Positions 1 through 57,573 of a DNA stretch of 57,573 nucleotides are shown piece after piece. The notes beneath the pieces were generated by a model. It made no database searches. It saw only the letters and a list, made by a program, of their open reading frames with translations, and had not been told where the DNA came from. Position 1 is the stretch's first letter. Every line of letters begins with the position of its first letter. The stretch spans positions 1 through 57,573 of the forward strand of contig VGBR01000001.1 in the NCBI GenBank assembly GCA_016870355.1, read 5' to 3'. Both the position numbers and the translations under genes were made by a program. The stretch is from Actinomycetota bacterium (GTDB taxonomy: Bacteria > Actinomycetota > Acidimicrobiia > IMCC26256 > PALSA-555).

Positions 1-487
1 GTGCGGGGTCCTGACCCGGGATGCCCGGCAAATAGAAAAGGATGAATCGACCATCCGGAAGTTGCGCTATTGAAGGGTCAACATACGTACCTTCGCTGAG
101 GGTGACAGACGAGGTTGTCGTCGCACCCGTCGTCATGTCGACACGCGTCAACCCACTCGTGGGGTCGAATGGCACGGTTGTGTAGTACACGTACAACGTC
201 TTGCCGCGGCGAAAGACCTCGGGCACAGAACCTCGGAACGACTGCCATCCACCGAGGAGTGACCACGTTCTTCCGTCGGAACTCTGAGCGAGCTGCACGA
301 TGTGATTGCCAGGATTATTGCAATCTGTGGCCCCCGATGCACAGGTGTGAAACGACATGAGATACGGTTGCGTAGGCGCCGTAACTGCGGCCCTCGCTGG
401 TGTCGACATGACGAGTCCGGCAATTACCAAGCCGAACACCGTGCAGCAGACCCGAACGCGATGTCGTATGCGGATGAATTTGCCCAT
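1..487 (-). CDS. Exported beta-propeller-like protein, C-terminus beyond the window
   Basis: From an ATG at 487 the minus strand stays open to the left edge, so about 162 N-terminal residues are visible. Residues 1-34 have a basic start, a hydrophobic core and a TPARA-A cleavage-like site, so the product is probably exported. The mature part has strand-like repeats such as LAQSSDGRTWSLL, LYVYYTT and VDPSIAQLPDGRFILFYL, as in blades of five-bladed propellers (GH43 or sialidase-like folds). No catalytic residue can be assigned from this part. The start lies 16 bases past the stop of a decayed gene, and I see no clear ribosome binding site. The reading frame is well supported by the signal peptide; the fold is inferred and the activity unknown. 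Confidence 0.6.
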   Translation of the reverse strand, partial: MGKFIRIRHRVRVCCTVFGLVIAGLVMSTPARAAVTAPTQPYLMSFHTCASGATDCNNPGNHIVQLAQSSDGRTWSLLGGWQSFRGSVPEVFRRGKTLYVYYTTVPFDPTSGLTRVDMTTGATTTSSVTLSEGTYVDPSIAQLPDGRFILFYLPGIPGQDPA

Positions 488-503
488 AGTGACGAGTATT
501 GCA

Positions 504-668
504 CTATCCGAGGGATGCTTTTAGTGGCAGGTCGCGTTCGCCCGCGGCAATGGTGTCGACGATGCGGGCAGCCACGGAATCTGGTGCGAGGCCGGTTGGC
601 ATCTTCGGTGCAACGCCAACGATGGCACGAGTTGCAACGTCGCTCGCCTTCCACGACCCGTCACGTAA
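504..668 (-). pseudogene. 3' remnant of a short-chain dehydrogenase/reductase gene
   Basis: A 54-codon stretch ends in TAG at 504-506 and is bounded upstream by an in-frame TAG at 669-671. It has no usable start. Its residues include KMPTGLAPDSVAARIVDTI followed by AAGERDLP, which resembles the C-terminal helix of classical SDR enzymes (the region after the substrate loop, often 'mp..p..vA..i..ai..g'). The Rossmann glycine motif and YxxxK site are absent, so it cannot be functional. It probably marks the edge of a deletion. The family match is from memory and rests on a short segment. Confidence 0.35.
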
Positions 669-988
669 CTAGCGGTGTGGAGGTCAACCGTCAAACGGTG
701 GTGTCATGATTTCGCTAATCAATCAAAGGCCCCGTAATTGAGCACTCCACATCTCCGACACGCATGGGGTCACAACGGGGTCGCAAACCATAAAGAATTT
801 ATGGACTAGACGACACGTACTGCTCGCCACCACCTCACAGACACACACTCAGAAGACTGAATAGACAGGGTGATACGCCCGACCGTTGCGATCGCAACGA
901 TGAGAACCTCGATGAAGGCCAACCGGCGCGCCCGTCGTGAGCGGATCACGAAGAGCGGTGGTCCCGCTCTCGTTGCCGACAAGGACGT
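669..988. other. Gene-poor stretch with palindromes and lower GC
   Basis: No convincing gene is visible. The stretch has locally lower GC than the surroundings, mainly at 700-860. It holds a perfect hairpin at 788-804 (CCATAAA, loop gaa, TTTATGG) and a perfect 16-base palindrome at 884-899 (CGTTGCGATCGCAACG). On the minus strand a 47-codon frame from a GTG at 949 to a stop at 806 encodes a basic N-terminus and one hydrophobic stretch (LAFIEVLIVAIATV). It follows the small gene at 989-1144 in the same frame and could be a third micro-gene, but nothing else supports it. Confidence 0.4.
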
Positions 989-1144
989 TTAGCGGCCGCG
1001 GTCGCCGTTCGGAGAAGGCGACGGAGTCTCGCCACTGCGACCGATCGGCCATGCGCCCTTCCGCTCGAAGTTCGACGGATTCGGAGTGCTCGTGGACGGC
1101 CGCTGCACGGTCGGCGTCTGCTCGCTCTGCTTGTCCTTCGACAT
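989..1144 (-). CDS. 51-residue Ser/Thr/Pro-rich small protein coupled to the upstream membrane protein
   Basis: The ATG at 1144-1142 shares its A with the TGA of the preceding membrane-protein gene (TGATG), an arrangement typical of translational coupling. A GGAGGCGAAGTG stretch before it provides a GGAGG ribosome binding site. The product starts MSKDKQSEQTPTV and is dominated by S, T, P and charged residues, with FERKGAWPIGRSGE near the middle; it looks disordered and has no membrane segment or signal peptide. No family is recognised. It is probably a partner of the three-helix membrane protein encoded immediately upstream. The support is its start context and overlap; function is unknown. 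Confidence 0.55.
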   Translation of the reverse strand: MSKDKQSEQTPTVQRPSTSTPNPSNFERKGAWPIGRSGETPSPSPNGDRGR

Positions 1145-1602
1145 CACTTCGCCTCCAACGCCAGGTTACTCAGGAGAGCGAGCACCTCGACGACGAAGAT
1201 GGAGAACGCCCAAGACTGCAGCTTCCACAACCGGTCGAGCGTCTTCTTGTTGATCTGGTAGTCGTCGCCCGCATGAATGGCGAGCTCGCGCATGACGAAC
1301 TCCGCGTCGGGCTGCGGCACGGGATCCACGTACTCGGCGACGAGCTGATGACCGCCGAATCCCCATGGGAAGTCCACGGGTCGGTAGACCAGGACGGTCA
1401 GCACGGCGATCAACACGAACGCGACTGCAGCCACCCAGAACGCAGGACCGTGCCCGTCCGCTTGTGCACCGAGGAAGGCCGCGGCGATACCAGCCGCCGT
1501 CACCACGATGCTGAGATGACCGCGGACGCTCGACAGGTCCTGTGCTTGGCCGTCGAGTGATCTCATGGCTTCTCGGTACGCGATCTCGGCAGACGATGCC
1601 AT
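1144..1602 (-). CDS. Three-helix membrane protein of unknown function
   Basis: I chose the ATG at 1602 (MASSAEIAYREAMRSLDGQ), giving 152 residues; an upstream in-frame start at 1671 would add a non-conserved-looking leader. Residues 1-27 are an amphipathic helix, followed by hydrophobic helices near 28-45 and 54-72. A soluble loop with DDYQINKKTLDRLWKLQ then leads into a third helix near 130-147. This layout (helix, TM pair, long loop, TM) matches a widespread actinobacterial hypothetical family and resembles SLATT or Pycsar-type membrane effectors only in outline. The gene overlaps the next small gene by one base. A defence role is speculation. Confidence 0.65.
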   Translation of the reverse strand: MASSAEIAYREAMRSLDGQAQDLSSVRGHLSIVVTAAGIAAAFLGAQADGHGPAFWVAAVAFVLIAVLTVLVYRPVDFPWGFGGHQLVAEYVDPVPQPDAEFVMRELAIHAGDDYQINKKTLDRLWKLQSWAFSIFVVEVLALLSNLALEAK

Positions 1603-1764
1603 GACCGCAACGTAGCCACGGCATGTGACAGCCCCGACGAAGGCTTCGTTTGCTAATCCGCGGACCAGCACCCGATGTCATCGGATGGCACGAGCTGACA
1701 CGACGTCGCAGGTCAGCGGTACCGTGCGACACGCAACGGAACCGTGCGGAATGGGTGCGTCCCA

Positions 1765-1808
1765 ACTACCGATCAGAAGGTTGGGAATTCGAATTTCTCC
1801 GAGCGCGC
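1765..1808 (+). repeat. Left copy of a tRNA-Arg 3'-half-like direct repeat
   Basis: This 44-base sequence matches 3789-3832 at 38 positions in the same orientation. It includes GATCAGAAGGTTGGG, a T-loop-like TTCGAAT and an acceptor-like CTCCGAGCGCGC, the order found in the 3' half of bacterial tRNA-Arg(ACG). The T stem is damaged here (aatTCGAAttt), and no 5' half with D arm or acceptor partner lies upstream, so it is not a working tRNA. Such 3' tRNA fragments are typical leftovers of integrase-mediated insertion. It lies just upstream of the deacetylase gene. Confidence 0.6.
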
Positions 1809-1856
1809 TGCATTCAGCGTCGAACTCCTAAGATCCCGCCCGTGCGGGGTGGCCGG

Positions 1857-3713
1857 GTGCGACATGGTGCGCGCCGATCGGTGGCGATGGCCGCGTGCGC
1901 ATGCTTGCTTGCCTCGTGTGGTCCCGTTCTCGACGGGTTCGCCGGGTCCGGTGTTCCTGCGGTCGCGGCGCTGTTCGACGCGCCAGGGGTCTTCGCGTTC
2001 ACGGTCCCTGCGGGCGTGTGCGGGCTCACCCTCACCCTCGAGGGTGGCGATGGTGGCGCTGGGTTCGACACCACGCTGGGAGACCGCGGTCAGGAAGGAG
2101 GAGTTGGCGCGCACGTCAGCCTCCACGTCGTCGTGACACCCGGGCTCTTCTTCCAGGTGGTGGTGGGTGCGGCCGGCGCGGATGCGACAGCCGCTGGCGC
2201 GGGATCGGGTGGCCGCGGTGGCGGTGGTGGTGGCGGCGGCGCTGCCGCTGCGAATGGCGGCGGTGGCGGCGGGGGCGCGTCGGCGCTGTACACCACCGGG
2301 ATCGTCGCGGTTGCCGGTGGCGGCGGCGGGGGTGGTGGTGCCGGGACGGCGCCCCCCGATTCCACGACCACAACCGCGGTGACAGCCACGCCCGCCGGGC
2401 TCGAGAGAGCCCAGGAGGTGGTGAGCGCCGCGGGGGCCGGCGTTGGCGGCGGCGGCGGGTTCGGCACGGGCGCGAGCGGCGGCTCGTCTTCCGCGGGAGC
2501 GCCGGGAGGAGGTGGCGGCGCCGGCGGGTTGGGCGGCTCCGGCAGCACCGGTGGAAGCGGCAATGAGAGTGGCGGTGGTGGTGGCACCCTTGGCAGTGGG
2601 GGTCCTTCCGGAGGATCCGCGTCGGGCGCCGGTGGCGCGGGCAACGGCTCGTTGGGTGGGGGCGGCGGCGGCGCGGGGTCGCTGAGCGCGCCGGGCAGTG
2701 GAGGGACGGCGGGCGGTGCAGGAACCGCTCTCCCGGGCGCCAGTGGATCGGGTGGAGCCGGAGGCATCGGGACGTCGAGCGGTGGTGACGGGGGTCCCGG
2801 TGGCGGCGGCGCCGGAGGTGGGGGCGGCGGCGGCCAGGGCTTCGGCGGTGGTGGCGGCGGTTCCGACGCCGGCGTCGGCGGTGGTGGCGCGGGCTACGGC
2901 GCGGGCGGGGGCGGCGCGCTCGACGCGGGTGGTGGTGGCGGCTCGTCCTTCGCCACCTCGAGCGCCTCGGCCGTCACGTGGCAACCGAGCGATCGTACGG
3001 GCAACGGCCGGGTGTCGATCACCTCGGTGCCGGCAGTTGACAACTGCCCCGTCGTTGCGCCGACGGGCCCAGTGCCACGGATCGCGTACACGGGACCTTC
3101 GAGCCGACGACTCGTGGCCCTGAGCGTCGACGATCTGTGGAACGCGTCGGGGGCGATGAACGTCAACTCGACGATGGACATCCTCGCCGCGAAGAACGTC
3201 AAGGGCATGACCTTCTTCCCGACGGGTGGGGCGCTCGAGCAGCATCACGCGCTCGGATACGACTGGGTGTGGCGACGAGTCGCGCGCAGTCAGAGCGAGA
3301 TCGGCAATCACACCCACACGCACCGGTCGCTGCCGACGCTGAGCAACGGCGCCATCGTCTACGAGATGCAGCACACCCAGGACTTGCTCAACCTCGTGCT
3401 CGGTCCCGGGTTCGCGTACCAGATGCACCTCATGCGCCCTCCAGGCGGCAACGGTGGCTATCGCGGTGGGGATCCGCGGGTGCTCAACATCATGAGCTCG
3501 ATGGGTCTCTCGATGATCATGTGGAGCATCGAGACTCACGGCAGCGGTCCCGTGCACGGCGCGTTCGTCTCGTGGATCATCCGCCAGGCACGCCCGGGAT
3601 CCATCGTGCTCATGCACTACACGCAGATCACTCCGGGCGAGATCGGTCGAGTGATCGATGGTCTGCGCGCCCGCGGGCTCGAGCCGACCACGGTGACGAG
3701 CCTGTTCGCCTGA
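1857..3713 (+). CDS. Glycine-rich lipoprotein with C-terminal polysaccharide deacetylase (NodB) domain
   Basis: I start at the GTG at 1857 (VRHGARRS), which gives a basic start, a hydrophobic run and a lipobox LLASC with Cys at residue 21; a GTG at 1842 is possible. Residues about 45-75 (FTVPAGVCGLTLTLEGGDGG) match the opening of glycine-rich domains found in cell-surface proteins. Residues about 80-385 are then extremely Gly/Ala/Ser rich. From about residue 415 a NodB homology domain follows: LSVDD for the TFDD motif, GNHTHTH for the metal-binding HxxxH region, MRPPGG for RxPG, and IVLMH near the end. It probably removes acyl groups from an extracellular or wall glycan while tethered to the membrane. 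The gene is bracketed by tRNA-like repeats. Confidence 0.8.
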   Translation: MRHGARRSVAMAACACLLASCGPVLDGFAGSGVPAVAALFDAPGVFAFTVPAGVCGLTLTLEGGDGGAGFDTTLGDRGQEGGVGAHVSLHVVVTPGLFFQVVVGAAGADATAAGAGSGGRGGGGGGGGAAAANGGGGGGGASALYTTGIVAVAGGGGGGGGAGTAPPDSTTTTAVTATPAGLERAQEVVSAAGAGVGGGGGFGTGASGGSSSAGAPGGGGGAGGLGGSGSTGGSGNESGGGGGTLGSGGPSGGSASGAGGAGNGSLGGGGGGAGSLSAPGSGGTAGGAGTALPGASGSGGAGGIGTSSGGDGGPGGGGAGGGGGGGQGFGGGGGGSDAGVGGGGAGYGAGGGGALDAGGGGGSSFATSSASAVTWQPSDRTGNGRVSITSVPAVDNCPVVAPTGPVPRIAYTGPSSRRLVALSVDDLWNASGAMNVNSTMDILAAKNVKGMTFFPTGGALEQHHALGYDWVWRRVARSQSEIGNHTHTHRSLPTLSNGAIVYEMQHTQDLLNLVLGPGFAYQMHLMRPPGGNGGYRGGDPRVLNIMSSMGLSMIMWSIETHGSGPVHGAFVSWIIRQARPGSIVLMHYTQITPGEIGRVIDGLRARGLEPTTVTSLFA

Positions 3714-3788
3714 TCGACCCGAGCCGGCCGCCCGGAGACGTCTCGGTACCGGGTCGCTCCAGACGTCGGCGCGGGCGGATGTGTTTGG

Positions 3789-3832
3789 GACTACCGATCG
3801 GAAGGTTGGGGGTTCGACTCCCTCCGAGCGCG
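3789..3832 (+). repeat. Right copy of the tRNA-Arg 3'-half-like direct repeat
   Basis: This is the better preserved copy of the repeat at 1765-1808 (38 of 44 identical). Its T arm is nearly intact: GGGGG, loop TTCGACT, then CCCTC, followed by CGAGCGCGCCA, which even ends in CCA. The anticodon-arm part reads CTACCGATCGG, but the 5' strand that should pair with it and the whole D arm and 5' acceptor strand are missing. It is therefore a tRNA 3' fragment and not a tRNA gene. It starts 75 bases after the deacetylase stop. Confidence 0.6.
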
Positions 3833-3877
3833 CCAGCCGTCGGGCATCAAGACGTCCGCACTTGCAAAGATGCGGCC

Positions 3878-4063
3878 ATGGGCACTTCCGACGAGCTCGT
3901 ACGAACGTTGCCATCCCTCGACGACGGGCATGCACTTCCGTCGGCGCCGCGGTTCCCGCAGAACACCGAATGGTCAGCCCGGCGCATCTTCGTGCACATC
4001 ATCGCTGAGACCGCGCAGCACGCCGAACACGCGGACATCCCCCGCGAGTCAATCGACGGCTCA
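3878..4063 (+). pseudogene. Remnant of a DUF664 (DinB-like) gene
   Basis: The frame from the ATG at 3878 encodes EWSARRIFVHIIAETAQHAE, then HADIPRESIDGSKTMG, which matches the C-terminal helices of DUF664/DinB-superfamily proteins (usually '..W.ll.mieETarHaGHADi.ReaiDG'). Intact members have roughly 160-180 residues; only about 60 are here, without the N-terminal helices. The frame runs on without a stop into the antisense of the next gene, whose TGA lies at 4061-4063, so the original end is lost too. It is best read as a remnant with both ends damaged. Confidence 0.6.
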
Positions 4064-6379
4064 AAGACGATGGGCCGACACCTTCTTCTTCGCCGGTGGA
4101 CCGCTCTGCATTCGGTCCACGAGCAGCAACACGAGCACGGGCGTGAGGATGCCAAGCATCACGCCCGGGACGGCGATGCCGGTGTCGTTCAGCGCGTAGC
4201 CGAGCACCGCGGCGACCGCGAACCCGATGAGCATTGCCTGCAACGTCGGGACGCGCTCGACGATGCGACCGACTCGCACCGGTGACCAGAAGAACAGGTA
4301 GGCCAAGAACGCAAGGACGATCACGGCCATGACCAACCACTCGGTCGAGCTCACCGCTGTGGCCAGGTTGCGGCCCAGCTTGCGCACGAGCACGTTCGAC
4401 AAGACCGACGGACCTTCGTCGGTGATCTGCTCCACCAGTCGACCAAGGTGCGTACGCTGATCTGCGGGCCGCGCGAAGTCGAGTGCCGTCGCCGCCACGA
4501 GTCCCAGCACCGCCACGCCGAGCCCGATCCAAAGCACCCGGGCGCGCAGCCGGACTTCTCTGCTCATGAGCAGCAGCACGGTGACGACGCCGGAGACGCC
4601 GAGCGCGAGCACGCCGCCGACATCGGAGCCCCACGCGGGGTTGGCGTCGACGATCACCGCGACTGCGACGACGGCAGACGCCGCGATCACGCCTCGTTTC
4701 CCTGCCACTCGGTGCGCGAGCAGCCCTGCAAGAAGGATGCTCGACGCCGCGAGCGCCGCGAAGCTCACGTTGCCAAAGCCGGCGATCCGCACGCCGACCG
4801 TCGGGCCGTAGCCGAACGCGCTGTTGAGCTGAAGGTGCGCGCCGCTGATGACGTCCAACACGAGCACGCCCATGATCGTTCCGACGCCCACGATCAGCTC
4901 GTCTACGACGCGTCCGCGAGCGACGGCTCGGTAGAGGAGCGCGAGCGCGAGCGTCCCTGTAGCGAGCGCGGCTGCATATCCGGCAAAGCCCCATTCATGC
5001 GCTGGCAAGAGACGGATCACGTAGAGCACCGGAACGAACGCGAGTGCACCCAGCGGCGCGTACCGAAGCACCGTGCGCACCCGCGCGCCCACCCGACCCC
5101 GGAGGAGCAGGATCGTGGCGACGCCGAGTGCGGCCTGGATCGCGACGAACGCGTAGATCACGGCAGTGCGCGTGCGCTCTCGGAAGTCGGCTTCTTCACT
5201 TGCGTCGACGAGCCCTTGCAGACGCGCATCAAAGCTGTCGCCGTCGGGGGTGAGCTGGAAGCGGCGCCCTTGCATGTCGCGAGCTCGCTCGATCCCGAGG
5301 ACGTCGAGGATCGTCGGTGCCACGTCGGCCAGCAACGCGTAGCCGTCGCGTCGGGTGCTGGCGGTGCGAAGTAGCCCAGCCTCGCCGCCTGGCGCGTGCA
5401 GCCCCACCGCCGCGAGCCGGTTGCCGTCCAGCGCGGGCGCCGGGCTCAAGATGAGCACTGCATCGCGCTCGAAGTCGACCGATTCGAGCAGCCGGCCGAC
5501 GAGCGCATCGGCACGGCGCAGCGCGACCCGCTGCTGCTCGCGCACTCGATCGGGCTCAGTCAGCGGTGCCGCGGCCTTCACCCGCGCAAGGTCTGATGCT
5601 TCGACGAGGACGACCGATTGCTGCTCCCAGACATCGTCGAACGCGGACACGACGGCGTCGGGATCGAGTCGCACACCGAACGGAGATTGCGGATCGTCGA
5701 TCAGGAGGCCGTCGTCGACCCGGCCCGCCGGGACGCGTCCTTCCGCGTCCATCAACGCGGCAGCGAGGTACCGGCCGAACGACTCGAGCTCGGTGCCGAG
5801 CACCATGGCGTCGGCGTTGCCGATCACCGCACGCGAGTAGCCCGCACGTTCGAGCGCGTCGCCGAGCGCACCGACGTGCACGTCGACCTCGTCGTCGTCG
5901 TTCACGTCAAGGATCGGCGCGAGACCGAGATGCACGATCCCCTGGGTCGGGGAGAGCGCGGTCCGTTGCTCGAACACAGCCGCCGCGTCCTCACCCACAA
6001 ACTCCTCGTCAACCTCGAGCGCGGCCCCGTCGGTGAGGTCGTTCGGCGCGGCGGCCCGGGTGCCCGCCCCCAGCGTGAGGTACCCGGATCCGAGGTTGGC
6101 CTCGGTGATCGTGCGCGTGGTCATCGTGGCGAGCGCCGCACCCTGAAGCACGCGCCGAATGTTCGGGAGCTCAGCGTTCGCGATGTCTTCCCACGACACG
6201 TGCGGAAGGCTGATCACGAGCACACGATCCGCGGTGACCGCGCCGCCGTTCGTCGTGCCGGCTCGGGGTGATGCACCGGTTGGCGGTGTCGTCCCGCCGA
6301 TGGCGACCCCGGCGACGATGACGGCGATCGCGAAGCGCGGCAAGAAGTGCAGTCGTCGCCGCGGCGCATCTCCCGCCAC
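4061..6379 (-). CDS. Membrane protein with an extracytoplasmic alkaline-phosphatase-superfamily-like domain
   Basis: I prefer the GTG at 6379 (VAGDAPRRRLHFLPRF) because the longer start at 6553 would run into the divergent flippase gene; this gives 772 residues. One hydrophobic helix near residues 16-33 is followed by about 370 extracytoplasmic residues. These begin VLVISLPHVSWEDI and contain NLGSGYLTLGAGTRAA and DVAPTILDVLGI, the latter typical of the end of alkaline phosphatase/sulfatase folds. Roughly ten transmembrane helices then fill the C-terminal half. The Asp usually found in the first motif (vDG) is replaced in ISLPHVS, so catalysis is uncertain. It diverges from a flippase by about 106 bases, suggesting a role in surface glycan or lipid metabolism. 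Confidence 0.7.
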   Translation of the reverse strand: MAGDAPRRRLHFLPRFAIAVIVAGVAIGGTTPPTGASPRAGTTNGGAVTADRVLVISLPHVSWEDIANAELPNIRRVLQGAALATMTTRTITEANLGSGYLTLGAGTRAAAPNDLTDGAALEVDEEFVGEDAAAVFEQRTALSPTQGIVHLGLAPILDVNDDDEVDVHVGALGDALERAGYSRAVIGNADAMVLGTELESFGRYLAAALMDAEGRVPAGRVDDGLLIDDPQSPFGVRLDPDAVVSAFDDVWEQQSVVLVEASDLARVKAAAPLTEPDRVREQQRVALRRADALVGRLLESVDFERDAVLILSPAPALDGNRLAAVGLHAPGGEAGLLRTASTRRDGYALLADVAPTILDVLGIERARDMQGRRFQLTPDGDSFDARLQGLVDASEEADFRERTRTAVIYAFVAIQAALGVATILLLRGRVGARVRTVLRYAPLGALAFVPVLYVIRLLPAHEWGFAGYAAALATGTLALALLYRAVARGRVVDELIVGVGTIMGVLVLDVISGAHLQLNSAFGYGPTVGVRIAGFGNVSFAALAASSILLAGLLAHRVAGKRGVIAASAVVAVAVIVDANPAWGSDVGGVLALGVSGVVTVLLLMSREVRLRARVLWIGLGVAVLGLVAATALDFARPADQRTHLGRLVEQITDEGPSVLSNVLVRKLGRNLATAVSSTEWLVMAVIVLAFLAYLFFWSPVRVGRIVERVPTLQAMLIGFAVAAVLGYALNDTGIAVPGVMLGILTPVLVLLLVDRMQSGPPAKKKVSAHRL

Positions 6380-6485
6380 TCCAGCTCCTCGATCGTGCGC
6401 TCTTCGCGGCGCGACACCGGGCTTCGGAGTGTACCCAGGGGTCGCCGCAGCCACCTCCAACTCGGCTGTTAGTTTCGATGGTCGG

Positions 6486-7838
6486 GTGAACGAACGCGCG
6501 CGCGGCCGAGGTGATCGCGGAGTCGTCTTCCGCGGACTCGGTTGGAACGCCATCGGTTATCCGCTGAACGTCGGGCTCCTCTTCGCGAGCCACTCGCTCG
6601 CGTCCAACATCCTTCCGAAGCGCGGTTTTGGCTCGTACTCGCTCGCCTTCACCATCTTCGTGACGACCGCGCTCATCGTCCAGCTCGGCCTCCCGCACTC
6701 ACTGTTGCGGCGAGCCGCGACCGCGCTCAGCAGCGGTGACGAGCACACTGCTGCGCACGAGGTCGTCTCCGCGCTGGCCTTTGGCGCGGTCGTCGGGCTC
6801 GTGGTCGGCGTCTTCTTCGGTTCACCGCTCGGTGACGAGGTGCTCTCGTTGCTGTTCCCCGCGACCGGCGTGGCCGCGGTCGCACTGCTAATCGGAATCC
6901 GGACCGCCCTGCGTGTGATCGAGAACATCGTGCCGGAAGCACTGCGGGCATATCGTGACTTCTTCCGCGTGATGATCTTCGACGGGCTCCTCGCGAACCT
7001 GCTCTTCACCGGCGCGCTCGTGGTCATCCTGGTGACCAGCGACAGCTCCTCGGTTCGCGAGCTGATGACCGTCGGCGCGGTGGTTGCGGTGGTCGCGCTG
7101 GTGCCCGCGCTCCTGAGCGTCTTCACCAAGATCAAGGGCGCACGCGCCGCTGGTCTACGGGTCCGCAATCCACTTGAACCGAGCATGTGGGCGGTCACGA
7201 TCGGGCGGACGATCCTCGCCCAGCTCGACCTCTTGATCGTCGGCATGCTCGCCGCGAGTCGTGACGTGGCGCAGTACGCCGCGCCATTCCGGCTCGGTTT
7301 GCTGGTCGGGCTGCCGCTGATCGCTTTCAACCAGGTCGTGCCCGCGCTGCTCGCGGGCTGGTTCGCGCAGGGGAAGCTTCAACGCATCGAGCGCGTGATG
7401 CGCGGCACGGCCGGGATCGCACTGTTCGGGTCGCTCGCCCTCGGCATCGGCTTCGTGCTGTTCGGCAAGGCGGCATTGGGCACCTTCTTCGGTGACGAGT
7501 ACCGCGGCGCCTACTCGATCCTCCTCGTGCTCTCGTTGGGGCAGATCCTCCAGACCGCCACCGGTTCGTGCGGCTTCGCGTTGATGATGACCGGCCACAG
7601 CCGTGCCTACGCGCAGATCCTCGGCGTCAGCGCCGTCGTCACGATCGGCGCCGACGTCCTCTTCTACGACCTGTGGGGCCTCGACGGTCTTGCGATCGCA
7701 ACTGCCGGGACCTTGGTGCTCCAGAACACGGTGCAGGCGATCGCGGTGAAGCGACTTGCGGGTTTCTCCGTGTGGGCCAACCCGCGCCTCGCGCTCGCGG
7801 AGGTGCAACGCGTGCTCAGGCGGTCCGAGAAGGACTAG
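6486..7838 (+). CDS. Polysaccharide/lipid-linked oligosaccharide flippase (MATE-like, Wzx type)
   Basis: A GTG at 6486 (VNERARGRGDRGVVFRG) is the likeliest start because the longer frame overlaps the divergent gene and has no membrane character; this gives 450 residues. About 12-14 hydrophobic helices cover the protein, beginning WNAIGYPLNVGLLFASHSLA and continuing with the KRGFGSYSLAFTIF loop typical of polysaccharide biosynthesis proteins of the MOP superfamily. It probably moves a lipid-linked sugar across the membrane. Its 3' end overlaps the convergent sulfotransferase by 23 bases. The substrate cannot be read from sequence. Confidence 0.8.
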   Translation: MNERARGRGDRGVVFRGLGWNAIGYPLNVGLLFASHSLASNILPKRGFGSYSLAFTIFVTTALIVQLGLPHSLLRRAATALSSGDEHTAAHEVVSALAFGAVVGLVVGVFFGSPLGDEVLSLLFPATGVAAVALLIGIRTALRVIENIVPEALRAYRDFFRVMIFDGLLANLLFTGALVVILVTSDSSSVRELMTVGAVVAVVALVPALLSVFTKIKGARAAGLRVRNPLEPSMWAVTIGRTILAQLDLLIVGMLAASRDVAQYAAPFRLGLLVGLPLIAFNQVVPALLAGWFAQGKLQRIERVMRGTAGIALFGSLALGIGFVLFGKAALGTFFGDEYRGAYSILLVLSLGQILQTATGSCGFALMMTGHSRAYAQILGVSAVVTIGADVLFYDLWGLDGLAIATAGTLVLQNTVQAIAVKRLAGFSVWANPRLALAEVQRVLRRSEKD

Positions 7839-8739
7839 CCGCGGGCAGAAACGGCCGCAGCCACTCCGGCACGCTCTCGCCCCACGCAACCATCTCGGCG
7901 CTCAAGCGCGCGTTCGGCTCGCGGTAGCGGTCGGTGAGCAGCGTCTTCACTTCGTCCGGCATCGGCACGCGCACGGTGCGACCGTTCAATCGTCGATACA
8001 CGCCGCGCAGGCGCTGCTTCACTCGGTAGTGACGCCGGAGCACGACCTCGAGTCGACGGTTGAGGCGCAACGCCAACCACTGCAGCTGCCGATTGCGATA
8101 CGACGCGGTGCGGTTCTCCGCGGGCAGCGCCACGTTCGAGACCGGTTCGGGCTCGAGGCCCAGGAACTCGGACACGCGCCGCAACGTCGCCTCGGGTTGG
8201 TGCACCAGCTCGTCGAAGTCGACGATCGCAAGCTTCGCTCCGAATGCCTCGTGCCACGCTGGGAGCCAGTCGGCGTAGAAGCCACCGCGCAACCCGAACC
8301 ACCGGTGGTTCTCCGGATCCAAGAAGTCGGCCTCGTCCATCGCGTCCGAATGTGCGAGGTACTCCTCGACGGTCAGCTTCTCGGGGATGCGCAGTCGCGC
8401 CTTCTGCGACGCGAAGAACGAGAGGAACCGGCTGACGGGTTCGCGGAGCACCACGATCACGCGGATGTCACCGAGTGTCTCCTTGAGCGCACCGGCGAGC
8501 GCCCGGCCACCGTAGAAGTAGCGGGGAGACGCTTCGAGCCGGATCGATTGATCGCCTGCTTCGGCGAAGTAGCGCTCATACTCCCCGAGTGGTTCGAGGG
8601 TGGTCCCGTACATCACCGGATGGAAGTAACGGGTCTCCTTCACGAGCGCGGGCGCGACGTCGGGATGTGCCGACAGCGCTCGGAACAACGACGTCGTCCC
8701 GGCCTTCTCGACGCCGACGATGACGGCGTTCGCGAGCAT
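7816..8739 (-). CDS. Sulfotransferase-family protein
   Basis: I start at the ATG at 8739 (MLANAVIVGVEKAGTTSLFR), giving 307 residues; a TTG at 8772 would add 11. The 5'-phosphosulfate-binding loop VGVEKAGTTSLFRAL is at residues 8-22 and the 3'-phosphate motif VVLREPVSRFLSFF lies near residue 100. The middle and C-terminal parts (DFDELVHQPEATLRRVSEFL) match PAPS-dependent sulfotransferases that modify carbohydrates or lipids. It converges with the flippase with a 23-base overlap, so the pair may act on the same surface glycan. The acceptor is unknown. Confidence 0.85.
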   Translation of the reverse strand: MLANAVIVGVEKAGTTSLFRALSAHPDVAPALVKETRYFHPVMYGTTLEPLGEYERYFAEAGDQSIRLEASPRYFYGGRALAGALKETLGDIRVIVVLREPVSRFLSFFASQKARLRIPEKLTVEEYLAHSDAMDEADFLDPENHRWFGLRGGFYADWLPAWHEAFGAKLAIVDFDELVHQPEATLRRVSEFLGLEPEPVSNVALPAENRTASYRNRQLQWLALRLNRRLEVVLRRHYRVKQRLRGVYRRLNGRTVRVPMPDEVKTLLTDRYREPNARLSAEMVAWGESVPEWLRPFLPAASPSRTA

Positions 8740-8823
8740 CGTCACCGATCGTAGGACCCGGCGGACCGGCAAGTGCTTCGCGCTGGCCCGCGGCGCGCTC
8801 CATCGATACTTCGACGCGCGGAG

Positions 8824-10326
8824 TCATTCCTCAGGGTAGGGCTCCAGGATCAGCGGGGGGCGAGGCGGCTGGTTGAAGTCGAACGCCGCGCGCAGGTCGC
8901 CGAGGATGGGTACGTCCTCGCGGACGAGCGGCCGACGGTCCGGACGCCCGTTGGTGCGTGGATCGATGCGCTCCCCGTTCAAGAAGACATCCTCGATGAA
9001 CTTCAGGTACGCGTCGTGGCTGAGGACCTGCTTGTCGATGAAGCCCTGCTTGGCGTACGGGCTGATGACGAGGCCGGGCACGCGGATGCCGTAGCCGTTC
9101 ACGTCCACTTCCGGCGGAGGCATGTGGTCGTAGAAGCCGCCCCAGTCGTCCCAGGACACGAAGATCGCGGTGCTCTCCCACATGTCGCTCTGCATGAGGT
9201 TGTTGATGACCCGCGTGACGTGGGCCTGGCCGTCGCTGACGCGACTGCGGGGGTGCTCACTGACCTTGCCGCTCGGGATGAGCCACGACACGGCGGGCAA
9301 CGTGTTGTTGCGAACCGCGCGGTCGAATGCGCGCATCGACTCGATGTTGCCGAGCTGGTTGTTCTCCTGCACGGTCGTGAAGTACGGCATCGGGTTCCAG
9401 ATGCTCGGTGTGCGCCGGTCCTGCTTCCCTGGCGTGCAGGTGATGGGACCCTCGATCTCGTCACAGTCGGGCTCCTCGCCCGCGAAGACGTAGTACCCCC
9501 ACGACACCTTGGCCCTGTGCAGCAAGTAGGTGATGTCCGTCCAGGCGTAGATCGGATCGCGGAACTCCGGGATGTCCTCTGGATCGACCTTGGGGAAGAG
9601 CTCTCGGAAGCGACCCTCCTGCCAGTTCACCGGCGCGTCTGGTGCGTCACCGTCGGTCACGCACGACATCGGGTTCTCGTTGCGGCAGCGCGCGGACCAG
9701 CCCGAGACCATGTAGAGGTGCGCGGGGAGCGTCCACGAGTTCGACGAAGCAAACATGTGGTCCTGGAGGACGAACTGCTCCGCGTATGTCCAGTAGTTCG
9801 GGATGTCGGCGCGTTCCTTGTACCCGAGGACGTTCATCGGGTTCTTGGAGTTGCGTCCGCAATCAGTGCCGGCGTTGAGGTCGACCATCTGGCGGACGCA
9901 CGGCTGCGCGGCGTCTTGATACGCCTTGAGGTAGCCGTCCATCGCGCCACCGTTCCGGGCCACGACGTAGCCGCGGTAGCTGTGGGGCCCGCCGAAGTTC
10001 CGATCGCGCGGGTCGTGGTACAACACGGCGCACGCGTCGTTGTTGTACGGATCGACCACGCACACGTCGATGTTGCCGGCCGCGTCGCGAGGGAAACCCT
10101 CGGCGCCGGGGAACGTGCCGAAGTAGTGATCGAAGGAGCGGTTCTCTTGCATGATGATCACGATGTGCTCGATCTTCTCGAGCTCGGGAGAGATCGCGAC
10201 TCCCTCGCGTCCGGTGGACTGCACCGGGCGAGTGTCGACGCGTGGAGGTGTCTCGGTGCTCGGCACCGCGACCGCGGAGATCCCGACGACGCCGACGCAG
10301 CACGCGATGAGTCGAAGAGCTCGCAT
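8824..10326 (-). CDS. Secreted phosphoesterase of the phospholipase C / acid phosphatase family
   Basis: The 500-residue product begins with a hydrophobic signal-like segment (MRALRLIACCVGVVGISAVA) lacking a twin-arginine motif. Its core opens with IEHIVIIMQENRSFDHYFGT, the signature of the bacterial phosphoesterase family that includes non-haemolytic phospholipases C and AcpA. Later segments (SSNSWTLPAHLYMVSGWS, FVSWDDWGGFYDHMPPP and VPGLVISPYAKQGFID) are also family hallmarks that provide metal and phosphate ligands. It probably hydrolyses phospholipids or other phosphoesters outside the membrane. It stands alone, with 53 bases to the next minus-strand gene upstream. Confidence 0.9.
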   Translation of the reverse strand: MRALRLIACCVGVVGISAVAVPSTETPPRVDTRPVQSTGREGVAISPELEKIEHIVIIMQENRSFDHYFGTFPGAEGFPRDAAGNIDVCVVDPYNNDACAVLYHDPRDRNFGGPHSYRGYVVARNGGAMDGYLKAYQDAAQPCVRQMVDLNAGTDCGRNSKNPMNVLGYKERADIPNYWTYAEQFVLQDHMFASSNSWTLPAHLYMVSGWSARCRNENPMSCVTDGDAPDAPVNWQEGRFRELFPKVDPEDIPEFRDPIYAWTDITYLLHRAKVSWGYYVFAGEEPDCDEIEGPITCTPGKQDRRTPSIWNPMPYFTTVQENNQLGNIESMRAFDRAVRNNTLPAVSWLIPSGKVSEHPRSRVSDGQAHVTRVINNLMQSDMWESTAIFVSWDDWGGFYDHMPPPEVDVNGYGIRVPGLVISPYAKQGFIDKQVLSHDAYLKFIEDVFLNGERIDPRTNGRPDRRPLVREDVPILGDLRAAFDFNQPPRPPLILEPYPEE

Positions 10327-10379
10327 CAGTTCCTCAACCGGACGGGGTTCCGGAGGACGCTACTCGGCGTGCCCTTGGA

Positions 10380-11096
10380 TTAGACGTTTGCGCACGCGGC
10401 GATGGCGGCATCGGCCGCGGCGTTGACGGCCTTCACCGTGCCCTTGCCGAGCCGCGCGAGGTAGGCGATCTTCCATGGCTTGCGCAGCAAGTACCACGCG
10501 AGCGCTTTGAAGTTCCCCGAGCCGTCCGGTCCCGCCATCTTCAGCACTTCGGGATCCACGGTGTCGTCGTCGCCGCGATCACTGATGCCACGGTACGTAC
10601 TCCATGGCACGCCGCGCGCGTCGCACACGAGCCCGACGGCCGACGTCTCCATATCGACGGCCACGCACCCGTCAGCGATCATCTTCGCGGTCGTCTCGGG
10701 GTCGTATCCGAACTGATCAGAGGTGACGAGCGTGCCGCGCGCGATCGCGCCGCCCAAGGTGTGCGGTCGTGTCTCTCGACCCGTGTCGCCGTGGATCACG
10801 AGCTCCGGGAGGACGAGGTCGCCGATGTCGACGGTCGGACCCATGCCGCCGGCGATGCCCACGACCATGACGTGATCCACCTTGATGCCGTCGAGCAGTC
10901 GCTCGGTCGTCTCCCGCGCGGGTCCGGTGCCGATGCCGGTGATCACCGCGACGACACGCACATCGCCGACGCGCCCCTCGTGGGTGAAGGCGCCGTTGCC
11001 GGCGTCGGTCTTCTCCAGCGGGATCTTCTTCTTCAGCGGTGCGAGCTCGGGCACCATCGGGGCCAGCATCGCCACCGTCTTCGGCGTCTCGGTCAT
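10380..11096 (-). CDS. Nucleoside phosphorylase-like protein (PNP/UDP superfamily, MTA/SAH nucleosidase-like)
   Basis: The 238-residue protein starts MTETPKTVAMLAPMVPELAP and contains VAVITGIGTGPARETTERLL, VVGIAGGMGPTVDIGDLVLPE and CVAVDMETSAVGLVCDARGV. The glycine-rich phosphate/ribose region and the VDMETSAV nucleoside-binding motif are diagnostic of the superfamily. It may cleave a purine nucleoside or a thio-nucleoside such as methylthioadenosine. The C-terminal 50 residues (LRKPWKIAYLARLGKGTVKA) extend past the core. It lies antisense and adjacent to a truncated metallopeptidase start. The exact substrate is not clear. Confidence 0.8.
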   Translation of the reverse strand: MTETPKTVAMLAPMVPELAPLKKKIPLEKTDAGNGAFTHEGRVGDVRVVAVITGIGTGPARETTERLLDGIKVDHVMVVGIAGGMGPTVDIGDLVLPELVIHGDTGRETRPHTLGGAIARGTLVTSDQFGYDPETTAKMIADGCVAVDMETSAVGLVCDARGVPWSTYRGISDRGDDDTVDPEVLKMAGPDGSGNFKALAWYLLRKPWKIAYLARLGKGTVKAVNAAADAAIAACANV

Positions 11097-11175
11097 GGGT
11101 GCAGCATGGCCGGATCAGGGGCACCAGCGCATGACGAGTGCAGGACCCGCTGGGAGAGGGAGAACAACACCCGTG

Positions 11176-11340
11176 GTGAAGTTCAATCGCAAGGCGAAGA
11201 TCGACACGGGCAGCGTTCGCGACCGCCGTGGTGGAGACGGCGGGATGGGCGGCTTCGGCAGCCGCGGCGGCGGGGGCTTCGGTGGCGGTGGGTTCGGCCG
11301 CGGCGGCAGCGGGTTCCCCTTGCCGTTCCGAGCATCCGGG
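11176..11340 (+). pseudogene. 5' remnant of a YpfJ-type neutral zinc metallopeptidase gene
   Basis: A GTG at 11176 opens VKFNRKAKIDTGSVRDRRGG, followed by a glycine-rich run (GGMGGFGSRGGGGFGG). This is the standard N-terminus of the YpfJ/KPN_02809 neutral zinc metallopeptidase family (usual form 'MkfN.kArlDtsqVrDrRG' followed by glycines and one TM helix). After about 55 codons the similarity stops where the convergent amidase gene begins at 11342; the TM helix, HExxH zinc site and the rest of the usual 280-300 residues are absent. The frame stays open to 11493 only as antisense of the amidase. It is a clear truncation. Confidence 0.7.
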
Positions 11341-11341
11341 G

Positions 11342-12781
11342 TCAGGCGGAGGTGGGTGGGCGACGGTCAGCCCAGGGCTTGGCGGCTTCGAGCTGGGATG
11401 CGAGGCGGAGGAGCACGTCCTCTCTTCCGTAGGCGGCGACGAGCTGCACGCCGACCGGCATCCCGTCGTCACCCCAGTGCAGCGGAAGCGTGATCGCCGG
11501 CTGTCCGGTCACGTTGAAGGGCATCGAGAACGCGGTGAGCCCGCCGAGTCGGCCGAGCATCGTGTCGAGCGGCGCTTCTGGACCCAGCTCACCGAGTCGC
11601 GGCGTCGGCGCGGGGACCATCGGCGTCACCAAGATGTCGTTGCCGTCGGCCCACCACTGCGACACGCCGCGTGCGTAGGACTGCGCCGCTTCGATTGCTG
11701 CGACGTACCTCGACGCGGTCACCGACTGCGCCACCTCGGCCTGCATCGCGTTGAACGGCTCGAGCTCTGACAGCTCGATCGTTCGACCCAGTCGTTCGCT
11801 CCACCGGTCGATCTCGCGGCCGACGAAGGTCGGGAAGAGCACCGCGATGCCTTCGCCGAAGCCAGCATCATCCAATGCAGGGATCGCAGTCGGTTCCACG
11901 TCGTGGCCGAGCGACTCCAGCAACGCCGCGGTCTCGCGCACGGCGGTCACCGCGTCGGCGTGCGCGTCGCCCAGCCCGCCGCCGCGTTCGGTGCGAAAGC
12001 CGATGCGCAGTCGTCCGGGATCAGCGCCGACCTCATCCGCGAACGGTCGTAGAGGTGGCGGTGCCGTGTAGGGGTCGCCGACGCCTGGGCCGCAGGTTGC
12101 GTCGAGGACCGCGGCGGTGTCGCGCACCGAGCGCGTCAGCACGTGCTCGTGCGTGGTCATCGCCCAGTACTCACCGAAGTCAGGGCCGAGCGTGGTGCGG
12201 GCGCGACTCGGCTTGAGCCCGACGAGCCCGCACATCGCGGACGGGAAGCGGATCGATCCACCCATGTCGTTGCCGTGTGCGACCGGCACCATCCCCGCGG
12301 CGACTGCGGCACCCGCGCCTCCGCTCGAGCCGCCCGGGGAACGGTCGAGATCCCACGGGTTGTGCGTCTTCCCATAGGCAAGCGGCTCGGTCGTGATTGA
12401 GTGCGCGAGCTCGGGCAGGTTGGTCTTGCCGATGATCACGAAGCCCGCGGCGCGGAACCGCTCCACGAGCCATGTGTCGTGCTCTTCGGTCCAGCCCGCG
12501 TCCTTCAACGCGCGCATCCCGCAGTGGTACGGGTCGCCGGCGGAGTGCGCGACCGCGTCCTTCAACAGGAACGGCACACCGCGGAACGGGCCGTCAGGAA
12601 GCGAGCTGTTCGTGGCTGCATCGACGGCCCTCTCGCTCAGATCGTGGATGACGGCGTTCAGCTGAGGATTGAGCGCCTCGACCCGTCGCAGTGCCGCGTC
12701 GACCAGCTCGCTCGGTGTGACCTCACCGGCTCGCACCAGCTCGGCCTGTGCGGTCCCGTCGAGCCACGCGTAGTCGTCCAC
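11342..12781 (-). CDS. Amidase (amidase signature family)
   Basis: The 479-residue protein carries the full Ser-cisSer-Lys triad context: FLLKD with Lys74, [18 protein letters not shown] with the cis-Ser near residue 153, and [11 protein letters not shown] with the nucleophile Ser176. The C-terminus ([22 protein letters not shown], shown here only in part, ending PWADRRPP) is typical of stand-alone amidases and 6-aminohexanoate-hydrolase-like enzymes. No gatB or gatC is near, so it is unlikely to be the GatCAB subunit. The lytic transglycosylase gene ends 11 bases upstream on the same strand, suggesting co-transcription. Substrate unknown. Confidence 0.88.
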
Positions 12782-12792
12782 GACGTGTGTTT

Positions 12793-13434
12793 CTAGTCCG
12801 ACAGAGGATCGAGTGCGCTCCCCGGATCACCTCGCGCGGCGGCTGCGAAGCGCGCACGGATCTCGGCGATGTCGGCGAGGTAGCCCGCGGTGGACTCGCT
12901 CACGCCGTCGTTGCGCACCGACGTCGATCCCTGCGAGTAAGCGGCGAGCGCGAACCGCGTGTCACCGCCGAAGCTCTCGATCTGTGCGCGCAGGTAGCGC
13001 GCCGTCATCTTGATGTTGTCCTGCGGATCTGCAGGGTCGAGCATCGGGTCGCCCAACAGCTCGCCAGCAACGAACGCCGTAGTTGCCGGAAGTAGCTGCC
13101 CGATCCCCACCGCGCCCGATTCCGGGTTGAGCGCTTCGGCTCGCCACCTCGACTCGCGCCAAGCCAGCGCTTGCAGCAGCGCGAGCGGGAGGTCGTTGTC
13201 GCGGGCCGATCGCTCAAAGGCCGGCGCGAGGTAGTGCTTCTCCGGTTCGACGAACGCGGGAAGCACCGCACGGTCCTTCTTCGGCGGGTCGTCACCACCG
13301 ACGAAGCCGATGACGACGAGTGCCAGTGCGCCAATGATGAGGTCGACGACGACGAGGACGCCAACGACGGTGAGGATCCGTCGCCGTCGATCGGGATCAC
13401 GTAGCGGCAGGCGCCCGCCGAACGCGAAGCTCAT
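12793..13434 (-). CDS. Membrane-anchored lytic transglycosylase (SLT domain)
   Basis: A 213-residue protein with a short cytoplasmic arginine-rich N-terminus (RDPDRRRR), one TM helix near residues 20-43 and an extracytoplasmic SLT domain. The domain shows LLQALAWRESRWRAEALNPE with the catalytic Glu in the WRESRW motif, then SGAVGIGQLLPATT and the FALAAYSQGSTSV motif of the goose-lysozyme-like fold. It should cleave peptidoglycan glycan strands. The last codons lie 11 bases before the amidase start, so the two probably share a transcript. Confidence 0.88.
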   Translation of the reverse strand: MSFAFGGRLPLRDPDRRRRILTVVGVLVVVDLIIGALALVVIGFVGGDDPPKKDRAVLPAFVEPEKHYLAPAFERSARDNDLPLALLQALAWRESRWRAEALNPESGAVGIGQLLPATTAFVAGELLGDPMLDPADPQDNIKMTARYLRAQIESFGGDTRFALAAYSQGSTSVRNDGVSESTAGYLADIAEIRARFAAAARGDPGSALDPLSD

Positions 13435-13482
13435 GGGATGTGCTGCCGGCGCCGCGCAATGTGGCGAGCCGGAAGGGAGGCG

Positions 13483-13773
13483 CTAGCCGGCTTTCGCGGC
13501 GCGGAAGGCGCGGGCCAGCATCGGCGTCCTGGTGTCGTCCGCCGCGACGCCCTTGGCGAGCCCGATGCGGGTGGGCGCGTCCTCGCGCATGTCGCGCAGC
13601 TCCCAGTGGACGGGCAGGCGAAGCCGGTCGGCGTGGGCGTGGCACAGATCTCCGGCCGAGCGTCCGTTCTCCTCGTCGAGCGCGCCGAGCCATACGACGC
13701 GCGCGAGTCCGTCGAAGTTGAAGGTTGCCGCGGCCGGCAGGTTGCAAGCCGGCCGAGCGCACATCCTGGCCAT
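13483..13773 (-). CDS. DUF3499 family protein
   Basis: The ATG at 13773 gives 96 residues starting MARMCARPACNLPAAATFNF, which matches the DUF3499 family of actinobacteria. Cysteines in CARPAC and the later DLCHAHADRLRLP form a likely metal-binding pair (Cys-x4-Cys and Cys-x-His-x-His). An upstream frame of 61 codons is open but lacks family character. The function of DUF3499 is unknown. It stands 48 bases from the lytic transglycosylase start and 79 bases downstream of the oxidoreductase stop. Confidence 0.82.
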   Translation of the reverse strand: MARMCARPACNLPAAATFNFDGLARVVWLGALDEENGRSAGDLCHAHADRLRLPVHWELRDMREDAPTRIGLAKGVAADDTRTPMLARAFRAAKAG

Positions 13774-13822
13774 CGTTGGACCGTACCGGTCAGTGGTTGC
13801 GATGCCGCGGATGGTGCCCACT

Positions 13823-13848
13823 TGCGTTGCAACGCCAAACGTCGGCGT
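13823..13848. promoter_or_regulatory. Overlapping inverted repeats upstream of the DUF3499 gene
   Basis: A perfect 12-base palindrome (GCGTTGCAACGC, 13823-13834) overlaps a second inverted repeat (AACGCC, 7-base spacer, GGCGTT, 13830-13848). They lie 50-75 bases before the DUF3499 start, where an operator or terminator could be. No protein is assigned. Confidence 0.25.
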
Positions 13849-13852
13849 TGAT

Positions 13853-15412
13853 TCAATCCGGGGCGTCGCGCAGCGCCAGGTGCGCAGCGTTGGCGCCGCA
13901 GGCACCGTGAACCCCGCCCCCGGGATGGGCCGCGGCCGATGCGAGATACAGGCCACGCACGAAGGTGCGAGCCCCGCCGCGCAACCCGGGCACGGGACGC
14001 AGGAACAGCTGCTGGCGCAACGCGGCGGTGCCCCCGTTGATAGCGCCGCCCACGAGGTTGGGGTCTTGTGTCTCGAAGTGCGTAGGGGTGATCACGGTCC
14101 GTGCCTTCACCAGGGCGCGGAACCCGGGCGCGCGCCGTTCGATCTGCTCTTCCATCCGGTCGGCCATGCGCTGCGCGTCGGCGTCGTCCCACAGTCCGGT
14201 GATCCCGTCGCCGGCATCTCCCATCACCATTTGCGGTACGTGCGTATACGCCCACATCGCCTCGGTGCCTGGCGGTGAGCGCGTCGGATCTGCAGTCGTC
14301 ATCTGGCCGACGATGAGGAACGGTCGTTCCGGCACGAGCCCGCGCTGGATCTGCGCGGAGTAGGTCTCGATGTCGGCGACCGAGTCGCCGACGTGCACGG
14401 TGCCGGCGCGTCCGACCGGCGCTTCTGACCACGGAACTTTCCCGTCGAGCGCCCAATCAACCTTCACGGTCGCGTGGTCCCAACGGAACCGTCGAAGTCC
14501 GCGTCGCACGCGCCACGGCAGGTGCTCACCGTCGAGCAGCTGCTGATACAGCGACGCGGCCGACGTGTCCGCGAGCACGCCGTGACGAACCGCGATCTGC
14601 GTGCCGTCAGCGGTGCGCACGCCAACCGCGTGGCCCTTCTCCACGTCGATCTTGGTGACTGTTGTGTCGCAGCGAATCTCACCCCCCTTGGAGCCAAGGC
14701 GAGCAACGAACGCATCCGTCAGTCGACCCGCGCCACCTTCGGGAACGGGAAACCCGACGTCTTGCGCGAGCGACGCGAGGAGCCAGCCGAAGAGCGCGCC
14801 ACTGCTCGCGTCTGGCGCCAGGTCGGTGTGCATCGTGTTGCCGGCGAGCAGCAACTTGCCGCCCTCGCCGTCGAAGCCACGCATCGCGCGCCGCAACGAC
14901 GAGAGCGCAAACCATGTGAGCCACGGCACGTGCACGTTCGCAACCCATCCGAGCCGGAGCGCGCGGCGCACCGGCGGGAACGGCGACAGCAGCATGTCAA
15001 GGAACGTTGGGCCGAGCTTCTCCCATCGGCGGTACAGCTTTCGCCAGGTGTCACCGTCACCGGTGGCGAACACATCCAGCGACGCCGCGGTCGCATCGAG
15101 ATCGGTGCGGTCGACGAACGCGCATCCGCTGGGCGACGGATGCGCCAGTGGCAGCGGGGGCTGCACCCACGCCAAACCGTGCTCCTCGAGCCGCAGCGCG
15201 CGCAGCACCGGCGACGCGAAGCCCAACGGGTAGAACGAGCTCCCCCAGTCGGCGACGAACCCCGGTGCGACCAGCTCGCCGCTGCGCACGGCGCCACCTG
15301 GCTCCGACTGGGCCTCGAGCACGAGGACCCGCCAGCCGTGGTCGGCGAGCAGGTTCGCGGCCACGAGCCCGTTCGGTCCCGCCCCGATGACGACGGCGTC
15401 ACAGTCAGCCAT
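13853..15412 (-). CDS. FAD-dependent oxidoreductase of the phytoene desaturase-like family
   Basis: I choose the ATG at 15412 (MADCDAVVIGAGPNGLVAAN), giving 519 residues, since the extra 26 residues of the longer frame are not part of the Rossmann fold. GAGPNGLVAANLLADHGWRV with LVLEAQSEPGG is the FAD-binding betaalphabeta motif and its GG continuation; GVLADTSAASLYQQLL and the C-terminal ASAAAHPGGGVHGACG motif match the phytoene dehydrogenase/PYROXD2 group. It is not clearly a carotenoid enzyme, since no crtB or crtE lies nearby. It is divergent from the ABC-importer operon and is related to the flavoprotein that ends that operon. Confidence 0.82.
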   Translation of the reverse strand: MADCDAVVIGAGPNGLVAANLLADHGWRVLVLEAQSEPGGAVRSGELVAPGFVADWGSSFYPLGFASPVLRALRLEEHGLAWVQPPLPLAHPSPSGCAFVDRTDLDATAASLDVFATGDGDTWRKLYRRWEKLGPTFLDMLLSPFPPVRRALRLGWVANVHVPWLTWFALSSLRRAMRGFDGEGGKLLLAGNTMHTDLAPDASSGALFGWLLASLAQDVGFPVPEGGAGRLTDAFVARLGSKGGEIRCDTTVTKIDVEKGHAVGVRTADGTQIAVRHGVLADTSAASLYQQLLDGEHLPWRVRRGLRRFRWDHATVKVDWALDGKVPWSEAPVGRAGTVHVGDSVADIETYSAQIQRGLVPERPFLIVGQMTTADPTRSPPGTEAMWAYTHVPQMVMGDAGDGITGLWDDADAQRMADRMEEQIERRAPGFRALVKARTVITPTHFETQDPNLVGGAINGGTAALRQQLFLRPVPGLRGGARTFVRGLYLASAAAHPGGGVHGACGANAAHLALRDAPD

Positions 15413-15459
15413 GGACGCCCTTCCTTGGTCGGCTCCGCAGGCTCGGCCTCCTGCGACGA

Positions 15460-15479
15460 CGGTCGGCAAAGCCGCCGCC
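15460..15479. repeat. 20-base repeat shared with 30727-30746
   Basis: The bases CGGTCGGCAAAGCCGCCGCC here are the exact reverse complement of 30727-30746. The core GGC-AAA-GCC forms a small hairpin. Similar GGC-loop-GCC hairpins occur at 56703-56727 and 57438-57460. The copy lies between the divergent starts at 15412 and 15588. Confidence 0.5.
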
Positions 15480-15587
15480 GCCGCGAGCATAAGAGCGGCA
15501 CCTCACCCGGACCGGACCCGCCTGCGCACCGCACGAGCGGCGCAGTAGGTTTCCAGCGTTCCGAGTGGACGATCGAAGGGGGATGAC

Positions 15588-16358
15588 GTGCGCAAGGTAC
15601 TGATCGGTGTCGGCGCGGTCTTGTTGGGTCTCGTCGTGGCCGTCCCGGCGGGTGCACAGGGGAAGGGTCCGCTCAAGGTCGCGACCGACCTCCCGGCGCC
15701 GGGCTTCTGGAACGGTGAGACACCCGACAATGTCGACGGGGGCTTCGAGTACGACATGGCCCTCGAGATCGCCGACCGACTGGGCTACGACGGGATCGAG
15801 GTGTCGGATGTCTCGTTCGACGCGCTCGTGGCCGGCCAGCTCTCGGGGTTCGACATCGCGTTGTCGCAGGTGACCATCACCGAGGAACGCGGGGAGGTCG
15901 TCGACTTCACCACCCCGTACTTCGCGTCTGATCAGGGCGTCCTCGTACTCAAGGGCACCAAGGTCACCGAGAGGAACGCCAAGAAGCTCCAGTGGGGTGT
16001 GCAGCGCGCGACGACGGCTCAGTTCTTCCTCAAGGACGTGCTGAAGCCGAAGAAGAAGGTGCGCACCTACAAGCAGACCGTCGACTTGTTCGCAGCTCTG
16101 CGAGCGAAGCAGATCGATGCGGTGCTGTTGGACACTGCGATCGTGCTCGAGCAAGCGGCGGCGTCGAACGGCAAGCTCAAGGTCGTCGCGCAATACGCCA
16201 CCGGTGAGGAATACGGTGGCATCCTCGTCCAGGATTCCCCGTTGCTCACGGACATCGACGCCGTGATCAGTGCGCTCAAGGACGAAGGGTTCCTCAACGA
16301 CCTCACGGCCGAGTACTTGGGCGGCGACCCGTCCACGGTGAAGTTCATCGAGCCCTGA
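15588..16358 (+). CDS. Amino-acid-type ABC transporter substrate-binding protein
   Basis: The GTG start is preceded by GAAGGGGGATGAC, a good ribosome binding site. The 256-residue product has a signal peptide (MRKVLIGVGAVLLGLVVAVP, cleaved near AGAQG) and then the SBP family 3 fold: LKVATDLPAPGFW, GFEYDMALEIADRLGY, DIALSQVTITEERGEVVDF and TTPYFASDQGVLVL. There is no lipobox, so it may stay as a free periplasmic or wall-trapped protein, which is unusual for a Gram-positive relative. It is the first gene of an operon with permease, ATPase, Rieske oxygenase and flavoprotein. The ligand is probably an amino acid or a small amine-like compound, inferred from family and neighbours. Confidence 0.88.
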   Translation: MRKVLIGVGAVLLGLVVAVPAGAQGKGPLKVATDLPAPGFWNGETPDNVDGGFEYDMALEIADRLGYDGIEVSDVSFDALVAGQLSGFDIALSQVTITEERGEVVDFTTPYFASDQGVLVLKGTKVTERNAKKLQWGVQRATTAQFFLKDVLKPKKKVRTYKQTVDLFAALRAKQIDAVLLDTAIVLEQAAASNGKLKVVAQYATGEEYGGILVQDSPLLTDIDAVISALKDEGFLNDLTAEYLGGDPSTVKFIEP

Positions 16359-16380
16359 TCGCACCGCGGTCTGGATGTCG

Positions 16381-16412
16381 TGAGGGGTCCGGCGAGCGCT
16401 GGACCCCTCACA
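16381..16412 (+). terminator. Strong hairpin between substrate-binding and permease genes
   Basis: A perfect 11-base stem GTGAGGGGTCC / GGACCCCTCAC encloses a 10-base loop, 22 bases after the binding-protein stop. No T tract follows. In ABC operons such intercistronic hairpins often stabilise the binding-protein mRNA or partly terminate, so that it is made in excess over the membrane part; that role is inferred. Confidence 0.6.
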
Positions 16413-16454
16413 CGTCCTCGGGTCTGACATCGCGCGCACGAGCGTTGGGGTGAT

Positions 16455-17594
16455 GTGATGGCGAACGGCATCGGCGACACCGCGCCCTCGCCCGATCGCA
16501 CCGCGAGGGATCGGGGCGCCATGACGGCCATGGTCGTCTCGGGTGCATCGGTGGCGCTCGCGCTCGCAGGCGGTCTGGTCGCCGCACTCCGCGCCTCCGA
16601 CACGAACAACACCTTTCTCCTCGTGTTCGTCCTCGCTTTCCCGCTCGGTGTGTTCGCGCTCTGGTTCGGGCGTCGGGCCGAGACTCACATCGTCGACCGC
16701 GACGGACCAGATGAAGACGAGCAGCTGGCTCGCTTGGCTCGACGCGTCGCCGTCGCGGGAATCGTGCTCAGCGTGTTGCTGGCCTGCGGTCTGGGCGTCT
16801 GGGCCGCGTGGACCGGCCTCGAGGACGTGCAGGAGATCTTCTTCTCGCTGCCCGACCTCGGGGATTCCGCGGGCCTGGTGACCGACGGCTTCTTGTTGAA
16901 CGTGAAGATCTTCGTCGTTGCCGAGGTCCTCGTCCTGGTCTGGGGACTCGTGGTCGCCGTCACGCGAGAGCTCCCGGGCCGGGCGGCGGCACCGCTGCGC
17001 TGGCTCGCGGTTGCGTACGTCGACATCTTTCGTGGGCTTCCCGCCATCATCACGATCTACCTCGTCGTGTTCGGTCTGCCACTCAGCCGACTTCCGATCG
17101 TGCCCGGCACCGACGCGTCGTTCCTCGGGTTCGACCAGGTCGAGATGCTGGGCGTCCTTGCGCTGGTGCTCGTGTACGGCGCCTATGTCGCCGAGGTGTA
17201 TCGAGCTGGCATCGAGAGCGTGCACTGGAGCCAACGTGCGGCGGCCCAAGGCCTGGGTCTCTCCCGGGGCCAAGCGATGCGCTACGTCGTCGTGCCCCAG
17301 GCGCTTCGCCGGGTGGTCCCTCCACTCATGAACGACTTCATCGGCCTCCAGAAGGACACGGCGTTGCTCAACATCGCCGGGATCTTCGAAGGCTTCGCGG
17401 CTGCGAGCAACTACGCCAACAACAACTTCAACCTTTCGTCGGTCACGGGTCTGGGCATCTGCTTCGTGGTCATCACGATCCCGATGACGCGGTTCACCGA
17501 CTATCTCGTGCGACGCGATCAGCGTCGATTGCGAGGGGGCGGCGTCGGGGCCGCGGTCACCGACGTTGTCGGCGCGAGTGGGGGTCGGGCATGA
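16455..17594 (+). CDS. Amino-acid ABC transporter permease with an N-terminal membrane extension
   Basis: The 379-residue protein ends in a His/Glu/Gln/Arg-type permease domain (about residues 150-360) with the EAA loop [20 protein letters not shown] followed by [18 protein letters not shown]. The usual members have 220-250 residues; here about 125 residues with about three extra TM helices (near 23-45, 50-68, 93-115) and a charged loop [17 protein letters not shown] precede it. The TGA overlaps the ATG of the ATPase gene (ATGA). It forms the membrane channel for the importer, perhaps as a homodimer, because only one permease gene is present. Confidence 0.9.
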
Positions 17595-18337
17595 CGCCCG
17601 TGGTCGAGATCCGCGGGTTGGTGAAGCGCTTCGGGTTCACGACCGTGCTCGACGGCATCGATCTGGACGTCACCGACCACGAAGTGGTCTGCCTGATCGG
17701 TGCGTCGGGATCAGGCAAGTCAACCTTGCTGCGCTGTGTGAACGGCCTTGAACCGCTCAGCTCGGGAACCGTGACGGTCGCGGGCCGCACGGTGATCCAA
17801 GACGACATCAAGCTCAACCGGCTTCGTCGTGATGTCGGCATCGTCTTCCAGTCGTACAACCTGTTCCCGCACATGACCGTGATGCACAACGTCACGCTCG
17901 CCCCCCGCAAGGTGCTGCACCTCTCAACGGAAGAAGCCGAGCAACGAGCTCGTCCATTGCTCGAGCGGATCGGGTTGGCCGACAAGGCAAGCGCCTACCC
18001 CGACAGCCTTTCGGGTGGTCAGCAGCAGCGAGTGGCGATCGTTCGTGCGCTCGCGATGCAACCGAAGCTCATGCTGTTCGACGAGATCACGAGCGCGCTC
18101 GATCCCGAGCTCGTGAACGAGGTGCTCCTGATGATGAAGGATCTCGCGCAGGAAGGCATGACGATGATCGTGGCGACGCACGAGATGGCCTTCGCCCGTG
18201 ATGTCGCCAACAAGGTGTGCTTCCTCCACCAGGGCAAGATCCTCGAAGAAGGGCCACCCCAGCAGATCTTCACCTCACCGAAGGAAGAGCGCACCGCGGA
18301 GTTCTTGAAGCGCACGCTCGAGTCCGGCCGGCTGTGA
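17591..18337 (+). CDS. Amino-acid ABC transporter ATP-binding protein
   Basis: A 248-residue ABC ATPase of the polar amino acid uptake type. Walker A is GASGSGKST (near residue 37), the Q-loop is [13 protein letters not shown], the signature is [16 protein letters not shown], Walker B is [12 protein letters not shown] and the switch His is in VATHEM. The Walker B line ends [10 protein letters not shown], as in GlnQ/HisP-like proteins. Its start overlaps the permease stop by four bases and its stop overlaps the Rieske gene start (GTGA), so the chain is translationally coupled. It powers the import of the ligand captured by the binding protein at 15588. Confidence 0.93.
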
Positions 18338-19461
18338 CCTCGACGACTGCGCCACTCCCCGAGGCCGATGTCGAGCGGGCGCTCGCCCCACTGGGCGAGG
18401 CGCGGATGCTGCCGTCCGCGGCCTACACGGATACGGACGTGCTGGCGTGGGAGCGCGAGCACCTCTTCGCCGGGGAATGGGTGTGCATCGGTCGTGAGCC
18501 CGGCCCCGTGCAGCACGCGCAACGGGCCGTGGCGCTGGGAGTGGGCAGCGCGCTGATCGTGCGCGCCGGCGCTGACCTGCGCGCGTTCGCCAACGTGTGC
18601 CGCCATCGTGGGCACGAGCTCTTGTCGGTCGGTGAGCACGCGCAACGAGCACACATCCGCTGTCCGTACCACGGGTGGACATATGGGCTGGACGGAAGCC
18701 TCGAGCGCGCAACCGGCGGTGCGGTGCGCGACGCTGCCGACTGCGCGCTCGGCGCGCTGCCCGTCGCTGAGTGGTTGGGCTGGCTGTTCGTGAGCGAGCG
18801 CGGCGTCGCCCCGCCGCTGCACGATCGGCTCCGGTCCCTGACCGATGTGCTGGCTCCGTACGACCCCGCGCGCCTCACCACCGTTGCGCGTCGTGACTAC
18901 GTCGTGGACGCGAACTGGAAGGTGCTCCACGAGAACTACCAGGAGTGCTTGCACTGTCCACGCATCCATCCCGAGCTCTGTCGCGTCAGCCCACCAGACA
19001 GCGGTGACAACCTCGCACCGGGTGACGGCTGGGTCGGAGGGTGGATGGACCTCCGCGACGGGGTGGAGACCATGTCGATGAGCGGGACGCGCGTCGGGCC
19101 GCCACACCCTGGCCTCGACGAGCACACACGGCGGCGGGTCGCCTACTTCGCGGTGCTTCCGAACCTTCTCATCAGCGCGCATCCCGACTACGTGCTCACC
19201 CACCGGCTCGAGCCCATTGCACCGGGCGCGACCCGCATCGAGTGCGAGTGGCTCGCAGAGCCCGACGCGGAGATCGATGAAGCAGTCGAGTTGTGGGACA
19301 CGATCAACGAGCAGGATTGGGACGCGTGCGAGTCGGTGCAGCGAGGGCTCGCCTCGGGTGCGCACCGTCCCGGACCGATCGTGGAACGAGAGGACGCCGT
19401 CCACCACTTCGTCGGGCTCATCGCCCACGCGTACCTCGGACGGGAGCAGCCGGGCTCGTGA
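18334..19461 (+). CDS. Rieske non-haem iron oxygenase, alpha subunit
   Basis: The GTG at 18334 overlaps the ATPase TGA and gives 375 residues. The Rieske cluster is formed by CRHRGH and CPYHGWTYG (Cys-x-His ... Cys-x2-His). The mononuclear iron site lies in [17 protein letters not shown], with His-x4-His. The layout (N-terminal Rieske, C-terminal RHO alpha catalytic domain) and length fit demethylases and monooxygenases acting on betaines, carnitine-like or proline-betaine-like compounds as well as aromatic-ring hydroxylases. No ferredoxin or reductase gene is beside it. The coupling to an amino-acid-type importer suggests the imported molecule or a derivative is its substrate; this is inference. 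Confidence 0.88.
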
Positions 19462-21026
19462 CGACCTACGAAGTCATGGGGAAGATTGGGCTCCCGGCTC
19501 CGGTTGCCGATCTCGCCGCGCGCACCTGGGATGTGGTGGTGGTCGGTGGTGGGCACAACGGCCTTACGGCGGCGGCGTACCTCGCCCGGGCGGGCAAGCA
19601 GGTGCTCGTGCTCGAACGACGTGATCAGCTCGGCGGTGCGTGCACCCTCGAGCAACCGTTCGAGGACCCGCGGTTCGTGATGAGCCCGTGTGCCTACCTC
19701 GTCGGCCTGCTGCACCCGCTCGTCATCGAGGAGCTCGACCTCGCGCGGCGCGGCTACCGAACTTTCGTCGCTGATCCCACGCAATGGACCCCATTCGACG
19801 ATGGAACCGCGCTGTTCCAGTGGAAGGACGAGGCGAAGACTCTTCAATCCATCGACGCACTCTCACCGAGCGACGTCGACGGCTACTTCGCGTACGACGC
19901 ATTGTTCGAGCGCATCCGCGAGACGCTGCGGCGCGGTCCGCGCGGCGACACGTGGGTCGGCGCCGCGCCCGACCGCGCCGCGCTCGAGGAGGTGTTCGGT
20001 GACGACACCGAGGCGCTCGAGGTCGTGCTCGAGGCGCCGATCGCCGACGTCGTCGAGCGGCACGTGAAGGATGAGCGCATCCGGTCGGCATTGCACGTCG
20101 AAGGACTCATCGGCACGTTCGCCGGACCGCGCGACCCGGGAACCGCGTGGATCCACGCGCACCACAGCCTGGGGCTGATCGGTGGATGGAGCTACGTCGA
20201 GGGTGGGATGGGACGCGTGTCCTTCTGTCTGGCCGACGCAGCGCGCGACGAGGGCGCAGTGATCGCCGCCGGGGTGCGGGTAGCGGCCATCCGGCCGGGC
20301 GAAGGCGTCGTGCTCGAGTCCGGGGAGCTCGTCCGCGCGCCGGTCGTCGTGAGCAACGCCGATCCGGTGCGGACGACGGCGCTCGTCGAAGGCGACATCG
20401 ACGAGTCCTTCCGCCGTCGGGTCGCCGGCTGGCGCACGACCAGCCCGGTCGTCAAGCTCAACTGCGCGCTGTCTCGGCTCCCGACGTTCCCTTCTGCGCA
20501 GGGCGATCCGACAGTCTTCAAGGCCCAGGTCGTCATCGGCTGCTCGATCGATGACGCCCAGGCCGCGTGCGATGCCGCGCGCCGGGGCGAGCCGGCGCCG
20601 TCGTGGTGCGAGCTCTACTTCCAGACGCCGTACGACCCGTCGGTCGCGCCGCCCGGGCACCACACCATGAGCGTGTTCGCGCAGTTCGCGCCCTACGAGC
20701 TGGCGACGGGCACCTGGGACGAGCGGCGCGACGAGATCGCCGACGCCACGCTGGGGGTGATCGCCCGGTACGCCCCCGACGTCGCCGACTGCATCGTCGA
20801 GCGTCAAGTGCTCGGGCCGCCGGACGTCGAGGAGCAGATCGGGTTGACCGGCGGGCACATCTTCCAGGGCGAGTGCCTCCCGGAGCAGATGTGGGACCGG
20901 CGCTTCGGCCCCCGCACCCCCCTGCCCGGCGTCTACCTCTGCGGTGCGGCGACCCACCCGGGGGGCTCGGTGATGGCGATCAACGGTCGCAACGCGGCGA
21001 TGGCGGTCCTGGCCGACCAGGGCTGA
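19458..21026 (+). CDS. FAD-dependent oxidoreductase (phytoene desaturase/amine oxidase-like) of the importer operon
   Basis: Starts at GTG 19458, overlapping the Rieske stop by four bases; 522 residues. The FAD-binding motif is VVVVGGGHNGLTAAAYLARA with VLVLERRDQLGGACT, and the C-terminal FAD contact is YLCGAATHPGGSVMAINGRN. It belongs to the same broad group as the protein at 13853-15412 but its sequence differs clearly. It may oxidise a product of the Rieske enzyme or an amine, or have an unrelated redox job; sequence does not settle this. It ends the operon; a GTCCC/GGGAC inverted repeat follows about 10 bases after the stop. Confidence 0.85.
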   Translation: MTTYEVMGKIGLPAPVADLAARTWDVVVVGGGHNGLTAAAYLARAGKQVLVLERRDQLGGACTLEQPFEDPRFVMSPCAYLVGLLHPLVIEELDLARRGYRTFVADPTQWTPFDDGTALFQWKDEAKTLQSIDALSPSDVDGYFAYDALFERIRETLRRGPRGDTWVGAAPDRAALEEVFGDDTEALEVVLEAPIADVVERHVKDERIRSALHVEGLIGTFAGPRDPGTAWIHAHHSLGLIGGWSYVEGGMGRVSFCLADAARDEGAVIAAGVRVAAIRPGEGVVLESGELVRAPVVVSNADPVRTTALVEGDIDESFRRRVAGWRTTSPVVKLNCALSRLPTFPSAQGDPTVFKAQVVIGCSIDDAQAACDAARRGEPAPSWCELYFQTPYDPSVAPPGHHTMSVFAQFAPYELATGTWDERRDEIADATLGVIARYAPDVADCIVERQVLGPPDVEEQIGLTGGHIFQGECLPEQMWDRRFGPRTPLPGVYLCGAATHPGGSVMAINGRNAAMAVLADQG

Positions 21027-21353
21027 GCACCCCGGTCCCGCCGGGACGAGCGTCGTTCCGATCGCTCCCGATCTGGGAAAAGTTCGGGCTCGACGGAAGA
21101 AATCCCCCACACCCCTTGTGGGACAAGGGCGCTGGCCAGTGTGACATGGTGCACATCGGGCCACCAGAGCCCCATCGGTGGCCCAAGGGCCCGCTACCCT
21201 GGCCCTTGGTCGCCCGTTCTGCCTGATTTCTCCCGGTTCGCGGTGATCATCCCCTTCTTCGAATGGCTGCCTCGCGTCGCGCGGCCTCGCTCGGAGCAGG
21301 GGCAACCCCAGCCCAGCCCCCCAGCCCCCCAGCCCCCAGGAGCAGCAACCTCC
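21027..21353. other. Intergenic stretch with hairpins and a C-rich tract
   Basis: No gene is visible in this 327-base gap. It contains short inverted repeats (GTCCC-gcc-GGGAC near 21037, CCCTTGT-ggg-ACAAGGG near 21115) and a C-rich low-complexity tract of repeated CAGCCCC units at 21306-21340, directly before the lipoprotein gene. A cyclic-di-AMP riboswitch, common before lysozyme-like genes in actinobacteria, was looked for and not found. Confidence 0.5.
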
Positions 21354-21716
21354 ATGAGATGGCATCGCCGTGCCCTCGTCGTCCTTGCCCTGCTCCTCGT
21401 CGCCGGATGCGGCCCCGGTCGCTCGGCGGCCCCGCCCGGTCCGTCCCTCGAGGTCTTCACGGCCATCAACGAGGCGTTCGGTCCGTACGACGCGACCGGC
21501 CGGGCCCTCCAGGTCGCCAAGTGCGAGTCCGGATGGGTGCCCACCGCCGGGGCCGGCGAGTTCTACCAGGGCCTCTTCCAGCTCGGCCCGCACATCGTGG
21601 CGATCCACCAGTACGGCGGCGACTTCCTCGACCCCGTCCAGAACGCCGCGGCGGCCCGCGACCTCTGGCTCTCGCGCGGCAAGTCGTGGTCGGCCTGGCC
21701 GGTCTGCGGACGCTGA
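21354..21716 (+). CDS. Small lipoprotein with a lysozyme-like (transglycosylase) domain
   Basis: A 120-residue product from the ATG at 21354. MRWHRRALVVLALLLVAGC is a lipoprotein signal with the lipobox LVAGC and Cys at residue 19. The mature part shows LQVAKCESGWVPTAGAGEFY followed by QGLFQLGPHIVAI, the catalytic Glu and GLFQ motif of SLT/lysozyme-like folds. It lacks a long spacer or wall-binding repeats, and it is shorter than typical transglycosylases. It probably cuts or remodels peptidoglycan near the membrane. It stands alone between strong hairpins. Confidence 0.8.
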   Translation: MRWHRRALVVLALLLVAGCGPGRSAAPPGPSLEVFTAINEAFGPYDATGRALQVAKCESGWVPTAGAGEFYQGLFQLGPHIVAIHQYGGDFLDPVQNAAAARDLWLSRGKSWSAWPVCGR

Positions 21717-21726
21717 CCTGACGCCG

Positions 21727-21759
21727 GAGGTCGCGCCACCGGGAAGGCGGAGCGACCTC
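21727..21759 (+). terminator. Hairpin after the lysozyme-like lipoprotein gene
   Basis: The arms GAGGTCGC (21727-21734) and GCGACCTC (21752-21759) pair perfectly, and an inner GCC/GGC pair extends the stem. It starts 10 bases after the stop codon and is a likely transcription terminator without a T tract. Confidence 0.6.
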
Positions 21760-21800
21760 ACGGTGTTGAGAGGTGGCGAGGCCACCCCTGGCCCGCCCGA

Positions 21801-21839
21801 GCGTGCCCCCGTCCGACCCCCCCTTGGACGGGGGCACGC
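21801..21839 (+). terminator. 14-base-pair perfect hairpin
   Basis: GCGTGCCCCCGTCC (21801-21814) pairs without mismatch with GGACGGGGGCACGC (21826-21839) around an 11-base loop. It backs up the hairpin at 21727 and probably ends transcription before the phosphatase gene; a T-rich tail is lacking. Confidence 0.6.
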
Positions 21840-22011
21840 CCGCGTCCTGAGCGCGCTCCTCCCCGCGCTCGTACCGCACCACCTGGGAGGGCCCGCGCGG
21901 TGACCGGCTCTGTGGCGGCGGCTGACACGTCGACGGGTTCGACGCGCTACGGTGACGATCCGCGCTTGGAATTTCGCGGGGCCAGACCGGCGATCGGGTG
22001 GGAACGTGGGC

Positions 22012-23142
22012 ATGAGGGCGCGCGTCGGATCCATGCGACACCGGATCGCGATGCTCGCCGTGCTGACGGTCGGGTTCGGCAGCGTGGGGACCATCGCGGC
22101 CCCGGCCGCCAGCACCCGCGCCACGACGTCGAGCATCGACGCGACCGTCGAGCGCACCGCTCCCGACCAGCTCACGATCTCGTGGAGCGCACCTCCGGGA
22201 CGAGCCGTCACCGCGGTGCGCTGGGGCGACCAGCCGTCGGACGCCACCACCCCACTCCTCGACGAGGTCGAGCAGACCACGCGCGAGGTTGTCGTCCAGG
22301 ACCCGAGCCCAGGCTCGCGCGTGTACTTCGCGCTGGTCAGCCGCGGAGGCGACCGGACGATCGTCGCCGAACGCCGGTTGCCGCTCGAGGGTGACCCCAA
22401 CTTCCGCGACCTCGGCGGCTACAAGACCAGCGACGGCCGCACCGTCAAGTGGGGGCGCATCTACCGATCGGGATCACTCGACGCCCTCACCGATGCCGAC
22501 CTCGCGTACCTCGAGGGGCTGGGCATCAAGCTTGTGTGCGACCTGCGTGCGCCCTCGGAGATCACGATCGAGCCCGATCGGCTGCCTGCCGGCGTCGAGG
22601 CGGTGAACATCCCGCTCGTCGACGATTCGGTCGATCCGGTGGCGATCCGCGAAGCGGTGCTCGCCGGCGACGTGTCGGACCTCGGCAAGCCTGGTGAGCT
22701 CCTCATCGAGGGGAATCGGAAGTTCGTGACCGACTTCTCCGACGAGCTGAGCACCATGATGACGCGCGTGACGGACCCGCGCGCTCAGCCGGCGATCCTG
22801 CACTGCTCGGCTGGCAAGGATCGGGCCGGGCTGGCTGCGGCACTCGTGCTGCTCACGCTCGGTGTGCCGCAGAAGACGGTGATGCAGGACTACCTCCTGT
22901 CGAACGACTACCGGGCGGAGGAGAACGAACGCACGCTGGTGTCGCTGCGGGCGCTGCTCGACCCGAGCGAGGTCGAGGTGATCCAGGCGCTGCTCGAGGT
23001 TCGACCTGAGTACCTGCAGGCCGCGTTCGCGGCCATGAAGAAGAAGTACGGATCGATCGACGCCTACCTCAAGAACGGGCTCGGGATCACCGACGAGCAA
23101 CGCGCTCGCTTCCAGCGACAGATGCTCGAGGCTGCCAGCTAG
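22012..23142 (+). CDS. Secreted tyrosine/dual-specificity phosphatase (Y_phosphatase3-like)
   Basis: The ATG at 22012 (MRARVGSMRHRIAMLAVLTV) gives 376 residues with a signal peptide; an ATG at 22033 is an alternative. Residues about 35-115 form a beta-rich, fibronectin-like N-terminal part. The phosphatase domain follows with NFRDLGGYKTSDGRTVKWG and IYRSGSL, and the P-loop HCSAGKDRAG (Cys-x5-Arg) with nucleophile Cys and Arg. The family includes actinobacterial phosphotyrosine/phosphoinositide phosphatases such as PtpB; here the export signal points to an extracytoplasmic role. A small intergenic gap precedes the kinase-like gene. Confidence 0.85.
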   Translation: MRARVGSMRHRIAMLAVLTVGFGSVGTIAAPAASTRATTSSIDATVERTAPDQLTISWSAPPGRAVTAVRWGDQPSDATTPLLDEVEQTTREVVVQDPSPGSRVYFALVSRGGDRTIVAERRLPLEGDPNFRDLGGYKTSDGRTVKWGRIYRSGSLDALTDADLAYLEGLGIKLVCDLRAPSEITIEPDRLPAGVEAVNIPLVDDSVDPVAIREAVLAGDVSDLGKPGELLIEGNRKFVTDFSDELSTMMTRVTDPRAQPAILHCSAGKDRAGLAAALVLLTLGVPQKTVMQDYLLSNDYRAEENERTLVSLRALLDPSEVEVIQALLEVRPEYLQAAFAAMKKKYGSIDAYLKNGLGITDEQRARFQRQMLEAAS

Positions 23143-23214
23143 CGGCTTGCCACCCCGTCGGCGTCGGCGCCCCGTGCGAGGCGTTCACCGACCCTCTCTC
23201 GTACGGTGAACCCG

Positions 23215-26426
<3,212 letters not shown>

Positions 26427-26466
26427 GCGTTCGGTGTGGCTCCGCCTCCCGAACGCAGGCGGAGCC
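26427..26466 (+). terminator. Two mutually exclusive perfect hairpins between exporter and glycosylase genes
   Basis: GGCTCCGCCT (26438-26447) pairs with AGGCGGAGCC (26457-26466), and GCGTTCG (26427-26433) pairs with CGAACGC (26450-26456). The second stem uses bases of the first loop, so the two cannot both form. The stronger 10-base stem is a probable terminator; the alternative may act as an antiterminator, which is inference. Confidence 0.5.
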
Positions 26467-26496
26467 GCAGCATGCGAAGGCGACAGGGAGGGCGCA

Positions 26497-27336
26497 ATGC
26501 CGGAGCTGCCACAGATGCAGGCGCTGGCTGAGCGCCTAGCTGACGCGGTCGGAGGACACGCGCTCGAGGGATACGAACCCCTCGGCTTCACCGCACTCAA
26601 GACCGTCATCCCCGCGCCTGATGAGCTCATCGGACGCACGCTCGAATCGGTTGGTCGGCGCGGCAAGTACGCGGTGATGGAGTGGGGCGACGGGTTGCGT
26701 GTGCTGCTGCACCTGTCGCAGGCCGGACGCGTCGACATCGAGGGCACGCCGAAGAAGACCAAGCCGAGAGGCGCGGTAGTTCGGTGGCGCTTCGTCGACG
26801 GACCCGCGGTGCTCGTGCGTGAGCACGGCACCGATCGCAAGGCCGGGTGGTGGGTGCTGGGCGCCGGCGACGACGGCCCGCTCGTGAAGCTCGGTCCGGA
26901 GCCCGACTCAGCTGAGTTCGAGGAGTTCGTCCTGAAGGGCGACGACAAGCGACGGGTCCACACCTGGTTGCGCGACCAGCGCACAGTGGCTGGCATCGGC
27001 CGCGGCTACTCCGACGACGCTTTGTGGCGCGCGCAGCTGTCGCCCTACGCGACGCTGCCGCAGCTCAACGCCGACGAACGCCGACGATTGCTCGACGCCG
27101 TCCACGCGGTGCTCGCGGACGGATTGGAGAAGGAACGCGCGCGCACCGGCGGCTTGTCAGAAGGAAAGCTCGGCACCAACTTCGAGGTGCACGGCCGTTA
27201 TGACACCTCGTGTCCGAGATGTGGCGAAGACCTCAAGCGCGTGTCGTACGAATCCCACGAAGTCGTCTACTGCCCCAAGTGCCAAACGGGTGGCAAGCTC
27301 CTCGCGGACAGAAGGATGTCCCGCCTCCTCAAGTGA
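26497..27336 (+). CDS. Fpg/Nei-family DNA glycosylase/AP lyase
   Basis: The ATG at 26497 follows AGGGAGG and gives MPELPQMQ, where Pro2 is the N-terminal nucleophile and Glu3 the general acid of the Fpg/Nei fold. The catalytic lysine-bearing region (GRRGKYAVMEW) follows near residue 55, a helix-two-turn-helix lies in RTVAGIGRGYSDDALWRAQL, and a zinc finger CPRCG...YCPKC sits at the C-terminus (Cys-x2-Cys, Cys-x2-Cys). The length of 279 is usual. The enzyme removes oxidised bases in base excision repair; whether it prefers oxidised purines or pyrimidines is unclear. PELPQM replaces the common PELPEV. Confidence 0.9.
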   Translation: MPELPQMQALAERLADAVGGHALEGYEPLGFTALKTVIPAPDELIGRTLESVGRRGKYAVMEWGDGLRVLLHLSQAGRVDIEGTPKKTKPRGAVVRWRFVDGPAVLVREHGTDRKAGWWVLGAGDDGPLVKLGPEPDSAEFEEFVLKGDDKRRVHTWLRDQRTVAGIGRGYSDDALWRAQLSPYATLPQLNADERRRLLDAVHAVLADGLEKERARTGGLSEGKLGTNFEVHGRYDTSCPRCGEDLKRVSYESHEVVYCPKCQTGGKLLADRRMSRLLK

Positions 27337-27404
27337 CCGCGCGGGGAAATCGGCCCGCTGGTCGTTGCTATGGAACAAGCAACGTGCCGAAAAGCCCTGG
27401 GAGA

Positions 27405-27869
27405 TCACCAACCGCGGGTGCCGGGACCGCCTTTGAACGGGCCTTGGATGTCGGTGGTGATCCAGCCGCCGTAGAAGTCGCCGGGTTGCGGGGTGACGAG
27501 CTCGTCGTCGACGTAGCACTCGTCCATGCGGCTCGCGTAGAAGCACACGTAGCCCTTGATTGCCTCGAACGCGTGACTCGGTGTGTCGTAGCCCCAGGCG
27601 CCGTCGGTCGTGGTGCGATCACCACCGCGCACGTCGAAGTAGTGCGCGCGCCCCTTGAACTCGCAGAACGACGAGCCCTTGCTGCGACTCAGCACGCCTT
27701 CCTTCACGTCGGCGGGCGGGAAGTAGTAGTTCGGCGGGTGGCTCGTCTCGAGCACGCGGTACGCCCGCCTCGTCTCGGCAACGACCTCGCCGCCGAGCAC
27801 GACCTTCAAGTGTCTCTCGGTCGGTTCGAGGCGCGGCGGGCGCGGATAGTCCCAGACCGACTCAGGCAT
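27405..27869 (-). CDS. DUF427 domain protein
   Basis: I choose the ATG at 27869 (MPESVWDYPRPPRLE), giving 154 residues; the longer frame from 27923 lies inside the upstream gene. The sequence VVLGGEVVAETRRAYRVLET, then PPNYYFPPADV and CEFKGRAHYFDV are the core of the DUF427 family. The family is a small beta-barrel with unknown function, often beside F420 or nucleotide-type enzymes in actinobacteria. Its start overlaps the oxidoreductase stop (27862-27864) by 8 bases, so the two are coupled. Confidence 0.85.
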   Translation of the reverse strand: MPESVWDYPRPPRLEPTERHLKVVLGGEVVAETRRAYRVLETSHPPNYYFPPADVKEGVLSRSKGSSFCEFKGRAHYFDVRGGDRTTTDGAWGYDTPSHAFEAIKGYVCFYASRMDECYVDDELVTPQPGDFYGGWITTDIQGPFKGGPGTRGW

Positions 27870-28776
27870 CGCGTAGGAGCTCGTGCACCTCGGCAAGTCG
27901 TTCGAGTGAGCCCAGCACTTCACTCTGATCGTCGGCGAGATGGCGCACGATCACGTCGGTGTATCCCATCTCCGCATACGCGGCGAAACGCTCGGCCACG
28001 GTCTGCGCGCTGCCGTACGTGACGGCTTCTGATCGGAAGCCGCGATAGCCGGCTTCGATCACCGGTTCCGCGACTCGCGCCGCGTCGGCATCGTCTGCGC
28101 CCACGTGCACGTCTCGCCGGATGGCGAGCGCGGTCGGCGTGCGACCGTGACGCTCACACGCGGCGCGGTACTTCTCGGCTTGGTCACGAGCTTCATCCGG
28201 GGTAACGCCCGCGTCGGCCATCCAGCCATCACCCATGCGCGCCGCCCGATCGATTGCCTTGTCTGCGCTCGCGCCGATCCACACCTCGAGCGGTTCCGGT
28301 GGGATCGGTGCGATGCGCGCTTCGCGCACCTGGTACGGCTCGTCCATGTTCACCTTTTCGCCCGCGAGCAGGCGGCGGATGATGTCGAGTCCGGCCTCGA
28401 ACCGTGATGGGCGCGTGCGCTCCGTCTGGCCCATTGCGCCGAACTGGTGCTCACCCGCGCCGAGCGCGCACTGGAGGATGAACCGGCCCTTCGCGATCGA
28501 CGCCAACGTGCCGAGCTGCTCGGCCGCGAGGACCGGCGGCCACAGAGGGAGCAGCATCAGTACGCCCGCGGGTCGGTCGTCCCATTCTGCGAGCAGCCGT
28601 CCCATCATCGGCACGTTCTGGTAGTAGGGGAACGGGCCGGTCGCGTGGTGGTCACCAATGAAGAGCGAGTCGAGCCCCGCGTCACGGGCCGCGATGGCCC
28701 GTTCGATCACAGCCTGCGCACCGGCGCGCGCATCCATCGGCGCGTATGCAGTTCGCAGCGACGCGCCCAGGCGCAT
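27862..28776 (-). CDS. F420-dependent luciferase-like (LLM class) oxidoreductase
   Basis: The ATG at 28776 (MRLGASLRTAYAPMDARAGA) gives 304 residues. The TIM-barrel family features are clear: SLFIGDHHATGPFPYYQNVP, then PLWPPVLAAEQLGTLASIAK, GRFILQCALGAGEHQFGAMG and the C-terminal GYTDVIVRHLADDQSEVLG. Such proteins use deazaflavin F420 or FMN; the actinobacterial context and the FrhB homolog at 50650 fit F420, but the cofactor is not shown by sequence alone. It is the first gene of a pair with DUF427. Confidence 0.87.
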   Translation of the reverse strand: MRLGASLRTAYAPMDARAGAQAVIERAIAARDAGLDSLFIGDHHATGPFPYYQNVPMMGRLLAEWDDRPAGVLMLLPLWPPVLAAEQLGTLASIAKGRFILQCALGAGEHQFGAMGQTERTRPSRFEAGLDIIRRLLAGEKVNMDEPYQVREARIAPIPPEPLEVWIGASADKAIDRAARMGDGWMADAGVTPDEARDQAEKYRAACERHGRTPTALAIRRDVHVGADDADAARVAEPVIEAGYRGFRSEAVTYGSAQTVAERFAAYAEMGYTDVIVRHLADDQSEVLGSLERLAEVHELLRDA

Positions 28777-28796
28777 CGCGGCAACGTACCGCGGTG

Positions 28797-29768
28797 TCAG
28801 CCGGGGGTGGTCGGTCCGGTGTTCACGACCTCGAACGCCGAGCCGGGAACGGTCTTCAGCTGGTTGAGGTCGTCGTCGTCCCACCGCGAGTCGGCGGCGC
28901 CGGTGATGAACCAGTTCGATCCGTTGTCGGCGACGATCAGGCCGTACTTCTTGAGCGCTTCGAGGATCACTCGGGCCTGGCCGGTGAAGCCGGTGATGTC
29001 GTAGCTCGCTGAAAGGCGCAGTCGAAGCCCCATCGGCGGACGGTTCGGGTGGTTGGAGGACGACGCCTCGTGCGTCGCGGGATGGATGTAGCCATTGAAG
29101 GTCTGGCTGAACGTGACGCGCAGCGCGTGGTTGATCTCGCCCGCGGCAACCTCGTCGTAGCGCGCCAGGCCGGCGAAGATCGGCAGTCCTGCCGCATCGG
29201 CCGACGTCCAGGTCTCGGGCCGCAATGCGTTCGACTCGAGATCCCACACGGCGCCGTTGCTCGCGTCCCAGTGATCGGCGCGCGGCCACGAGTTGTACAT
29301 CTCGTACAGCATGCAGTCGTCACGGTCGATCGCGAGCACGTGTCGATCGCTGCCGCCTTCGATCGGCGCGCCCAACGGAATCGGGTACGGACCTGGATCG
29401 CTCTCGTCGGGCCAGTCAGTGAAGTTGATCGGCACGTCCGGCTCAGTACCCGGCACCGTGATGTAGGGGATGCCGTACGCGCCGTCGCCACCGAAGTCGG
29501 CGTGGAGGAAGTCGCCGCCGTCAGCGAGGATCTGGTTGATGAAGTTGGTGCTGTTCGGGTGCGGTGCCGCGGTCGAGATGTCGGAGTTCCAGGCGTTGTC
29601 GGAAGGGAACACCGGACACGTGCCGATTAATCCGTTCTGATCGCCGGTACCCGCGCCTGGAGGCGGAACCGATGGTGGCGGGTTCGACGGCGGTGGGGGT
29701 GGCACACATGCGGCAGCCAGCGCTGCGAGCGACACCGTCAACGCGAGCAACGAGCGACGCCGCCTCAT
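28797..29768 (-). CDS. Secreted lipoprotein of unknown function with proline-rich linker
   Basis: A 323-residue product starting MRRRRSLLALTVSLAALAAAC, a lipoprotein signal with Cys at residue 21, followed by a proline-rich linker (VPPPPPSNPPPSVPPPGAG). The globular part begins CPVFPSDNAWNSDISTA and contains HVLAIDRDDCMLYEMYNSWP and NHALRVTFSQTF, a pattern seen in a conserved secreted actinobacterial protein family without known function. The gene ends 20 bases before the oxidoreductase start on the same strand. Lgt, which attaches the lipid, is encoded divergently next door, although that is probably coincidence. Confidence 0.75.
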   Translation of the reverse strand: MRRRRSLLALTVSLAALAAACVPPPPPSNPPPSVPPPGAGTGDQNGLIGTCPVFPSDNAWNSDISTAAPHPNSTNFINQILADGGDFLHADFGGDGAYGIPYITVPGTEPDVPINFTDWPDESDPGPYPIPLGAPIEGGSDRHVLAIDRDDCMLYEMYNSWPRADHWDASNGAVWDLESNALRPETWTSADAAGLPIFAGLARYDEVAAGEINHALRVTFSQTFNGYIHPATHEASSSNHPNRPPMGLRLRLSASYDITGFTGQARVILEALKKYGLIVADNGSNWFITGAADSRWDDDDLNQLKTVPGSAFEVVNTGPTTPG

Positions 29769-29866
29769 CAGCCAAGTATCGGCCGCTGATCGCTCGAATC
29801 TGGAGCGCAGCGCCGTGACAATGCAGATCTTTACCAGCAGATTTACCCAGTCGGTAGCCTCAATCA

Positions 29867-30706
29867 GTGCCGTTGATCGCGTCGATTCCGAGCCCGTCCG
29901 ATGGCGTCATCGACATCGGGATCTCGCTCCACGTGTATGGCGTGCTGCTCGCGATCGGGGTGATCGTCGCGTCGATCATCGCGGAACGGCGTTGGAAGCG
30001 TTGGGGTCACGACCCGCGCGAGTTCCAGAGTGTTCTCGTTCTCATGGTCATCTGCGGGTTGATCGGCGCCCGCCTGTACCACGTGATCACGGACTACCAG
30101 CTGTTCGAAGGTGACTGGTTGCGCGTCTTCGAAGTCTGGGAAGGCGGGTTGTCGATCTGGGGCGTCGTCCTCGGCGGGATGATCGGCTTGATCGTGATGT
30201 GTCGTATCAAGGGTCATGACTCGCTCGGGTTGATGGACGCAATCGTTCCTGGCTTGGCCATCGCTCAGGCGATCGGCCGGTGGGGGAACTGGTTCAACCA
30301 GGAGCTGTTCGGCGAGCCCACCGACCTCCCGTGGGGACTCGAGATCGATCCCGAGAACCGCCCGGCAGGCTTCGACAAAAAGCCAACGTTCCACCCGACG
30401 TTCCTGTACGAGTCGCTCTACGTCCTCGTGCTCATCGCGATGCTCGTACGGATCGAGCGACGGGTGCAGCTCAAGCGTGGCCAGCTGAGTGCGCTCTACG
30501 TGATGGGGTACACGTTCGGTCGGTTCTTCCTCGAGCACCTGCGCATCGACGACGCCAACCTCATCCTCGGCTTCAGGGTCAACGCATGGGTGAGCGTGGT
30601 GGCCTTCCTCGCCGGGCTGGGCTGGTTCCTCTGGCTCGGTCGCAACTCAACCGTTGACGAATCGAAGTACGCCGCGATTTCGGGACCGCCCCGGATCGCC
30701 GCCTAA
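29867..30706 (+). CDS. lgt: Prolipoprotein diacylglyceryl transferase
   Basis: The GTG at 29867 gives 279 residues with about seven membrane helices. The Lgt signature GRWGNWFNQELFGEPT lies near residue 140, preceded by GARLYHVITDYQ, which contains the conserved Arg and His region, and followed by HPTFLYESLYVLVL. The enzyme transfers diacylglycerol from phosphatidylglycerol to the lipobox Cys of lipoproteins, at the cytoplasmic membrane. Several predicted lipoproteins are encoded in this window (1857, 21354, 28797). No signal peptidase II gene is nearby. Confidence 0.95.
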   Translation: MPLIASIPSPSDGVIDIGISLHVYGVLLAIGVIVASIIAERRWKRWGHDPREFQSVLVLMVICGLIGARLYHVITDYQLFEGDWLRVFEVWEGGLSIWGVVLGGMIGLIVMCRIKGHDSLGLMDAIVPGLAIAQAIGRWGNWFNQELFGEPTDLPWGLEIDPENRPAGFDKKPTFHPTFLYESLYVLVLIAMLVRIERRVQLKRGQLSALYVMGYTFGRFFLEHLRIDDANLILGFRVNAWVSVVAFLAGLGWFLWLGRNSTVDESKYAAISGPPRIAA

Positions 30707-30723
30707 CGTTCGTCTGCTGGCGC

Positions 30724-30769
30724 GCAGGCGGCGGCTTTGCCGACCGCCGGAGCACTAGGTGCCGCCTGC
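30724..30769 (+). repeat. REP-like hairpin containing the 20-base repeat
   Basis: GCAGGCGGC (30724-30732) pairs with GCCGCCTGC (30761-30769); between them lies a GGC-TTT-GCC hairpin. Bases 30727-30746 are the exact reverse complement of 15460-15479. It lies in the gap between lgt and the ABC ATPase and may also act as a terminator for lgt. Confidence 0.5.
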
Positions 30770-30824
30770 GGCGCCGACAATGGAGTCGGGGTCGAGCAAC
30801 CGCTCGACATGAGGAGAACAGCTC

Positions 30825-31580
30825 GTGACGGCTGCACCCGAGCAAGCGACGAACACTGGCACCGCGGCGCGCGCGGTCGATGCATCAAAGATCTATGGCA
30901 GCGGCGAAGCCGCGGTGCGCGCGCTCGACCACATTGACGTCGAGTTCGAGCGGCTCCGCTACACCGCGATCATGGGACCGTCGGGCTCGGGGAAGTCGAC
31001 GTTGCTGCATTGCCTCGCGGGTCTCGACCGCGTCACCACCGGTCAGATCTTCCTCGGTGACGTCGAGATCAGCGCGAGCTCGGAGAAGAAGCTCACGCTC
31101 ATCCGTCGTGATCGCATCGGCTTCGTGTTCCAGGCCTACAACCTCATCCCCACGCTGACCGCCGAAGAGAACCTCACCCTCCCGCTCGCGCTCGCCGGCC
31201 ACAAAGCAGATCCCGAGCGCTTCGATCGTGTCATCGACACGTTGGGCTTGCGTGACCGGCTGTCGCACAAGCCGAGTGAGCTGTCCGGCGGTCAGCAGCA
31301 GCGCGTCGCGGTGGGACGTGCGCTGATGAGCCAACCCGAGATCGTCTTCGCCGATGAACCCACCGGCAACCTCGACTCTCGGGCCAGCGCTGAGATCCTC
31401 GGATACATGCGCACCGCGGTCGACGAGCTCGGTCAGACGATCGTGATGGTCACGCACGATCCGAAGTCCGCCGCGTACGCCGACCGCGTGGTGTTCCTTG
31501 CCGACGGAAAGATCATCGACGAGCTGGTCGGCGGCGATGCCGACGGGATCATCGAAAAGATGAAGGGCCTCGGGGCCTAA
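30825..31580 (+). CDS. ABC transporter ATP-binding protein, MacB/LolD type
   Basis: A GTG start preceded by GAGGAGA at good spacing; 251 residues. Walker A is GPSGSGKST, the Q-loop FQAYNLIPTLTAEEN, the signature [16 protein letters not shown], Walker B IVFADEPTGNLDS and the switch His VTHDP. DEPTGNLDS and the close pairing with an FtsX-like permease 15 bases downstream define the MacB/LolD exporter group. It probably drives mechanotransmission to extrude a lipid, peptide or drug-like substrate. Confidence 0.92.
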   Translation: MTAAPEQATNTGTAARAVDASKIYGSGEAAVRALDHIDVEFERLRYTAIMGPSGSGKSTLLHCLAGLDRVTTGQIFLGDVEISASSEKKLTLIRRDRIGFVFQAYNLIPTLTAEENLTLPLALAGHKADPERFDRVIDTLGLRDRLSHKPSELSGGQQQRVAVGRALMSQPEIVFADEPTGNLDSRASAEILGYMRTAVDELGQTIVMVTHDPKSAAYADRVVFLADGKIIDELVGGDADGIIEKMKGLGA

Positions 31581-31595
31581 CCCGAGCCACCTCGC

Positions 31596-34256
31596 ATGCT
31601 GCGCGTCACGTTCAAGAACCTCCTCGCGAGGAAGTTCCGACTCGTCCTCACGTCGCTCGCCGTCGTCCTCGGCGTCGCGTTCATGGCGGGCACGTTCGTG
31701 CTCACCGACACGCTCGGCAACGTGTTCGACGGCCTGTTCTCTGACGTCTACCGCGGGGTCGACGTGGGCGTACGCGGGGCGGAGCCGTTCGACGGCGAGA
31801 CCGCTGGCGGCCCCGGCACGATGATCTCGCGCGAGCCGATCGACGCGAGCGTGTTGGACGATGTCGAGGAGATCGATGGCGTTCGCTTCGCGTCGGGCTT
31901 CGTCGGCGGCGATGCGTTCAACCCAGCCAAGGTCTCGCCGCTCGGCAAGAGCGGGAAGGTCAAGGAAGAGATCATCCACGGCCAGGCGCCGCAGCTGGGG
32001 GTCACCTGGGGGCCGCGCCGCCAGCTCAACCATGCCTTCGGTGGCGACGGTCGCCCCGAGGTCGGTCGGCCACCGGACGGGCGACGAGAGGTCGCGCTTG
32101 ACGAGGTGACCGCAGAGGACGCGGGCATCACCTTCGACGAAGTTCGGCGCTGCGTCGATGACGGGGAGTGTGGCGGCGCACGGGTGCAGATCAGCTTCAA
32201 CGAGTTCGATCCGACGATCTTTCGTGTCGTGGGGATCTTCCAGTTCGGCACCACGGGCAGCGTCGGGCTGGCGACGCTCGCTGCGTTCGACACCGAGACC
32301 GCCCAAACGGTGATGAACCGCGAGGGACAGTTCGACGAGATCCGGATCGAAGGGGAAGAGGGCGTCTCACAACGCGAGCTGCGCTCTCGAGTTCGGGACG
32401 CGCTGGAGGATGCGGGAATTGAGAACGTCGAGGCGCTGACCGGCGTGCAGCTGGCCGACGATCAGTCCGACGAGATCAAGCAGAACCTTCAGTTCTTCAA
32501 CATCTTCCTGTTGGTGTTCGCGATGATCGCCCTCTTCGTTGGTGCGTTCATCATCTACAACACGTTCTCGATCATCGTGGCCCAACGTACCCACGAGCTC
32601 GGATTGCTGCGCGGTCTCGGCGCGTCCGGCCGGCAGGTGATGGGTTCGGTGGCGATCGAAGCAGTCGTGGTCGGGCTCATCTCATCCGTGCTCGGGCTCG
32701 TGCTGGGCGTCGGGGTCGCGATTGGCCTCCAAGAGATGATGAAAGCGTTCGACGTCCGCCTTCCGTCGGGCAACACGGTGATCCTCGCCCGAACCGTGAT
32801 CGTGTCGGTCATCGTGGGCACGTTGGTGACGGTGGTGTCGGCGATCTCGCCCGCGCGGCGCGCCGCGGCAACTCCTCCGGTCGTCGCGATGCAGATGGAC
32901 GCGGCTGGCGTGAGCTCGGGTGCCCGCCGGTATCGGGTTGGCGCGATGCTCACCGGGATCGGCGTCATCGCCCTCGCGCTGGGTCTCTTCGCCGATGTTG
33001 AGAGCTTCCCGGGCGGTGCGGCTTCGCTCGTAGGCCTTTCGTGCGCGGTGGTGTTCATCGGTGTCGCGATGCTCAGCCCGCTGGTCGCGCGCCCCGTGTC
33101 CAACCTTGTCGGTTGGCTGCCCGCGCGCGTGCGAGGCGTATCCGGTCGCCTGGCGCGCGAGAACGCGACCAGGAACCCTCGCCGCACTGCGACCACTGCC
33201 GCCGCGTTGATGATCGGCATCGCGCTGCTCACACTGGTTGCGATCATCGGCGCGTCGATCAGGTCGACGTTCAAAGACATCTTCGCGAACGACGTGCAGT
33301 CGGAGGTCGTGCTCAGCAGCAAGAACTTCATCCCCTGGAGTCCACGCGCTGCGGACGCCGTTCGCGAAGCGATCCCCGGCGCGGCGGTCACGGAGTTCCG
33401 GTTCGGCAACGCGCAGATCGCGGGCGAGACCGAGGCACTCCTCGGCATCAGTCCGAACCTCGGGCAGAACCTCGACATCACTCCTCGCGGGGATGCGCTG
33501 ACGAGGTTCCGCCAGGAGGGCGGGTTCCTCTTCTTCGAGGACGCCTATGCCGAGCTCCCGGCCGCGCAGCGGAAGGCCGGTGTCGTGACGGTCGAGTTCG
33601 CTGCGACCGGGGAGCAGGAGATCCCGATCGCAGGGATGTTCGAGAACAAGGACGCCATCGGGAACGAGCTCGTCCTCGCACTGCCCGATTTCGAAGCCAA
33701 CTTCACCAATCAGGCGAACGTCTTCGCGTTCGTGAAGCTCCCCGAGGACACACCAGTGCGCCAGGCGTTGCGTGCGGCGAACCAAGCTCTCGAGCCGTTC
33801 CCGAGCGTCGAGTCCGAGGATCAGAGCGACTTCATCGAAGCGCAGCAGGATCAGATCGGTCAGTTCCTGAACCTGATCAATGTGCTGCTCTTCTTCGCCG
33901 TGCTCATCGCCATCCTGGGCGTGGCCAACACGCTGGCGCTCTCCATCTTCGAGCGCACGCGCGAGATCGGGTTGCTGCGGGCTGTCGGCATGGAGCGCAA
34001 GCAGGTGCGGCGGATGATCCGCTACGAGTCGATCATCATCTCGGTGTTCGGTTCGTTGCTGGGGATCGTGCTCGGGCTCGTGTTCGGTCGCGCCCTCGTT
34101 GCCGCGCTTGAAAGTGAGGGGATCACGTTCGCGCTGTCGATCAGCGCGCTTGTCATCCTGATCGTGTTGGCGATCGCCGCGGGCTGGCTTGCCGGCTGGG
34201 GTCCGGCGCGCCGCGCCGCGCGCCTCGATGTGCTCAAGGCCGTTCAGTCGCAGTGA
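31596..34256 (+). CDS. FtsX-like ABC permease, double-domain type
   Basis: An 886-residue membrane protein. An N-terminal TM helix (FRLVLTSLAVVLGVAFMAG) is followed by an extracytoplasmic MacB-like domain, then three helices with IALFVGAFIIYNTFSIIVAQ and RTHELGLLRGLGASGRQVMG. A middle helix pair and a second extracytoplasmic domain follow, and the C-terminus repeats the FtsX unit (ANTLALSIFERTREIGLLRA). This ten-helix, two-domain layout is usual for actinobacterial permeases paired with a single ATPase. The ATPase gene ends 15 bases upstream. Substrate unknown. Confidence 0.9.
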   Translation: MLRVTFKNLLARKFRLVLTSLAVVLGVAFMAGTFVLTDTLGNVFDGLFSDVYRGVDVGVRGAEPFDGETAGGPGTMISREPIDASVLDDVEEIDGVRFASGFVGGDAFNPAKVSPLGKSGKVKEEIIHGQAPQLGVTWGPRRQLNHAFGGDGRPEVGRPPDGRREVALDEVTAEDAGITFDEVRRCVDDGECGGARVQISFNEFDPTIFRVVGIFQFGTTGSVGLATLAAFDTETAQTVMNREGQFDEIRIEGEEGVSQRELRSRVRDALEDAGIENVEALTGVQLADDQSDEIKQNLQFFNIFLLVFAMIALFVGAFIIYNTFSIIVAQRTHELGLLRGLGASGRQVMGSVAIEAVVVGLISSVLGLVLGVGVAIGLQEMMKAFDVRLPSGNTVILARTVIVSVIVGTLVTVVSAISPARRAAATPPVVAMQMDAAGVSSGARRYRVGAMLTGIGVIALALGLFADVESFPGGAASLVGLSCAVVFIGVAMLSPLVARPVSNLVGWLPARVRGVSGRLARENATRNPRRTATTAAALMIGIALLTLVAIIGASIRSTFKDIFANDVQSEVVLSSKNFIPWSPRAADAVREAIPGAAVTEFRFGNAQIAGETEALLGISPNLGQNLDITPRGDALTRFRQEGGFLFFEDAYAELPAAQRKAGVVTVEFAATGEQEIPIAGMFENKDAIGNELVLALPDFEANFTNQANVFAFVKLPEDTPVRQALRAANQALEPFPSVESEDQSDFIEAQQDQIGQFLNLINVLLFFAVLIAILGVANTLALSIFERTREIGLLRAVGMERKQVRRMIRYESIIISVFGSLLGIVLGLVFGRALVAALESEGITFALSISALVILIVLAIAAGWLAGWGPARRAARLDVLKAVQSQ

Positions 34257-34272
34257 GCCGTAGCATCACGGC

Positions 34273-35433
34273 GTGACCACGGTGGACGAGACGCGCGCTG
34301 CCCTTGCGGCGTTGCTGCGACCACGAGACGCACGCGAACCCGTCACCGTCCTTGGCGCGGGGCGCGACGATCTCGACGCGGGTCGCGCGTACCTCGTGGC
34401 CTTGGCTGACGGCGGGTGGGCGGTTCCTACGTGGCCGCTCGAGTACGGCGGCCGCGATGCGAATCCCGAGGAGGCCGCAGTCGTCGCGCGCGAGCTCGCG
34501 CGCTTCGAGCAACCCGACCTGTATCCCTTCCTCGTGGGGATCGGCGTGGTCGGTCCCACGCTGCTCACATGCGCGAGCAAGGAGCAACAGAGTCGGTGGT
34601 TGCCCGCGATCCGATCGGGCGCGGAGATCTGGTGTCAGCTGTTCTCCGAGCCCGGCGCGGGCTCCGATCTCGCGGGCCTCGCAACCCGCGCCGAACGTGA
34701 CGGCGACATCTGGCGTGTCACCGGCCAGAAGGTGTGGAGCAGTCGTGCCCACTACGCGAAATGGGGTTTCTTGCTCGCCCGCACGGATCCGACGGTGCCG
34801 AAGCACTCAGGCATCACTGCATTCGCGATCGACATGCAGGCGCCGGGCGTCGACATCCGCCCATTGCGCCAGATGAACGGCGACGCGCACTTCAGCGAGG
34901 TGTTCCTCGAGGACGCGGCGGTGAGCGACTCAGACCGGATCGGTGACGTTGGCGCCGGATGGAACGTCACACGCACCGCGCTTGCGAACGAGCGAGGTGC
35001 GGTGGGAGCCGCCGGCACCGGCATGGGATCGCCCGCGGAGCGACTGCTCGAGCTGTGTCGGGATCGAGCGGTTGACCCCGTCGCGCGGGATCGCGTGACA
35101 TCCGTGCACGTGATGTCCGAGGTGAATCGGCTCACCACTCGACGCGCCCGCGATGCGGCGAAGGCCGGCACGCCCGGACCCGAGGGATCAGGGGCCAAGC
35201 TTCGCGGTGGCGAGCTCTTCAAGGAGACCGCACGCACTGCGCTCGGACTGCTCGGCGCCGCGGGCTCGCTCGATGAGGGTGAGTGGTCGACGTTGTTCCT
35301 CACCGCACCGTCGATCTCGATCCGCGGTGGCACCGACGAGATCCAGCGCAACATCGTCGGCGAGCGTGTGCTCGGATTGCCCGTGGAGCCCCGTACTGAC
35401 GCCGACCGTCCATGGAACGAGCTTCCGCACTGA
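34273..35433 (+). CDS. Acyl-CoA dehydrogenase
   Basis: A GTG start gives 386 residues. The central domain shows CQLFSEPGAGSDLAGLATRA, which contacts FAD and the acyl-CoA, then VTGQKVWSSRAHYAKWGFLL. The C-terminal domain ends with GGTDEIQRNIVGERVLGLP, the FAD/adenine contact typical of the family. The family form (FadE-like, with a short N-terminal domain) is common in actinobacterial fatty acid and sterol side-chain breakdown. It is followed 28 bases later by an enoyl-CoA hydratase gene, suggesting consecutive beta-oxidation steps. The acyl chain is not specified. Confidence 0.92.
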   Translation: MTTVDETRAALAALLRPRDAREPVTVLGAGRDDLDAGRAYLVALADGGWAVPTWPLEYGGRDANPEEAAVVARELARFEQPDLYPFLVGIGVVGPTLLTCASKEQQSRWLPAIRSGAEIWCQLFSEPGAGSDLAGLATRAERDGDIWRVTGQKVWSSRAHYAKWGFLLARTDPTVPKHSGITAFAIDMQAPGVDIRPLRQMNGDAHFSEVFLEDAAVSDSDRIGDVGAGWNVTRTALANERGAVGAAGTGMGSPAERLLELCRDRAVDPVARDRVTSVHVMSEVNRLTTRRARDAAKAGTPGPEGSGAKLRGGELFKETARTALGLLGAAGSLDEGEWSTLFLTAPSISIRGGTDEIQRNIVGERVLGLPVEPRTDADRPWNELPH

Positions 35434-35461
35434 CCGAGGGGTACTGAACACAGGAGATGGC

Positions 35462-36250
35462 GTGACCGAAGGACCCGTCCTGCTGGACATCGACGCGAGT
35501 GGCCTCGCCCGGTTGACGCTCAACCGCCCCGACGCGGCCAACTCGATCAACCTCGACCTCGCCCGGGCGCTGGCCGAAAAGGCGCGTGATCTCGAGGAGT
35601 CGGACACCGTGCGGGCCGTGCTCTTCACCGGGCGCGGCAATCGCTTCTGCGGCGGTGGTGACGTGAAGGCGTTCGCGTCCGAAGGCGAGCTGTCCGAGGG
35701 GCTTTCGGAGATCGTCGCCCGTCTGCACGAAGCCATCGAATCGTTCGCACGCCTCGACGCACCGATCGTTGCTGCCGTGCAGGGGAGTGCGGCTGGCGCC
35801 GGACTCTCGCTGGTCGCGCTCTCGGATCTGGTGGTCGCGGCGGAATCGACCAAGTTCGTGATGGCATATACCGCGATCGGGCTGACGCCCGACGGCGGCT
35901 CCACCTGGTTCCTCCCGCGCGTGATCGGTCTGCGTCGCGCCGTCGAGCTGTCGCTCACGAACCGCGCGCTGAGCGCGCAGGAAGCCTGCGAGTGGGGATT
36001 GGTGACCAAGGTGGTTGCTGACGCCGCCGTCACACAAGAGGCCGAGACGTTGGCGATGCAGCTGGCCACCGGCCCAACCAAGTCCTACGGAGTGTCGAAG
36101 CGCCTGCTCCGCGATGCAATCGGTGCTTCACTCCATGACCAGCTCGAACGAGAAGAAGCCGAGCTCTTGAGCGCCGGTCGACGCCACGACGCTCTGGAAG
36201 GGGTCGCGGCCTTTGCCGAGAAACGTGAAGCCAAGTTCACGAACAAGTAG
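35462..36250 (+). CDS. Enoyl-CoA hydratase/isomerase
   Basis: The GTG at 35462 after AGGAGATGGC gives 262 residues. The crotonase oxyanion-hole motifs are AVLFTGRGNRFCGGGDVKAF and AAVQGSAAGAGLSLVALSDL. The first catalytic Glu of classical hydratases is replaced in the segment AESTKFVMAYTAIGLTPDGG, with Asp or Gly near that site, as in PaaG-like isomerases, so hydration versus isomerisation is open. It follows the acyl-CoA dehydrogenase in a presumed operon. Confidence 0.88.
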   Translation: MTEGPVLLDIDASGLARLTLNRPDAANSINLDLARALAEKARDLEESDTVRAVLFTGRGNRFCGGGDVKAFASEGELSEGLSEIVARLHEAIESFARLDAPIVAAVQGSAAGAGLSLVALSDLVVAAESTKFVMAYTAIGLTPDGGSTWFLPRVIGLRRAVELSLTNRALSAQEACEWGLVTKVVADAAVTQEAETLAMQLATGPTKSYGVSKRLLRDAIGASLHDQLEREEAELLSAGRRHDALEGVAAFAEKREAKFTNK

Positions 36251-36274
36251 GTCTTGCAAACTCTGCCCCGGCGC

Positions 36275-36300
36275 CGGGCGAAGCCCGTTGCGCCCGGGCA
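36275..36300. terminator. Hairpin between convergent hydratase and acyl-CoA ligase genes
   Basis: CGGGC-gaa-GCCCG (36275-36287) is a perfect short hairpin; GCCCG can pair alternatively with CGGGC at 36295-36299. Lying between two convergent gene ends (36250 and 36314), it is a likely bidirectional terminator. Confidence 0.45.
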
Positions 36301-36313
36301 AAGAGGTGCGTGA

Positions 36314-37870
36314 TCACGACACTTGTTTGTCGCGACCTTTCCAGTAGGGCTCGCGCAGCTCGCGCTTGAGGATCTTCCCTGACGGGTTGCGCGGGAGCAT
36401 GTCGATCCAGTCGACCGAGGTCGGGCACTTGTAGTGCGCGAGCCGGTCGCGGCAGAACGAGATGATGTCGGTCTCGTTCGCTTCGGCGTCGGGCGCGCGC
36501 ACCACGATCGCCTTCACTGACTCGCCCCACTTCTCGTCGGGAACGCCGATCACGGCAGCGTCCGCCACGGCCGGGTGTGACATCAGGACGCTCTCGACCT
36601 CGGCGGGATAGATGTTCTCGCCGCCCGAGATGACCATGTCCTTCACGCGGTCGGCGATGTACACGTAGCCGTCTTCGTCGAGGTAACCGGCATCTCCGGA
36701 CTTGAACCAGTTGTCGTTGGTGAGCGCGGCTGCGGTCGCCTCGGGCATGTTCCAGTAGCCGACCATGTTCGCCGGCGACTTGATCCACACCTCGCCGATC
36801 TCGCCCGTCGGTACGTCGTTGCCGTCGTCGTCGACGACACGGATCTCCACGCCGGGAAGCGCGATGCCAGCGGCTCGCAAGCGGTGACGGTTGGGTCCGT
36901 TCGGATCGTGATCGGCCGGAGGAAGGATCACGGCCGCGCCGCTCGTCTCGGTGAGCCCGTAGGCCTGCGCGAAGTCGCAGCCGAAGCACTCGAGCGAGCG
37001 CACCAACACGTCTTCGGAGATCGGTGACGCGCCGTAGAGGATCAAGCGCAGGGTCGAGAAGTCGGTGTCCGCGCACCCAGGCGTTGCCAACAGGAACTGG
37101 AGCACTGCGGGAACGAAGACGGTTTCGGTCACGCCGTAGCGCGGGATCGCGTCGAGGATGGCCTCGAAGTCGACGTCGCGCAGCATCACATTGCGCGCGC
37201 CGTTGTACAGACCGAAGAGCGCCCATCCTGCGCCCGCAACGTGGAACAACGGCATCGCGACAAGGCTCACGCTCTCCGAGCTGAGGCCGAGCGTTTCGTT
37301 CGCGACGTCGACGAGCGCATTCTCACCGCGCCCCGACAACATCGCTCCCTTGGGGAGACCCGTCGTGCCCGACGTGTAGAACTGCAACGCGACGTCGTCG
37401 GTCGCCACTTCGATGCCCGGATCGTCAGCCGGTCGGGCATCCCTCCATGCCGCGTAGTCTTCGTGTGTCGGGTGCGCGCCAAGCACGAGGATGCGCGTCA
37501 CGCTGGTGAGGTCACCCTCGATCTTGTCGAGCATCGGCACGAACTCCTGGCCGACGACCAGGACGCGCGCCCCCGCGTCGTTGACGATGTGGACGATCTC
37601 CGGGGGCGCCAGTCGCCAGTTGATGGGACACAGCACCGCGCCGACCTTCGCAGCGCCGAACATGATCTCGAACACCTCGAGCGTGTTCTTGTCGAGCACC
37701 GCGACCCGGTCGCCCGCACCGACCCCATCGGCGATGAGGGCATTGGCGACTTTGCTCGCGGCCGCGTCGAGCTCGCCGTAGGTGAGGTCTCGCCCTTCGA
37801 ACGAGAACGCGATGCGGTCACCGATGGCGTTCGCCTGGTCGCGGATCAGCTGTCCCAACGTGTCAGCCAT
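36314..37870 (-). CDS. Fatty-acid/acyl-CoA ligase (FadD-like)
   Basis: A 518-residue member of the adenylate-forming family. The P-loop is FYTSGTTGLPKGAMLS, the adenine motif is AYGLTETSGAAVI, the hinge is WFKSGDAGYLDEDGYVYIAD and the catalytic C-terminal Lys is in NPSGKILKRELRE. It activates a carboxylic acid to acyl-AMP and then acyl-CoA. It converges with the acyl-CoA dehydrogenase/hydratase pair. The substrate chain is unknown. Confidence 0.9.
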   Translation of the reverse strand: MADTLGQLIRDQANAIGDRIAFSFEGRDLTYGELDAAASKVANALIADGVGAGDRVAVLDKNTLEVFEIMFGAAKVGAVLCPINWRLAPPEIVHIVNDAGARVLVVGQEFVPMLDKIEGDLTSVTRILVLGAHPTHEDYAAWRDARPADDPGIEVATDDVALQFYTSGTTGLPKGAMLSGRGENALVDVANETLGLSSESVSLVAMPLFHVAGAGWALFGLYNGARNVMLRDVDFEAILDAIPRYGVTETVFVPAVLQFLLATPGCADTDFSTLRLILYGASPISEDVLVRSLECFGCDFAQAYGLTETSGAAVILPPADHDPNGPNRHRLRAAGIALPGVEIRVVDDDGNDVPTGEIGEVWIKSPANMVGYWNMPEATAAALTNDNWFKSGDAGYLDEDGYVYIADRVKDMVISGGENIYPAEVESVLMSHPAVADAAVIGVPDEKWGESVKAIVVRAPDAEANETDIISFCRDRLAHYKCPTSVDWIDMLPRNPSGKILKRELREPYWKGRDKQVS

Positions 37871-37937
37871 GGGTGGCAGTTCCCCTCGTGTGCCTCAGCC
37901 GGTGCAGTCTGACAACTCTTCGGACATCAGGACACCG

Positions 37938-38159
37938 GTGGGACTCCAGGCGATCTGTCGCCGAACGGTCGCGTGCTTCGACGACTACGACCTGTTCGTG
38001 TCGCCCACGATGTCGCTCCCGCTCGCGATGGACGACGCCGGCCTGCCCGTCGGCGTCCAGGTCATCGGCCGTCCGGCGGCCGAAGCCACGCTCGTGCGCG
38101 TCAGCGTGAAGCTCGAAGCCGCGATCCCCTGGATCGACCGGCGCCCGCCCGTCTCCTAG
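37938..38159 (+). pseudogene. C-terminal remnant of an amidase gene with an internal deletion
   Basis: The frame from 37938 encodes CFDDYDLFVSPTM and then at once SLPLAMDDAGLPVGVQVIGR, ending PWIDRRPPVS. Both pieces are amidase-signature C-terminal motifs, but in intact enzymes (for example the one at 11342-12781) 40 or more residues separate the 'TPT' strand from 'slPlhw..dGmPvGvQ'. The N-terminal two thirds with the Lys-Ser-Ser triad is missing. It is therefore a twice-damaged remnant. Its stop overlaps the convergent gene's stop. Confidence 0.7.
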
Positions 38160-38950
38160 CTCGGAGCGCGGTGGTCGGTCGCCGGGCCCGCGAACGCCTG
38201 CGCGATGTCGATCCACGCCCGAGCGTGCCGACCGGTGATCTCCAATCTGGTGTCGGCCGGGTTGCGGCGTTGGGTGACGACGTGGCAGAAGTCCAGCGCG
38301 GGGCCGCGTACCACGTCCGCCGCTGGCTCACCCCACGTCCAGGTGGTCGCGTCGGGCGCGGTGAGCTCGACCCGCACGTCGGCCTCGGGCATCTCCATGC
38401 CGCGGTTGCGGTAGGCGTGCGCACGCGTGCGCACTCCGAGATCGGCGACGTGATGGAGCCGCGCCGTGGGCTCTCGAGTGACACCCAGTCCGTCGGCGAC
38501 GTCCTCGCCGTGCGCCCACGTCTCCATCAAGCGCGAGGTCGCGAACGACATCGCCGACATCAGCCCGGTGATCCACGGTAGCCGGGCCTTTGCCTCGTGC
38601 GTGTGGAGGGCAGCCAGTGTCGCGGCCCGCGATGCGCGCCACCACGCGAGCACATCACGGCCGGACTTCGATCGGCCTTCGCCGATGAGCCGCGCACCGA
38701 GCGCGTCCGGGCTCTCGGCGATCGCGCGCATGAGGTTCTCCAACCGCACCTGGAACGCCTCGGCGTCGCTTGCGGCGGTCGACGCGAGGTCCTCGGAGTA
38801 TGCGAGATGTGCGATCGAGTCGCGAACGTCCCAGCCGCCTGCCGGCGTGGGTGTCCGCCACGCGGTCTCGTCGAGCTCCGCGACGAGCGCGTCGAGGCTG
38901 GCGTGCTCCGCAGCGAGGTCATCGAGCAGCGCTGCATACGCGTCGGCCAT
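38156..38950 (-). CDS. TIGR03084 family metal-binding protein (mycothiol-dependent maleylpyruvate isomerase-like, DinB fold)
   Basis: The ATG at 38950 (MADAYAALLDDLAAEHASLD) gives 264 residues. The DinB-type bundle is shown by GWDVRDSIAHLAYSEDLAST and METWAHGEDVADGLGV, whose His and Asp/Glu residues are the expected metal ligands. The C-terminal half matches the TIGR03084 extension (RVELTAPDATTWTWGEPAAD). In actinobacteria such proteins use mycothiol or serve unknown thiol-dependent reactions. The longer frame from 39043 is in the divergent gene's promoter region. Confidence 0.85.
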   Translation of the reverse strand: MADAYAALLDDLAAEHASLDALVAELDETAWRTPTPAGGWDVRDSIAHLAYSEDLASTAASDAEAFQVRLENLMRAIAESPDALGARLIGEGRSKSGRDVLAWWRASRAATLAALHTHEAKARLPWITGLMSAMSFATSRLMETWAHGEDVADGLGVTREPTARLHHVADLGVRTRAHAYRNRGMEMPEADVRVELTAPDATTWTWGEPAADVVRGPALDFCHVVTQRRNPADTRLEITGRHARAWIDIAQAFAGPATDHRAPS

Positions 38951-39101
38951 GGCGCCGACGGTAGCGGCCGTGAACCGTGGCCAACATCCCGCGCCGATGA
39001 CCGGTACACGGCCGGACCGGTCACACCGACCGCCACCGGACACGATGGCCCCCCGTCGAGCGCGTTGGCTCGACGTGCGGGCGGCAGTTTACGTTTCCGG
39101 G

Positions 39102-40511
39102 ATGCGGATCATCTCCGGTGGCTCCTACGTGCCGTACCGCCGCCTCGATCGGGCGACGATCTCCGAAGCGCTGGGAACACCGCCCGCGCCCGGCACCCGC
39201 TCGGTGGCGTCCTACGACGAGGACGCCACCTCGATGGGTGTCGAGGCGGCGCGCAACGCCCTCGCGAACGTCCCACCCGAGCTCGCGCCCGAGCTCGTGT
39301 TGTTCGCGACCTCGACGCCGGCGTACCTCGACAAGACCAACGCCACCGCCATCCACGCTGCGCTCGGGCTCGACCGCTCGATCGCCGCGTTCGACGTGGT
39401 CGGTTCCGTCCGCTCGGGGATGGCTGCGATGCAGCTCGCTGGGAGCGCATCGCAGCGCACGCTCGTCGTCCGATCCGACGTGCGCACCGGCCTTCCCGGG
39501 GGCGCGGACGAGCGTGACGGCGGCGATGGCGCGGCCGCGTTCCTCTTTGCACCGGCAGGTGCCGACGTTCCTGCGCAGACCACCGCACTCGGACGCGGTG
39601 CCGCGACCCTCGAGTTCCTCGACCGGTGGCGGCTGCCGGGAGAGCCAGCGTCGCACGTCTGGGAGGAGCGCTTCGGCGAGCACGCGTACGTACCGCTCGC
39701 GCAGGCTGCCTTCACCGACGCGTGCAAGAGCGCCGGCATCACACCCGAAGACCTCGACCATGTGCTCGTCTCGGGTCCGCACTCGCGCGCGGTCCGGGTC
39801 GCGAGCAAGGCCATCGGTGTGCGGCCCGACGCGCTCGTGGACAACCTGAGCGCGACGGTCGGCTACACGGGCGCGGCGCACAGCGGCATCGCCCTCGCCG
39901 ACGTGCTCGAGACGACCGAGCCGGGCAAGAAGATCGGGGTGCTCCTCCTCGCTGACGGCGCCGACGCACTCATCTTCGAGACCACCGACGCGCTCGGCAC
40001 GATCAAGCCTCGGCGCACGGTGGCCGAGCAGCTCGCGGCTGGCGTCGGCGGTCTGTCGTACGAGACCTTCCTCACCTGGCGGGGGATGCTTGACCGTGAG
40101 CCGCCGCGACGCCCGGATCCGGTGGCTCCCGCCGCGCCCCCGTCACTTCGATCGGAGGACTGGAAGTTCGCGTTCGCGGCGTCGCGGTGCGAGGCCTGCG
40201 GTGAGCGTCACCTTCCTCCGGCCAGAGTGTGCGCGAAGTGCGGCTCGATCGACCAGATGACCAGCGAGCGCATGGCCGACGTCCCCGCGACGATCGCGAC
40301 GTTCACCGTCGACCGCCTCGCCTTCACTCCCAGCCCACCGCTCGTCGCGGCGGTGCTCGACTTCGACGGCGGTGGCCGCTTCCGTGGCGAGCTCACCGAC
40401 GTCGACCCCGCCGCGGTGAAGGTCGGAGATCGCATCGAGATGACGTTCCGGCGCATCACCACCGCGCAGGGCGTGCACAATTACTTCTGGAAGGGCAAGC
40501 CCGCCCGGTAG
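39102..40511 (+). CDS. HMG-CoA synthase/KAS III-like protein fused to a DUF35 zinc-ribbon/OB domain
   Basis: The ATG at 39102 gives 469 residues. Residues 1-345 form a thiolase-fold synthase domain (ISGGSYVPYRRLDR, ELVLFATSTPAYLDKTN, DNLSATVGYTGAAHSGIAL). From about residue 360 a DUF35 domain follows: zinc ribbon CEACGERHLPPARVCAKCG, then an OB fold. The region that normally bears the nucleophile Cys reads AFDVVGSVRSGMAAM (residues 96-110) with no Cys, while His227 and Asn248 fit the other catalytic positions. It therefore may bind acyl-CoA without acylating. The gene sits 20 bases before a thiolase, like the thiolase/HMGS/DUF35 complexes of archaea and aldolase complexes of sterol breakdown. 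Confidence 0.8.
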   Translation: MRIISGGSYVPYRRLDRATISEALGTPPAPGTRSVASYDEDATSMGVEAARNALANVPPELAPELVLFATSTPAYLDKTNATAIHAALGLDRSIAAFDVVGSVRSGMAAMQLAGSASQRTLVVRSDVRTGLPGGADERDGGDGAAAFLFAPAGADVPAQTTALGRGAATLEFLDRWRLPGEPASHVWEERFGEHAYVPLAQAAFTDACKSAGITPEDLDHVLVSGPHSRAVRVASKAIGVRPDALVDNLSATVGYTGAAHSGIALADVLETTEPGKKIGVLLLADGADALIFETTDALGTIKPRRTVAEQLAAGVGGLSYETFLTWRGMLDREPPRRPDPVAPAAPPSLRSEDWKFAFAASRCEACGERHLPPARVCAKCGSIDQMTSERMADVPATIATFTVDRLAFTPSPPLVAAVLDFDGGGRFRGELTDVDPAAVKVGDRIEMTFRRITTAQGVHNYFWKGKPAR

Positions 40512-40531
40512 CCCTCATCGAAAGGAACCTC

Positions 40532-41725
40532 ATGGCCAGTCACGGGATCCGTGATCGCGTCGCCGTCATCGGCATGGGTTGCACGCCGTTCGGCGAGCAC
40601 TGGGACAAAGGACCCGAAGACCTCCTCGTCGATGCGGTAGGCGACGCGCTCACCTCGGCCGGCGTCGAGAAGGACCAGGTCGACGCGTACTGGGTCGGCA
40701 CGATGGGCTCGGGGATCTCGGGTCTCACGCTCTCGCGACCGTTGCGAATCGACTACAAGCCGGTGACGCGCGTCGAGAACATGTGCGCGACCGGTTCGGA
40801 GTCGTTCCGCAACGCGTGCTACGCGGTCGCGTCCGGAGCGTTCGACATGGTGATGGCGACCGGGGTCGAGAAGCTGAAGGACGGAGGGTTCTCCGGCCTC
40901 GCGATCAGCTCCCCGCCGGGTGACGGCACCACGGCCGACTTGAGCGCACCCGCGCTGTTCAGCCTGCTCGGCCCCGCGTACTGCAAGAAGTACGGCGTGG
41001 ATGATGCTGAGTTCAAGGACGTGCTCACCCGCATCGCATGGAAGAACCACTACAACGGCGCACGCAATCCTCGTGCCCAGTTCCGCAAGGAGGTGCCGAA
41101 GGACGCGATCGCGTGCTCGCCACTCATGGCTGGCAACCTCGGCATCTTCGATTGCTCCGGTGTGTCCGACGGTGCCGCCGCGGCGGTGATCGTGCGAGCC
41201 GAGGATGCGCACAAGTACACCGACAAGCCACTGTTCGTGAAGGCGTTGTCGTTCGTCGCCGGTCCGGCAACGGGTGTGGTCGACAACGATTACGACTACA
41301 CGACCTTCACCGAAGTGGCGCGAGCAGCCGAGGACGCGTACTCGCAGGCCGGCGTCAGCGACCCGCGCGCCGAGATCGCGATGGCCGAGGTGCACGACTG
41401 CTTCACGCCCACCGAGCTCGTGTTGATGGAAGACCTCCAGTTCGCCGAGCGCGGCTTCGCGTGGAAAGAGGTGCTCGCGGGCACCTTCGACCTCGACGGC
41501 GACTTGCCCGTGAACCCCGACGGTGGCCTGAAGGCGTTCGGCCACCCGATCGGCGCGTCCGGGCTGCGCATGCTCTTCGAGTGCTGGCTCCAGCTGCGCG
41601 GCGAAGCACCCGAAGACCGCCGCATCAAGACGCTCGAGCAGGGCAAGAAGCTCGCCCTCACCCACAACCTCGGGGGCTCGCCGGGCGAGTGCGTCAGCTA
41701 CGTCGGGATCGTCGGGGCTGAGTGA
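40532..41725 (+). CDS. SCP2-type thiolase / acetyl-CoA acetyltransferase family protein
   Basis: The ATG at 40532 is preceded by AAAGGA; 397 residues. The acylation site is VENMCATGSESFRNA with Cys85; MAEVHDCFTPTELVLMEDL and GGLKAFGHPIGASGLRML give the His residues, and GGSPGECVSYVG is at the end with a second Cys. This is the non-decarboxylating, SCP-x/Ltp branch of thiolases that usually works with a DUF35 partner. The DUF35-bearing protein directly upstream is the obvious partner. It could do the thiolytic or aldol-type cleavage of a branched or sterol-derived acyl-CoA; the true reaction is not known. Confidence 0.9.
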   Translation: MASHGIRDRVAVIGMGCTPFGEHWDKGPEDLLVDAVGDALTSAGVEKDQVDAYWVGTMGSGISGLTLSRPLRIDYKPVTRVENMCATGSESFRNACYAVASGAFDMVMATGVEKLKDGGFSGLAISSPPGDGTTADLSAPALFSLLGPAYCKKYGVDDAEFKDVLTRIAWKNHYNGARNPRAQFRKEVPKDAIACSPLMAGNLGIFDCSGVSDGAAAAVIVRAEDAHKYTDKPLFVKALSFVAGPATGVVDNDYDYTTFTEVARAAEDAYSQAGVSDPRAEIAMAEVHDCFTPTELVLMEDLQFAERGFAWKEVLAGTFDLDGDLPVNPDGGLKAFGHPIGASGLRMLFECWLQLRGEAPEDRRIKTLEQGKKLALTHNLGGSPGECVSYVGIVGAE

Positions 41726-41793
41726 CCGAGCAGCGTCTGACCGCGCGGCACCCGTAGCGAAGCGGAGGGTGCTCGCCAGCGAGCGAACGCCCG

Positions 41794-41816
41794 CGGGCCG
41801 GGTATCCCGGCCCGCA
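41794..41816. terminator. Perfect hairpin between convergent thiolase and acyl-CoA ligase genes
   Basis: GCGGGCCGGG (41794-41803), loop tat, CCCGGCCCGC (41807-41816) form a perfect 10-base-pair stem. It lies between the ends of convergent genes (41725 and 41831), so it probably serves both directions. Confidence 0.65.
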
Positions 41817-41830
41817 GAGAGCGAGCGCAA

Positions 41831-43384
41831 CTAGACGATCTTGGACTTCTGGTCGCCCCAGCAGCGGTCGCGCAGCAGTCGCTTGTAGAGCTTGCCGGTC
41901 GGCTGGCGGGGGAGATCGTCGGAGAAGTCGACGCTGCGCGGGCACTTGTAGTGCGCGAGTGACGCTCGGCAGAACTCGATGAGCTCGAGCTCGAGGTCGG
42001 GTCCCGCGTCGGCCATGTCGATGGGCTGGACGACGGCCTTGACCTCCTCGCCCATCTCCTCGTTCGGCACGCCGAACACCGCCACGTCGAGCACCTTCGG
42101 GTGGCCGATGAGGATGTTCTCGGCTTCCTGCGGATAGATGTTCACGCCGCCCGACACGATCATGAAGTCGCGCCGATCGGTGAGATAGAGGTAGCCCTCT
42201 TCGTCGAGGTACCCCATGTCACCGACCGTCGCCCAGCCTTGCCTGTTGTGCGCGGACGCAGTCTTCTCGGGATCGTTGTGGTACTCGAAGGTGATGCTGC
42301 GCGCGGTCGGCTCGAACCACACCACGCCTGACTCCCCGGTCGGCACCGGCTTGTCCTCCTCGTCGAGGATGTGCAGCGTGCCGGTATAGGCGCGCCCCAC
42401 GGAGCCCGGGTGCGCGAGCCACTCTTCGCTGCTGATCATCGTGGAGCCCGTGCCCTCGGTGGCCGAGTAGTACTCGAAGATGATCGGGCCCCACCATTCG
42501 ATCATTTGGTGCTTCACGCTCACCGGGCACGGTGCCGCGGCATGAATCGCGAGCTGGAGCGACGAGGTGTCGTAGCGGTTGCGTACGTCGTCAGGAAGCT
42601 TGAGCATGCGCACGAACATCGTCGGCACGAACTGTGCATGCGTCACGCTGTACTTCTCGATTGCCTGCAACAACGACTCGGGGTCGAAGCGCTCGAGGAT
42701 CACGCTCGGCGCGCCGATGCGGCACATCGCGATGCAGAACTGGAGCGGTGCCGCGTGGTACAGCGGAGCAGGAGACAGGTACGTGCTGGTCTCGTCGATG
42801 CCGTAGATCTGTCCGAAGCCCGCGAGCATCGGTTCGGGTGAGCCCACGGGCTTGCGCTCGAGCGGGTACTTGATGCCCTTGGGTCGCCCGGTCGTGCCCG
42901 ATGAGTAGAACATCCCGTGCCCCTCGAGCTCCTCGTCGATGGGCGTGCCGGGATACGCGGCGACGGCGGTCTCGTACCGCTCGTAGCCCTCGAGGTCTCC
43001 ACCGACGACGAGCCGGGTGTGCACACGCTCGGGCATCACGTCGAGCAGCTCGGTGACGACGCGACCGAGCGAAGCCGACACGATCACCGCTTGGGAGTCG
43101 GAGTTCTCGAGGATGTACGCAACCTCGTCGGCGTTGAAGTGGAAGTTGATCGGCGTGAAGTACAGGCCCGAGCGCTGCGCCGCCCACGCCACCTGGACGT
43201 AGTGGTGGTTGTTGTCCATGAAGATCGCGATGTGGTCGCCGAACTCGAGGCCGCGGTCCTTCAGCAGGTGGGCCAGCCGGTTCGAACCCTCGTCGAGCTC
43301 GCGGTTGGTGACCACCAATCCGCTGCTCGCCATGATGTAGGCGGGTGCGTCGGGGCGTTCCTTGGCGTGAAGTCCGGGCCACAT
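41831..43384 (-). CDS. Acyl-CoA synthetase (FadD-like)
   Basis: I start at the ATG at 43384 (MWPGLHAKERPDAPAYIM); 517 residues. The P-loop is MFYSSGTTGRPKGIKYP, the adenine motif YYSATEGTGSTMI, the hinge GDMGYLDEEGYLYLTDRRDF and the C-terminal Lys in QPTGKLYKRLLRD. It differs from the ligase at 36314 by its longer N-terminal loops. PurE ends 10 bases upstream on the same strand, so a common transcript is likely although the jobs are unrelated. It converges with the thiolase, whose CoA substrates it might supply. Confidence 0.9.
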   Translation of the reverse strand: MWPGLHAKERPDAPAYIMASSGLVVTNRELDEGSNRLAHLLKDRGLEFGDHIAIFMDNNHHYVQVAWAAQRSGLYFTPINFHFNADEVAYILENSDSQAVIVSASLGRVVTELLDVMPERVHTRLVVGGDLEGYERYETAVAAYPGTPIDEELEGHGMFYSSGTTGRPKGIKYPLERKPVGSPEPMLAGFGQIYGIDETSTYLSPAPLYHAAPLQFCIAMCRIGAPSVILERFDPESLLQAIEKYSVTHAQFVPTMFVRMLKLPDDVRNRYDTSSLQLAIHAAAPCPVSVKHQMIEWWGPIIFEYYSATEGTGSTMISSEEWLAHPGSVGRAYTGTLHILDEEDKPVPTGESGVVWFEPTARSITFEYHNDPEKTASAHNRQGWATVGDMGYLDEEGYLYLTDRRDFMIVSGGVNIYPQEAENILIGHPKVLDVAVFGVPNEEMGEEVKAVVQPIDMADAGPDLELELIEFCRASLAHYKCPRSVDFSDDLPRQPTGKLYKRLLRDRCWGDQKSKIV

Positions 43385-43394
43385 GGCCCGGACG

Positions 43395-43904
43395 CTATTC
43401 CTTCCGGTCGCCCCGGAGTCGAGCGTCCTTCTCGCGAACGGTGTCGCCCATGTCGGCCTGGAACTTCTCCATGCGGCCGCGCAGGTCGTCATCCGACGTG
43501 CCGAGGATTCGGACCGCGAGGAGGGCCGCGTTGCGGGCGTTGTCGACCGCCACCGTGGCGACGGGCACACCCGCGGGCATCTGCACCATCGACAGCAGCG
43601 AGTCGAGGCCGTCGAGCTTGGTCGCGGTGACGGGCACCCCGACGACCGGCAGCGGCGTGTACGAAGCCGTCATCCCGGGGAGGTGGGCGGCCCCGCCGGC
43701 ACCCGCGATGATCACTCGGATCCCGCGGTCCGCCGCGCCCCGCGCGTACTCGGCCATCTCGTCGGGGGTGCGGTGCGCGGAGAGGATGCGCGTCTCGTGC
43801 CGGACACCGAACTCATCGAGGGTGTCGAGTGCCGCCTGCATGACCCGGAGATCGGAGTCGCTGCCCATGATCACGCCGACCATCGCGGCGCCCTCACGTG
43901 TCAC
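43395..43904 (-). CDS. purE: 5-(carboxyamino)imidazole ribonucleotide mutase (class I PurE)
   Basis: A GTG at 43904 gives 169 residues (an internal ATG gives 162). The family motifs are [25 protein letters not shown] and [15 protein letters not shown], the substrate-binding set of class I PurE, with the catalytic His in SAHRTP. It converts N5-CAIR to CAIR in purine synthesis. PurK, normally its partner, is not in this window, as is common when genes are split. It shares a transcript with the acyl-CoA ligase downstream. Confidence 0.93.
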
Positions 43905-44030
43905 GACTCGACGTTAGCGACCTCACCCCCGCTCATGGCGCTGCGCGCCGGGCCGCTTGGGCCCCGGCTCGCTGCGCCGCAGGGTACCTACGGCGCGGGC
44001 GCAAGCCTCCGTCGGTAGCCTCCAGGTTCC

Positions 44031-44999
44031 ATGTTGAGGACTCGCTTGACCGACATGCTCGGCATCGAGCATCCCGTGATGCTCGCGGGCATGGGCGGAG
44101 TGTCGTACCACCGACTCGTCGCCGCGGTGTCCGAGGCGGGTGGGTTCGGTTGCCTCGGCGCGGGCGCGATGACGAGTGAGCAGATGGTCGACGAGATCCG
44201 CAAGACCAAGGACCTCACCGACAAGCCGTTCGGTGTCGACCTCCTCACGGCGCTGCCCGACCAGATGATGCAGAACGTGCAGCTGCTGATCGCGGAGGGC
44301 GCGCCCGTGTTCGTGGCCGCGCTCGGTGTGCCGAGCGAGGTCATCGACCTGTGCCACGACAACAACGTGCTCGTGGTGAACATGTGCGGAAAGGTGCGCC
44401 ACGCCGTGGCCGCGGTCGAGGCTGGGTGCGACCTGGTCGTCGCCCAGGGCACCGAGGCAGGTGGGCACACGGGAACCGTGGCGACGTTCCCGCTCGTTCC
44501 CCAGATCGTGGACGCGGTCGGCGAGCGTGTGCCCGTCGTCGCCGCCGGGGGGATCTTCGACGGGCGCGGGCTCGCCGCCGCGCTCATGCTCGGTGCCGAC
44601 GGTGTGTGGGTCGGCACCCGCTTCATCGCCACGCCCGAGGCGCGCTCGGCTCCGGGCTACAAGGACGCGCTGCTCGCGACCGGTGAGGACGGCACCGTCG
44701 TGAGCCGAGCGTTCAGTGGCAAGCCGATGCGCGTCGTGCGCAACCAGACCACCCAGCACTACGAGGAGCACCCCGAGGAGCTCAAGCCGTTCCCCGAGCA
44801 GATGATGGTGGCGGTCGGCGACGGCGTGCTCCACCTCCCCCAAGGCGACGAAGCCGAGGGCGTCGACCCCCAGCGTGAGTGCTATCCCGCCGGTCAAGGC
44901 GTCGGCGCGATCCACGAGATCGTCCCGGCTGCCGATCTCGTGCACCGGTTCGTGGAAGAGGCGGAAGCCGCGCTCGCGCGCGCCGCCCCGACGCGCTAG
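44031..44999 (+). CDS. Nitronate monooxygenase-like / 2-nitropropane dioxygenase family FMN protein
   Basis: A 322-residue TIM-barrel protein. The N-terminus reads [20 protein letters not shown], the loop [16 protein letters not shown] contains the usual catalytic His and the FMN phosphate site is [17 protein letters not shown]. Members oxidise nitronates or act as enoyl-CoA-type reductases in actinobacterial sterol and lipid pathways, so the acyl-CoA gene context allows either. The stop overlaps the convergent gmd stop at CTAG. Confidence 0.85.
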
Positions 45000-45988
45000 C
45001 GCTCGAGTTCGGCCTTCTTGGTCTCTTCGGCCAGATCCGCCTCGTACATTCCGCGCACGAGCTCGTCGAACGCGACTTTGGGCTTCCAGCCGAGCGTCGC
45101 GCTCGCCTTCGCCGCATCGCCCATGAGCAGCTCGACATCCGCGGGACGCTCGAAGCGCGAGTCCTTGCGCACGAACCGCTCCCAGTCATCGAAGCCCGCG
45201 CACCGGAACGCCACGTCGAGGAGCTCCTTCACGGTGTGGGTCTCACCCGTCGCGATGACGTAGTCGTCGGGCTCGCGCTGCTGGAGCATCAGCCACATCG
45301 CCTCGACGAAGTCGCCGGCATAGCCCCAATCGCGCGCCGCGTCGAGATTGCCGAGCGTGATCGAGTCCTGGAGCCCGAGCTTGATGCGCGCGATGCCGTT
45401 GGTGATCTTCCGCGTCACGAACTCCAACCCTCGACGTGGGCCCTCGTGGTTGAAGCAGATGCCGGATGACGCGTGGAGGCCGTACGACTCGCGGTAGTTG
45501 ATCGTCATGTGGTGCCCGAACACCTTCGCGACCCCGTATGGCGACCGCGGGTGGAACGCCGTGCCCTCGTGTTGCGGGGTCTCGCGCACCTTGCCGAACA
45601 TCTCCGACGACGAGGCCTGGTAGAAGCGGATGGGGTTGTGCTCGGCGCCGCCCACGATGCGGATCGCCTCGAGCATCCGCAGCACGCCCAGGCCGGTGAT
45701 GTCGGCCGTGAGCTCGGGCTGGCGGAACGACAGCGCCACGAAGCTCATCGCGCCGAGGTTGTAGACCTCGTCGGGCTGGACCTGCTCGACCGCGGCGATG
45801 AGCGACGACAGGTCGCGCAGGTCGCCCTCGACCAGCTCCAGCGACGGGTTCTCGTCGAGCACGAGCTTGGCCTTGGGGTTGTTCTGCCCCCTCACCAGCC
45901 CGAAGACCTGGTAGCCCTTGCCGGTGAGGAACTCCGACATGTGACGGCCGTCTTGACCGGTGATCCCGGTGATCAATGCCCGCTTCAT
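44996..45988 (-). CDS. gmd: GDP-mannose 4,6-dehydratase
   Basis: A 330-residue extended short-chain dehydrogenase. The NADP-binding motif is [16 protein letters not shown], the active site is [10 protein letters not shown] followed by [13 protein letters not shown] (Tyr-x3-Lys), and [16 protein letters not shown] is the typical Gmd substrate loop. It turns GDP-D-mannose into GDP-4-keto-6-deoxy-mannose, a precursor of fucose or rhamnose-like sugars. No fucose synthase gene lies beside it. DUF3151 ends 12 bases upstream on the same strand. Confidence 0.93.
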
Positions 45989-46000
45989 GAGGGAGTGATC

Positions 46001-46468
46001 CTACGGGGCGCCGGGGGAGCCCTGCGCCTCGGCGGCGATTCGCCCCCAACCCGGCTCCAGCTGGTGGAGGAACTGCTCGCAGCGAGTTGCCTCTGCCGTC
46101 TCACCGATCGCGGCGGCGGCTCGCTGCAAGGCCGTGAGCGCCCGCAAGAAGCCGCGGTTCTCGACCTGCTCCCAGCGCACGTACTGCGAGCCGCGCCAAC
46201 CGACCTGACGCAGCCGGTCAAGGCCTCGGTGGTAGCCCACCCGAGCGCACGCGTACGCCTCCACGTCGTCGCGGGCGAGCTCGGCGAGGCGAGCCCAGGC
46301 ATCGAGGAAGACGGGCCAATGTGCGACGACGTCAGACACCGCGTCACGACGCGACGCGGCTGGTGCGGCCAGCGCGTCCTCGAGCGCTGCCAGTGCGTCG
46401 GCCGGCTCGGGATCGAGCACGACCACGTCGGGCTTCGACGACGACATCGAGATCGGCAGGTTCGACAT
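46001..46468 (-). CDS. DUF3151 family protein
   Basis: The ATG at 46468 (MSNLPISMSSSKPDVVVLDP) gives 155 residues; the longer frame starts inside the divergent gene. Helical repeats with DVVAHWPVFLDAWARLAELA and AYACARVGYHRGLDRLRQVG match DUF3151, a TPR-like actinobacterial family of unknown function that usually shows the GYHRGLD and WRGSxYVRWE motifs. It precedes gmd by 12 bases and is divergent from the histidine phosphatase. Its role is unknown. Confidence 0.85.
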   Translation of the reverse strand: MSNLPISMSSSKPDVVVLDPEPADALAALEDALAAPAASRRDAVSDVVAHWPVFLDAWARLAELARDDVEAYACARVGYHRGLDRLRQVGWRGSQYVRWEQVENRGFLRALTALQRAAAAIGETAEATRCEQFLHQLEPGWGRIAAEAQGSPGAP

Positions 46469-46537
46469 GAGCCGTCGACGGTAGTCGGCCCACCTTCCTC
46501 GAAGAGCAAGGAGACAGGGCGCCGGTACGATCGGGTG

Positions 46538-47212
46538 ATGGCGGGCACTGCGAAAGCCAAGAAGACGCACCCGCGCTCGACGCGCTTGGTGCTCGCGCGC
46601 CACGCCGTGACCGCGCAGACCGGTCCGCTGCTGTCCGGGCGCAAAGAGGGCATCGATCTCTCCGAGGACGGGCAGCGTCAGGCGAAGGCACTCGGCGAAC
46701 GACTCGCGGATTTGCCGGTCGCAGTGGTGTACGCCAGCCCCATCGAGCGAACGACGCAGACCGCGCAGGCGGTCGCCGCGCACCACGGCCTCGAGGTGCA
46801 GGCGCTTCCCGGCGTGCTCGAAGCCGACTACGGCGAGTGGACGGGGCAGAAGCTCGCGGATCTGGCCAAGACCGACCTGTGGAAGGTCGTGCAGCACACG
46901 CCGTCGCGCGCGGCGTTCCCCGGTGGTGAGTCGCTCGCGGCGATGCAGGCGCGCATGGTGGCTGCGCTCGACGCGGTCGTGCTCGATCACTCCGGCGATC
47001 TGGTGGTCGTGGTGTCCCACGCCGATCCGATCAAGGCCGCGATCGCGCACTACACGGGCGTGCACCTCGATCTGTTCCAGCGCATCGTCGTGTCACCGGC
47101 ATCCGTGACGGCGTTCCAGTTCGGCACCCATGGGATCGCCATGCTGAAGTGCAACGACACCGGCGGGCTCGACGAGCTCAAGGGAAGTGGCGGAGAGGAA
47201 GCGCAGCAATAG
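46538..47212 (+). CDS. Histidine phosphatase family protein (MSMEG_4193 type)
   Basis: The ATG at 46538 gives 224 residues; a GTG three bases upstream is also usable. The phosphohistidine motif is LVLARHAVTAQTG (His in ARH), the second His is in VVVSHADPIKAAIA, and ASPIERTTQTAQAV gives the further Arg. Actinobacterial members form a conserved cluster with DUF3090 and SCO1664-family genes, as here. The phosphatase substrate is unknown. The TAG overlaps the next GTG by one base. Confidence 0.9.
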   Translation: MAGTAKAKKTHPRSTRLVLARHAVTAQTGPLLSGRKEGIDLSEDGQRQAKALGERLADLPVAVVYASPIERTTQTAQAVAAHHGLEVQALPGVLEADYGEWTGQKLADLAKTDLWKVVQHTPSRAAFPGGESLAAMQARMVAALDAVVLDHSGDLVVVVSHADPIKAAIAHYTGVHLDLFQRIVVSPASVTAFQFGTHGIAMLKCNDTGGLDELKGSGGEEAQQ

Positions 47213-47766
47213 TGCAGGAGCTCCCTGATCCGATCGAGCTCGAGAACCTGGATGGTCTCGGTGCCGGCGCCGTCGGTGAGCCCGGCGAGCGCGCCTTCTA
47301 CCTCCAGGCGCGTGCGGCCGACGCGCAGCTCACGGTGCTGGTGGAGAAGGAACAAGTCGCGTTGCTGGCTACGGAGGCGGTGGCGTTCCTCGATCGCATC
47401 GCTGACGACTACCCCGAAGATGCCATCTCGCTGCCCACCCAGGCTGCCGAGCTGCGCGAGCCGACGGTGCCGCTGTTTCGCGCTCGCCTGATCGGGCTCG
47501 GCTTCGATCCCGAGCGCGAGCTGGTGCTGATCGAGCTGCGTGAGCGCACCACGTCCGATGATGAAGAGGACGACGAAGTGCTCTCGGCCGAGGATGTCGA
47601 TGACGAGGACGGCGACGGGTTCGTGGCGCGCATCTACGCGACCCGTCCGCAGGTGCGAGCGATGGCGGCGCGCGGCGCGGCCGCGGTCGCGGCGGGGCGG
47701 CCGCTCTGCCCTCTCTGCGACATGCCGATGGACCCGGCCGGACACAGGTGTCCTCGCTGGAACTGA
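47212..47766 (+). CDS. DUF3090 family protein
   Basis: The GTG at 47212 shares its G with the upstream TAG; 184 residues. The family shows GEPGERAFYLQARAADAQLT, VLVEKEQVALLATEAVAFLD and a C-terminal cysteine knuckle PLCPLCDMPMDPAGHRCPRW. The Cys-x2-Cys plus His/Cys pattern suggests zinc binding. The gene overlaps the following SCO1664-family gene by 19 bases. Function unknown; the trio is a conserved actinobacterial neighbourhood. Confidence 0.9.
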   Translation: MQELPDPIELENLDGLGAGAVGEPGERAFYLQARAADAQLTVLVEKEQVALLATEAVAFLDRIADDYPEDAISLPTQAAELREPTVPLFRARLIGLGFDPERELVLIELRERTTSDDEEDDEVLSAEDVDDEDGDGFVARIYATRPQVRAMAARGAAAVAAGRPLCPLCDMPMDPAGHRCPRWN

Positions 47767-48482
47767 CGCCCGAGGAGCTTGAAGAGCTCCTGGGCGGCGC
47801 GGAGCTCGAGGTCGTCGGGCGCATGCGGTGCGCGTCGAACGGCACGTTCCTCGTGCAGGCCGAGGTCGTCGGCGCCGAGGTCGCTGCGGTGTACAAGCCC
47901 CGTCGCGGCGAGCGTCCGCTGTGGGACTTTCCCGACGGCACGCTGTGCCAGCGCGAGGTGGCGTCGTACGAGGTGTCACGCGCGCTCGGGTGGGGCATCG
48001 TGCCCGTGACCGTGCTGCGAGACGACGGTCCGCTCGGGCCCGGCGCGGTGCAGCGCTTCGTCGAGCACGACCCGGAAGAGCACTACTTCACGCTGCTCGA
48101 GAAGAACCTCGATCGGTTCCGCCAGTTCGCAGTGTTCGACGTGCTCATCAACAACACCGACCGCAAGGGCGGGCACTGCCTGCGCGACCAGGTGAACGAC
48201 GTGATCGTCGGCATCGACCACGGCCTCACGTTCCACCCGATGTGGAAGCTGCGCACTGTGATCTGGGACTTCGCCGGTGAGGGGCTCACCCCCGAGCTCA
48301 CCGACACCGTGTGCCGGTTCAGCCAGGACCTCGCGGGAGGCGACCTCGGCCGCCGCCTCGCCGGGCTCCTCTCACCACCGGAGCTCGCGGCGCTCGCCAC
48401 CCGGGCCACCGACTTGTTGCGGGACGGCTGTCTCCCCGACCCGGAGCCCGGCTACCACAGCGTCCCCTGGCCGATGGTGTGA
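47748..48482 (+). CDS. SCO1664 family protein (kinase-fold-like)
   Basis: A GTG inside the DUF3090 end gives 244 residues. AAVYKPRRGERPLWDFPDGT, then LCQREVASYEVSRALGWGIV and VFDVLINNTDRKGGHCL fit the family; the last resembles the HipA-like catalytic NxTDR loop, and the following VIVGIDHGLTFHP carries the likely metal-binding Asp. It is thus a probable atypical kinase, though activity is unproved. A strong hairpin follows at 48497-48535. Confidence 0.88.
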   Translation: MSSLELTPEELEELLGGAELEVVGRMRCASNGTFLVQAEVVGAEVAAVYKPRRGERPLWDFPDGTLCQREVASYEVSRALGWGIVPVTVLRDDGPLGPGAVQRFVEHDPEEHYFTLLEKNLDRFRQFAVFDVLINNTDRKGGHCLRDQVNDVIVGIDHGLTFHPMWKLRTVIWDFAGEGLTPELTDTVCRFSQDLAGGDLGRRLAGLLSPPELAALATRATDLLRDGCLPDPEPGYHSVPWPMV

Positions 48483-48496
48483 CCTCCCCTTTTCTT

Positions 48497-48535
48497 GGAG
48501 AGCCACGACAGCGGTTTCCGCTGCTGTGGCTCTCC
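48497..48535. terminator. Long bidirectional hairpin
   Basis: GGAGAGCCAC pairs with GTGGCTCTCC and, after one short mismatched step, AGCGG pairs with CCGCT around a TTT loop. It lies between the convergent SCO1664-family gene (end 48482) and FAAL-like gene (end 48563) and should stop transcription both ways. Confidence 0.7.
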
Positions 48536-48562
48536 AGAATGGGGGGTGGGGTGGGGCGTGGC

Positions 48563-50215
48563 TCAGGCCGGGCTGAGCGCGTCCTCGAGGTACTGCGTCC
48601 GACAGAGCGAGCGCTGCAGCTTGCCCGACGACGTCTTGGGCAGGCTCCCCGGCTGCACGAAGATGACCTCACGCGGCGGGATGCCGACGACGTCGACGAT
48701 CCGGTTCACCACCTCGTCGCGCAGCGTGTTGGGCTGCTGGGTGCCAGCGCGCGCTTCGGCGACCACGACGATGCCTTCCTTGCCGCGTGAGCCCTCAGCG
48801 CCGAACGCGATCACGTTGCCGGGCCGAACACCTTCGACCGCGGCGGCGGCGCGCTCGATCTCCTCGGGGAACACGTTGCGTCCGCCAACGATGATCACGT
48901 CCTTGATCCGGCCGCACACGACGATCTCTTCGTCGACGAGGTAGCCGAGGTCACCGGTGCGCAGCCAGCCGTCGCGCAACGTCGCACGAGTCACGTCCTC
49001 ACGACGCCAGTAGCCCGGTGTGATCGACGGGCCACGCAGCTCGATCTCGCCAACTTCCCGGGCCCCACGGATCGCACCCGTGTCGGGGTCACAGACGCGC
49101 ACCTCGAAGTTGCGCAGCGGTTGCCCGAGCAACGCCAACCGGCGCGCGCCGTCGCCGCCAGTGACCGGCGCGGCGTAGCGCTCGTGCTCGAGCGTCATGC
49201 GATCGACGGTGTCGACGGCCATCCCCGTGCCGGGCTCAGGGAACGAGATCGCCAGCGTCGCCTCGGCCATCCCGTACACGCAGAACGCCGCCTTCGGATC
49301 GAGACCGTGCGGGCCGCCCGTCTCGAGGAACGACTCGACCGCGCCAGGATCGATCGGCTCGGCGCCGTTGAGCGCGATGCGCCAGCGCGAGAGATCGATG
49401 CCGGCGAGCCGTCCAAGCGCGCGGGCCGCGAGCGCGTACGCGAAGTTCGGGCCGCACGCGAGCGTGGCGCGTTGTTCGGACATCCAGCGCATCCAGTCGG
49501 CGGGTGCCGCGAGGAAGTCTTGCGGTGGCGCGAGCGCAAGGTCGAAGCCGCTCAGCATTGGCACCATCAACATCCCGATGAGCCCCATGTCGTGGTACAG
49601 CGGAAGCCACGACACGCCGACGTCGCCGGGACCGAGGCGGGTGCCTTCGCAGATCGCCTCGATGTTCTCGACGATGCACCGGTGCGGGAGCATCACGCCC
49701 TTGGGGTCGTCGGTCGACCCGCTCGTGAACTGGAGGATCGCCAGCGCGTCGGGATCTTCCGGCGGGCGCTCCCATCGAGACGCGTCGCCGGCGAGCTCGT
49801 GCAGTCGCGCCACCGGCGGATCGCCGGGTTCGATCGCGAGGAAGGGCTCCAGCTCGGGATCGACCAGCACGATCTTGGCGTCGGCGTTCGCGATGCGCGC
49901 CCGGGTCTGGCTGGTGAACGCCTCGATGGAGCCCAGCCTCATCGGCAGCGGCAGGCACACCACGGTGGCGCCGGCGTGCCACGTCGCTTGGATGGCCGTG
50001 ACGAGAGGGCGCGAGGTGGGGCCGAGGATTGCGACCCGGTCGCCAGGCTCCACGCCCAGCGCCTGAAGGGAGACCGCGACGCCGCGGGCGTCGTCGAGGA
50101 GCTGCATCCACGACAGCCGCTCGGCTTGTCGATCGGCCGCGGCGGACCCGAGGAAGGTGATCCCGGAGTCGTTGGCCTCGGCCGCAGACTCGATCCGCGA
50201 CAAGACGGTGGTCAC
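48563..50215 (-). CDS. Fatty-acyl-AMP ligase-like (FAAL) adenylate-forming enzyme
   Basis: A 550-residue protein. FTSGSTDDPKGVMLPH is the P-loop with the FAAL-like 'STxxPKGV', WLPLYHDMGLIGMLM and YGMAEATLAISFP are characteristic of FAALs, and the hinge is GWLRTGDLGYLVDEEIVVCG. The C-terminal Lys lies in PKTSSGKLQRSLCR. FAALs make acyl-adenylates and pass them to carrier proteins of polyketide or peptide synthetases; no carrier or synthase gene is near. It follows the receiver-like and FrhB-like genes on the same strand with 104 bases between. Confidence 0.88.
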   Translation of the reverse strand: MTTVLSRIESAAEANDSGITFLGSAAADRQAERLSWMQLLDDARGVAVSLQALGVEPGDRVAILGPTSRPLVTAIQATWHAGATVVCLPLPMRLGSIEAFTSQTRARIANADAKIVLVDPELEPFLAIEPGDPPVARLHELAGDASRWERPPEDPDALAILQFTSGSTDDPKGVMLPHRCIVENIEAICEGTRLGPGDVGVSWLPLYHDMGLIGMLMVPMLSGFDLALAPPQDFLAAPADWMRWMSEQRATLACGPNFAYALAARALGRLAGIDLSRWRIALNGAEPIDPGAVESFLETGGPHGLDPKAAFCVYGMAEATLAISFPEPGTGMAVDTVDRMTLEHERYAAPVTGGDGARRLALLGQPLRNFEVRVCDPDTGAIRGAREVGEIELRGPSITPGYWRREDVTRATLRDGWLRTGDLGYLVDEEIVVCGRIKDVIIVGGRNVFPEEIERAAAAVEGVRPGNVIAFGAEGSRGKEGIVVVAEARAGTQQPNTLRDEVVNRIVDVVGIPPREVIFVQPGSLPKTSSGKLQRSLCRTQYLEDALSPA

Positions 50216-50319
50216 CCTGCTCGAACCTTTCGTCTCGGCGCGGAGCTACCCATGCGGAGCAGCCTGATCCCCCTAGCGGCCCGCAAGGCTTCCACGACGC
50301 CGGGTGTGGTGCCAAATGG

Positions 50320-50625
50320 TCAGGGCCCGCGGAGTGCGTCCGAGGGGTCACGAAAGAAGCGGGAGCGGGGCATCACGACGTCGGCCCCGTCGGCTGAGGC
50401 GTCGGTCAGCATCGCGTCGTCCACGTGCGGTCCGAAGGCGATCACCCGGGCCTCAGGCGCCGCGGCCCGGATCGCGGCCACGTCGCCGGCATGGCGGGCG
50501 AGGTCGACCACGATCACGTCTGCACCCGCGACCGCCGTCGGATCGGACACGAACTCCACGTCAGGCAGCGCCGCGGTGACGCGTGACCGATCCATGAGGT
50601 CGGGGACCAGCGCGACCAACCTCAC
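50320..50625 (-). CDS. Small receiver-like protein of unknown function
   Basis: A 101-residue product with the alternating beta/alpha pattern of a response-regulator receiver: MRLVALVPDLMDRSRVTAAL, then ADVIVVDLARHAGDVAAIRA with Asp at the end of beta3, and ARVIAFGPHVDDAMLTDASADGADV (two parts of the latter half). There is no output domain and the lysine expected after beta5 is not visible (MPRSR), so phosphorylation-based signalling is doubtful. It lies 24 bases downstream of the FrhB-like gene. Function unknown. Confidence 0.65.
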   Translation of the reverse strand: MRLVALVPDLMDRSRVTAALPDVEFVSDPTAVAGADVIVVDLARHAGDVAAIRAAAPEARVIAFGPHVDDAMLTDASADGADVVMPRSRFFRDPSDALRGP

Positions 50626-50649
50626 GTCGTCCTTGCGTGGAGGCGGCGA

Positions 50650-51777
50650 CTACTTGGCGACGACGGGGATGCGCCTGGGCGCGTCGACCGCGAACTCGGG
50701 CCAGCGCTTGCGCGACTTCTTGGAGAGCTTGTGCATCAGCTCGATCGCGCCGGGGTCGTCGTCACCCGGCCGCACGTCGATCCAACCCTCGCTCAGCATC
50801 GCGTCCATCAGCTCACGGCCGACGTCGGTGCGCACGACGGTGAGCGTCCAGTCGTTGAACGCGCCGATGCCACCGGTGGAGATGTCGGCGTGCTCCGCAG
50901 CGAAGTCCGGGCACATGTTGCAGCCCTCGCGGGTCCACGCGTGGCACTCCTTGAGCGGCACCTCGTGGTAATCGCCGCTCTTCATCCAGATCTGGAAGAC
51001 CCCCTTGATGTTCATCTTCTTCATGTCGGCCTTCTTCAGGCCGTACTTCGCCTCGAAGAGCTCTTCGAAGATCGCGTCGTCGAACGTCTTCGAGCACAGG
51101 AGTCCGATGTTGAGTGACAGGCGGCGCGCGACCTTCCCGGCTTTGCGCTGCTTCATCACCGGAGGCACCGAGCTCTGGCAGCTCATGCCGACCAGCGCGA
51201 TCCGCTCGGCACCACTCTCGACCGCGTCGTCGTAGGCCATGGTGTTCGCCGAGTACGTGTAGCGACTCCCCGCGGAGGCGATGATCTCCTCCTTCGTCCG
51301 GGCGACGCCAGGGATCGCCTTCCAGGTGCTGCCGTCACCCTCGAGGTAGCTCACCAGCGCGGCATCGATCACGTCGTGCTCGAGCGCGTACAGGAGGATG
51401 GCCGACACGAGGCCGCCGTCCTGTCCGACCTCCTGGAGCACGGGGTCGGTCGCTCGAGCCAACACGATGTCCTTGCAGACGCCGGAGGGCTCCTCGGCCT
51501 CGCGGACCCGGCCGAACATGAACTCGTCGATCTCGGTCTCCCAATCCCGGAACCGGGGGCAGGCCCGGGTGCAGCTCGTGCAGCCCTTCTGACCGTGGGA
51601 GCAGTCGTCGGGGCCGAAGCCTTCCTCGAACTGGAACGGCTTGTAGATGCCCTCGTCGTCGCGGTACCCGAGCACGTCGTGGGGGCAGACGATCACGCAG
51701 CCCGCGCAACCAGTGCACAGGCCGCTCGTCACCACCTCTTCGTAGAGGTGTTTCCACTGGAGCTTCTCGGGCGGCAC
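50650..51777 (-). CDS. Coenzyme F420 hydrogenase/dehydrogenase beta-subunit (FrhB-like) protein
   Basis: I choose the GTG at 51777 (VPPEKLQWKHLYEEVV), giving 375 residues; an ATG at 51825 is the alternative. The N-terminus carries ferredoxin-like cysteines: CTGCAGCVIVCPHDV and later CTSCTRACP. The F420-type core shows GGLVSAILLYALEHDVIDAA, GSRYTYSANTMAYDDAVESG, then CQSSVPPVMKQR, and CNMCPDFAAEHADISTGGIG with further cysteines. The family oxidises or reduces F420H2 with iron-sulfur and FAD cofactors. There is no hydrogenase or FPO partner nearby, so the electron acceptor is unknown. Confidence 0.88.
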   Translation of the reverse strand: MPPEKLQWKHLYEEVVTSGLCTGCAGCVIVCPHDVLGYRDDEGIYKPFQFEEGFGPDDCSHGQKGCTSCTRACPRFRDWETEIDEFMFGRVREAEEPSGVCKDIVLARATDPVLQEVGQDGGLVSAILLYALEHDVIDAALVSYLEGDGSTWKAIPGVARTKEEIIASAGSRYTYSANTMAYDDAVESGAERIALVGMSCQSSVPPVMKQRKAGKVARRLSLNIGLLCSKTFDDAIFEELFEAKYGLKKADMKKMNIKGVFQIWMKSGDYHEVPLKECHAWTREGCNMCPDFAAEHADISTGGIGAFNDWTLTVVRTDVGRELMDAMLSEGWIDVRPGDDDPGAIELMHKLSKKSRKRWPEFAVDAPRRIPVVAK

Positions 51778-51859
51778 GCGGCCGAGTCTACGAGAGGCCT
51801 CCTGCGAACTCGCAGGCCGACCCACCTAGGCTCAGCCGTTCCAGGGCAGGAGGTAGTCG

Positions 51860-52642
51860 ATGTCCACCAGCGAACCGCCCGCGCCACCACCCGGAGCCGC
51901 ACCACCGCCGCCTCCTCCTCCTCCTCCTCCTCCACTCGCGCGTTGGCGGGGATTGCAAGGCCTGAAGACCGCGCTCTCCTGGTTGCTAGCGATCGACGGC
52001 ATCATCTCGCTAGTTCTCATTGCGGCTGTGGTGAACCGCATCGGCGTCATCGACGATCTCCGCGGTGGTGATCGCGGGTTTGACATCCTCAACCGGGCAC
52101 ACGATGCGGACGACTTCGCGAGCGCAGCGGGAGTGGCGTTCCTGCTCTTCGTTCTCGCCACCGCTGTGTGCTTCATCGTGTGGACATGGCGCGCGGCGAA
52201 GAACAACGAGGGTCTCGGGCGCGTCGAACCGCGCCTGACGGCCGCTTGGGCGATTGCCGGGTGGCTCATTCCCCTCGCGTTCTTCGTGATCCCGGTTCTC
52301 GTGGTTCAGGACCTGTGGCGCGGGTCTGATTCGTCGGTACCACCCGGTGATTCGCGATGGAAGATCGGTCCTCGGTCCGCTCTTGTCGGCTGGTGGTGGG
52401 CTGTCTCGCTGCTCTCGGTCATCCGCATCTATGCCGGCGGGAGCACGGAAGCAGACAACAGGCTGTCGGACATCCGCGCGAGCAACGTACGCGCAGGCAT
52501 TGGATCGGCTTTCACGATCGCGGCCGCGGTGTTGGCGATCCTCGTTGTGCGACGGATCACCGAGCGACAGGAGGAGTGCCGGCGCGTACAGCAGGGTGGT
52601 GTGGCGCCGCCTCCGCCTCCTTCGGGCAGCCTGGCGAGCTAG
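51860..52642 (+). CDS. DUF4328 membrane protein
   Basis: The ATG follows GGAGG at nine bases. The 260-residue protein begins with a Pro-rich segment (PPPGAAPPPPPPPPPPPLAR), then four hydrophobic helices, including AVCFIVWTWRAAKNNEGLGR and AAWAIAGWLIPLAFFVIPVL, typical of DUF4328. RWKIGPRSALVGWWWAV leads into the last helices and a Pro-rich tail (APPPPPPSGSL). Function is unknown, as for the family. It converges with csoR, overlapping its stop by four bases. Confidence 0.85.
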   Translation: MSTSEPPAPPPGAAPPPPPPPPPPPLARWRGLQGLKTALSWLLAIDGIISLVLIAAVVNRIGVIDDLRGGDRGFDILNRAHDADDFASAAGVAFLLFVLATAVCFIVWTWRAAKNNEGLGRVEPRLTAAWAIAGWLIPLAFFVIPVLVVQDLWRGSDSSVPPGDSRWKIGPRSALVGWWWAVSLLSVIRIYAGGSTEADNRLSDIRASNVRAGIGSAFTIAAAVLAILVVRRITERQEECRRVQQGGVAPPPPPSGSLAS

Positions 52643-52956
52643 ACCCTCAGCAGGCGGTCGACTGCCTGCACTGCTTCGTGGACCTTCGCGTCACCCTCGG
52701 CACGGCTCGTCTCCGCCGCGGCGCGCACGCAGTGCTTGAGGTGCTCGTCGAGCAACCCGAGCCCGACGTTCTGGAGCGCCTTGCTCACCGCGGCGATCTG
52801 CGTGAGCACGTCGATGCAGTACTCGTCCTCGTCGATCATCCGTTGGAGGCCGCGGACCTGACCTTCGATGCGCCGCAAGCGGTTCCGGTAGTCGTCCTTG
52901 GCCAACGAGTAGCCACGGGTCTGAGTGGACGGTTGGGCCTTTTGGGTTGTCGGCAT
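52639..52956 (-). CDS. csoR: Copper-sensing repressor CsoR
   Basis: A 105-residue helical protein with Cys47, His72 and Cys76. The spacing (25 and 4) equals that of the copper ligands Cys36/His61/Cys65 in M. tuberculosis CsoR, and the [13 protein letters not shown] and LDEHLKHCV segments match the CsoR group rather than RcnR or FrmR. The N-terminal [20 protein letters not shown] is the DNA-contacting helix. It should release its operator when Cu(I) binds. It is divergent from the copper-exporting ATPase, with the operator in between. The start codon overlaps the operator. Confidence 0.92.
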
Positions 52957-52971
52957 ACCCCCCCAGGGTAT
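52955..52971. promoter_or_regulatory. Probable CsoR operator
   Basis: ATACCC (52955-52960) and GGGTAT (52966-52971) form a perfect inverted repeat with a 5-base C-rich spacer, the known CsoR-type GTATACCCC...GGGGTATAC arrangement. It overlaps the csoR start codon and lies 33 bases before copA, so it may control both divergent genes. Confidence 0.75.
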
Positions 52972-53003
52972 ACGATGAACGGGTCGAAGAGAAGGACCTG
53001 GCG

Positions 53004-55418
53004 ATGACCCGGCTCCACGGCACCGAGCACGACACCATCCAAGACCAGAGTGCGGCTGTCCTTCGGCGGCGCGACCTCCCCATCGAGGGGATGACCTGCG
53101 CGTCCTGCGCCCAGCGGATCGAGCGCGCCCTCACCGAGCGACCCGGGGTCGCCGAGGCGACGGTGAACTTCGCGTCGCGCAAGGCCGCGGTGGTCTACGA
53201 CCCGTCCGTCACCGATGTGAGCGATCTCGACACGACCGTGACCTCCCTCGGCTACGCCGTCGCGCTCCCCGACGCAGAGGAACCGGAGTCGGCTGAGCTG
53301 CGTGAGCTCCGCCCCCGACTTTGGGTGTCGATCGCATTGACGATCCCGGTTCTCGCGTTGTCGATGGTGCCGCCTCTCCAGTTCGACGGGTGGGCATGGG
53401 TGGTGCTCATGCTGTCGTCGCCGGTGATCCTCGGGGGTGGCTGGCCATTCCACCGCGCCACCTTGGTGAACCTGCGCCACCGTGCCACGACGATGGACAC
53501 GCTCGTCACGCTCGGAACGTTGGCGGCCTACGTGTGGTCGGTCGTGGCGCTGCTCTTCCTCGACGCCGCGCACGCCGGCATGGACTTCGGTGCGATGTTC
53601 GCGACGAGCAACCACGAAGCGAACGTGTACTTCGAGACCGCTTCGGTGATCGTGACGCTGCTCTTGCTCGGGCGGTTCTTCGAAGCGCGGGCTCGACGTC
53701 GTTCGAGTCATGCACTGCGCGCGCTGCTGGAGATGAGTGCGAAGACCGCTCGCCTCGAGAACGGTGACGAGATTCCCGTGGAGAGCCTGCGAGTCGGCGA
53801 TCGGTTCCTGGTGCGGCCAGGCGAGAAGATCGCCACTGACGGGCGCGTGGTCGACGGACGGTCAGCCGTCGACCTCGCGATGCTGACGGGGGAGCCGGTG
53901 CCGGTCGACGTGCAGATTGGCGACGACGTGTTCGGCGCCAGCATCAACACCTCTGGGCGACTCGTCGTCGAAGCGACCAAGGTCGGGAGCGACACGGCGC
54001 TGGCGCAGATCGCGCGCTTGGTGGAGGCCGCGCAAGGATCGAAGGCACCGGTGCAGCGGCTCGCGGATCGGATCTCGGCGATCTTCGTGCCGATCGTGTT
54101 GATCACTGCGCTCGCGACGCTGCTGACCTGGCTCCTCGTCACCGGGGATGAGAACCGCGCGTTCACCGCCGCGGTCGCGGTGCTGATCATCGCTTGCCCA
54201 TGCGCGCTCGGCCTCGCGACTCCCACGGCGCTCATGGTCGGAACGGGAAGGGCTGCGCAGCTGGGCATCGTGATCAAGGGCGCCGAAGTGCTCGAGGCGA
54301 CGCGTGGCGTCGACGTCGTCGTGCTCGACAAGACCGGCACGATCACCGAGGGTCGCATGCGGCTCGTCGACGTGCTCTCTGCCGAAGGCGTTGACGTTGC
54401 GCTCGTCCTTCGCCGCGCCGGTTCGGTCGAGAGTGCGTCGGAACACCCGATCGCCGTTGCGATCTCCGCCGGTGCGATCGAGCGGGGCATCGATCTGATG
54501 GTGCCGGAGGGCTTCGTCAACCATGCCGGCGAGGGCACGCAAGGGGTGGTCGATGGCGTCGAAGTTCGCGTTGGTCGCCTGCCGTTTGCAGGCAAGGTGC
54601 CGACCGAGCTCACAACCGCGGTGGACGGCCTGTTGGAGGGGGGACACACCGTCGTCTACGTCGGATGGCCAAACGGCGACGGACAAGTCTCCGTGCGCGG
54701 CGCACTCGGCGTCGCCGACACGCTGAAACCGACCTCGACGGCCGCGGTCAACGCGCTGCACGAGCTCGGCCTCGCCACGGTCATGGTGACCGGTGACCGC
54801 CAAGAGACTGCCGAAGCGATCGCAGCGGGCGTTGGCATCGATCGCATAGTCGCCGGGGTGCTTCCAGCCCAGAAGGTCGACGTCGTTCGCGACTTCCAGG
54901 GCGGCGGACAACGCGTTGCGGTCGTTGGCGACGGCGTCAACGACGCGCCGGCACTCGCGCAAGCCGACCTCGGTGTTGCCATCGGCACGGGCATTGATGT
55001 CGCGATCGAGGCGAGCGACCTCACGTTGGTGTCGGGCGACCTGCGAGCGGCGGCCGATGCGATCGCGCTCTCACGTCGCACGCTCGCGACGATCAAGGGC
55101 AACTTGTTCTGGGCGTTCGCCTACAACGTCGCGGCGATCCCGCTTGCCGCAGCCGGCTTGCTGAATCCCGTCATCGCCGCGGCCGCGATGGGGTTCTCGT
55201 CGGTCTTCGTAGTCTCCAACTCGTTGCGCCTGCGCGGCTTCCGTGGGCTGCGGAGCTCCGACTCGGCGCCGACTACGCCCGAGTCGTCGACGCCCGAGAC
55301 GATGGCGCGTTCGACCTTCCCGCCGACGAGTGGCATGCGCACCTTGACCGTGCCCGTGAGCACCCGAGTTGATCCGCCACCCGACGCCTCGTCAGCGGGC
55401 GTGATGGTGGCGCGGTAG
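53004..55418 (+). CDS. copA: Copper-exporting P-type ATPase with a read-through C-terminus
   Basis: The ATG at 53004 follows GAAGGA; 804 residues. One HMA domain ([16 protein letters not shown]), the TGE loop [11 protein letters not shown], the membrane CPC in [44 protein letters not shown] and the TM8 region [15 protein letters not shown] with [15 protein letters not shown] identify a Cu(I) exporter. It pumps copper out of the cytoplasm. Family members usually end soon after SNSLRLR (about 55245); here a 50-residue Ser/Thr/Pro-rich tail runs antisense into the DUF2505 gene, suggesting the native stop was lost. Control by the CsoR operator is inferred. Confidence 0.9.
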
Positions 55419-55735
55419 CTGCATTGCAGGCGATCGCCGTAGTGATCGGGGATGATCGTGTGTTCGGCGACGTGTGTGCGCAGGTCGTAGCGAGCTTCGT
55501 CGACCCACGTGAGGCGGTCGGGGTCGATGACTGCCGTGACTGCTGACGCGAGCGGAGCTGTGAACCGCAGCCGAACGTGTTGCACCGCGTGATGCCCATC
55601 GCGACTTCGCTCGAGCAGCTCCGCGTCACCGAGTTTCGGAAGCGCGGCACGCGCGGTGATGAACGCGGGATCGAGCAACACGTCCTCCACGGCATCCGGC
55701 GCGCCATCGAGCGCCTGCTCGATGCGAAAGTCCAT
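55121..55735 (-). CDS. DUF2505 family protein with damaged C-terminus
   Basis: Residues 1-149 match DUF2505 ([40 protein letters not shown] and [20 protein letters not shown]), a START/Bet v1-like actinobacterial family of about 160 residues thought to bind hydrophobic ligands. After residue 149 (55291) the frame reads into the antisense of copA and yields [20 protein letters not shown], unlike the family's acidic C-terminal helix. The two genes overlap by 298 bases, and a deletion that fused their ends is the simplest explanation. The protein may still fold if the last helix is not needed. Confidence 0.75.
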
Positions 55736-55758
55736 GAGAGTCGACCCTACGTTGTGTC

Positions 55759-55775
55759 GTAACCTGACTTGTTAC
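55759..55775. promoter_or_regulatory. Inverted repeat before metF
   Basis: GTAAC (55759-55763) and GTTAC (55771-55775), a perfect inverted repeat with a 7-base spacer, end two bases before the metF ATG in the 42-base divergent gap with DUF2505. It may be an operator; the regulator is unknown. Confidence 0.3.
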
Positions 55776-55777
55776 TC

Positions 55778-56632
55778 ATGGCAAAGATTGCAGACATCCT
55801 GGCGCAGGGGCAGCGGTCGGTCTCGTTCGAGTTCTTCCCGCCGAAGACCGACGAGGCGCAAGCGATGCTCGAGCAGACCATCGTTGACCTCGAGCCGTTG
55901 CACCCGTCATACGTGTCGGTCACGTACGGCGCGGGCGGATCCACGCGCGACCGCACGCACGAAGTAGTGGTGGGCATCAACCGCGACACGTCGATGACGG
56001 CGATGGCGCACCTCACATGCGCCGCGCACACGCGTGCACAGATGATCGAGGTCGTGACCTCGTATCGCGACGCCGGGATCGAGAACTTGCTCGCGCTGGC
56101 GGGCGACCCACCCAAGGATCTCGACCTCCCTCCCGGCGAGTTCTCCTACGCGATCGACCTCGTGCGCCTGATCCGGGACGTTGGCGACTTCTCGATCGGC
56201 GTCGCCGCGCATCCCGAGCCGCACCCGCGCTCACCGAGCATCCAGGCTGACCGCGAGCACACGGCCGACAAGCTGCGCGAGGCCGACTTCGCCATCACCC
56301 AGTTCTTCTTCGAAGCGCGTCACTACTTCGATCTCGTCGAGAGCCTGCAAGCGCTGGGTGTCGACAAGCCGGTGCTCCCCGGCATCATGCCGGTGCAAAG
56401 CATCGCGGGCATCAAGCGCATGACGGAGATGCAGGGATCTGAGTTCCCGGCGTGGCTCAGCGAGAAGCTGCATGCCGTCGAAGACGACCCCGACGCCGTG
56501 CGCGCCGTCGGCATCCAGGAAGCCACGAACCTTTGTCGCGAGCTTCTCGACGGCGGTGCGCCCGGGCTGCACTTCTACACACTGAACCGATCGACCGCGA
56601 CAAGAGAGATCCACTCCAACTTGGGTCTCTAA
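55778..56632 (+). CDS. metF: Methylenetetrahydrofolate reductase
   Basis: The ATG at 55778 gives 284 residues. Family features are FEFFPPKTDEAQAMLEQTI (catalytic Glu in the FEFFPPK motif), VTYGAGGSTRDRTHEVV, LTCAAHTRAQMIEVVT, LLALAGDPPKDL and FITQFFFEARHYFDL-like region AITQFFFEARHYFD. The FAD- and folate-binding residues are in place. It reduces 5,10-methylene-THF to 5-methyl-THF for methionine synthesis. It stands alone on this strand; the upstream inverted repeat may control it. Confidence 0.95.
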   Translation: MAKIADILAQGQRSVSFEFFPPKTDEAQAMLEQTIVDLEPLHPSYVSVTYGAGGSTRDRTHEVVVGINRDTSMTAMAHLTCAAHTRAQMIEVVTSYRDAGIENLLALAGDPPKDLDLPPGEFSYAIDLVRLIRDVGDFSIGVAAHPEPHPRSPSIQADREHTADKLREADFAITQFFFEARHYFDLVESLQALGVDKPVLPGIMPVQSIAGIKRMTEMQGSEFPAWLSEKLHAVEDDPDAVRAVGIQEATNLCRELLDGGAPGLHFYTLNRSTATREIHSNLGL

Positions 56633-56702
56633 GAAATCAGGCGGGGAGGGCAGGCCCCCCCGCCGGCCCCACCCGGCGCGACCTGAGCCGCGCTGCGGTC
56701 GT

Positions 56703-56727
56703 CGAGGGGCGGCAAAGCCACCCCTCG
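56703..56727 (-). terminator. Hairpin downstream of tRNA-Ser
   Basis: CGAGGGG (56703-56709) pairs with CCCCTCG (56721-56727) and the inner GGC-AAA-GCC adds three pairs, with single mismatches at 56710 and 56720. It lies just after the 3' end of the minus-strand tRNA-Ser and probably ends its transcript; it belongs to the GGC-AAA-GCC hairpin set. Confidence 0.5.
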
Positions 56728-56748
56728 GCGAACCGATTCGTTCCGTTG

Positions 56749-56833
56749 CGGAGGGAGTGGGATTTGAACCCACGGTGGCTTGCGCCACAATGGTTTTCGA
56801 GACCATCCGATTCGGCCGCTCTCGCATCCCTCC
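56749..56833 (-). tRNA. tRNA-Ser (anticodon CGA)
   Basis: On the minus strand the sequence folds into an 85-base type II tRNA: acceptor GGAGGGA / TCCCTCC, anticodon stem ATGGT with loop CTCGAAA, long variable arm (GTGGC-gcaa-GCCAC) and T loop TTCAAAT. The anticodon CGA reads the serine codon UCG. Discriminator base is G, as usual for tRNA-Ser. CCA is not encoded. It is downstream of tadA on the same strand. Confidence 0.92.
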
Positions 56834-56947
56834 AGCGGCCGATTGTACGAGCGCACTCGTCGGTGCTCCGAAGTGATCCATCGGCGTCCCGTGTGCGAAC
56901 GACCACATCTCGGGCAAGAGCCAGTTCGCCGGCGACTTCTGGGGTAG

Positions 56948-57406
56948 TCATCCCCTCCGTGACGCGAAGAACTCGCTGAGGAGCGCGGCGCACTCGGCGC
57001 CGCGCACCCCGGCAACCACCTCGACCTCGTGGTTCAGCCGAGGGTCGGCGCCAACGTTGTAGAGCGACCCGAGCGCGCCCGCCTTGGGATCCGCGGCACC
57101 AAACACCACCGAGTCGAGCCGAGCGGCCACCGCGGCGCCGGCGCACATCGGACACGGCTCCAACGTCACGACGAGCGTGCACCCGTCGAGCCGCCAACCA
57201 CCACGAGCTGAAGCCGCGTCACGCAACGCAAGAATCTCCGCGTGCGCAGTGGGATCCCCAGCGACTTCCCGCTCGTTGTGCCGCCGCGCGAGCACAGAAC
57301 CGTCGCGATCGACAACGACCGCACCAATGGGAACGTCATCGTGCGCGAGCGCAGCCCGCGCCTCTTCAAGCGCAACATCCATCAGTTCGTGATGATCGAG
57401 ACCCAT
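56948..57406 (-). CDS. tadA: tRNA-adenosine deaminase
   Basis: The ATG at 57406 after GAGGAAGAA gives 152 residues. The zinc deaminase motifs are TAHAEILALRDAA (His and catalytic Glu) and TLEPCPMCAGAAV (two Cys), with LNHEVEVVAGVR near the end. TadA converts the wobble A34 of tRNA-Arg(ACG) to inosine. An upstream 55-codon frame to 57571 overlaps a tRNA and is not coding. It lies between two tRNA-Ser genes on the same strand. Confidence 0.93.
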   Translation of the reverse strand: MGLDHHELMDVALEEARAALAHDDVPIGAVVVDRDGSVLARRHNEREVAGDPTAHAEILALRDAASARGGWRLDGCTLVVTLEPCPMCAGAAVAARLDSVVFGAADPKAGALGSLYNVGADPRLNHEVEVVAGVRGAECAALLSEFFASRRG

Positions 57407-57437
57407 TTCTTCCTCACTACCGATCACTCGGCTCGCC

Positions 57438-57460
57438 GCGGGGTGGCCTTGCCGCCCCGC
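57438..57460 (-). repeat. GGC-loop-GCC hairpin before tadA
   Basis: GCGGGG (57438-57443) pairs with CCCCGC (57455-57460) and GGC pairs with GCC around a CTT loop. It lies between the second tRNA-Ser and tadA and resembles the hairpin at 56703-56727, which follows the other tRNA-Ser. Confidence 0.4.
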
Positions 57461-57499
57461 AACCACCGTGCCACGGAACAGGTGGCGTCGGAGGGGGCA

Positions 57500-57525
57500 C
57501 ACGGGGGAGGCCTGCCTCCCCCGTG
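57500..57525 (-). terminator. Perfect 12-base-pair hairpin downstream of the right-edge tRNA
   Basis: CACGGGGGAGGC (57500-57511) pairs fully with GCCTCCCCCGTG (57514-57525) around a two-base loop. It starts 7 bases past the 3' end of the edge tRNA-Ser and should terminate it before tadA. Confidence 0.55.
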
Positions 57526-57531
57526 GTGAAG

Positions 57532-57573
57532 CGGAGGGAGTGGGATTCGAACCCACGGTGAGTTGCCCCACAC
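57532..57573 (-). tRNA. tRNA-Ser, 3' part only (cut by the window edge)
   Basis: The minus strand reads variable-arm bases, then CCGTGGGTTCGAATCCCAC as T arm and TCCCTCC plus G as the acceptor end, nearly the same as the complete tRNA-Ser at 56749-56833. The anticodon lies beyond the right edge, so the isoacceptor is unknown; the variable arm (GGGGCAACTC part) differs from the CGA tRNA. Confidence 0.75.

Follow-up and report, generated by a model that had tools for sequence, protein, structure and literature searches.

We think it quite probable that the left end of the window (the whole stretch of 57,573 nucleotides, or 57.6 kb, analyzed here) forms the outer portion of a tandem array of integrative elements stacked behind a single tRNA-Arg(ACG) gene, and that the polysaccharide deacetylase gene found there lies in a CIME-like remnant. 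The repeat search of the window gave two direct repeats on the plus strand, repeat 1 at 1765-1808 and repeat 2 at 3790-3833, identical at 38 of 44 positions (86%). The first-pass annotation had described this pair correctly, except that it placed the second copy at 3789-3832, one base too far to the left. It had also likened both to the 3' half of tRNA-Arg(ACG), and the genome bears this out. An intact tRNA-Arg with the anticodon ACG, the only one in the genome, was located by ARAGORN on another contig, C17 (2138-2213, minus strand), so the tRNA identity of the repeats is correct. The objection that they might be unrelated to any tRNA-Arg of this genome falls, as they match it. In a whole-genome search, positions 3789-3836 of the window were identical to C17:2137-2184 (minus strand) at 46 of 48 bases (96%, E about 1e-14), and this was the single further strong match to the repeat stretch. 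Aligned to the C17 tRNA, both cores start at the anticodon loop and extend through the 3' end of the tRNA, with 2 mismatches in 48 bases for repeat 2 and 6 in 44 for repeat 1. Chance is excluded, since a Smith-Waterman comparison of the tRNA-Arg with the whole window scored 84 and 58 for the two repeats and 31 for the next best place, less than 40% of the repeat 2 score. Neither repeat is a tRNA gene; ARAGORN and Rfam (gathering threshold) detected only a tRNA-Ser in the window, and with a relaxed Rfam threshold neither repeat matched a tRNA, as expected, since each is only half a tRNA. The intact target tRNA with displaced 3' fragments on the same strand (the tRNA being on another contig, joined by synteny), together with a core that runs from the anticodon loop to the tRNA 3' end, corresponds to a site of the anticodon-loop class. 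The repeats are the attachment-site cores of a tyrosine integrase targeting tRNA-Arg(ACG).

The only convincing gene between the repeats, as had been remarked from the sequence alone, codes for a Gly-rich lipoprotein of 610 aa (1881-3713, plus strand; lipobox LASC; 45% Gly over residues 71-370) with a C-terminal NodB/polysaccharide deacetylase domain (Pfam PF01522, E 5e-15). The DD, HxxxH, RPP and LMH motifs aligned with PDB 6hm9 (E 2e-16), and with both the domain and the metal-binding/catalytic motifs present, the product is a predicted CE4/NodB polysaccharide deacetylase. Relatives within the order reach only about 30% identity, so the gene looks like accessory cargo rather than core, and no relative holds it in a conserved place; the first-pass annotation had named a stable core position of both copies and the deacetylase in related genomes as what would refute it. 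No deacetylase relative was confirmed in the genome and viral collections, and no copy elsewhere points to past mobility. Flanked by two cores and with no integrase, the segment would be an att-flanked remnant resembling a CIME; repeat 2 shows no recognizable arm. Alternatively, these 2 kb might never have been an element. The deacetylase gene would then be ordinary DNA of the chromosome or of an island that came to be enclosed by two cores, repeat 2 marking where a single island ends on its outer side and repeat 1 stemming from the insertion of a later element at a core or from a core duplication. This we judge unlikely. It would agree with the missing arm at repeat 2, where the similarity to other arms was no better than for random stretches, with the G+C content of the deacetylase half, near that of the host (66% in the NodB part), and with the variant CTACC common to both repeats (CTACG in the intact tRNA), as if one had come from the other, for which the accretion model gives no explanation. 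However, accretion of any kind would leave a gene enclosed by an outer core, and the relatives of the deacetylase in the order, at only about 30% identity and none in a conserved place, also speak against trapped chromosomal DNA.

Repeat 1 is the inner att core (the 3' 43-44 nt of a tRNA-Arg). Its phage-side arm, TTGCTAATCC plus about 80 bp, is common to two relatives, one of them with an integrase. The conserved P-side part (caggtcagcggtaccgtgcg...ggaaccgtgcggaatgggtgcg) occupies 1690-1764 (plus strand) and was delimited by local alignment with the distal att arms of the genomes G005 and G002. Alignment of the 130 bases on the left side of repeat 1 gave matches to the left flank of the outer core in G005 (score 45) and to that of the core on contig C282 of G002 (score 35). 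Neither score was reached by any of 5,000 shuffles or by any other stretch of the window except one at 1700, which overlaps the arm. The expected exact count of TTGCTAATCC, a motif chosen after three loci had been inspected, is about 0.0075 per window, and its sole copy in the window at 0-1 mismatch lies at 1650-1659 (plus strand), 116 bp upstream (left) of repeat 1. G005 has two copies spaced by 11 bp, which lie 123 and 112 bp to the left of its outer core, and G002 has another such pair just downstream of the tRNA core, before the integrase. From their position and repetition, these copies are putative arm-type integrase sites. As the arm is on the left side of repeat 1, this repeat closes an element to its left, not to its right. 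The description of both repeats as decayed tRNA ends needs to be qualified here: besides keeping its arm, repeat 1 has the T-stem GGGAA/TTCTC instead of GGGGG/CCCTC in the tRNA, i.e., two exactly compensatory pair changes. The simulated chance of this is about 1e-4 to 4e-4, which is supportive but not decisive, since the test was picked after seeing the sequence. Such a T-stem would be expected of a 3' half that had diverged while part of a functional tRNA; a search of 395 class genomes and of viral contigs yielded no donor tRNA carrying it.

The DNA left of repeat 1 starts with the 5' part of a gene for a secreted, beta-propeller-like protein (geneA copy, 1-771, minus strand), cut by the contig start and 92% identical to C17:1382-630 (minus strand), which sits just downstream of the intact tRNA-Arg. 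GeneA has no Pfam match, its minus frame is open to the contig edge, its G+C content is 56.9%, and the beta-propeller-like fold is a guess. A small membrane protein follows (1144-1671, minus strand), the likely cargo of the inner element; it is SLATT-like by a match to PF18184 SLATT_3 (E 0.0025, 18.5 bits) under the 26.3-bit cut-off and had no match in the defence library. The G+C content near the C17 tRNA and at the window start is 56-57%, versus 67-68%, and by composition the most foreign-looking DNA is that left of repeat 1 and behind the C17 tRNA. Bases 1-127 of the window are identical to C17:1382-1256 (minus strand), in the interior of C17, and the sequences diverge from base 128. A length of 127 is a common assembler k-mer, so the contig probably starts at a graph branch shared with C17. 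The shared start could represent two geneA copies in one genome or two strain haplotypes; with haplotypes, the left-hand element (element A below) would be about 2.6 kb.

The proposal of a stripped island or surviving cargo gene thus holds in part: the deacetylase gene is cargo in an integrase-less segment, but foreign DNA is not confined to the 2 kb, and its clearest part, with about 56% G+C versus 67%, is left of repeat 1. Similarly, the suggested attL/attR footprint is right in that the cores are those of a tRNA-Arg(ACG) integrase, but repeat 1 is an inner and repeat 2 an outer att site in a stack that has the tRNA on C17 at its inner end, and the two do not bound one isolated island. A single decayed island, with repeat 1 as attL and repeat 2 as attR of a deacetylase-only element unrelated to the DNA on the left, would suit a one-gene segment of 2 kb between two cores, and small single-interval cases do exist in relatives (1.1 kb in G005). 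Still, we consider it very improbable. There is no intact tRNA at repeat 1, so a lone island could not have its tRNA-side end there; moreover, the DNA to its left matches the DNA just behind the C17 tRNA, and the arm marks the outer end of the left-hand element, an orientation that largely refutes this explanation.

C17 and the window represent the two sides of the tRNA-Arg locus, as indicated by the synteny of a nucleosidase and of the genes upstream of the tRNA. In congeners, the nucleosidase and an amidase form the conserved chromosomal flank after the tRNA-Arg or its outer att site. Their orthologs in the window are at 10380-12781 (minus strand), the nucleosidase (10380-11096) being 77% identical to that of the congener G001 and the amidase beyond it also shared. 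The order in G001 is tRNA-Arg, a DinB gene and the nucleosidase, and in the congener G002, an outer core is directly followed by the orthologous nucleosidase, with the tRNA and an integrase on another contig. Upstream of the C17 tRNA there are azlC, azlD, a ureidoglycolate-lyase-like gene, a cupin and a dehydrogenase, in the same order as in G002. At a minimum, the DNA added between the flanks of the locus amounts to 10.4 kb of the window together with the stretch behind the tRNA on C17. The core of the tRNA and repeats 1 and 2, all in one orientation and with an arm at the inner core, compose an accretion array in which C17 and the contig of the window (C1) would be contiguous, as their synteny suggests.

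Just outside repeat 2 (the outer att core, i.e., the displaced tRNA-Arg 3' end), there is a C-terminal fragment of a DinB/mycothiol-S-transferase gene (3878-4081, plus strand; PF04978 positions 96-149 of 149). It was considered as an empty-site match to the tRNA-adjacent DinB gene of G001 and rejected, with only 42% identity over 26 aa, whereas its closest relative is on contig C5 of G014 (64%); for this reason the nucleosidase took over as the synteny evidence. About 6.5 kb separate repeat 2 from the conserved nucleosidase, at whose edge there is no core; this counts against the stacking model, as does the location of the tRNA and the repeats on different contigs. Most of this interval (4061-10326, 6.3 kb) codes for an 830-aa membrane protein, a flippase, a sulfotransferase and a phosphoesterase. 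Neither G001 nor G002 has this DNA at that place, and contig C2 codes for a 48% paralog of the membrane protein. The region may be an old island layer or lineage-specific chromosome.

A pattern search found the 43-nt core in 65 of 100 relatives. Two or three copies were present on one contig in 11 other genomes, a count that leaves out the genome of the window and G067 (in which both copies are full tRNA genes), and all 13 neighboring core intervals were same-strand, with sizes from 0.9 to 20.6 kb. Within the fetched regions, one copy was normally a complete tRNA and the rest were cores whose identity ended at the anticodon loop; the tRNA was cut off or outside the fetched stretch in four regions (G043, G076, G088 and the second part of G015). 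Another set, of named loci, was fetched by the neighboring cupin gene; in it, an extra same-strand 3' copy accompanied two of nine tRNA-Arg(ACG) genes and none of 18 other (control) tRNAs, although the set overlaps the first (L130 is G002 and L151 is the G005 contig) and so is not fully independent. Among other genes, the segments in relatives carry an HTH and Fic pair (L090). The outer att arms of G012 (L086:7636-13758) and G043 (L090:1362-3957), which belong to different families, are strongly alike around GGTAGCGTCGCTCTCGACAACACAGCCGAG; in both, an intact integrase is absent between the cores, and the HTH and Fic genes are in the G043 segment. In the cores of G043 (L090:1362-1404 and 3915-3957) and G088 (L093:5511-5553 and 7166-7208), the opening bases of the anticodon loop are variable (TTACGG, TGACGG and CTTCGG), which might mark the crossover point or indicate another tRNA-Arg. 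Incidentally, L130 (identical to L075, CAMDCC010000196.1) and L131 are titled "Bifidobacterium breve" but are acidimicrobial by gene order and similarity; their titles look mislabeled.

As had been noted at the outset, no integrase remains nearby; in the profile search, neither the window nor C17 gave an integrase domain (PF00589). It detected three integrase genes in the genome, none of them at either place. Two seem XerC/D-like, in our judgement from sequence and neighbors, and the third is a 142-aa C-terminal fragment. This fragment (L043:1444-1872; C12, near 39.3 kb) is about 0.4 kb from a tRNA gene (C12:38750-38824), which suggests a second decayed tRNA island in this genome. In some relatives, the tRNA-Arg site itself is occupied. 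G002 has a tyrosine integrase (L075:828-2000; Arm-DNA-bind_4 and SAM_3 domains) directly behind the tRNA, as does G010 (assigned by similarity to that of G002); G015 and G028 have homologs of the G002 integrase between the tRNA and the outer core, and G012 has a remnant with the N-terminal half only. Since the integrase is absent from the element here, though present at the same site in relatives, we class the site as a footprint and not as an intact island. In IMG/VR, the exact core was found in 11 contigs, 9 of which had a relative of the G002 integrase near it; a peptide-pattern search for the G002 integrase in viral contigs found none, while the core-pattern search did find contigs. A 33-nt version of the core is present in many mycobacteriophage records, and the tRNA-Arg gene Msmeg_6349 is the attB for mycobacteriophages BPs and Hope (PMC3029335). 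The precise start of the cores at the anticodon loop, their recurrence in several families with one and the same orientation, and their presence beside integrases in viral contigs refute an origin by chance or as non-mobile tRNA pseudogene copies (e.g., kept fragments of a tRNA cluster), to which we give practically no credence.

During tRNA integration, the attP of the element takes the place of the 3' half of the tRNA, and the former half is displaced outward (PMC4383910). Under the stacking model, elements of a phage-type tyrosine integrase family would recombine in the anticodon loop of tRNA-Arg(ACG), and at every insertion the incoming element would supply the 3' half that rebuilds the tRNA and push the previous one outward. 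Element B, the older one, carrying the deacetylase gene and presumably once independent, would have inserted first, leaving repeat 2, the old host 3' half, at its outer edge. Element A, with geneA, the SLATT-like gene and the conserved P arm, would have inserted later into the tRNA, placing between A and B repeat 1, the 3' half that the deacetylase element had brought and that was then displaced. This is the order of insertion that we infer, and it would require C17 and C1 to be physically joined. Elements A and B have no recognizable integrases, so the deacetylase segment would be CIME-like, i.e., att-flanked and at most mobilizable by a helper integrase, and any present mobility would be of this kind. 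A bolder idea is that the tRNA-Arg(ACG) of Acidimicrobiia is a cassette-stacking locus, in which integrase-less segments of 1-4 kb (one or two genes, some Fic- or SLATT-like) with conserved arms are picked up and moved in trans by the integrases of resident phages, making up a satellite-cassette system; we regard it as doubtful.

Several known systems resemble this one. CIMEs and site-specific accretion (PMC5704250) involve att-flanked segments without integration genes, in tandem with another element at a tRNA 3' end; here, the tRNA end is on another contig, and any transfer functions or mobility would be hypothetical. The accretion of AICEs at tRNA-Arg in Streptomyces (PMC9513070) shares the tRNA family, the actinobacterial hosts and the succession of elements with an old direct-repeat-flanked remnant, but in our case no AICE replication or traB genes were seen, the host class is another one, and the segments are much smaller. 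The Dehalococcoides ssrA islands (PMC3146451) are also arrays of cargo segments, each lying between direct repeats of the 3' end of an RNA gene, and roughly half of the segments have no integration module, although their target is a tmRNA and their integrase a serine recombinase. Mycobacteriophages BPs and Hope likewise target a tRNA-Arg but are intact phages with their own integrase, whereas no phage genes remain here. Finally, Islander-type tRNA islands (PMC4383910) have the same regenerated tRNA, displaced 3' fragment and crossover class at the anticodon loop, but the Islander filter rejects integrase-less intervals and would miss the deacetylase segment.

CIMEs, accretion and even accretion at tRNA-Arg in an actinobacterium have already been published (PMC5704250, PMC9513070), and the stack at tRNA-Arg(ACG) is a clear but ordinary case of this well-known process in poorly studied, uncultured actinobacteria. 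Such cargo will escape island finders that insist on an integrase or on a contig without breaks. A further warning is that, in metagenome-assembled genomes, contigs can end at repeated sites of this sort. For this little-studied and mostly uncultured class, the analysis documents a recurrent tRNA-Arg(ACG) integration hot spot with stacked remnants and names the likely integrase family and its putative arm sites.

Follow-up and report, generated by a model that had tools for sequence, protein, structure and literature searches.

Organization of the locus

The window, a stretch of 57,573 nucleotides of contig VGBR01000001.1 from an Actinomycetota bacterium, carries on its forward strand two neighboring genes separated by 20 bp. 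The upstream gene (39102..40511) is an open frame of 469 amino acids that joins a pseudo-HMG-CoA-synthase domain to a ChsH2-type zinc ribbon/OB domain (DUF35). The first part, a KASIII/archaeal-HMGS-like domain (39102..40091, approximately residues 1 to 330), was delimited by aligning the predicted model with 6ET9_I. It is followed by a rubredoxin-like zinc ribbon (40179..40247, residues 360 to 382) with Cys 363/366/377/380, and by an OB-fold domain (OB_ChsH2_C; 40287..40451, residues 396 to 450). Scores for PF08541, PF12172 and PF01796 all exceed the Pfam cutoffs, and the last two identify the C-terminal half as a DUF35 member (zinc ribbon PF12172, 25.6 bits versus 23.2; OB fold PF01796, 42.7 bits versus 27.1). 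The best NCBIfam model is a hydroxymethylglutaryl-CoA synthase, with a score under its curated cutoff: NF003274 gave 120.7 bits, about half of the 244 required, and TIGR00748 gave 72.2 bits versus 353.35.

One open reading frame covers both domains, in the window as in the aligned relatives, and the synthase-like domain is well conserved overall. The four zinc-ribbon cysteines are present in 59 of 81 aligned rows and have disappeared together in the other 22, so the DUF35 bridge is not uniform. Across its 469 codons, the fusion gene differs from that of a congener (G041) at 46 first, 31 second and 195 third positions, a pattern typical of purifying selection on a coding gene, which rules out a decaying pseudogene. 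An accident of contig assembly is likewise ruled out, since 45 of the 58 genomes examined from the order, as well as 33 plasmid records, contain the fusion.

The downstream gene (40532..41725), whose ATG is preceded by AAAGGAA, is an open frame of 397 amino acids coding for an SCP2-type thiolase (NF004810/PRK06157; 592.5 bits versus a cutoff of 403 for NF004810), the presumed catalytic partner of the fusion. All the residues expected of this thiolase type are present, namely the nucleophile Cys85 (40784-40786), the HDCF motif (H288-D-C290-F, 41393-41404) and the C-terminal His338 (41543-41545), each of them invariant in the 40 thiolases aligned.

Loss of the synthase catalytic site

The expected acylation site of the synthase-like domain lies within residues 96 to 110 of the fusion (AFDVVGSVRSGMAAM). 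The nucleophiles Cys114 of the archaeal synthase 6ESQ and Cys111 of MvaS (1TVZ) fall on Val103 (codon 39408..39410). Two methods, with residues counted on the alignment rows, agree on this placement: a single-sequence phmmer search (for 6ESQ) and a 64-sequence profile (for 6ESQ and MvaS). In the profile alignment, the catalytic Glu82 aligns with Ser71 and the HMGS His with Ser224, and the Asn column is occupied by Tyr255. The window protein has five cysteines in total, C208 and the four of the zinc ribbon, so a shift of the nucleophile to a neighboring position is ruled out in this protein. The initial annotation had reported the lack of Cys at this site and the conservation of Cys85 in the adjacent thiolase, and both observations hold. 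It had also named a misaligned motif with the Cys elsewhere, or homologs with Cys at the site, as signs of a plain synthase. The cysteine count and the alignments rule out the first for the window protein. As to the second, none of the fused proteins examined, all of them from non-archaeal genomes, has Cys at the site, the Cys-bearing contrast being provided by 6ESQ and MvaS.

The same loss extends to the relatives. Column 103 holds no Cys in any row of four overlapping alignments (81, 36, 31 and 14 rows), Glu is likewise absent from column 71, and His at column 224 appears in one row only (Sphingopyxis, L183); all three columns of the former catalytic residues are variable. Nearby cysteines do occur within columns 94 to 112 in 17 of 81 rows, scattered over positions 94, 97, 99, 100 or 105. 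The Asn column, in contrast, has stayed largely constant in close relatives (Asn in 76 of 81). Next to the lost nucleophile, position 104 carries a basic residue (Arg, Lys or His) in nearly every sequence (77/81, 36/36, 14/14 and 31/31 rows). The surroundings of the old active site, 85 of 330 positions, hold 16 of the 56 conserved residues, which is no significant enrichment (p 0.35) and gives no positive indication that a pocket was kept.

We built one tree from 15 fusions of named loci and the window's own genome taken together, 11 from the 30 phylum loci, 4 from distant loci and 13 from plasmids, together with four references. The 43 fused sequences formed one clade (support 99/98), separate from the unfused Cys-bearing synthases (6ESQ and MvaS) and excluding PhlA and MucA, in a tree whose root is not fixed. 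Since the fused sequences stand together apart from the Cys-bearing ones, the loss of the Cys would most simply be ancestral to the clade. The genomic context is that of an organism with IspG and no match to HMG-CoA reductase (PF00368) in its 96% complete genome. Several marks of an HMG-CoA synthase are lacking here: the nucleophile Cys, the Glu and His, scores above the curated cutoffs and the context of a mevalonate pathway.

Linkage to the thiolase

A search for co-occurrence detected the thiolase in 46 of the order's 58 genomes. These coincide with the genomes that carry the fusion except for one (G010), where the thiolase is a fragment at the start of a contig. Among 80 loci from named genomes, a thiolase match lies downstream of the fusion on the same strand in 78, and within 150 bp in 69. 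It follows the fusion in 31 of 31 loci of the order, in 30 of 30 of the phylum and in 5 of 5 distant ones; the 30 phylum loci read are a subset of the NF003274 matches, the others being mostly weaker. The pair is kept in six loci despite 0.9 to 2 kb between the genes, and one locus (L117) shows no thiolase in the approximately 2 kb of contig that follow the fusion. The distances of fusion and thiolase are strongly correlated (Mantel r 0.97, 84 pairs), a value equally expected from linkage and common descent. We found no fixed larger operon: the fusion and the thiolase are the only near-constant genes across the 80 loci. The genes that flank the pair in the window have at most a loose link to catabolism, and these loci do not share their order.

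Plasmid copies and the estrogen degradation cluster

We read the regions around the fusion in 13 of the 33 plasmid records. Most have acyl-CoA ligases, hydratases or acyl-CoA dehydrogenases nearby, five have a ring-hydroxylating dioxygenase, and some copies belong to clusters of steroid or aromatic type; none of the 13 has an annotated polyketide or NRPS gene. The cultured relative Rhodococcus opacus PD630 also carries the pair on a plasmid. One of these clusters bears on a published puzzle. The edc cluster for estrogen degradation is described (PMC7793797) as containing P450, ChsH2-like, lipid-transfer, hydratase, thiolase, HMGS, dehydrogenase and acyl-CoA dehydrogenase genes, in this order. 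There, the authors left the "HMG-CoA synthase" unplaced, because a condensation makes no sense in a degradation (PMC7793797). Plasmid p3 of Novosphingobium ES2-1 has, as its HMGS-like gene, a DUF35 fusion without the Cys, and the order of genes matches that around EGO55_13555, the "HMG-CoA synthase" of the Novosphingobium tardaugens edc cluster, the two having been compared by gene order. If this gene also codes for a dead subunit, its presence in the cluster would be accounted for, which offers a direct answer to the question raised.

Predicted structures

Single-chain models were compared with the PDB. The AF2 model of the fusion (pLDDT 89.3) has chain I of 6ET9/6ESQ as its best match (Z 42.1), with 329 residues aligned at an rmsd of 2.1 Å between residues 1 to 332 of the model and 4 to 349 of 6ET9_I; the top matches are archaeal HMGS, PhlA and MucA. 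The thiolase model matches 6ESQ_A best (Z 53.2), and the first 14 rows also include PhlC, at Z up to 50.5, and the thiolase chain of Muc. For both models, then, the archaeal thiolase/HMGS/DUF35 complex comes out best and PhlABC close behind.

A probable helper subunit for a proposed degradative thiolase

Because the catalytic residues are lost throughout the relatives examined and an intact thiolase nearly always adjoins, the fusion is most likely a helper subunit of the thiolase. We consider it probable that the pair constitutes a two-gene thiolase of the PhlABC kind, in which the fused pseudo-synthase/DUF35 protein is a non-catalytic subunit serving as scaffold and lining the CoA pocket, and the product of the next gene the catalytic one. 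The fusion probably has a role in breakdown pathways, for instance that of estrogens. The scaffold function suggested by the initial annotation gains support from the absence of the Cys in all fused relatives examined, from the linkage to an intact thiolase and from the structural parallels with the archaeal, PhlABC and MucABC complexes.

Several other explanations have to be weighed. The most serious, although unlikely, is that the pair works in biosynthesis, as a multicomponent C-acyltransferase like PhlABC or MucABC that transfers an acyl group to a non-CoA acceptor, rather than in degradation. Among solved relatives, a Cys-less synthase-like subunit occurs precisely in PhlABC and MucABC, both described as acyltransferases, but the thiolase is closer to the archaeal thiolase than to PhlC and keeps the HDCF, Cys and His, and most plasmid copies lie near genes of beta-oxidation type, with the 13 regions lacking polyketide or NRPS genes. 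A catalytically different synthase, which the initial annotation had offered as its other option, would use a new Cys-free mechanism, perhaps through the basic residue 104, and channel its product to the thiolase. The almost invariably basic residue beside the lost Cys gives this idea some standing, as do the retained Asn column and the overall conservation of the domain. However, 6ESQ and PhlA also have Lys at the equivalent position, so this residue need not signal new chemistry, and with the former Cys, Glu and His columns variable and conservation not focused on the old pocket, the idea has no positive support and appears improbable.

Aldol cleavage, also proposed initially, fares worse still. 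A retro-aldolase like Ltp2/ChsH2 or Sal/Shy, removing the side chain from a ring-bearing acyl-CoA, would share with this pair the DUF35 partner and the SCP2 thiolase fold, and the steroid- and aromatic-type clusters of some plasmid copies would suit it. Nevertheless, HDCF and the nucleophile Cys, invariant in 40 of 40 thiolases, stand in place of the aldolase motifs YDHF/YDCY, and Sal has Gly where this Cys would be (motifs from PMC12329534), so we regard this activity as very improbable. There is hardly any room left for an ordinary HMG-CoA synthase with a misaligned motif. The best NCBIfam model, the naming of one of the 33 plasmid copies as HMG-CoA synthase and the cysteines at other columns in some relatives could be cited for it, but the window protein has no spare Cys near the site, it scores half the NF003274 cutoff, the profile alignment concurs on Val103, and the genome has no HMG-CoA reductase match.

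Returning to the two-gene thiolase, we infer a physical complex, a shared CoA pocket, a direction of reaction and a class of substrate as follows. Two copies each of the fusion and the thiolase, or a multiple of this set, would form a hetero-oligomer resembling Phl(A2C2)2B4 in which A and B had become one chain. Dimerization would fall to the KASIII-fold half of the fusion, and the DUF35 half would clamp that half to the thiolase dimer and help to line the channel for CoA and acyl-CoA. By analogy with roles in the thiolase family, the thiolase would carry out the chemistry, with Cys85 accepting the acyl group and both His338 and the HDCF residue Cys290 handling protons. The pair would likely serve a catabolic pathway, in which a 3-ketoacyl-CoA, bulky or branched, is cleaved by thiolysis.

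A wider proposal is put forward only tentatively. Bacteria may hold a large unnamed class of two-gene degradative thiolases, in which a pseudo-HMGS-DUF35 chain, catalytically dead throughout, would set the specificity and form the CoA pocket for bulky 3-ketoacyl-CoAs derived from rings, including intermediates from estrogens and aromatics, and the basic residue beside the lost Cys might hold CoA or the substrate. The name "HMG-CoA synthase" would then be wrong for genes of this type in Actinomycetota, Proteobacteria and other bacteria. The dead domain is already sometimes named as live, as in EGO55_13555 and in one of the 33 plasmid records, and a mevalonate step should not be inferred from these genes.

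Comparison with known systems

Statements on 6ESQ draw on PMC6392133 and PMC12329534 and on the PDB alignments. The archaeal thiolase/HMGS/DUF35 complex has the same three domains and the best fold match for both chains, and its thiolase nucleophile is also a Cys at position 85 (PMC6392133). In 6ESQ, CoA is described as lying where the three domains meet. However, its synthase retains Cys114 and Glu82 and its components are three separate proteins, whereas here a Cys-less synthase is fused to DUF35. The HMGS-like chain, DUF35 and SCP2-like thiolase typical of multicomponent complexes are thus encoded together, but in two genes instead of as three separate subunits.

MucABC of Streptococcus macacae (9VBO, 9VBT) combines a synthase-like chain having Glu at the Cys position with a thiolase-like chain, but it is a multicomponent acyltransferase by title, with separate chains, and distant. 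The benzoylsuccinyl-CoA thiolase BbsAB (7PXP) is another SCP2-type thiolase within a DUF35 complex, although it is not known to have a synthase-like chain. In the steroid aldolases Ltp2/ChsH2 and Sal/Shy, a DUF35 domain also flanks a thiolase-fold dimer, but these have YDHF/YDCY motifs and their DUF35 is on a hydratase chain and not on a pseudo-synthase (PMC12329534).

PhlABC (PpATase, 5M3K) has a Cys-less HMGS-like PhlA, a DUF35 bridge (PhlB) and a catalytic thiolase-fold PhlC. PhlA lacks both Cys and Glu and is non-catalytic, the residues of PhlC alone act, and all three subunits are required (PMC6392133). It differs in having three genes and a CoA-independent acyl transfer to phenols, and PhlA falls outside the fused clade. 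The combination of an inactive thiolase-superfamily chain, DUF35 and an active thiolase was thus known from this natural-product pathway; the phlABC genes were named in 2010 as active and inactive members of the superfamily with DUF35, and DUF35 proteins were noted as able to be fused to members of it (PMC2954200). Our literature searches found no prior description of a Cys-less HMGS-DUF35 fusion. In the pair described here, the parts of PhlABC recur as a compact, widespread and probably catabolic two-gene module.

Gene pair and structure models

The gene at 39102-40511 (+) encodes a 469-aa fusion, in which an archaeal-type HMG-CoA-synthase-like domain is followed by a ChsH2-type zinc ribbon and OB fold (formerly DUF35). 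PF12172 (zinc ribbon) and PF01796 (OB fold) matched above their cut-offs, and NF003274 scored 120.7 bits, below its cut-off of 244. After a gap of 20 bp, and with AAAGGAA before its start, comes the gene of a 397-aa SCP2-type thiolase (40532-41725, +; NF004810, 592.5 bits, cut-off 403). The neighbours (acyl-CoA dehydrogenase, enoyl-CoA hydratase, two AMP-binding ligases, PurE, and proteins resembling mycothiol-maleylpyruvate isomerase and nitronate monooxygenase) suggest some acyl-CoA degradation; their order around the pair was not conserved among the 80 best loci of named genomes. A fragment at 37926-38156 (+) matches, at 46.6%, residues 357-472 of a 472-aa protein encoded upstream of the fusion in a congener (locus L064). 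It corresponds to the final quarter of that protein, which we read as amidase-like, and seems to be left over from a gene since lost. The window also holds a full-length relative, at 12775-11348 (-).

The AlphaFold2 models were of good quality, with pLDDT values of 89.3 (fusion) and 86.4 (thiolase). The fusion model first matched chain I of 6ET9/6ESQ, the archaeal thiolase/HMGS/DUF35 complex (Z 42.1, 2.1 Å over 329 and 328 residues), and then the Cys-less synthase-like chains of two multicomponent acyltransferases, PhlA of two species (Z 39.0-40.4) and MucA (Z 37.5-37.6). The thiolase model matched 6ESQ/6ET9 (Z 53.2, 52.5) and BbsB of benzoylsuccinyl-CoA thiolase (Z 52.2, 52.1), followed by a Pyrococcus thiolase (Z 50.8), PhlC (Z 50.2-50.5) and the Muc thiolase-like chain (Z 48.8). 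For both chains the best match is therefore this archaeal complex; sharing a fold does not in itself show function.

Loss of the catalytic residues

Cys114 of the 6ESQ synthase aligns on Val103 of the fusion, both with phmmer and in a profile of 64 sequences, and in that profile Cys111 of the HMG-CoA synthase MvaS falls on the same residue. In the profile alignment, Ser71 replaces Glu82 and Ser224 the HMGS His; C208 is the sole Cys of the fusion beyond the zinc ribbon. We followed column 103 through four overlapping alignments, each of which contains the window: 81 rows with the best 80 named-genome loci, 36 rows with 30 phylum loci and five distant relatives (one of them a fragment), 31 rows made up of the order loci themselves, and 14 rows with 13 plasmid copies. 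Cys was absent from this column in every row (V, L, I, P, A, T, S, Q, G, R or a gap instead), with a Cys close by at other columns in 17/81, 3/36, 1/31 and 3/14 rows. None of the aligned fused rows had Glu at column 71, and a single one (locus L183) had His at column 224. The residue following the lost Cys is basic in 77/81, 36/36, 31/31 and 14/14 rows, and conserved positions are not enriched around the old catalytic sites (16/56 within 85/330 positions, p 0.35). These alignments indicate that the nucleophile Cys is truly absent from the fusion, as the initial annotation had it, and its absence is more widespread than could be told from the window.

Distribution and age of the loss

We found the fusion in 45 of the 58 genomes of the window's GTDB order (E <= 1e-20) and the thiolase in 46 (E <= 1e-120), the two sets being identical save for one genome (G010), where a thiolase fragment sits at a contig start. 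The named-genome scan, from which the best 80 loci were taken, matched at least 592 stretches, at least 551 of them encoding relatives; record titles among the matches listed include Acidimicrobiia, Frankia, Nocardia, Streptomyces, Mycobacterium, Actinomadura, Rokubacteria, Chloroflexi and Acidobacteria. In the phylum sample (246 genomes), the 30 NF003274 loci examined among the matches listed were all fusions of the window type (four at 50-55% and 26 at 28-36% identity to the window protein), none with the nucleophile Cys. A more distant fusion subfamily, with a member in the window's genome (G000:C6:36046), is also Cys-less.

A tree of 47 rows placed all 43 fused sequences in one group (99/98), separate both from the Cys-bearing references, 6ESQ and MvaS, and from the Cys-less ones, PhlA and MucA; its root is not fixed, its references number four, and long branches lead to MvaS, MucA and a single plasmid row. 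A single early Cys loss in the fused clade is the simplest reading of this tree, with a small Cys-bearing contrast set.

The window's 2.8-Mb genome (G000) has 18 DUF35 OB-domain matches, including two more Cys-less fusions, that at C6:36046 and a paralog pair at C1:435529 (51% identical, zinc Cys lost). In its own paralog locus (L048, 6500-7600), a stretch of some 0.9 kb that carries unrelated open frames splits fusion from thiolase, the pair being retained. Another locus (L053, G030:C1:1343000-1352000) holds a truncated 235-aa fusion relative, possibly a decaying copy, and three thiolase-like matches. The fusions of one subclade (L093, L095, L098, L099, L101, L115 and relatives), which have none of the four zinc Cys, are directly preceded by an SDR-like gene and one for an unnamed protein of roughly 220 residues. 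Two of these loci, L099 and L115, come from metagenome-assembled records titled Bifidobacterium breve; their pairs resemble those of freshwater actinobacterial MAGs, and the titles may be mislabelled.

Linkage to the thiolase

Every order locus (31/31, some clipped by locus ends), phylum locus (30/30) and distant locus (5/5) shows a thiolase match after the fusion. Among the 80 best named loci it follows on the same strand in 78, within 150 bp in 69; six have 0.9-2 kb between the two genes with the pair still kept. Of the two exceptions, L112 stops at a contig end and L117 has about 2 kb without a thiolase. Of 33 plasmid records matched, 13 regions were examined: an annotated acetyl-CoA acetyltransferase adjoins the fusion in 12, and in the 13th (L185, 9434-10705, Paraburkholderia PGU19 plasmid) the thiolase is present, unannotated and with its frame broken in the record. 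Thiolase Cys85, His288, Cys290 and His338 are invariant in 40/40 aligned sequences. Pairwise distances of fusion and thiolase correlate (r = 0.97 over 84 pairs), as linkage and descent alone would also produce.

The plasmid copies lie mostly among acyl-CoA genes, with a ring-hydroxylating dioxygenase nearby in 5 of the 13 regions: two Rhodococcus and a Mycobacterium avium region, where it accompanies an AMP-ligase and several enoyl-CoA hydratases, and those of Variovorax and Niveispirillum. Some regions, such as that of Novosphingobium US6-1, are less informative. The Novosphingobium ES2-1 p3 cluster encodes a P450, one ChsH2-like OB-fold and one lipid-transfer protein, hydratases, an indolepyruvate ferredoxin oxidoreductase and VOC proteins; its gene order is that published for the N. 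tardaugens estrogen edc cluster (compared by description). There, EGO55_13555 is named HMG-CoA synthase, and its role was described as puzzling, since a condensation step does not fit degradation (PMC7793797); on the present reading, it would be the inactive companion of EGO55_13550, the thiolase next to it.

Proposed mechanism and comparison with known complexes

We propose an obligate complex of the two chains: the fusion would act as a scaffold and help to form the CoA pocket, and all chemistry would fall to the thiolase subunit. The initial annotation had offered a scaffold or a different synthase, of which the scaffold is supported and the different synthase is not. What counts against the scaffold reading is the Asn at column 255, which has not drifted in close relatives (retained in 76/81, many others having Asp, Tyr or Phe), together with the missing enrichment of conserved positions at the old catalytic sites, the zinc site, gone in 22/81 rows of the named-genome alignment, and L117 with no partner thiolase. 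Aldol-type cleavage, also raised initially, is disfavoured and thiolysis favoured, because the thiolase has HDCF and its nucleophile Cys, whereas aldolase motifs are YDHF or YDCY (PMC12329534). HMG-CoA reductase had no match in the window's genome and IspG is present; a part in the mevalonate pathway is therefore not expected.

In the archaeal complex, DUF35 is described as the link between thiolase and synthase, with CoA at the shared interface (PMC6392133; PMC12329534). The phlABC operon was noted in 2010 as combining an active thiolase-superfamily member with an inactive one and DUF35 (PMC2954200). PhlA is reported without the catalytic Cys (Gly115) and Glu (Cys83), PhlA and PhlC dimers are joined by four PhlB chains, activity requires all three subunits, and the bound product is described as touched by PhlC residues only (PMC6392133). 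The window pair has the same parts as PhlABC, the counterparts of A and B being one fused chain and that of C remaining intact.
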